Source of the DNA: a virus
Virus record (IMG/VR): IMGVR_UViG_3300030430_003357
Span: 1 to 22,362 of that record
Length of the DNA stretch: 22,362 nucleotides
Reading direction: 5' to 3' (one strand)
The position numbers and the translations under genes are program-made. The notes beneath the pieces are model-generated. The model was not told where the DNA came from, made no database searches, and worked only from the letters and a program-made list of their open reading frames with translations. Position 1 is the stretch's first letter. Each line of letters starts with the position of its first letter. Positions 1-22,362 of this stretch are shown piece by piece.

Positions 1-103
1 TACCTCCACCGCCGCCAGCACCCCACGCTCTAAGGGTTACTGTTACTGGCTCAGCTTGTTCGCCAGAGGATATAGAACCAGCAACAAAGAATGGTGTAGG
101 CAT
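1..103 (-). CDS. Glycine-rich structural or fibre protein, 5' end only
   Basis: An ATG at 103-101 opens a frame that runs off the left edge. The visible 34 residues begin MPTPFFVAGSISSGEQ, continue with the strand-like VTVTLRAWGAG and enter a poly-glycine run. It starts one nucleotide after the TAA of the preceding 120-aa gene, so it is very probably cotranscribed and translationally coupled with it. Short beta strands leading into a Gly-rich stretch are common at the start of phage fibre and adhesin-like virion proteins, and its place downstream of two other fibre-type genes supports that. Only the N-terminus is visible, so the function is inferred from context alone. Confidence 0.6.
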   Translation of the reverse strand, partial: MPTPFFVAGSISSGEQAEPVTVTLRAWGAGGGGG

Positions 104-104
104 T

Positions 105-467
105 TTAGCTAATTTCTTCGTAACTAATCATATAAGTTAAATCACTGTTACCAGATGCAACTAGACTGATAGTGCCACCTTCAAGTAGATAAAAAGTGCT
201 ATTCTTATCAATAGCAACTGTAGCTGTATCTGCTGCTACATCTACTGTACTGAAAAGGTTATATGCTGTGCCACCACTAATACTTACACTTGCAGTAAAA
301 TTTGCTGTACTACTGCCATCGATGTTAGTAATTACCATAGTATTAATCTTAAAAACTTTACCACTAGATCCAGAATTAGTTAAAACTACTGTAGGGCTAG
401 TTGTTATATCTCCATTAACACTTTGACCTTTGATAGTAGTGGCTGACGCGATATTAGGATTAGCCAT
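105..467 (-). CDS. Small virion-type protein, unknown function (120 aa)
   Basis: A 120-residue acidic protein beginning MANPNIASATTIKG. It is almost entirely Ser/Thr/Ala/Val-rich beta-type sequence without signal peptide or membrane segment. Segments such as SPTVVLTNSGSSGKVFKIN and FYLLEGGTISLVASGN suggest a compact beta sandwich, and the GKVFKIN style recurs, from memory, in small conserved structural genes of marine T4-like phages. Its ATG lies within the last codons of the 48-aa gene upstream (8-nt overlap), and its stop is one nucleotide from the next start, so it is part of one tightly packed operon. The location inside the fibre cluster suggests a minor virion or fibre-associated protein; I cannot name a family. 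Confidence 0.75.
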   Translation of the reverse strand: MANPNIASATTIKGQSVNGDITTSPTVVLTNSGSSGKVFKINTMVITNIDGSSTANFTASVSISGGTAYNLFSTVDVAADTATVAIDKNSTFYLLEGGTISLVASGNSDLTYMISYEEIS

Positions 468-606
468 CTAAGTTTCCCTCTTGTTGATTTGTTTCTTGTA
501 CTTCTTTTTGAATTTCAGAAATAATTGGTGCTGTCTCTACATATGGTTTACTACCCAAGTAATTCAAAATTTTATTCACCAAATCAACGGATAGTTCAAT
601 CTTCAT
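460..606 (-). CDS. Small conserved-type protein, 48 aa, unknown function
   Basis: A short frame of 49 codons including TAA, beginning MKIELSVDLVNKILNYLG and continuing with an acidic helical tail (SEIQKEVQETNQQ). A good AGGAG Shine-Dalgarno sequence lies at 618-614, seven nucleotides before the ATG. The frame fills the otherwise empty gap between the 409-aa fibre gene (21 nt upstream) and the 120-aa gene, whose start it overlaps by 8 nt. The pattern of an N-terminal amphipathic helix (residues 6-18), a turn and a second helix resembles small proteins often found among marine T4-like fibre genes. No enzymatic motif is present. The role is unknown; a small adaptor or fibre-assembly factor is only a guess from context. 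Confidence 0.72.
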   Translation of the reverse strand: MKIELSVDLVNKILNYLGSKPYVETAPIISEIQKEVQETNQQEGNLDG

Positions 607-613
607 TCTATTT

Positions 614-618
614 CTCCT
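614..618 (-). promoter_or_regulatory. Ribosome binding site supporting the 48-aa gene
   Basis: On the minus strand this reads AGGAG, seven nucleotides before the ATG at 606. It is one of the strongest Shine-Dalgarno matches in the window and is the main reason for accepting such a short frame as a gene. Confidence 0.7.
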
Positions 619-627
619 ATAATAAAG

Positions 628-1857
628 TTAAGCGGCTGTAGAACCACCTAAAATCCAAACATCTGTATCTAATTTATAAAGTGTCACTATTGCATATCTA
701 GATTTAGATTTTGTATGAGAGTCAGTATGATTTAGAGTAACTCCACCGGCAGCTGAGAAGGTAATTTGTCCTGCCCCCTCTTGTACAAAGTTAATGTAAG
801 TTCCGATTGGGAAAGCAACCGTTGCATTTGTGGGAACTGTTATCGTTGTCCCTGACCCATTGTTAATCCTTTTTGTAATACCTGCATCATCTCTAACTAA
901 AGTATATGTAGTTCCTGTTTCTGTATTATATTTATTACCACCATATGACCAAAATAAACCCTCATATTTTGCGTCTGTACCATCTGTACCATTATCAATG
1001 ACTTTTGTTCCATTAGATGATTTTAAATCACCCGTGACATCACCAGTGACATTCCCGGTAACATTACCAGTTACACTCCCTGTCAAATCACCAGTGACAT
1101 TCCCGGTAACATCTCCAGTTACATTACCTGTAACATTTCCTGTAACGGCACCTGTTACATCACCAGTTACATTCCCCGTCAAATCACCAGTCACATTACC
1201 GGTAATATCACCAGTCACATTTCCTGTGTGAATACCAGTTGTGTTTCCAGTAAAGTTATTTGCAGTAACATTTATTGTACTAATAAGACCATTAACTGTT
1301 AAAGATCCTCCGATAGTCCCCCCAGTTAAACTCAGGAAACTAGACCCAGATACAGCTGTAGTTTGGATAGAGCTATCTGGGAATTTCAATCCTCCACTTA
1401 CAATCTGAATACTTCCATTAACACTTAGTTTATTAGTAGGTGCTGGTTCACTTACTCCTATATTACCATTAGCGCCAAGAATTGTCAAGTAATTTGAATC
1501 GAATGTATTACCATCATTACCTTTCAAAATTTTAAAATTATCATCGTTCGTCAATTTGAAGTCTGGATTACCACTACCTTCTAAATTTAATAGAATAGAT
1601 GACTCAATGGCGGTGTTACTTTCCAGTCTAAGTTTGACAGCTCCATTGAAATCTAAAGCCAAGGGTCCATCCATAACAGAGCCAGAAGTTAAAACAAAAG
1701 AACCATCAACATTATTAATTAAATCTTGAAAGGTTGAATTAGCAACATAGTATCTTGCGTCAGCAGCTAAGGTCTTAATAAGATTAACATCTCCCATCAA
1801 TTGTAGAAAACTATTAGATGAAGATAATGGACTAATTGGTAGAGTAATCGTAGTCAT
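628..1857 (-). CDS. Tail-fibre protein with GxxT tetrapeptide repeat shaft (409 aa)
   Basis: A modular fibre protein. Residues 1-60 form a helical/beta head, perhaps for attachment. Residues 129-170 carry the phage-fibre motifs GNIGVSEPAPTNKLSVNG and LKFPDSSIQTTA. Residues 179-190 (GGTIGGSLTVNG) match the style of a repeat in the 690-aa fibre. Residues 204-275 are 18 uninterrupted GxxT tetrapeptides, mostly GNVT or GDVT, suggesting a regular beta-structured shaft. Residues 315-409 form a C-terminal beta domain of a type frequent at the ends of marine phage fibres (TYTLVRDDAG, then TVPTNATVAFPIGTYINFVQ and WILGG near the end). It starts 4 nt after the 67-aa gene, with only a weak GGCAG-type ribosome site. 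Receptor binding is inferred. I see no S74 or Peptidase_G2 chaperone domain. Confidence 0.8.
   Translation of the reverse strand: MTTITLPISPLSSSNSFLQLMGDVNLIKTLAADARYYVANSTFQDLINNVDGSFVLTSGSVMDGPLALDFNGAVKLRLESNTAIESSILLNLEGSGNPDFKLTNDDNFKILKGNDGNTFDSNYLTILGANGNIGVSEPAPTNKLSVNGSIQIVSGGLKFPDSSIQTTAVSGSSFLSLTGGTIGGSLTVNGLISTINVTANNFTGNTTGIHTGNVTGDITGNVTGDLTGNVTGDVTGAVTGNVTGNVTGDVTGNVTGDLTGSVTGNVTGNVTGDVTGDLKSSNGTKVIDNGTDGTDAKYEGLFWSYGGNKYNTETGTTYTLVRDDAGITKRINNGSGTTITVPTNATVAFPIGTYINFVQEGAGQITFSAAGGVTLNHTDSHTKSKSRYAIVTLYKLDTDVWILGGSTAA
1033..1248 (-). repeat. Tandem 12-nt repeat encoding 18 GxxT units
   Basis: The DNA has a 12-nt periodicity encoding G-x-[V/I/L]-T, where x is mostly Asn or Asp. 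Codon choice varies between units, but a 26-nt segment is repeated exactly at 1039-1064 and 1087-1112. That offset is 48 nt, or four units. The first two units (GNTT, GIHT) are degenerate, and the run ends with GDLK. The near-identity at a multiple of the unit length indicates past expansion by unequal recombination or slippage without loss of reading frame. Confidence 0.85.
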
Positions 1858-1861
1858 TATT

Positions 1862-2065
1862 TTAACTGCCTATTCTGTCTAGTTTATCTTGAAGAGATAA
1901 AAGTAAGTTTTCAATTTTATCAAGTCTACTTTCTACTTGATTTATTTTCTGAAATTGTTTCTTTTGATTTTTGTAAGCTTGTAATGCATTATTATTAACA
2001 TTTAGAACAGCACCCGTTTCTGAGTCCCTAACTAAATCATTACTTTCTTCTACTTTAAGATACAT
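1862..2065 (-). CDS. Small coiled-coil protein, unknown function (67 aa)
   Basis: A 67-residue protein beginning MYLKVEESNDLVRDSETGAV, preceded by an AAGGGG Shine-Dalgarno sequence six nucleotides before the ATG. The N-terminal part (about residues 1-25) looks like a small beta hairpin. Residues 30-66 are strongly helical, with heptad spacing of I/V/L residues (INQVESRLDKIENLLLSL), consistent with a parallel oligomeric coiled coil. The general form, VRD near the N-terminus plus a coiled-coil tail, matches from memory a small gene recurring in marine T4-like structural clusters. It sits between the giant virion protein (9 nt upstream) and the 409-aa fibre (4 nt downstream), so a trimeric adaptor or assembly role is plausible but unproven. 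Confidence 0.75.
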   Translation of the reverse strand: MYLKVEESNDLVRDSETGAVLNVNNNALQAYKNQKKQFQKINQVESRLDKIENLLLSLQDKLDRIGS

Positions 2066-2074
2066 TTTGACCCC

Positions 2075-5000
2075 TTAAATCTGTAGAGCGATAGCTCTTA
2101 AATCTTTTACTCTTGGTACAATATTTGAAGAACTACTTCTCAAAACAATCTTTAGACTAAAGTATTTGAATGTATCAAAGTTAGCACCAGAACTATTCTT
2201 ATATCTAAGTACACTGTTGTTAGCAGAGTTTTTAAATGCACCCAACAGTGAGTTATTGGAAGAGGGTACTTCATATTCTAATTCAATGAAGTCATCCTTA
2301 TTGACAATACTTGATACCGTATTCGAAGCTTGTGTTTCAACCAAGTTCAATTTAGTATAGTGTTTATCTCTAAAGTCATCTAAATCTTGCCCATTTTGAA
2401 AACGAGCATAAACATCAATCTCAGTGCTAGGTGGACGATATCCAGATACTAGTACTTTAATATCTTCAGCTTCTTGTCCATCTGCCAATACAATCTTCTT
2501 ACTAATATACTTTGTGCTAGAATTACCAAAGTTTACAATCTCATTTGAATTATCGTTATTAATCAGGTTATTTATGAGGATAACTGACCTACTTCTGCCG
2601 ATATCAATTACAGGTGAAAGTCTACTTGTACCAGTACTAATATTACCATCAATCCTAAGAGTCTTAGAAGAACTAGAAGACCTTGTAATGACTTCTTTTT
2701 CTGTATCTAAAAACTCGTTATTTTCAAATGGTTCAATTGAAATTGGTGTACTAGACATTGACCCAGAACCACTTGCTGTTGTTCTTGCTGTCCAACTAAC
2801 TGAGGTATCTAGATATCTTGCAAAAGAAATTTTTGGTACTAAAACATTATACTTAAAGTTACTGATACCAGTAGAGCGGAATGTTGCATTAGAGACTTGA
2901 CCTCGGTAGAAAATATCGGAAGCCAAATCACCAGTTGAATTATTTGCAATAACATCACCAGTAATTGGACTACTATATTGGATAAATCCACTTGAGGTAT
3001 TAGGAGTATGAGAATCAACAACTCCGCTGTATGTAGTAGAACCTCTTGTAAATGTTATAGTAGAACCAGAAGGAAGAGTTCCTTTGATATCAGCTTTGAA
3101 AGTAGTTGTATTAATAACTTTTCTAATCTGACCTGTATTTGAACCAACAGAAACTAAATCGTTTACTGTTAATGTCTCACCAGGTGCACCAGTCAATGTC
3201 ACCAATGACTCACCTCTAATTTTCTCACCTACATTAAATTTGATAGATGAGAACTCTGTACCTTGAATATAGTCATCATCTTCATTGGTATAAACAACTG
3301 TGCCATTTACATTAGTATCAAAATCAGCTCTCCATAAAGTAAATTGAATATCTTGATTATGTTTAGGTGTATAGTTTCTATCGTTAGAAGAAACATACAT
3401 GACACCTGCAGATGGTTGTTGGTCAATTAGAGAGTTGGTTGTAACATCTCTACCACCAAGTTCTGAGATCCAGAGTAAATAATCAGGATTAGAACCATCT
3501 GGTTTTACAACAAATGCATATTCAGTATCACCTCGTAGATATACAGGTTGGTCAAAGTAGAATGGTGTTGGTGATGATGCATCATTAGAAACATTAACAT
3601 CACCAGACTCAATTCTTTTGAAACCAAAAGGTACACGAACTGCAGTGACAATTCCGTTTACTACTTCTCTGAGTTCTATAGAAATACCAGCAGTAGAGCT
3701 TTTTGATTTGAAGTATAGGTCAATGGCACTAATGAATACACCATCAGCTCCAAGACCAAACTTATTATCAGCAAAGTCTAGATTTTGGAATTCAAACTCA
3801 CCCACTCTAAATGACTGAGCAACAGGGTCTTTATGTGCTTGAATTGCTGTGAAGTCAGAAGTTACTACAGTTTTCTTTTCAGCAATAGTATCATGTGTAA
3901 TCTTAGCTTCACGAGTGCTAAAGGTAATACCTCTTTGTGAAGATGATAATCCAATTGATGTATAATTAGTTACTGCAGAAGTTGATTCTGTTCCAACCTC
4001 AGTTGAGGTATTAGCAATATCGACTAATCTAAATGGGCGCTCACCTTGTCTAAACTTCAAGCTAGCTGTATTTGGAATTGTAAACATTCCAAAAACTGAA
4101 CCGTTAGCATTAGTCTCTAGTGCAGACCCAATGGTTGCTGTATTAGAGAAATTTTTATCAGTTGGTGTGACAAAATCATTTACAAGAATATTATCAAAGT
4201 AAGGATATACTCTCGTATTTGGACGCATACCAGTGGCTGCAAAACGAATTAATCTAGAACGCATATATGGAACAATATCTGTTCTAGTCACAAATGGTCC
4301 TGTCTTTTGTGTACGACTAAATGGTGAAACATTCAATCTAGTACCAGTACGAGTCTGTTCTTCTGTAGTTCTAATTCTGACTTCATCAATTGCACCATGA
4401 CCACCACCGGCAAAACTACCAGCTTGATTTAAATCATCACCGACATTCACAAATGCTGTCCCTAGTATCTCACGAGTCTCTCTTTCAGAACCAGCTACTG
4501 TTGACCATTCATTCCATTGTGTTCCCCAGGCCTGATCTAATTTCTGCCAGTTTGTAGCCAAATCTACATCCCATTGTACATCTGGTTGTGATGTAGTATC
4601 AACCCAGTGGTCAGCTTCTGGGAATAAACTTAGATTTCCTACCCAATTAAATGTTAGCTCACCGACAGGATTGATCGTCTTTGATGCCCATGGTTGGTCA
4701 ACATAAATCTGATGCGAATATGGTAATGTGAGTAGTTCACCCTCTGTTGGTTCTTGTATTGTATTGATAGTTGCAAGACCAGCATTATTATTGTTATTTA
4801 ATGTGGTGGTTGTAAATGTTCCTGTTACATCATGTAGATACAATCTAACACCAGAGGTATCACTATGAATACTCCTAATCGTACCTGATGCTGTTGCACC
4901 AGACAGAGATGACCCTGTATAAACAATATCTCCATTTCTGTATATTGCTGTATTACCAGAGATATCTAATCTAGCTTGTTTCCCTTTACGCGTAACATTA

Positions 5001-8000
5001 GATGATAAAGAACTATCATATTGAATATCCAAGTTATTCTGTTCGAACTTAGGTCTGAGCTCACCACGTTCTTTGTCGATTGAAACACTATATGATGGGT
5101 CTGTCAAGTCACCATTGTCATGACCAAAGAAAGCATCTACAAAGATACCGTTTTTAAATCTATTAATACCACTACCGTCTGGAATATTGAGATCTCTAGC
5201 AGCCTTTTCTAAAACATTAAGAGCCGTATAATATTCTAATCTATCAATACGACTAGTGATTCCAGAGATATCCTGCATCGTAAATCTGCGTTGGAAGAAA
5301 GGTTTTACCTTAACAGCCAAGTCACTTCTAGAACCACCTGTTTGTGAGTCATTAAAATTATATGAGTTCTCTAGAGATAAAGATGGAAATGGTGGAATAT
5401 TTAATAATGAAAGTGTCATAGTTTCTGCAGGTTCTGCAGGTGGAAATGGTCTATCAGCTGAGATACCTTTTACGACTTTTTTCTTACCATCCTTTCCAAG
5501 TACAACTCTATCAACTCTTGGTAAGAAGTGAGTAATATCAGTCTGAAATGTTTCGTTTGGTACAGGAACATAAGCACCAGAACTGCTGACTACTAAAGCA
5601 GTTTGTTCTACTGGATTTTCAACCGTAGTGCTGATATCTGATAAGGTTACATTAGTGATACCAGATGACTTTTGAACTGTTGGTCTAAAATCAATAGTAT
5701 CTCTCAAGTCAAATGTCTTGTTAGCGGTCGTTGAGGAATATCTTGGAATCTGTGGAGTAGCAATCGTACCAGCATTATCAGTTGATTCATTTGGATCAAT
5801 TGGATATGAGTCAACTGTAAAGAAACCAATACCGTTAGTGACATTATGGTCAAAGTAATCAAACTCAACAAGAATTTTATCAGATGTTGTGAGAGTAACA
5901 GTACTTCCTTCTTTTAAACTTAATGCAGACTGTTTGTAAACACTATCAGTAGTATTTCTCAAAATTCTAAAATCAGATACTAAGTTTTTATTAGTAGTTG
6001 AATATGTACTTCCCACATATACATTTCTTAGATTAAATACATCCGATACACCAAGAATCCATGGACCATTGATACCAGCACTATTTGTATTTAAATCTAA
6101 TTTAATAAAACAATTCTTAATTACATCTTTTGTAGCACCAACTGCATTCTCACGCTTATTATTAAATGTTACGGAGATACCCATAGAACTAGCTAGAGTT
6201 TCTTCAATATTAACTGTTACCTGTGTGCTAGAATTAACTGTAATAGACCTTGGATTACCTGAACTTCCATTAACTGTCATATCAAACTTATGACCAACAG
6301 GAAATACTTTTACGATATCATAAGTCGAACCACTTAAACTACTAACATCTAGTGTGTTATCTACTTCAATTTGTTGTGATGCAACAGATGTAATTCTAAC
6401 TGGCACATCAGCCGATGCTCCGTTTTTACCAGCGTAAATATCTGCACCAGTTTGCTTTAATTGAATATAATCACCGACACTTAACTTACTAAGGAAGTCA
6501 CCACTTGCAATTGCGATAGTCGTACTGGATAGTGATGCACTATATCCTAAACCAGCAGTTCTTGTTAAAGCTGATGACGAGATAACAAATTCTCTTTTTT
6601 GAGGATTATTTAATGACCCAACAGAATATGGGAACTCTTCTGTACCTCCAGCATGTACACCAGAAATAGTTACTAGTCCTGTACCACTAATTGCTACAGA
6701 GCTTTGAGTAGTATCTCTGAATACAAATTGCTTATTAGAAGTATTTGCTGTGGCACTTACACCAGAGAAATAAATGTTTCTATTAAATGCTGGTTCTTTG
6801 AGAACACATAACCCACTTTCTAAAACTGCATCAGCAAAAGATTGAGATCCACCACTACTAAGTCTAAAAGTTTTTACATCTGAAAAAGATTTATCAGTGG
6901 TATCCATGTTAATATCGAAAAGATATAAGAGATATTGAGCATCTAGACCAGTCCCACTATGATATTCAAAACCACGGATTTTTGCTGTACCAATCTGTGC
7001 TCCAGCGGAACTTCCTGAAGAAAATGTACCTGAAGAAACAACGGTTGATGCCTGGTCAAATAAAGTTACTTCACCTAGTTGGGTAACATCCCATGGACCA
7101 GCCACCTCGTTAACGATGACATAGTTACCAAAGTTAGTTGGAATTGAAACGCTGGTTTCTGTTTTCGTGTCGATACCTTTATCAGTATCAATAAATTCTG
7201 TAGTTAGAATTTCATTACGATATCCCATAACATAGGCGATACCAGGTTCAATACCGATAGCTAGTTTATTCTTATTTCCACCTTCTCCGGAGGTATATCG
7301 TCCATAGTTAGAACCAGTATTTAAATGTTCTTTTACATGAGTATTAATTTGTCTTAATTGATAGTTACCAGACTCTTCAAAGGTTCTTTTAGCTAGTTCT
7401 CTACCAATACTGTTGAATACAGTATCATCACGGATAGTCTTTACATTACCACGGTCAACCTCAAAGAGAGGAAAGAATGATTGTGTGTTAGCAACAGATG
7501 CAGAGATAAGAGGTTTCTTAGTCAAAGTTGGTGTGAGTTTAAGTCTATCGGCACCAGGTGCTGAATAGTTATATGAACCTGCAGCATTATCTAAAAGAGT
7601 TGTATCTGTGTTACTATTGACAATAGTTTCATTTACTTTTAGGCCAACACGATAAGTAGGTTTATTCGAATATTTTTCTAAGATAATAGTTTGTGAAGCA
7701 ACATTAATAAAATGTCCCTTAGAGAAAATGGCACCATCACCAATACTAAACATAGAACCAAACCCAAATGCATTACCTAGTGAAGTTGAGTTTGATGCAA
7801 TAGTATTAGCCTTCTGACCGGCACCACCGTCCGAAGTTTGATATACTAATTCTTCATTTAAACCAAATGTCTTATTGAGTTTTGATGTTCCACCATCTAG
7901 GTATTTTACTAGGAGAGTATTTGGTTCAACACCCTCTTTGGCGATAGCTTGAAAAACTTTAGCTCTGACACCAGTAGTCTGACCTTGAATAATAGCATTA

Positions 8001-8296
8001 GCAAAACCTGTTACTACAACAGACGAACCAGAAGAATCATTGTCTTGTAATTTTACAAAGGCTACATTTGCTTCATACTGAAAAGAACAACCATCTACAA
8101 TAGTTCCATCTTCATAAATGTTATTACCAAATCTTGCAACCTGATTTTGTAAAGCAGATTGGAGTTGATTTAACTCTCTTGTCTGCACAGCTAGTCCAGG
8201 TTTAAATAGGACTTTGTGATAGTTTTTTAATTTACCATTAGTTTCAAAATCATCAAAATATGGTGATAAATTAAAATTAGTTTCTAATTCAGACAT
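2075..8296 (-). CDS. Giant virion structural protein, DUF4815-like (2073 aa)
   Basis: The largest gene here, more than a quarter of the window. Residues 1-400 resemble the DUF4815 type of phage structural protein: NYHKVLFKPGLAVQTRELNQ near residues 25-44, then RFGNNIYEDGTIVDGC and, near 350-360, EPGIAYVMGYR. About residue 1340 there is a PYMRSRLIRFAATGMRPNTR segment, near 1489 DPVAQSF followed by FISAIDLYF, and near 1580 YLRGDTEYAFVVKP. The C-terminus has VPRVKDLRAIALQI. These segments recur, from memory, in very large virion proteins of marine T4-like phages. The remainder is beta-rich and Ser/Thr/Asn-rich. An AAGGT ribosome site precedes the ATG, 11 nt after gp8. It could be a baseplate-attached fibre or a large peripheral wedge protein replacing T4 gp10-gp12 functions; the sequence does not decide. 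No frameshift is visible. Confidence 0.85.
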   Translation of the reverse strand: MSELETNFNLSPYFDDFETNGKLKNYHKVLFKPGLAVQTRELNQLQSALQNQVARFGNNIYEDGTIVDGCSFQYEANVAFVKLQDNDSSGSSVVVTGFANAIIQGQTTGVRAKVFQAIAKEGVEPNTLLVKYLDGGTSKLNKTFGLNEELVYQTSDGGAGQKANTIASNSTSLGNAFGFGSMFSIGDGAIFSKGHFINVASQTIILEKYSNKPTYRVGLKVNETIVNSNTDTTLLDNAAGSYNYSAPGADRLKLTPTLTKKPLISASVANTQSFFPLFEVDRGNVKTIRDDTVFNSIGRELAKRTFEESGNYQLRQINTHVKEHLNTGSNYGRYTSGEGGNKNKLAIGIEPGIAYVMGYRNEILTTEFIDTDKGIDTKTETSVSIPTNFGNYVIVNEVAGPWDVTQLGEVTLFDQASTVVSSGTFSSGSSAGAQIGTAKIRGFEYHSGTGLDAQYLLYLFDINMDTTDKSFSDVKTFRLSSGGSQSFADAVLESGLCVLKEPAFNRNIYFSGVSATANTSNKQFVFRDTTQSSVAISGTGLVTISGVHAGGTEEFPYSVGSLNNPQKREFVISSSALTRTAGLGYSASLSSTTIAIASGDFLSKLSVGDYIQLKQTGADIYAGKNGASADVPVRITSVASQQIEVDNTLDVSSLSGSTYDIVKVFPVGHKFDMTVNGSSGNPRSITVNSSTQVTVNIEETLASSMGISVTFNNKRENAVGATKDVIKNCFIKLDLNTNSAGINGPWILGVSDVFNLRNVYVGSTYSTTNKNLVSDFRILRNTTDSVYKQSALSLKEGSTVTLTTSDKILVEFDYFDHNVTNGIGFFTVDSYPIDPNESTDNAGTIATPQIPRYSSTTANKTFDLRDTIDFRPTVQKSSGITNVTLSDISTTVENPVEQTALVVSSSGAYVPVPNETFQTDITHFLPRVDRVVLGKDGKKKVVKGISADRPFPPAEPAETMTLSLLNIPPFPSLSLENSYNFNDSQTGGSRSDLAVKVKPFFQRRFTMQDISGITSRIDRLEYYTALNVLEKAARDLNIPDGSGINRFKNGIFVDAFFGHDNGDLTDPSYSVSIDKERGELRPKFEQNNLDIQYDSSLSSNVTRKGKQARLDISGNTAIYRNGDIVYTGSSLSGATASGTIRSIHSDTSGVRLYLHDVTGTFTTTTLNNNNNAGLATINTIQEPTEGELLTLPYSHQIYVDQPWASKTINPVGELTFNWVGNLSLFPEADHWVDTTSQPDVQWDVDLATNWQKLDQAWGTQWNEWSTVAGSERETREILGTAFVNVGDDLNQAGSFAGGGHGAIDEVRIRTTEEQTRTGTRLNVSPFSRTQKTGPFVTRTDIVPYMRSRLIRFAATGMRPNTRVYPYFDNILVNDFVTPTDKNFSNTATIGSALETNANGSVFGMFTIPNTASLKFRQGERPFRLVDIANTSTEVGTESTSAVTNYTSIGLSSSQRGITFSTREAKITHDTIAEKKTVVTSDFTAIQAHKDPVAQSFRVGEFEFQNLDFADNKFGLGADGVFISAIDLYFKSKSSTAGISIELREVVNGIVTAVRVPFGFKRIESGDVNVSNDASSPTPFYFDQPVYLRGDTEYAFVVKPDGSNPDYLLWISELGGRDVTTNSLIDQQPSAGVMYVSSNDRNYTPKHNQDIQFTLWRADFDTNVNGTVVYTNEDDDYIQGTEFSSIKFNVGEKIRGESLVTLTGAPGETLTVNDLVSVGSNTGQIRKVINTTTFKADIKGTLPSGSTITFTRGSTTYSGVVDSHTPNTSSGFIQYSSPITGDVIANNSTGDLASDIFYRGQVSNATFRSTGISNFKYNVLVPKISFARYLDTSVSWTARTTASGSGSMSSTPISIEPFENNEFLDTEKEVITRSSSSSKTLRIDGNISTGTSRLSPVIDIGRSRSVILINNLINNDNSNEIVNFGNSSTKYISKKIVLADGQEAEDIKVLVSGYRPPSTEIDVYARFQNGQDLDDFRDKHYTKLNLVETQASNTVSSIVNKDDFIELEYEVPSSNNSLLGAFKNSANNSVLRYKNSSGANFDTFKYFSLKIVLRSSSSNIVPRVKDLRAIALQI

Positions 8297-8307
8297 TTTA
8301 TTTTACC

Positions 8308-9891
8308 TTAAAACCTTACAATTAATTTTACATCTTCTGTTTGGTCGAATGAACGACTTACTGGTAATCTATTTTCTACATATAATACTTCACCTTTGAA
8401 GTTGATAAAAGGTCTATTCTCTATGGACTCAATAACAGATGTAACTGCAGATGTATTTCCTGTTAGTAATTCACCAGTTTGATACTCTCCGTCTAAACCT
8501 ACAGTTCTGATAACACCAGTTGTTCCACCAGTATTTGTGTTTGCAAAAGAAACAAATCTTGACAGACTGACACTTGTATTTGATACTAAATGTTCGTCTG
8601 GATCATAACTGCCAGACTTAGTAGATACTGTAATCTTAGTTGTCAAATCATAGACTGTACCATCTGCTCTACTTCCATTTAATAACAAGGGGTCTTTCAA
8701 TACACCAACAATTCTGAAATCATTATTAGCAACAATTGTTCCTGACTCGTTTCCACTTATTCTCACATTTAAGGTAACATTCTTAGCGTTTAATTCATTT
8801 ACAGGATCAGACCCATGTCCTCCGATTGGTGGTATACTAGCTGAAATTAAAGCCCCTACACCGTGTGATGTATTAGAAGTAATCGCAGGTTTTACTTTAC
8901 TGTAGTTAGCTCCACGATTAATAATTATAACTTTATTTAGGGCAGAACCCGAAGACAAACTACATGGAAGAGCAACATTAGCATATGCTGAGAAATCTCT
9001 ACCGTCACCACCAATATTAACTTTAGGTCCAATATTATATGTTGAAGTAGTATCTAATACTGGTGAAAAGGCAGAGCCAACTGTTACTGTTCTAGTTGAA
9101 CCTTCATAGTTTGTAATATTTCTTAACTGACCAGCACCAGTTCCACCGGTGATGTAAATAACTGAGTTACTATAAGCATCATCCGTAGTTGATACTTCTC
9201 CTGCAGCTGCAGTTGTATTTTCTAAAACTACTGTGGTTGAATCTGTAACACTATCTAAAGTTCCCATGGTTCCCAGATAACCAGACCCACCGTTATCTGT
9301 CTTAACGAACTCAATAGCACCATTTACTGCAGCTTGTTGTACTGTCCATTGAATACTTCCATCATTTGATTCTAGTTTTTTAGTAGGAATAAAATTAGTT
9401 GTACCAAACTTTAACTGGTCACCTGCAGTCACAGTATACATGAATTTCCATCTGTATCCATCTGTTAACTCTGTAATGATACCAGTATCAGTATGAGTTG
9501 GTTTAACAGTAGATAAAGCACCACCATTATTATCGATACACTTGTAAACATTATAGGTATCTGTAATCACATAAAACTGAGAACTATACAATGAGCCATT
9601 AGAATCTGTGTATGGAGTATATACATTACCAGAGGTCCAAAGATACTTGGATGCAACATGTGATACATCACTAGCAGAGACACGCTTGGCAATAATCATG
9701 TTTCTCCAGACATTATAGCTGGATGCAATCACACTATCAACTGGAGTTGGTGGATTGGCATCACTTGACCATGGATGTGCCCGAGCTAAAAATACATAGT
9801 ATCTAGAGTTTATGGTTGAGTCTTCTGTGAATGACTCAAAAAACTGCCTAGCATTATTGAGTTGAAATTTATGTGTGATTATACCGGACAT
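8308..9891 (-). CDS. 8: Baseplate wedge subunit gp8
   Basis: Homologue of T4 gp8, the wedge protein that binds the gp7/gp10 region and helps lock the hexagonal baseplate. The N-terminus has the family pattern: short beta start, YYVFLARAHPWSSDANPPTP (residues 31-50), then YNVWRNMIIAKRV. This parallels T4 gp8, where PWSS is followed by PTDSV and a W-rich helix. Residues 145-152 (GYRWKFMY) match the T4 DGYVWEYLFE area. The last 26 residues (LYVENRLPVSRSFDQTEDV, then KLIVRF) align closely with the T4 C-terminus, which has MENRPP and DQTEEI. At 527 aa it is far longer than T4 gp8 (334 aa); the extra beta sequence lies mainly at about residues 190-470. An AAGGAAT ribosome site lies in the 9-nt gap after the 690-aa gene. 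Confidence 0.93.
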   Translation of the reverse strand: MSGIITHKFQLNNARQFFESFTEDSTINSRYYVFLARAHPWSSDANPPTPVDSVIASSYNVWRNMIIAKRVSASDVSHVASKYLWTSGNVYTPYTDSNGSLYSSQFYVITDTYNVYKCIDNNGGALSTVKPTHTDTGIITELTDGYRWKFMYTVTAGDQLKFGTTNFIPTKKLESNDGSIQWTVQQAAVNGAIEFVKTDNGGSGYLGTMGTLDSVTDSTTVVLENTTAAAGEVSTTDDAYSNSVIYITGGTGAGQLRNITNYEGSTRTVTVGSAFSPVLDTTSTYNIGPKVNIGGDGRDFSAYANVALPCSLSSGSALNKVIIINRGANYSKVKPAITSNTSHGVGALISASIPPIGGHGSDPVNELNAKNVTLNVRISGNESGTIVANNDFRIVGVLKDPLLLNGSRADGTVYDLTTKITVSTKSGSYDPDEHLVSNTSVSLSRFVSFANTNTGGTTGVIRTVGLDGEYQTGELLTGNTSAVTSVIESIENRPFINFKGEVLYVENRLPVSRSFDQTEDVKLIVRF

Positions 9892-9900
9892 TTTAATTCC

Positions 9901-11973
9901 TTATCTAATATACCAGAGTTCATGATCTTCATCGATATCTTTCATTTTAACCCATCTTGGATTTGTGGGTGAACCACTTAAAATTTGTACTTGACCAACA
10001 AGACCTACAATCTGCCACTCTGGTCTTTCTTCTCTAGTCTTATATTCTAAAGTTTCATCATAATCTGGATTAATAGTTTTTGTGTAATTTGTAACAGTTT
10101 CATACTCTTGACCAGATGGGATATCATCTAGTGAGGTAACAGTATGCTCAGTTGGTCTATTTTCACCTTCTTCATTTACAGCCCAAGTTGTCCACTGATA
10201 GAAAACATGTTTTGTTCTAATGGTATCGCCCCAGACTGTTTTGAGATATTTGTTATGCCATTCTCCTAAGTCACTACCACCAATTGATGATGATGACCTT
10301 GGTGGACGAATAACACCAATAACATGGTCTGTACTTACCGTAGAATTAGCTGCTGAAATTTTACCATCAACCAATACCACTGGAGTACCATTAGCAATTG
10401 CCAAACCATCCGTAGTCTCGAAATATTCTGCATAGTCACTTCCAGACTGTGTTGTACCGTTAATTTGCACAGTTCCTTCAAGATTCATAACATCACTAGT
10501 ACCACCTACGATTTCTGCACCACCATCAAAAGTAATTCTAGCCTGTCTACCAGAACCCCTAATTCTCAATGCTGGTGACCAATCGACACCACTTTGACCT
10601 CCAAGATTACTAGTATTGTTTCTAATACCACTAATAATTAATGCAGCTTCTCTTGAATTAGTTTCACTAGAAGTACCTGAAGTTGTATTATGAGCTTCAA
10701 TCTGTATTCTAGAGTGAGCACGAATTTTGTTAGTGGATGTAGTATTTCTATCGTCACCAGTAGTTGTTTTAAATCCAATACCGATATCTAAACTTCCTGC
10801 GGAGGTTGAGGTTTGAATTTCAAGATTACCACCAGAACCACCAACAATTTCTTGACCACCATCATACAGAATTCTTGCTTGTCTTCCAGCACCTTTGATT
10901 CTTAATGCAGGTGAAAAGTTTGTGGTTGAGTCACCTGCTGCATTTGAGTTGTCATGCCGGATGGCAGCAATCGTCATAGCAGATGTTAAACCTAATAGAT
11001 TTGAAATATTGAAAGATGAGATGCCTGTTGTATTAGTTCCACTTACTGTTGCTGTAGGTGTAGTCAAAGGAGCAGCAAAAGATAAAACTGGAATTGTACT
11101 AGTACCAGCTACAACGATTTCATTGGTTGTACCTGTGATAGAGTCTACAGCACCACCTGAACCACTGACACCGGAGATTTGTGTATCAACATAATTCTTA
11201 GTTGCAGCGTCTTGTGCGTTTCCTGGATCTCCTAATCCTGTAATTTTACTAGTACCCATTGCAATGGCACCAGACATTGTTCCACCAGTCAATGATAGTT
11301 GTAAAGCATCATTTGTGTCAACATAATTCTTAGTGGCTCCATCTTGAGCAGATACTGGATCACCCAAACCAGTGATTTTATTAGTTGACATGGCTAAATC
11401 ACCAACTAATGTACCACCACTTAGATTTAAGAAACTACCGCCACCGGTTGCAACCTGGCTGTCAACATAAGCTTTAGTTGTTGCATCTGTACTTAAAGTT
11501 GGTGTACCAAGGTCAGTGATTTTGTTAACACCCATTGAGATAGGACCATTCATAGTACCGCCGGCAAGAGGTAATTTTCCGGCAACACTAGTAGTCACGG
11601 AGGCAATGTAGGTATTAGTGTTAGCTAAATCAGATGCTTGTTTAGCAGACTGTGTTGTTAAAGAACTTTGTACACCATTTAGATTTGTTTGAACTGAGGC
11701 AATATAGGCATTAGTATTTCCTAATGCTGTTCTTTCTCTAGCTGAAACTGTATTTAAATTAGATTGTACAGTAGAAATGTAAGCATTAGTATTAGCCAAT
11801 AAAGTCTGAACATAAGTATTAGAAGCAGCTCTAGTCAGATTACCACTTCCATCTGTTCCTACTTTGTCATAGACTTCAGTAAAGTTTTGATTAATCTTGT
11901 TACCTGCTGTCCGCAGTGTATCACCAGTACCATCATTAGCGACTGTACCAATGTCAACAGATAGTTTTGCCAT
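9901..11973 (-). CDS. gp9/gp10-headed fibre protein with Peptidase_G2-like C-terminus (690 aa)
   Basis: A modular fibre. Residues 5-36 (VDIGTVANDGTGDTLRTAGN then KINQNFTEVY) match the N-terminal motif of T4 gp10 and gp9, implying a baseplate-anchoring head. Residues 55-135 hold three NTNxYI-containing helical repeats. Residues 138-265 hold three copies of a GGTM-G-I-MG-KITGLG-DATKNYVD module. Residues 354-379 and 466-491 are near-identical SPALRI-G-GRQARI-DGG-EIVGG segments. Residues 512-690 begin GSDYAEYFET, then VIGVIRPP and EWHNKYLKTVWGD, resembling the Peptidase_G2 (IMC autoproteolytic) chaperone domain of phage neck-appendage proteins. It has its own TATAAATA late-promoter candidate and an AGAGGT ribosome site. 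Inferred role: side fibre or wedge-tip protein that self-trims after trimerisation. The catalytic residues were not verified. Confidence 0.83.
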   Translation of the reverse strand: MAKLSVDIGTVANDGTGDTLRTAGNKINQNFTEVYDKVGTDGSGNLTRAASNTYVQTLLANTNAYISTVQSNLNTVSARERTALGNTNAYIASVQTNLNGVQSSLTTQSAKQASDLANTNTYIASVTTSVAGKLPLAGGTMNGPISMGVNKITDLGTPTLSTDATTKAYVDSQVATGGGSFLNLSGGTLVGDLAMSTNKITGLGDPVSAQDGATKNYVDTNDALQLSLTGGTMSGAIAMGTSKITGLGDPGNAQDAATKNYVDTQISGVSGSGGAVDSITGTTNEIVVAGTSTIPVLSFAAPLTTPTATVSGTNTTGISSFNISNLLGLTSAMTIAAIRHDNSNAAGDSTTNFSPALRIKGAGRQARILYDGGQEIVGGSGGNLEIQTSTSAGSLDIGIGFKTTTGDDRNTTSTNKIRAHSRIQIEAHNTTSGTSSETNSREAALIISGIRNNTSNLGGQSGVDWSPALRIRGSGRQARITFDGGAEIVGGTSDVMNLEGTVQINGTTQSGSDYAEYFETTDGLAIANGTPVVLVDGKISAANSTVSTDHVIGVIRPPRSSSSIGGSDLGEWHNKYLKTVWGDTIRTKHVFYQWTTWAVNEEGENRPTEHTVTSLDDIPSGQEYETVTNYTKTINPDYDETLEYKTREERPEWQIVGLVGQVQILSGSPTNPRWVKMKDIDEDHELWYIR
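10501..10914 (-). repeat. Duplicated SPALRI/GRQARI segment inside the 690-aa fibre
   Basis: Residues 354-379 (10914-10837) and 466-491 (10578-10501) differ at only a few positions over 26 residues: SPALRIKGAGRQARILYDGG against SPALRIRGSGRQARITFDGG, both ending EIVGG. The spacing is 112 residues. The preceding 20 residues are also similar (AAIRHDNSN against ISGIRNNTSN), so a larger unit was probably duplicated and then diverged. Confidence 0.8.
11179..11562 (-). repeat. Three tandem KITGLG/YVDT modules inside the 690-aa fibre
   Basis: Three units of about 36 residues start at residues 138, 187 and 230. The shared skeleton is GGT[ML]xGxxxM, then KIT[DG]LGxP, then DxATKxYVD. Units two and three are closest (KITGLGDP, QDGATKNYVDT or QDAATKNYVDT), so they are the most recent duplication. 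Such modules are typical of trimeric phage fibre shafts. Confidence 0.85.
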
Positions 11974-12005
11974 TTGTTATATACCTCTATTTTTTCGTGT
12001 TAACT

Positions 12006-12013
12006 TATTTATA
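12006..12013 (-). promoter_or_regulatory. T4-type late promoter box TATAAATA before the 690-aa fibre gene
   Basis: On the minus strand the sequence is exactly TATAAATA, the T4 late promoter consensus, in the 44-nt gap between two structural genes. By T4 geometry, transcription would start about six nucleotides downstream, near 12000, giving a leader of about 27 nt that contains the AGAGGT ribosome site. I found only one other exact copy on this strand by eye, and it too is intergenic. Confidence 0.7.
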
Positions 12014-12017
12014 TGGA

Positions 12018-13676
12018 TTATCCAAATATTAATGCAAAGGCAATTGATTTCCCATTAGGAACCTCAAGACCTGCGGTAGTTTGTGTTGAACCATCTGGAA
12101 AACGGAAACCACCAGTTGAACTATGAATTGTTCCGGCCACATCTAATTTATATGAAGGTGACGATGTACCAATACCGACATTTCTACTTGAGTCAATATC
12201 AATTGCTGCACCTACACCATTTTTTGTCAATCTAAAAGCATCAGTAAATGTAACAGTATTCAGTGTTGACTTACTAAGAGATACATCATTAGTAAAATCA
12301 CCACCTGCTGTAAATACTACAGCAGAACTAGAAATTCTCATTCTTTCTGCAGAAGAAACATCAAACCTCATCTCACTACTAGAATTATTAAATTGGATAT
12401 TATGAGCGATGCCATCAGAGGTTGTTCCGAAAGCCAAATAACTTATACCAGATGCACCACTTTGTAGTTTAGCAACTGCATTTCCTGGATTCTGAATTTG
12501 TAAATGATATGCTTCACTCTCTACGACAGGTGGAGTACTAGAACCCTGACCACCAACGATGACAGCACTTCCTTTTGCATTAAGTGCTATTGGTTGTTCA
12601 CTACCAGTTTTTCGTGAGTTGATGTAAGCCAAATCGTCGTCAACATCATATCCCATGAATAAAGTTTGTGCATTAGTTCCTGTTGTCAAGGATAAATGGT
12701 GAGTTCCGGTTTCATCTCCAACCACACTACCAGAAGCATATTCAATAGTGAGTAAAGAAGGAATAGTAGCTGTAGCACCAATACCCATATTGCCAGAACT
12801 ATTAATACGCATTCTCTCTGCACCGTTTGTCTCAACGGCAACACCACTTTGACCATTTAAAATAACACCTGTTAAAGTATTATCATATTTTAGGTAATCA
12901 GAAGTCCCACTAGTAGTAAATCCAAACTTACGACCATCTGTAGTGCTTGAGGCAAACAAATCACCTGTACTATTAATTCTTATCTGTTCTGAATCATCAA
13001 CTGTAATCTTAATCAGTGATGATGCAATTTGATTTCCTTGGTCTGCCTCGATATTTAAAGTAGAGTCTGCTCCATCCCAATAAAGTCTAGAATGAGAAGC
13101 ATTATTAGTATCAGTTAATTGAACACCTGGACTTTGACCAGCTACATCAATCTCTTTAGAGGGAGAAAGAGTCCCAACACCTAAACGACCTTGACCGTCA
13201 AAAATATATTGTGGAGTATTATTTGTAACAACAGTAAGAGAATTTAATCCTTGGTCATATCCAAGTGAACCTGCAGCACGTGCACTAGTGCTAGAGAAAG
13301 CAATATAACCATTTGAAGTATCACCTGTAGAAATATTGATACCTTGGTCTGTATTACCTTCAATTTTAACAACATCTGAAACTTCATCTGTATATGAAGT
13401 TGTTCCTGAGGCAGAAGATACTTGGAAAAGAACTGTAGGATTATCTGTACCAATAGATACCTGACCTGTATTACCTACGACTCTAAATGAATCTCCTCCT
13501 AAAACTGTATTACCACTAGTGGAGCTAGTTAAAGTTCCAAAAGTCAAAACAGAACCATTACCGAAGTAATTGTAAACTTCAGAAAGAGTTTCGTTTAATT
13601 TAATAGCAGCGACGCGAATACTATCTCCTGTTCCATCATTAGCAAAGTCGCCTATGTCTAATATTCTGCGAGCCAT
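12018..13676 (-). CDS. gp9/gp10-headed fibre protein (552 aa)
   Basis: The N-terminus (residues 6-38: LDIGDFANDGTGDSIRVAAI, then KLNETLSEVYNYFG) matches the baseplate-binding N-terminal motif of T4 gp10/gp9 and that of the following 690-aa gene. The rest is a fibre-type beta body with recurrent motifs: IGTDNPTVLFQV (75-86), GVGTLSPSKEIDVAG (166-180), EQIRINSTGD (230-239), ERMRINSSGNMGIG (287-300), ERMRISSS (444-451) and GIGTSSPSYKLDVAG (501-515). The end is GFRFPDGSTQTTA (523-535) followed by 17 residues, with no S74 peptidase domain. An AGGAGAT ribosome site precedes the ATG, and a CATAAATA box lies upstream. Probable role: peripheral baseplate or side-fibre protein. It could occupy the place of T4 gp9 or gp10, but only the N-terminal module supports that. 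Confidence 0.82.
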   Translation of the reverse strand: MARRILDIGDFANDGTGDSIRVAAIKLNETLSEVYNYFGNGSVLTFGTLTSSTSGNTVLGGDSFRVVGNTGQVSIGTDNPTVLFQVSSASGTTSYTDEVSDVVKIEGNTDQGINISTGDTSNGYIAFSSTSARAAGSLGYDQGLNSLTVVTNNTPQYIFDGQGRLGVGTLSPSKEIDVAGQSPGVQLTDTNNASHSRLYWDGADSTLNIEADQGNQIASSLIKITVDDSEQIRINSTGDLFASSTTDGRKFGFTTSGTSDYLKYDNTLTGVILNGQSGVAVETNGAERMRINSSGNMGIGATATIPSLLTIEYASGSVVGDETGTHHLSLTTGTNAQTLFMGYDVDDDLAYINSRKTGSEQPIALNAKGSAVIVGGQGSSTPPVVESEAYHLQIQNPGNAVAKLQSGASGISYLAFGTTSDGIAHNIQFNNSSSEMRFDVSSAERMRISSSAVVFTAGGDFTNDVSLSKSTLNTVTFTDAFRLTKNGVGAAIDIDSSRNVGIGTSSPSYKLDVAGTIHSSTGGFRFPDGSTQTTAGLEVPNGKSIAFALIFG

Positions 13677-13704
13677 ATTATCTCCTATTTAAAAACTTTA
13701 AGTC

Positions 13705-13712
13705 TATTTATG
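13705..13712 (-). promoter_or_regulatory. Possible late promoter box CATAAATA before the 552-aa gene
   Basis: The minus strand reads CATAAATA, one mismatch from the T4 late consensus, overlapping the stop codon of the 618-aa gene. The first base lies 36 nt before the ATG, against 40 nt and 30 nt for the two exact boxes. The same CATAAATA also occurs inside the giant gene at 2576-2569, so the match alone is weak; the position is the main support. Confidence 0.4.
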
Positions 13713-15564
13713 GTGTGGCATCTACGGTTTGATTAGTTGTATCAATTGTAACACCAGTTATTGATTGATCTATACTACCAAATTCATCAAAATCAAACTG
13801 ATCAAATGTAACTTGATTTGTCATATCTAGAGGTTCAACAAAGTCCATAGTGATAACATCATTATCGAATCTATATTGAATAGTAGAATCGAAAGTACTA
13901 TGTGCTGGATTACTCCTGATAAACTGAGTATCAAATGTTAAACGAATACTGTCAAATCTAGCAGGTGGTGTTAAATCAAATCTATCACCCGGTTCTATCA
14001 AAGCAAATGAACCATTACTTAATGTAACACCATCAAAATTAGATCTAATGGTCATAACATTATTTGATGATACATGAATTTTTTTAACTGCATATTGTGT
14101 ATCAGCAGTTTCACCATAAGTATCAAATATTATAATATCGTCAATTTCTCTGACACCTCGTGCCATGAAAAGTCTAGCACCAGAGGTAGAGTCAGATGTT
14201 ACTTGTAGTAAAGTACTTGTTGTATTTACTGAGGGACTAGTTACTAAAGAACTAGCACTTGCGATTGATACTACTTTTACTACCTGTGACTCATATCCTG
14301 TAGTATTAGCGATGTAAATCTGGTCCCCTACATTAATATCATTAAATGTAGACCCACCGTTTCCAATCAAAGTATTTGAACTTACCTCTAGTTGTCTAAC
14401 GAAACCAGGTCTGAATGCACCATCTTCATGCTTGGTCGAATTGTTTTCAGAATTAAAAGTCGTATTGTTTCCAAATACTAATCTACTACTATTGAGGTCA
14501 CCAATAGGAAAGTCTTTCCAAAAATTAAATGCTGTAGTGACACCAGTCCCAACTGTAGAATTATCTGTCCAAGCTGACATATCTGGATAATTATAAATCC
14601 ATATTCTACCAACACCCCGATTGAATTTAGGTATTGTATTTGAACTAACAACACTTACAATTTGTGGTAAATCTTTCTCAATTTTAACAAAATATTCTGG
14701 TGTTAATGTAACATTAGTTTGTGACAAAGATGAAGTAATATTAGTTTCACCAAACATCTTTGTACCAGCTGGATGGAGAAGATCCATCACGGTTTGTTTA
14801 TACTTTTCCAAAAATTGAGTGGACTTAATTACATAACTAAATTCTTGATAATAATAACTGTCGTGTAGTTTTTGGTCTGAACTTAGAAATCCTTTTGTCC
14901 CATCATATCTACCAGGCTTTTCTTGTAGTGCTGTTTCGATTACACCTGATGCAGATGTTGCATCTGATATGACGGTTTCTCCTAAGACGAATGTGCCTGA
15001 TACATCAGCAAGGTATACCTCACTTACTAAAATGCCACCTTCATTTAATAAATTTACTCTCTCTATTCTACCAAATGCACCTGAAGTTTGGCCAACAAAA
15101 ACTTGTCCTTCCAAATTAGTTCTCTCATCATTAGACAGTCCTGTTACTCTAAGATATTTTTCAACTATCCATCTACCGTCTGAACTTTTGAATACATATT
15201 CACCTGGGAATCTAATTTCTAAATCTTCATTGAATAGAATACGAAAAAGAAACTTATATGATTTTTCTGAGCCTTTTGCATTATACATCTCTCGGATGTG
15301 TTTAGCTAAAAGTTTTTTGTCTACTAATGCATCATCTGGTACATTTTTGTAAATCTCTTCACGAAAGTATTGTAGAAATGCATTTGTTGTTGTATCAATG
15401 TCTTGGTATGCTAAGATGTTTTTAGCACCATCAATCATACCACCATTTTGTTCCATGAACTCATAGTAGGCTTCAATAAATCTTTGTAATCTTGGTCCTT
15501 CATCACGAACAAAATCAGGTAGTTGTTCGTTAACTAAGACAGATGTTTTCTTACTCGTAGCCAT
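13708..15564 (-). CDS. Baseplate wedge structural protein in the gp7 position (618 aa)
   Basis: The start is LVNEQLPDFVRDEGPRLQRF at residues 10-29, followed by EAYYEFMEQNG. The next 80 residues are helical and include KGSEKSYKFLFRILFNEDLE (residues 97-116), a pattern I associate with baseplate proteins encoded just after gp6 in marine T4-like phages and with the P2 gpI-type position. Beta modules follow: LEGQVFVGQTSGAFGRIERV (151-170) and FVLGETVISDATSASGVIET (192-211). The C-terminal 80 residues are rich in Asp and Phe. The start overlaps the gp6 stop as TAATG, indicating coupled expression. T4 gp7 (1032 aa) nucleates wedge assembly; this shorter protein may do the same job by position, but I see no direct sequence match to T4 gp7, so no symbol is given. 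Confidence 0.75.
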   Translation of the reverse strand: MATSKKTSVLVNEQLPDFVRDEGPRLQRFIEAYYEFMEQNGGMIDGAKNILAYQDIDTTTNAFLQYFREEIYKNVPDDALVDKKLLAKHIREMYNAKGSEKSYKFLFRILFNEDLEIRFPGEYVFKSSDGRWIVEKYLRVTGLSNDERTNLEGQVFVGQTSGAFGRIERVNLLNEGGILVSEVYLADVSGTFVLGETVISDATSASGVIETALQEKPGRYDGTKGFLSSDQKLHDSYYYQEFSYVIKSTQFLEKYKQTVMDLLHPAGTKMFGETNITSSLSQTNVTLTPEYFVKIEKDLPQIVSVVSSNTIPKFNRGVGRIWIYNYPDMSAWTDNSTVGTGVTTAFNFWKDFPIGDLNSSRLVFGNNTTFNSENNSTKHEDGAFRPGFVRQLEVSSNTLIGNGGSTFNDINVGDQIYIANTTGYESQVVKVVSIASASSLVTSPSVNTTSTLLQVTSDSTSGARLFMARGVREIDDIIIFDTYGETADTQYAVKKIHVSSNNVMTIRSNFDGVTLSNGSFALIEPGDRFDLTPPARFDSIRLTFDTQFIRSNPAHSTFDSTIQYRFDNDVITMDFVEPLDMTNQVTFDQFDFDEFGSIDQSITGVTIDTTNQTVDATP

Positions 15565-17462
15565 TAGTAATCAGAACCACTAATTGAGGTTGATGTAGTT
15601 GTACCTGTTGCAACAACTGTACTTGATGATAGACCGAATGTGGGAACAGCATTATCTGTTAGGATTGTTGTAGTTGTCCCTTGTGTTACAACCTCACTTC
15701 CCCCTGCAGCAGATGTTACAACACCAGTTGAATTATCTACCGTTGTAACAGAAGAACCAGATACCAAAATAATCTGGTTTCTAACTCCAAATATGTTTTT
15801 ATTTTCTGGTGTAACAAATACAGATATTGATGTTCCGCTATAGGATGTAATTAGCGTATTGTAAATAGTTAAAATACCTTTTGAATAATCTATCTTACCA
15901 AAATTACTGTCTCTATAAACTCTTTCATTATTTACTATAGAATATATTCTTAGAGTACCTTTACCATCCTCATCAATATATACTTCATTACCGTCAACAA
16001 CAAATTTAGATGACGATACATTACCTAGATGACCCGAATGTGGATTACTCAAAACATTATTATATTCTAACTCATAAGTATTTGTAGAAGTTGTTATGGG
16101 TACAAATCTTTTTTCGATAGTAAAAGAAAGGTCTGAAGTAACAAAACTCGTATCAGCCTTTTTAACACTATCAGAAAGAACAGAAGAATAAAACTTATTT
16201 GAGAATACACCGAGGTTATTACTTTCAAAAGAAGAGATTGCATTTTGAATTTTTGTGTTTAACTCTGAAGCTGATAACGAAGTAAGTTGAGGATTGTATC
16301 TCACATTAATTTTTGGATTGACATAGAGATAGGTTGCATCAACAAAGTCAACATCAATACTAACTACATTTCTTGTTTTCAAAGATGTTTTAAGAGTTTG
16401 TTTTCTACTAGACGAAATTACTGAGCCAACTTTAGGTTTAACAGAAATATATACTTTTCCATATACTGGAGGATTATTCTCTTCTCCACCCCACACACTG
16501 ATGGCTTGAATATCACCATTCTCTGATAGGATTATATTTTTATAATCATTAGAAGTAACTAAACGGTCTTGTGCTTGAAATTTAAAAGGAGCATTATATT
16601 TTATAGAAGATATACTTTCTAATTCAGCTCCACCAGATGCGGCTGTATTTGATGTAACAGAGAAACTACCTGAGAATGTATTAGCACCATTTACTACAGA
16701 CCCGTCTGCAACTCTATAATCAATTATTACAATATTTCCATTCTTAGGTTTCTTTCCATATACATTATCACCAAAGTATACTTCAAACTTACTATCCTCA
16801 TTTTCCTGTAGGAAGTAAACGGTAGAAACACTATTAACACTTGAAAAGTCCGATACAGTGGACCAAGTTGTGAGTGTAGTATTAGAACTTGACTCTTGTG
16901 TCCGAACTGTTAGACTAGTTGTGTCTACATTTGGATTGGGTAGAATATAACGAGTAGGAGTTGATGAACTAACCGTAAATCTTTGTTGTAGTGGTTCACC
17001 CTGTGTAATGTTGAGAGTTCCAGTAAAAGTTCCATTTGATTGTAATGTTAGAGATGTGGCCTCAGGAGTAACAAAAGTATAGTTGACACCATCAATACTG
17101 GTTGTGAATTTAGTATTGGCAGCAATAGTGTAAAAAGAAGGAGAACCGGCTGGGTCCACAGATACATTCAACACGGCCTTGGCTCCGCGTGCTGAACGTG
17201 GAACATAATTTAATTGTTTAGCACGGGATACTACACTATTTCTAAGTTGTGCAGAATCAAGGAACATCTCGTTACCAACCATATTCAGATAGAATGCATT
17301 ATAATATGTGTTATATGATAACAAGTCTAGTAATATAGACATAGTTGAACTATCAAAATCATAATCTGAAAATTCGTTTTGGTCAGATAAGAAAGACTTT
17401 AGATTTGTCTTAATCTGATCGAAGTTGATATCTGAAACTCTGATTACATTATTGGCTGGCAT
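15564..17462 (-). CDS. 6: Baseplate wedge subunit gp6
   Basis: Homologue of T4 gp6 (gpJ-like), the wedge protein that forms the inner ring of the baseplate and drives the dome-to-star change on contraction. The N-terminal signature is clear: a short helix, then FSDYDFDSSTMSILLDLLSY (residues 31-50), NTYYNAFYLNMVGNEMFLDS (51-70) and RNSVVSRAKQLNYVPRSARG (74-93), typical of the gp6/gpJ family. The middle includes VYFLQENEDSKFEVYFGDNV followed by YGKKPKNG, the usual GD-x-x-G region, and later AVDGSVVNG-type and KVYISVKP segments. It is 632 aa against about 660 aa in T4, so full length. The ATG overlaps the gp25 stop and the stop overlaps the next ATG, both as TAATG. The C-terminal 70 residues are Ser/Thr/Val-rich low-complexity sequence. 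Confidence 0.95.
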   Translation of the reverse strand: MPANNVIRVSDINFDQIKTNLKSFLSDQNEFSDYDFDSSTMSILLDLLSYNTYYNAFYLNMVGNEMFLDSAQLRNSVVSRAKQLNYVPRSARGAKAVLNVSVDPAGSPSFYTIAANTKFTTSIDGVNYTFVTPEATSLTLQSNGTFTGTLNITQGEPLQQRFTVSSSTPTRYILPNPNVDTTSLTVRTQESSSNTTLTTWSTVSDFSSVNSVSTVYFLQENEDSKFEVYFGDNVYGKKPKNGNIVIIDYRVADGSVVNGANTFSGSFSVTSNTAASGGAELESISSIKYNAPFKFQAQDRLVTSNDYKNIILSENGDIQAISVWGGEENNPPVYGKVYISVKPKVGSVISSSRKQTLKTSLKTRNVVSIDVDFVDATYLYVNPKINVRYNPQLTSLSASELNTKIQNAISSFESNNLGVFSNKFYSSVLSDSVKKADTSFVTSDLSFTIEKRFVPITTSTNTYELEYNNVLSNPHSGHLGNVSSSKFVVDGNEVYIDEDGKGTLRIYSIVNNERVYRDSNFGKIDYSKGILTIYNTLITSYSGTSISVFVTPENKNIFGVRNQIILVSGSSVTTVDNSTGVVTSAAGGSEVVTQGTTTTILTDNAVPTFGLSSSTVVATGTTTSTSISGSDY

Positions 17463-17884
17463 TATCGGACTCTTTCAATAGTAAAGTTTAATCTGGTTTG
17501 TTGTAACTGATTCTTTGGTCTAAAAATAATATTAACAATCAACTCATTTCTATCATCATTTTGATTAATGTCAACATCTAAAAGGTCCACTCTTGGCTCA
17601 TAAACTTCAATGGCATCCTTGACCGATTTTTCAATACTCACCTTAGTAATCGGAGAAAAGTTTTCAAAAAGATATGATGTTATATTTCCACCGAAAAATG
17701 GATTATAAAATCTTTCATAATTGTTTGTCAAAATCAAATTTCTAACAGCTCTCTTAATAGCTTCTTCATTTGTCAAAACAGATAATTTTTTTGTCACAGG
17801 ATGAGTAGTAAAACTTAAACCAAGGTCTTTGAATATGACCTCGTTTGTCTTAGGGTTTACTGCACCTGATTTATAAGCTGGCAT
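17462..17884 (-). CDS. 25: Baseplate wedge subunit gp25
   Basis: Homologue of T4 gp25 (GPW/gp25 family), which joins wedge and hub and templates sheath assembly. The family core is visible: NEEAIKRAVRNLILTNNYER (residues 39-58), FYNPFFGGNITSYLFENF (59-76) and the diagnostic EPR triplet at 96-98 within VYEPRVDLLDV, followed by a beta hairpin with NELIVNIIFRPKNQ. At 140 aa it is close to T4 gp25 (132 aa). Older databases call this family lysozyme-like; no catalytic site is seen and the role is structural. It is preceded by an exact TATAAATA late box and a weak AAAGAG ribosome site, and it couples to gp6 through TAATG, so it probably opens the wedge transcription unit. Confidence 0.96.
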   Translation of the reverse strand: MPAYKSGAVNPKTNEVIFKDLGLSFTTHPVTKKLSVLTNEEAIKRAVRNLILTNNYERFYNPFFGGNITSYLFENFSPITKVSIEKSVKDAIEVYEPRVDLLDVDINQNDDRNELIVNIIFRPKNQLQQTRLNFTIERVR

Positions 17885-17906
17885 GATAGTTACTCTTTTT
17901 ATTTTT

Positions 17907-17914
17907 TATTTATA
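17907..17914 (-). promoter_or_regulatory. T4-type late promoter box TATAAATA before gp25
   Basis: The minus strand has an exact TATAAATA beginning 30 nt before the gp25 ATG, in the only intergenic gap (31 nt) between the hub genes and the wedge genes. The predicted transcription start near 17901 would leave a leader of about 17 nt, very A-rich with a weak AAAGAG ribosome site. This matches recognition by a T4 gp55-type late sigma factor. Confidence 0.7.
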
Positions 17915-17915
17915 A

Positions 17916-18161
17916 TTAAAATCTGAAAATATCTTCTACAGACCTATACTTTGGTTTCTTTTGAATCTCAGCCATTTCAATATCTGCTATGATTGCATCA
18001 ATATTTTCTTTCCAGTAATTTAAAAATTTGTTTACTCTAGGATATCTTGGGTTGTAGTCCTCAGTCTGCCATGCAAACTCTTGAATTAAATTACGATAGT
18101 CTGGTCTATAGTAAAAAACTCGTAGAGAAACTAAGACCTTTCTTTTAGAAAGCAAATACAT
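17916..18161 (-). CDS. Small basic protein between PAAR and gp25, unknown (81 aa)
   Basis: I place the start at the ATG at 18161 (MYLLSKRKVLVSLRVFYYRP). An AAGGGAG Shine-Dalgarno sequence sits five nucleotides upstream, whereas the ATG at 18200, which would add 13 residues, lies deeper in the PAAR gene without such a site. The start overlaps the PAAR stop by 17 nt. The protein is aromatic- and charge-rich: FYYRPDYRNLIQEFAWQ (16-32), DYNPRYPRVNKFLNYW (35-50), then a long helix (51-69) and the end KPKYRSVEDIFRF. No membrane segment or catalytic motif is seen. The position between the spike tip and the first wedge gene suggests an assembly or hub-associated factor. I do not recognise the family. 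Confidence 0.75.
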   Translation of the reverse strand: MYLLSKRKVLVSLRVFYYRPDYRNLIQEFAWQTEDYNPRYPRVNKFLNYWKENIDAIIADIEMAEIQKKPKYRSVEDIFRF

Positions 18162-18426
18162 CTGGACTCCCTTCTGATGCTCCGGAAGCTCCACCAACAT
18201 GACCTAAATTATCCAGTCCCGCTGTGCTTCCGTTTACTACCATTTCTAAACCATTAATAAAAACAGTACCAGGGTTTATAGATGCATTTAACGCACCACC
18301 ACCGTGAGTGTTTAAATCACCCTGAACAGATATTAGTTTACCATTTGCAAAAACATTTGATTGACCTGAGACAATTGTTTTTGCTCCACAAGACCTACTG
18401 TCTCCATCTCTGTGTACTCCTGGCAT
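18145..18426 (-). CDS. PAAR-type spike tip protein
   Basis: A 93-aa protein of the PAAR family, the sharp cone that caps the gp5 (VgrG-like) spike and binds a metal ion to help pierce the outer membrane; T4 gp5.4 is the counterpart. It begins MPGVHRDGDSRSCGAKTIVS, the typical PAAR opening, followed by repeated Gly-bounded hairpins (NVFANGKLISVQGDLNTHGG, then PGTVFINGLEMVVNG). Plausible metal ligands are His5, Cys13, His41 and His76, fitting the three-His/one-Cys pattern known for T4 gp5.4. The C-terminal tail (GASGASEGSPDVFAF) is short, so no toxin-like extension is fused. The start overlaps the stop of the 298-aa gene as TAATG. Confidence 0.92.
   Translation of the reverse strand: MPGVHRDGDSRSCGAKTIVSGQSNVFANGKLISVQGDLNTHGGGALNASINPGTVFINGLEMVVNGSTAGLDNLGHVGGASGASEGSPDVFAF
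18167..18173 (-). promoter_or_regulatory. Ribosome binding site that fixes the start of the 81-aa gene
   Basis: The minus strand reads AAGGGAG five nucleotides before the ATG at 18161 and lies within the PAAR coding sequence. It favours this start over the upstream in-frame ATG at 18200. Confidence 0.65.
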
Positions 18427-19322
18427 TAACCCATATCCTCTGGTTGGTCTACATCTTCATATACAGCCCCGGGGATTGGTTCACCAAGAGAATCAAAACT
18501 TGCTTTTAAACTTGCCTCTTGTTGTAACATAAACTCATCACTTGGTCCTGCGGCTTTGGCTGCAAGTAATGTGGCTTTAGCTTCATCAATATTACTTATC
18601 ATTAGTGGACTACTACCGACTGGTAATTTCTGTGTAAATGTACCCATCTTAGAAGTTGCTGTGGTCAGTTCAGCTGACATACTTTTAACATTTTCTACTG
18701 GTAAAATATTTGTTATATCTTTAGCCTTACCTAATGTTTGGGGAGCTTGTATGGAACTAAAAGACTCAACTTTACTTTTAATATCAATATTTGTAATGTT
18801 ACTTATCATGGGTAATTTTTTCTGTAATACTGAAGAAGCTTTCTTGGTTGTAGAAATCAACTCTTTTACATTTGTAGTTGGTGGAATAGGTGGAACGCCC
18901 TTTTTAATTATTTCACCAGCCTTACTAACAATCACATTTGGAATTTGAGCACATATATTACTAGGTGATATTTGACCAGTTAAAATAGATGTAGCAAGTG
19001 CTTGTACATCTACTCCAGGAACATCTACATAGTTTTGTGAAATGGTAAGTAATTGTGCAGCAAACTGTTGAGGATTATCCTTGGCAGCAATAAGAGCACC
19101 CATATCACCGATCAAAGTTCTAGATGGTATCATGCCCTCTAAAGATGGTAATGCAGTGGTTAAAGCAGTAGAAACATCTTTAGCTAAATTTACCTTACTT
19201 TGTAGTGTGCTTAGATTAGTGGTTAGTCCACCGGCGCCGGCAGTCAATCCTGCTAGTTGACCTTTGATATTATCTTCAAGTTTTTTTAATGCCTGTAAAC
19301 CAATATCGGTGCTACAACTCAT
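18426..19322 (-). CDS. Spike- or hub-associated structural protein, unknown (298 aa)
   Basis: A 298-aa protein starting MSCSTDIGLQALKKLEDNIK with a strong TAGGAGAT ribosome site in the 9-nt gap after gp5. Residues 5-60 look like a helical hairpin with a Gly/Ala-rich turn (GLTAGAGGLTTNLSTLQSKV). Residues 65-130 are mixed and contain ISPSNICAQIPNV. Residues 143-149 are a proline hinge (VPPIPPT). Residues 150-275 are again helical with many Ser, Lys and Thr, and the end is acidic (YEDVDQPEDMG). There are two cysteines (3 and 124), no signal peptide and no clear membrane helix. It sits exactly between the gp5-like spike and the PAAR tip, coupled to PAAR by TAATG, so it is probably a virion or spike-assembly protein. 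No lysozyme catalytic motif is apparent. Confidence 0.8.
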   Translation of the reverse strand: MSCSTDIGLQALKKLEDNIKGQLAGLTAGAGGLTTNLSTLQSKVNLAKDVSTALTTALPSLEGMIPSRTLIGDMGALIAAKDNPQQFAAQLLTISQNYVDVPGVDVQALATSILTGQISPSNICAQIPNVIVSKAGEIIKKGVPPIPPTTNVKELISTTKKASSVLQKKLPMISNITNIDIKSKVESFSSIQAPQTLGKAKDITNILPVENVKSMSAELTTATSKMGTFTQKLPVGSSPLMISNIDEAKATLLAAKAAGPSDEFMLQQEASLKASFDSLGEPIPGAVYEDVDQPEDMG

Positions 19323-19331
19323 TTAAATCTC

Positions 19332-20687
19332 CTATGCCGGATTTAGATCAATCTTACCACCAGACTTGACAGTAACATCACTTCCGGTTGACTCGATATC
19401 CATAGCTGAAGTTGATACAAATTTTGCAGATGATGCTGCTCCAATATCGATATTACTGGCTGTACCCACTGACATATTACCACCAGATACAGATGTTAAT
19501 GTACCAGTGATTTGTTCTGCTTGATTACCAGAAACGATACTAACATTATTAGCGTTAATAGTAGAATTAAAATTATTCTGTATTTTTTGTGTGTGATTTT
19601 GTTGAACTTGTTCATCTCTGTTACCACCAACACGTTCAAATTTATTACCCTCAATATTAGTCGATTGGTCCGTTACAACATCTTTGATATCACTGCCTTG
19701 AATTTTTGTAATACGATCTCCACGGACTGTCACATACTGGTCACCTTCTACTTCAATATATTGATCTCCTTGGACATACATTTTAGCATTTCCGGCAACA
19801 GTAACAGATAGATTTCCTTTAATATAAACATTTCTATTCTGTACTACAATCTCATAATCGTTACCCATAACCTTAGTTATTTTAGTTCCATCTTGTTGTG
19901 TCTCAACAAAAGAACCAGACTTATGATATTCATGAATACGTTCGGCCATAGGTGTGTCATCAACCTCAAAGACATGACCACTCTCTGAAACATGTACATG
20001 ATTTAATGGATATGTTGATGCTGCACCAGACTCATATGTGCCATCAATCTCTCCTCCATATCTTGGATTAGGTTCATTCCAAGTAGGGACTTGACCATCT
20101 GAAGTAACATAATCTGCAGTGCCTTTATCATCAGCCCCAGTAACGGATGGTGCTACAGCTGTAGGAACAGGACCAAGTGCAGCTCGTCCAGCAATTTTGG
20201 TTTCATAATGTGTGTCTCGTGTAGGACGGTCAGCTAATTTTGTAGGGAGAATACCATCATTAACATTCAAGTTTGCTTCCTGTTCACCTCTAGCTGGACG
20301 AGGTAAATCAGGTTCATCTATTAAATCTGGATAGATACCATTGAATCCTAGTTTTTGGTCCGGGGCCTCAGTTGGTATACCAGATACAGAACCCATAATC
20401 ATAGGCTGTTGAGCATCTTCCCCATCAAGGAAAAAACCAATAACCCATGACCCTTCTACTAATCCAGTCGCAGACCTACCAATACCACTGATAGCTGCAG
20501 ACGTAATTGGTTGCATACATTGGGCCCATGGTAATGATTTTGTAGGCACTTTAGTTTTATCATTTGTATGCCAATTAAAACAACGAACTCGTACACGCCC
20601 CATCTTCAAAGGATCATTACGATCTTCTACAACTCCGAAAAACCAGATAAAGTTATAACCTAAAAACTCTTCTTTAAAATCAACCAT
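19332..20687 (-). CDS. 5: gp5-like baseplate hub/spike protein lacking a lysozyme domain
   Basis: Counterpart of the T4 gp5 spike. Residues 1-105 form the OB-fold domain, with WFFGVVEDRNDPLKMGRVRV (15-34), LPWAQCMQP (52-60) and GLVEGSWVIGFFLDGEDAQQ (75-94), the VgrG/gp5 pattern. Residues 106-205 are a linker rich in Pro and Asp. Residues 210-265 hold YPLNHVHVSESGHVFEVDDT and ERIHEYHKSGSF, typical of the region entering the spike in marine T4-like gp5 proteins. From about 265 a triple-stranded beta-helix is indicated by V-x-G-D/N repeats such as YVQGDQYIEVEGDQYVTVRG. At 451 aa it is shorter than T4 gp5 (575 aa), which has a lysozyme domain between OB fold and helix; here no such domain fits. 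The start overlaps the gp27-like stop (TAATG). Confidence 0.9.
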   Translation of the reverse strand: MVDFKEEFLGYNFIWFFGVVEDRNDPLKMGRVRVRCFNWHTNDKTKVPTKSLPWAQCMQPITSAAISGIGRSATGLVEGSWVIGFFLDGEDAQQPMIMGSVSGIPTEAPDQKLGFNGIYPDLIDEPDLPRPARGEQEANLNVNDGILPTKLADRPTRDTHYETKIAGRAALGPVPTAVAPSVTGADDKGTADYVTSDGQVPTWNEPNPRYGGEIDGTYESGAASTYPLNHVHVSESGHVFEVDDTPMAERIHEYHKSGSFVETQQDGTKITKVMGNDYEIVVQNRNVYIKGNLSVTVAGNAKMYVQGDQYIEVEGDQYVTVRGDRITKIQGSDIKDVVTDQSTNIEGNKFERVGGNRDEQVQQNHTQKIQNNFNSTINANNVSIVSGNQAEQITGTLTSVSGGNMSVGTASNIDIGAASSAKFVSTSAMDIESTGSDVTVKSGGKIDLNPA

Positions 20688-22072
20688 TATTTTCTTCTTT
20701 CAATATTAGAACCAAAACCATTTTTAACAATTTCAACATTAGTATAGTAACTAGAATTACCAACATTAAAAACATGATTTAGAGATGTAATGATAAACTT
20801 AGACATGTCTCCATTTCCAAATAAAATATTTTCTCTATCTTCATTGTCACTTGAGTTTTGAGGAAAATGAAAATTGATATTCTGTCCTACTTTTAACTGA
20901 CTATTTCCAGGTAGAGCCAAGTGTAACTTTAGACCCTCTTGTAATTGAGACATTTTACTAATACGATTATTTAAGTACTTATATCTAGGACTTGGATATG
21001 CAGATACAGTATCCTTAACATTTTGTCCATAGAATATTTTATCTTTTAAATAGGAAACATCACTATATGTTTTACTAGAAATACTGGCTGTTAGATACCT
21101 GGAATGTGAAGACCCAGTGGCTTTACCATGAATAGAATCCTTAGTATTTAATTTACTTTTAACATTAGGCCCAGTGAACTTGACCTTATCATCTAAGTAA
21201 TTTAAACTTAAATCTTGATATCTTTTTAGTAAAGGATCTATGACAGAAACAGTATTATCGTACATACCATTATATTGTCTTTTTAAAACATCAAAGTTTT
21301 TCACTCTGTTTACCTGAGCAACTAGTTGATAGTCTTTTATCTCAACCTCACCAAACTTAGAGGCCTCAGTTGCCTCTCCTAGATAATAGTCTTCTACTGC
21401 CTCTTGTTCCATTAGAGAACTAATTGTTTTCAAATGAAAACCAGATACATCTTGATAATAGACAAAGTCAGACTCAGGATACTTTGCAGACCTAGAATGT
21501 TTAACACAATACTGAATTAGATCAAATGGTGTAGAAAAAGGAGATACAATGGTTAACTTACCTTCTGTTTCTTCTACTTCTAATACAGTTTGTCCCAAAA
21601 AAGATTTATTTTCAGATGAATATGTTCTATCTGATTTTAAGAAATATTCATCATGTATCGCCTTTACAATATAAGAAGCTGGTAATCCAACATAACTTTT
21701 ATCAACACTTGATGTATTGTTAACAATGGCCTCCGGAGAAACCAGATTGATAATGAACATAGATTTAGGCTGAGCGTTTAATGCACTCGATTTAACATCC
21801 TCAATTTTATATGAGGCAAACTTATATTTTAATCTACGACTCTCACCAGCTGATTTAAATGATATCTCAATAAGTTCTTCACCAATGATTGGTAATCTTT
21901 CCAGGATACCATTAGTGTCATCCATAACCAAATAACCACTAAGGTAATGAGAAAATAAGTTTTCAAATATACTAAACTCTAAAACTAGGTTTGTAATATC
22001 TAAAGACTTACTTTCAAAGTTAGTCAATATTATCTGGTCTATATCAATAGTTTTTGAAATAGCTTGTGACAT
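20687..22072 (-). CDS. gp27-like baseplate hub protein
   Basis: A 461-aa protein placed directly before the gp5-like spike, where the hub ring protein belongs. The N-terminal domain (residues 8-75: DIDQIILTNFESKSLDITNL, then EFSIFENLFSHYLSGYLVM and LPIIGEELIEISFK) is the typical first barrel of the gp27/gpD/VgrG hub family. Later parts include SYIVKAIHDEYF (near 130), PFSTPFDLIQYCVKHSRSAK (near 178), DVSGFHLKTISSLMEQE (near 208) and, near the C-terminus, LALPGNSQLKVGQNINFHFP and NVEIVKNG. T4 gp27 is 391 aa, so this is somewhat longer. It would form the trimeric ring joining the tail tube to the spike. Both start and stop are TAATG overlaps. I assign the family by pattern and context, so the gene symbol is withheld. 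Confidence 0.82.
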   Translation of the reverse strand: MSQAISKTIDIDQIILTNFESKSLDITNLVLEFSIFENLFSHYLSGYLVMDDTNGILERLPIIGEELIEISFKSAGESRRLKYKFASYKIEDVKSSALNAQPKSMFIINLVSPEAIVNNTSSVDKSYVGLPASYIVKAIHDEYFLKSDRTYSSENKSFLGQTVLEVEETEGKLTIVSPFSTPFDLIQYCVKHSRSAKYPESDFVYYQDVSGFHLKTISSLMEQEAVEDYYLGEATEASKFGEVEIKDYQLVAQVNRVKNFDVLKRQYNGMYDNTVSVIDPLLKRYQDLSLNYLDDKVKFTGPNVKSKLNTKDSIHGKATGSSHSRYLTASISSKTYSDVSYLKDKIFYGQNVKDTVSAYPSPRYKYLNNRISKMSQLQEGLKLHLALPGNSQLKVGQNINFHFPQNSSDNEDRENILFGNGDMSKFIITSLNHVFNVGNSSYYTNVEIVKNGFGSNIERRK

Positions 22073-22362
22073 TAGAAAATATCTTCAATCCTGTTTAGGA
22101 GTCTACTGACTTGTTGAGGGTCAACTATTTTAATCTGTCTTTTTTGGTCATTTAATTCAATCTCATATTGATACTTATCAATTGACTCTCTTTCATTAAC
22201 TCCTAATGAATTGTAAGTGGTTTCATCAACCACGAGAGTTCTTCTTGGAACAATTGTTCCATCAAATAATACAGACTTTTCATTCAATATTTTTCTATAT
22301 TCGTGGACTGTAGCTTGAGCTGCAGGTATACTTCCGTATTTACTACGTATGAAATCTTCTAA
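22072..22362 (-). CDS. Unknown protein, 5' end beyond the window (C-terminal 96 aa)
   Basis: The frame is open from the right edge to the TAA at 22072, so a TTG at 22287 need not be the start. Twenty-five further codons lie upstream (LEDFIRSKYGSIPAAQATVH, then EYRKIL) and run off the window. The visible part continues SVLFDGTIVPRRTLVVDETT and ends QVSRLLNRIEDIF. It is charged, mixed helix/strand, and has no membrane segment or recognisable catalytic motif. Its stop overlaps the gp27-like start as TAATG, so it is coupled with the hub genes and may be a baseplate hub or assembly protein, but no family is recognised. Confidence 0.7.
   Translation of the reverse strand, partial: LEDFIRSKYGSIPAAQATVHEYRKILNEKSVLFDGTIVPRRTLVVDETTYNSLGVNERESIDKYQYEIELNDQKRQIKIVDPQQVSRLLNRIEDIF

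Follow-up and report, generated by a model that had tools for sequence, protein, structure and literature searches.

The 18-unit Gly-x-x-Thr (GxxT) array of the 409-aa fibre gene sits in a cassette, and in one relative, the closest, the entire cassette has been exchanged for another. Its ancestral unit is an octapeptide, the phase of which was kept through length changes. The array is probably a beta-structured shaft, and the reading that we prefer, with modest confidence, is that of a swappable, beta-rich shaft of a putatively trimeric fibre, one that resembles the triple-stranded beta-helix of gp5 and has the VxG motif doubled. Shafts of this kind are common in marine phages, and this one looks like a structural module that can be exchanged, and not like a quick length-switch.

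The fibre gene and its surroundings

The window, i.e. the whole stretch of 22,362 nucleotides analysed, holds the last part of a block of T4-like virion genes on the minus strand, and belongs to a marine bacterial virus (Table 1). Over 478 aa, the VrlC homologue next to the fibre gene has 34% identity with that of cyanophage S-TIM4. It marks where the fibre region of marine T4-like phages begins; the annotated order in S-TIM4 is gp8, VrlC, small ORFs and the fibre-type ORF108. PMC7029224 describes, for marine T4-like phages, a variable host-recognition cluster downstream of VrlC that extends from VrlC to gp14.

Because the C-terminal part of the 409-aa protein matches phrog_21510 (E 2.7e-19) and the tail family phrog_8780 (E 1.3e-14), a segment ahead of the array matches the fibre Bd2133, and the gene is positioned after VrlC, we classify the product, as judged from its sequence, as a fibre-type protein. 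The start of its N-terminal part, LSSSN-FLQLMGDVN-LKTL, is also present in distant relatives (L037-L047). On the plus strand an open antisense frame (830-1231, PVTSPVTFPVT...) faces the array; it is probably a by-product of the repeat and not a gene. The window also encodes a 690-aa fibre (9901-11973) with a T4 gp9/10 N-terminal domain and a Peptidase_G2 autoproteolytic domain (PF11962, E 3.6e-29), inside which there is a 132-nt tandem repeat (1.8 copies, 11182-11419).

Table 1. Features of the fibre gene and of the neighbouring virion genes, in window coordinates
Feature	Position	Strand	Basis
Fibre gene, 409 aa	628..1857	(-)	ORF, ATG start
Conserved N-terminal part (~residues 1-134), common to L004	1457..1857	(-)	blastn
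Residues 104-194, Bd2133-like (trimeric MAT fibre), containing FPDSSIQTTA	1276..1548	(-)	phmmer against PDB, 8ond_A, E 8.9e-11
Shaft cassette, 424 nt, missing from L004	1033..1456	(-)	blastn blocks end at 1457 and 1032
18-unit GxxT array, residues 204-275, nine 24-nt GNVTGDVT-type octads	1033..1248	(-)	repeat and codon analysis
First three array units, GNTT-GIHT-GNVT, with the Ser/Thr-then-His signature known from other arrays	1213..1248	(-)	
26-nt exact repeat, copy 1	1039..1064	(-)	sequence
26-nt exact repeat, copy 2, 48 nt from copy 1	1087..1112	(-)	sequence
Linker GDLKSSNGTKVIDNGTDGTDA and C-terminal tip domain, residues 276-409 and stop	628..1032	(-)	L004 comparison, phrog
VrlC/DUF4815 homologue, 2073 aa, upstream neighbour of the fibre gene	2075..8296	(-)	DUF4815 E 2.6e-50; phrog_358
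Baseplate wedge protein	8308-9891		phrog_438 E 1e-89
gp5 homologue	19332-20687		Gp5_OB E 2.4e-23; Gp5_trimer_C 52.7 bits

Growth and exchange of the array

An earlier reading of this DNA, made from the sequence only, had described an uninterrupted run of 18 GxxT units, and this is what we found; when the protein was shuffled 2000 times, GxxT runs reached 4 units at most. The exact 26-nt copies 48 nt apart are also there, as one pair, which is the only exact repeat of at least 18 nt within the array; an exact repeat of 26 nt was reached by only 2 of 1000 arrays with permuted synonymous codons. The 12-nt tandem unit of the sequence-only reading is seen as a period, but it understates the copied unit, which is 24 nt long and encodes the octapeptide GNVTGDVT. 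Tandem Repeats Finder reported periods of 12, 24, 48 and 72 nt, with the top scores at 48 and 72. We take the copied unit to be 24 nt because codon identity between units follows even unit lags (0.50 at even and 0.23 at odd lags), a gap matched by 9 of 20000 permutations of synonymous codons. The gap is driven by the Thr codons: same-codon pairs made up 38/72 at even lags and 4/81 at odd lags, and ACT was used in 8/9 odd units and in 0/9 even units (Fisher p 0.0004). Asp was found in 0/9 odd and 6/9 even units (Fisher p=0.009), thus the alternation of Asn and Asp claimed earlier holds as an odd/even phase but not by neighbour shuffling (p=0.068). The array grew through duplication of this 24-nt, eight-residue unit. 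Octad phase in the codons was tested in 26 arrays including that of the window, several of them near-identical S-RIM2 versions, and none of the 25 distinct arrays other than the window's fell below p 0.16; nor were even run lengths favoured elsewhere (22 even, 25 odd).

The units are under purifying selection, the protein being held while synonymous sites drift (pS 0.685, pN 0.184, pN/pS 0.27 between units). The expansion had been called recent. This fits the pair at the 48-nt lag, which alone looks recent, but at such a pS the array overall is not young.

In the closest relative, L004 (IMG/VR 3300044272_003285), a blastn match of 94.6% identity over 744 nt, upstream genes included, ends at window position 1457, and the DNA is 90.9% identical from 1032 on. 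Between these flanks there are 424 nt in the window versus 1171 nt of different sequence in L004. Both cassettes are in frame (lengths 1 modulo 3). The array and ~70 residues before it are exchanged for ~390 others, the right junction of the swap being the last base of the array, and the protein identity to L004 is 88% for the anchor and 97% for the tip (over 134 aa). A marine phage can thus change its shaft cleanly while anchor and tip stay nearly identical. The L004 shaft consists of fibre repeats of the GIGT type, and L042 has a fibre that shares 75% identity with it over 132 aa. Since this match exists despite the distant VrlC of L042 (~56% identical to that of the window), it argues that shafts move between phages; recombination would swap one shaft for another and leave anchor and tip untouched. 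More distant relatives have other, often short fibres without the array.

The sequence-only reading had also suggested that slippage or recombination would allow rapid changes of length, and had proposed to compare copy number among relatives. The S-RIM2 isolates, whose names run from 1999 to (as read) 2013, had runs of 8 and 16 units in all 17 that were read. A 701-nt query over both runs found a 701-nt span in 60/60 of the S-RIM2 matches listed (from 63 records containing most of the query; one of the 60 is a RefSeq duplicate), and ACG-2014b had a single span of 493 nt in 21/21 matches listed, some of which are RefSeq duplicates. The span of ACG-2014g, 421 nt versus the 493 nt of ACG-2014b, differs by a net 72 nt, which equals six units and, as judged from the spans, would be located in the array. 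S-BM1 has one 8-unit run versus the 8 and 16 of S-RIM2, a difference between species of one genus. Homologous arrays are therefore of stable length within species and differ in length between species, and no copy-number difference between close relatives was found in them. It must be noted that this constancy was measured in homologous arrays of other phages and not in the window's own population: a pattern search and searches with the fibre ends found no second copy of the window's array, and the ends alone as queries matched only the same contig and L005.

A contingency locus, in which slippage or recombination in the tandem DNA often changes fibre length and tunes host binding, is quite improbable because lengths are constant within species among the S-RIM2 and ACG-2014b matches listed, and we rejected the length-switch reading on these. 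The exact 26-nt pair and the variation of array length between species would suit it, as would the recombination of other in-gene repeats in passaged S-TIM4, but the diverged synonymous sites between units leave only short exact tracts for slippage and the repeat of S-TIM4 is of another type than GxxT. PMC6224464 reports 15 clustered synonymous changes in ORF108 of passaged S-TIM4, ascribed there to within-gene recombination. In this gene (L197:11210-17920) we found a pair of 120-nt (40-codon) stretches, 43 residues apart, which are identical in protein and differ at exactly 15 nt, and this pair fits the reported cluster. No GxxT run was listed in our scan of ORF108 and its long near-identical pairs all represent one 43-residue repeat, thus S-TIM4 was rejected as a direct case of GxxT recombination. 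It shows no more than that a fibre gene of the VrlC region is able to undergo such an exchange.

Fold and packing of the shaft

A monomer model of a 115-residue fragment (residues 184-298) predicted, with moderate confidence (pLDDT 74-79 in the array core), a beta-solenoid with a strand-turn every four residues and no helix. The full-length AlphaFold2 model, based on an alignment of 10 rows, was poor (mean pLDDT 42.8) and was set aside. The sequence-only reading had offered a stacked beta-solenoid or an Asn/Asp metal-binding ladder. Its beta structure is probable in the light of the fragment model; the ladder gained no support and was dropped, because in 105 runs from other phages Asn and Asp cluster and do not alternate (NN 427 observed vs 351.6 expected, DN 136 vs 181). 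As that reading had stated, the array is not collagen: its Gly period is four through all 18 units, and a collagen-like fibre, with a Gly period of three, was rejected.

For a census of units, loci were fetched by a His-free pattern (at least 120 loci, in 2 of which the match was not covered by a 60-aa open frame) and reduced to 60 ORF clusters, which are a sample. In this sample 702 of 745 units had V, L, I, F or M at position 3. Leu at position 3 of two adjacent units was seen 7 times vs 27.6 expected (0/2000 shuffles as low), and a Ser/Thr unit was followed by a His unit 16 times vs 2.1 expected (0/2000 shuffles as high; contigs L133 and L144 overlap, and their ORFs were left out of this count). 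Because of the hydrophobic position 3, the avoidance of Leu-Leu and the pairing of Ser/Thr with His, the array sequences point to a packed core formed by position 3, and not to a loose linker. The window array contains one Ser/Thr-His step, GNTT-GIHT; such a step may be an interior polar one that holds water or an ion. His tetrads occurred in 10/59 clusters of the sample obtained with the His-free pattern. Our earlier His counts were biased, as one of the six peptide patterns used for fetching was HTGNVTGD; among the cluster representatives of that His-biased sample (L014, L025, L027 and others), Ser/Thr at position 3 precedes a GxHx unit in 68/69 cases.

These core rules, and the pN/pS between units, would be unexpected in a free linker, and a disordered, entropic spacer with no fixed fold is therefore improbable, although the low complexity of the array (rich in Gly, Asn and Thr) and the low mean pLDDT of the full-length model would agree with it. 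A glycine-zipper alpha-helix with GxxxG packing, e.g. a membrane-inserting segment, is brought up by the Pfam family Gly-zipper_YMGG (PF13441), which the isolated array hits exactly at the cutoff (28.9 vs 28.9 bits). The whole protein scores 17.4 bits, under the cutoff, and the moderate-confidence fragment model is free of helix. Moreover, V, T, N, D and G, which are poor helix formers, make up most of the array, and N or D is present in most units, unlike in a membrane helix. We consider the zipper extremely improbable and rejected it as a score match of low-complexity sequence. The match of this family, at its curated cutoff, to the beta-like array at 1033-1248 could cause marine phage proteins to be misannotated.

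Another fold to be weighed is a narrow single-chain beta-solenoid, with 2, 3 or 4 tetrads per turn, formed by each chain as a small helix of the bactofilin type, the fibre trimerising elsewhere. The regular solenoid of the fragment model speaks for it, as do the VIA-align matches to bactofilin BacA (2n3d, Z 9.2, rmsd 2.8, 95 aligned) and 5dqa (Z 8.0, rmsd 1.9, 97 aligned), and the His-His spacing, which peaks at 4 tetrads (22/47) in a sample biased to His-containing arrays. However, such middling Z values are common, Foldseek against the PDB gave no match at E up to 0.001 (one at E 6.9), and the best match in BFVD (E 0.0035) is itself another predicted phage protein. AlphaFold2 over-predicts beta-solenoids for repeats, according to PMC11795689. 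On balance we think the single-chain solenoid unlikely, if still a serious candidate, and place the gp5-type triple helix, likewise a candidate, somewhat ahead of it.

If the shaft is gp5-like, as we prefer, the array would be the distal shaft of the virion fibre, between the Bd2133-like segment and the C-terminal tip domain. The octapeptide GNVTGDVT would pack as a beta-helix, most likely with three chains wound around one another in the manner of the gp5 central spike; residue 3 of every tetrad (V/L/I, sometimes H) would face inward and G-N/D would form the turn. Compared with GNVTESVN of Aeromonas phage gp5, the second half of the octad would have turned into a second G-N/D-V-T. Such a shaft could act as a stiff modular spacer, which fixes the distance between tip and virion.

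Fibre shafts determine how receptor-binding tips are presented, and our searches found no solved structure that matches the GxxT shafts of marine phages. We met no description of the GxxT repeat in the open-licence literature, where we looked for repeat strings such as GNVTGNVT and for tetrapeptide-repeat beta-helix phage fibres. It is possible, but we propose it only tentatively, that GxxT arrays share a fibre fold which is widespread among marine phages and still to be solved. This would be a beta-helix with a turn per four residues and a packing code of its own (a hydrophobic residue at the third position, no Leu next to another Leu, a fixed Ser/Thr-then-His step producing rings of polar side chains inside the shaft, where they might hold an ion or water). 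It would either descend from the gp5 octad or have converged on it, and phages would trade it as a cassette. The simple rules at the level of the unit make the repeat a tractable target for structure determination. The feature itself is real and ranks as ordinary to interesting: a shaft cassette with a clear growth unit, exchange of the whole cassette, an unsolved fold and unusual packing rules.

Comparison with known systems

The C-terminal triple-stranded beta-helix of gp5 in T4-like phages (PF22178, PF06715) resembles the array in VxG, in G-N/D and in the N/D at the second position. PMC4576200 gives VxGxxxxx as the motif of the gp5 beta-helix, with the second-position N/D forming a surface hydrogen-bond ladder. 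The gp5 octad has Val at positions 3 and 7, as has the array, and the Aeromonas phage octad named above is three residues away from GNVTGDVT (the gp5 octads of Aeromonas phage Ahp1 are GNVTETVE, GNVTESVN and GNVTSTVK). The array reads VTG[ND]VTG[ND], i.e. VxG is present in it every 8 residues and every 4 as well, and its Gly recurs every 4 residues whereas that of gp5 recurs every 8. It lies in a fibre and not in a puncturing spike, the window having a separate gp5. Against Gp5_trimer_C the array scored 18.5 bits, with the cutoff at 30.9 and the window's own gp5 at 52.7, and in the PDB search unrelated proteins with Gly every four residues scored as well as or above gp5. The gp5 matches of the array may be compositional.

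MAT (mosaic adhesive trimeric) fibres are described, in PMC10769870, as trimeric beta-helices with exchanged ends. The MAT fibre Bd2133 of Bdellovibrio (PDB 8ond) matches the fibre over the segment given in Table 1; this match precedes the GxxT array, which is itself unmatched, and Bd2133 is a bacterial protein.

Closest in the repeat itself are structural proteins encoded beside gp13 in cyanophages (S-RIM2, Syn9, S-P4, S-BM1, ACG-2014g). They are far longer than the fibre of the window and have different anchors and ends, the arrays tested (S-RIM2, Syn9) show no octad phase in their codons, and the runs listed contain no His tetrad. Nevertheless, these proteins are of the fibre type, lie immediately ahead of the neck genes and are built of the same GxxT tetrad.
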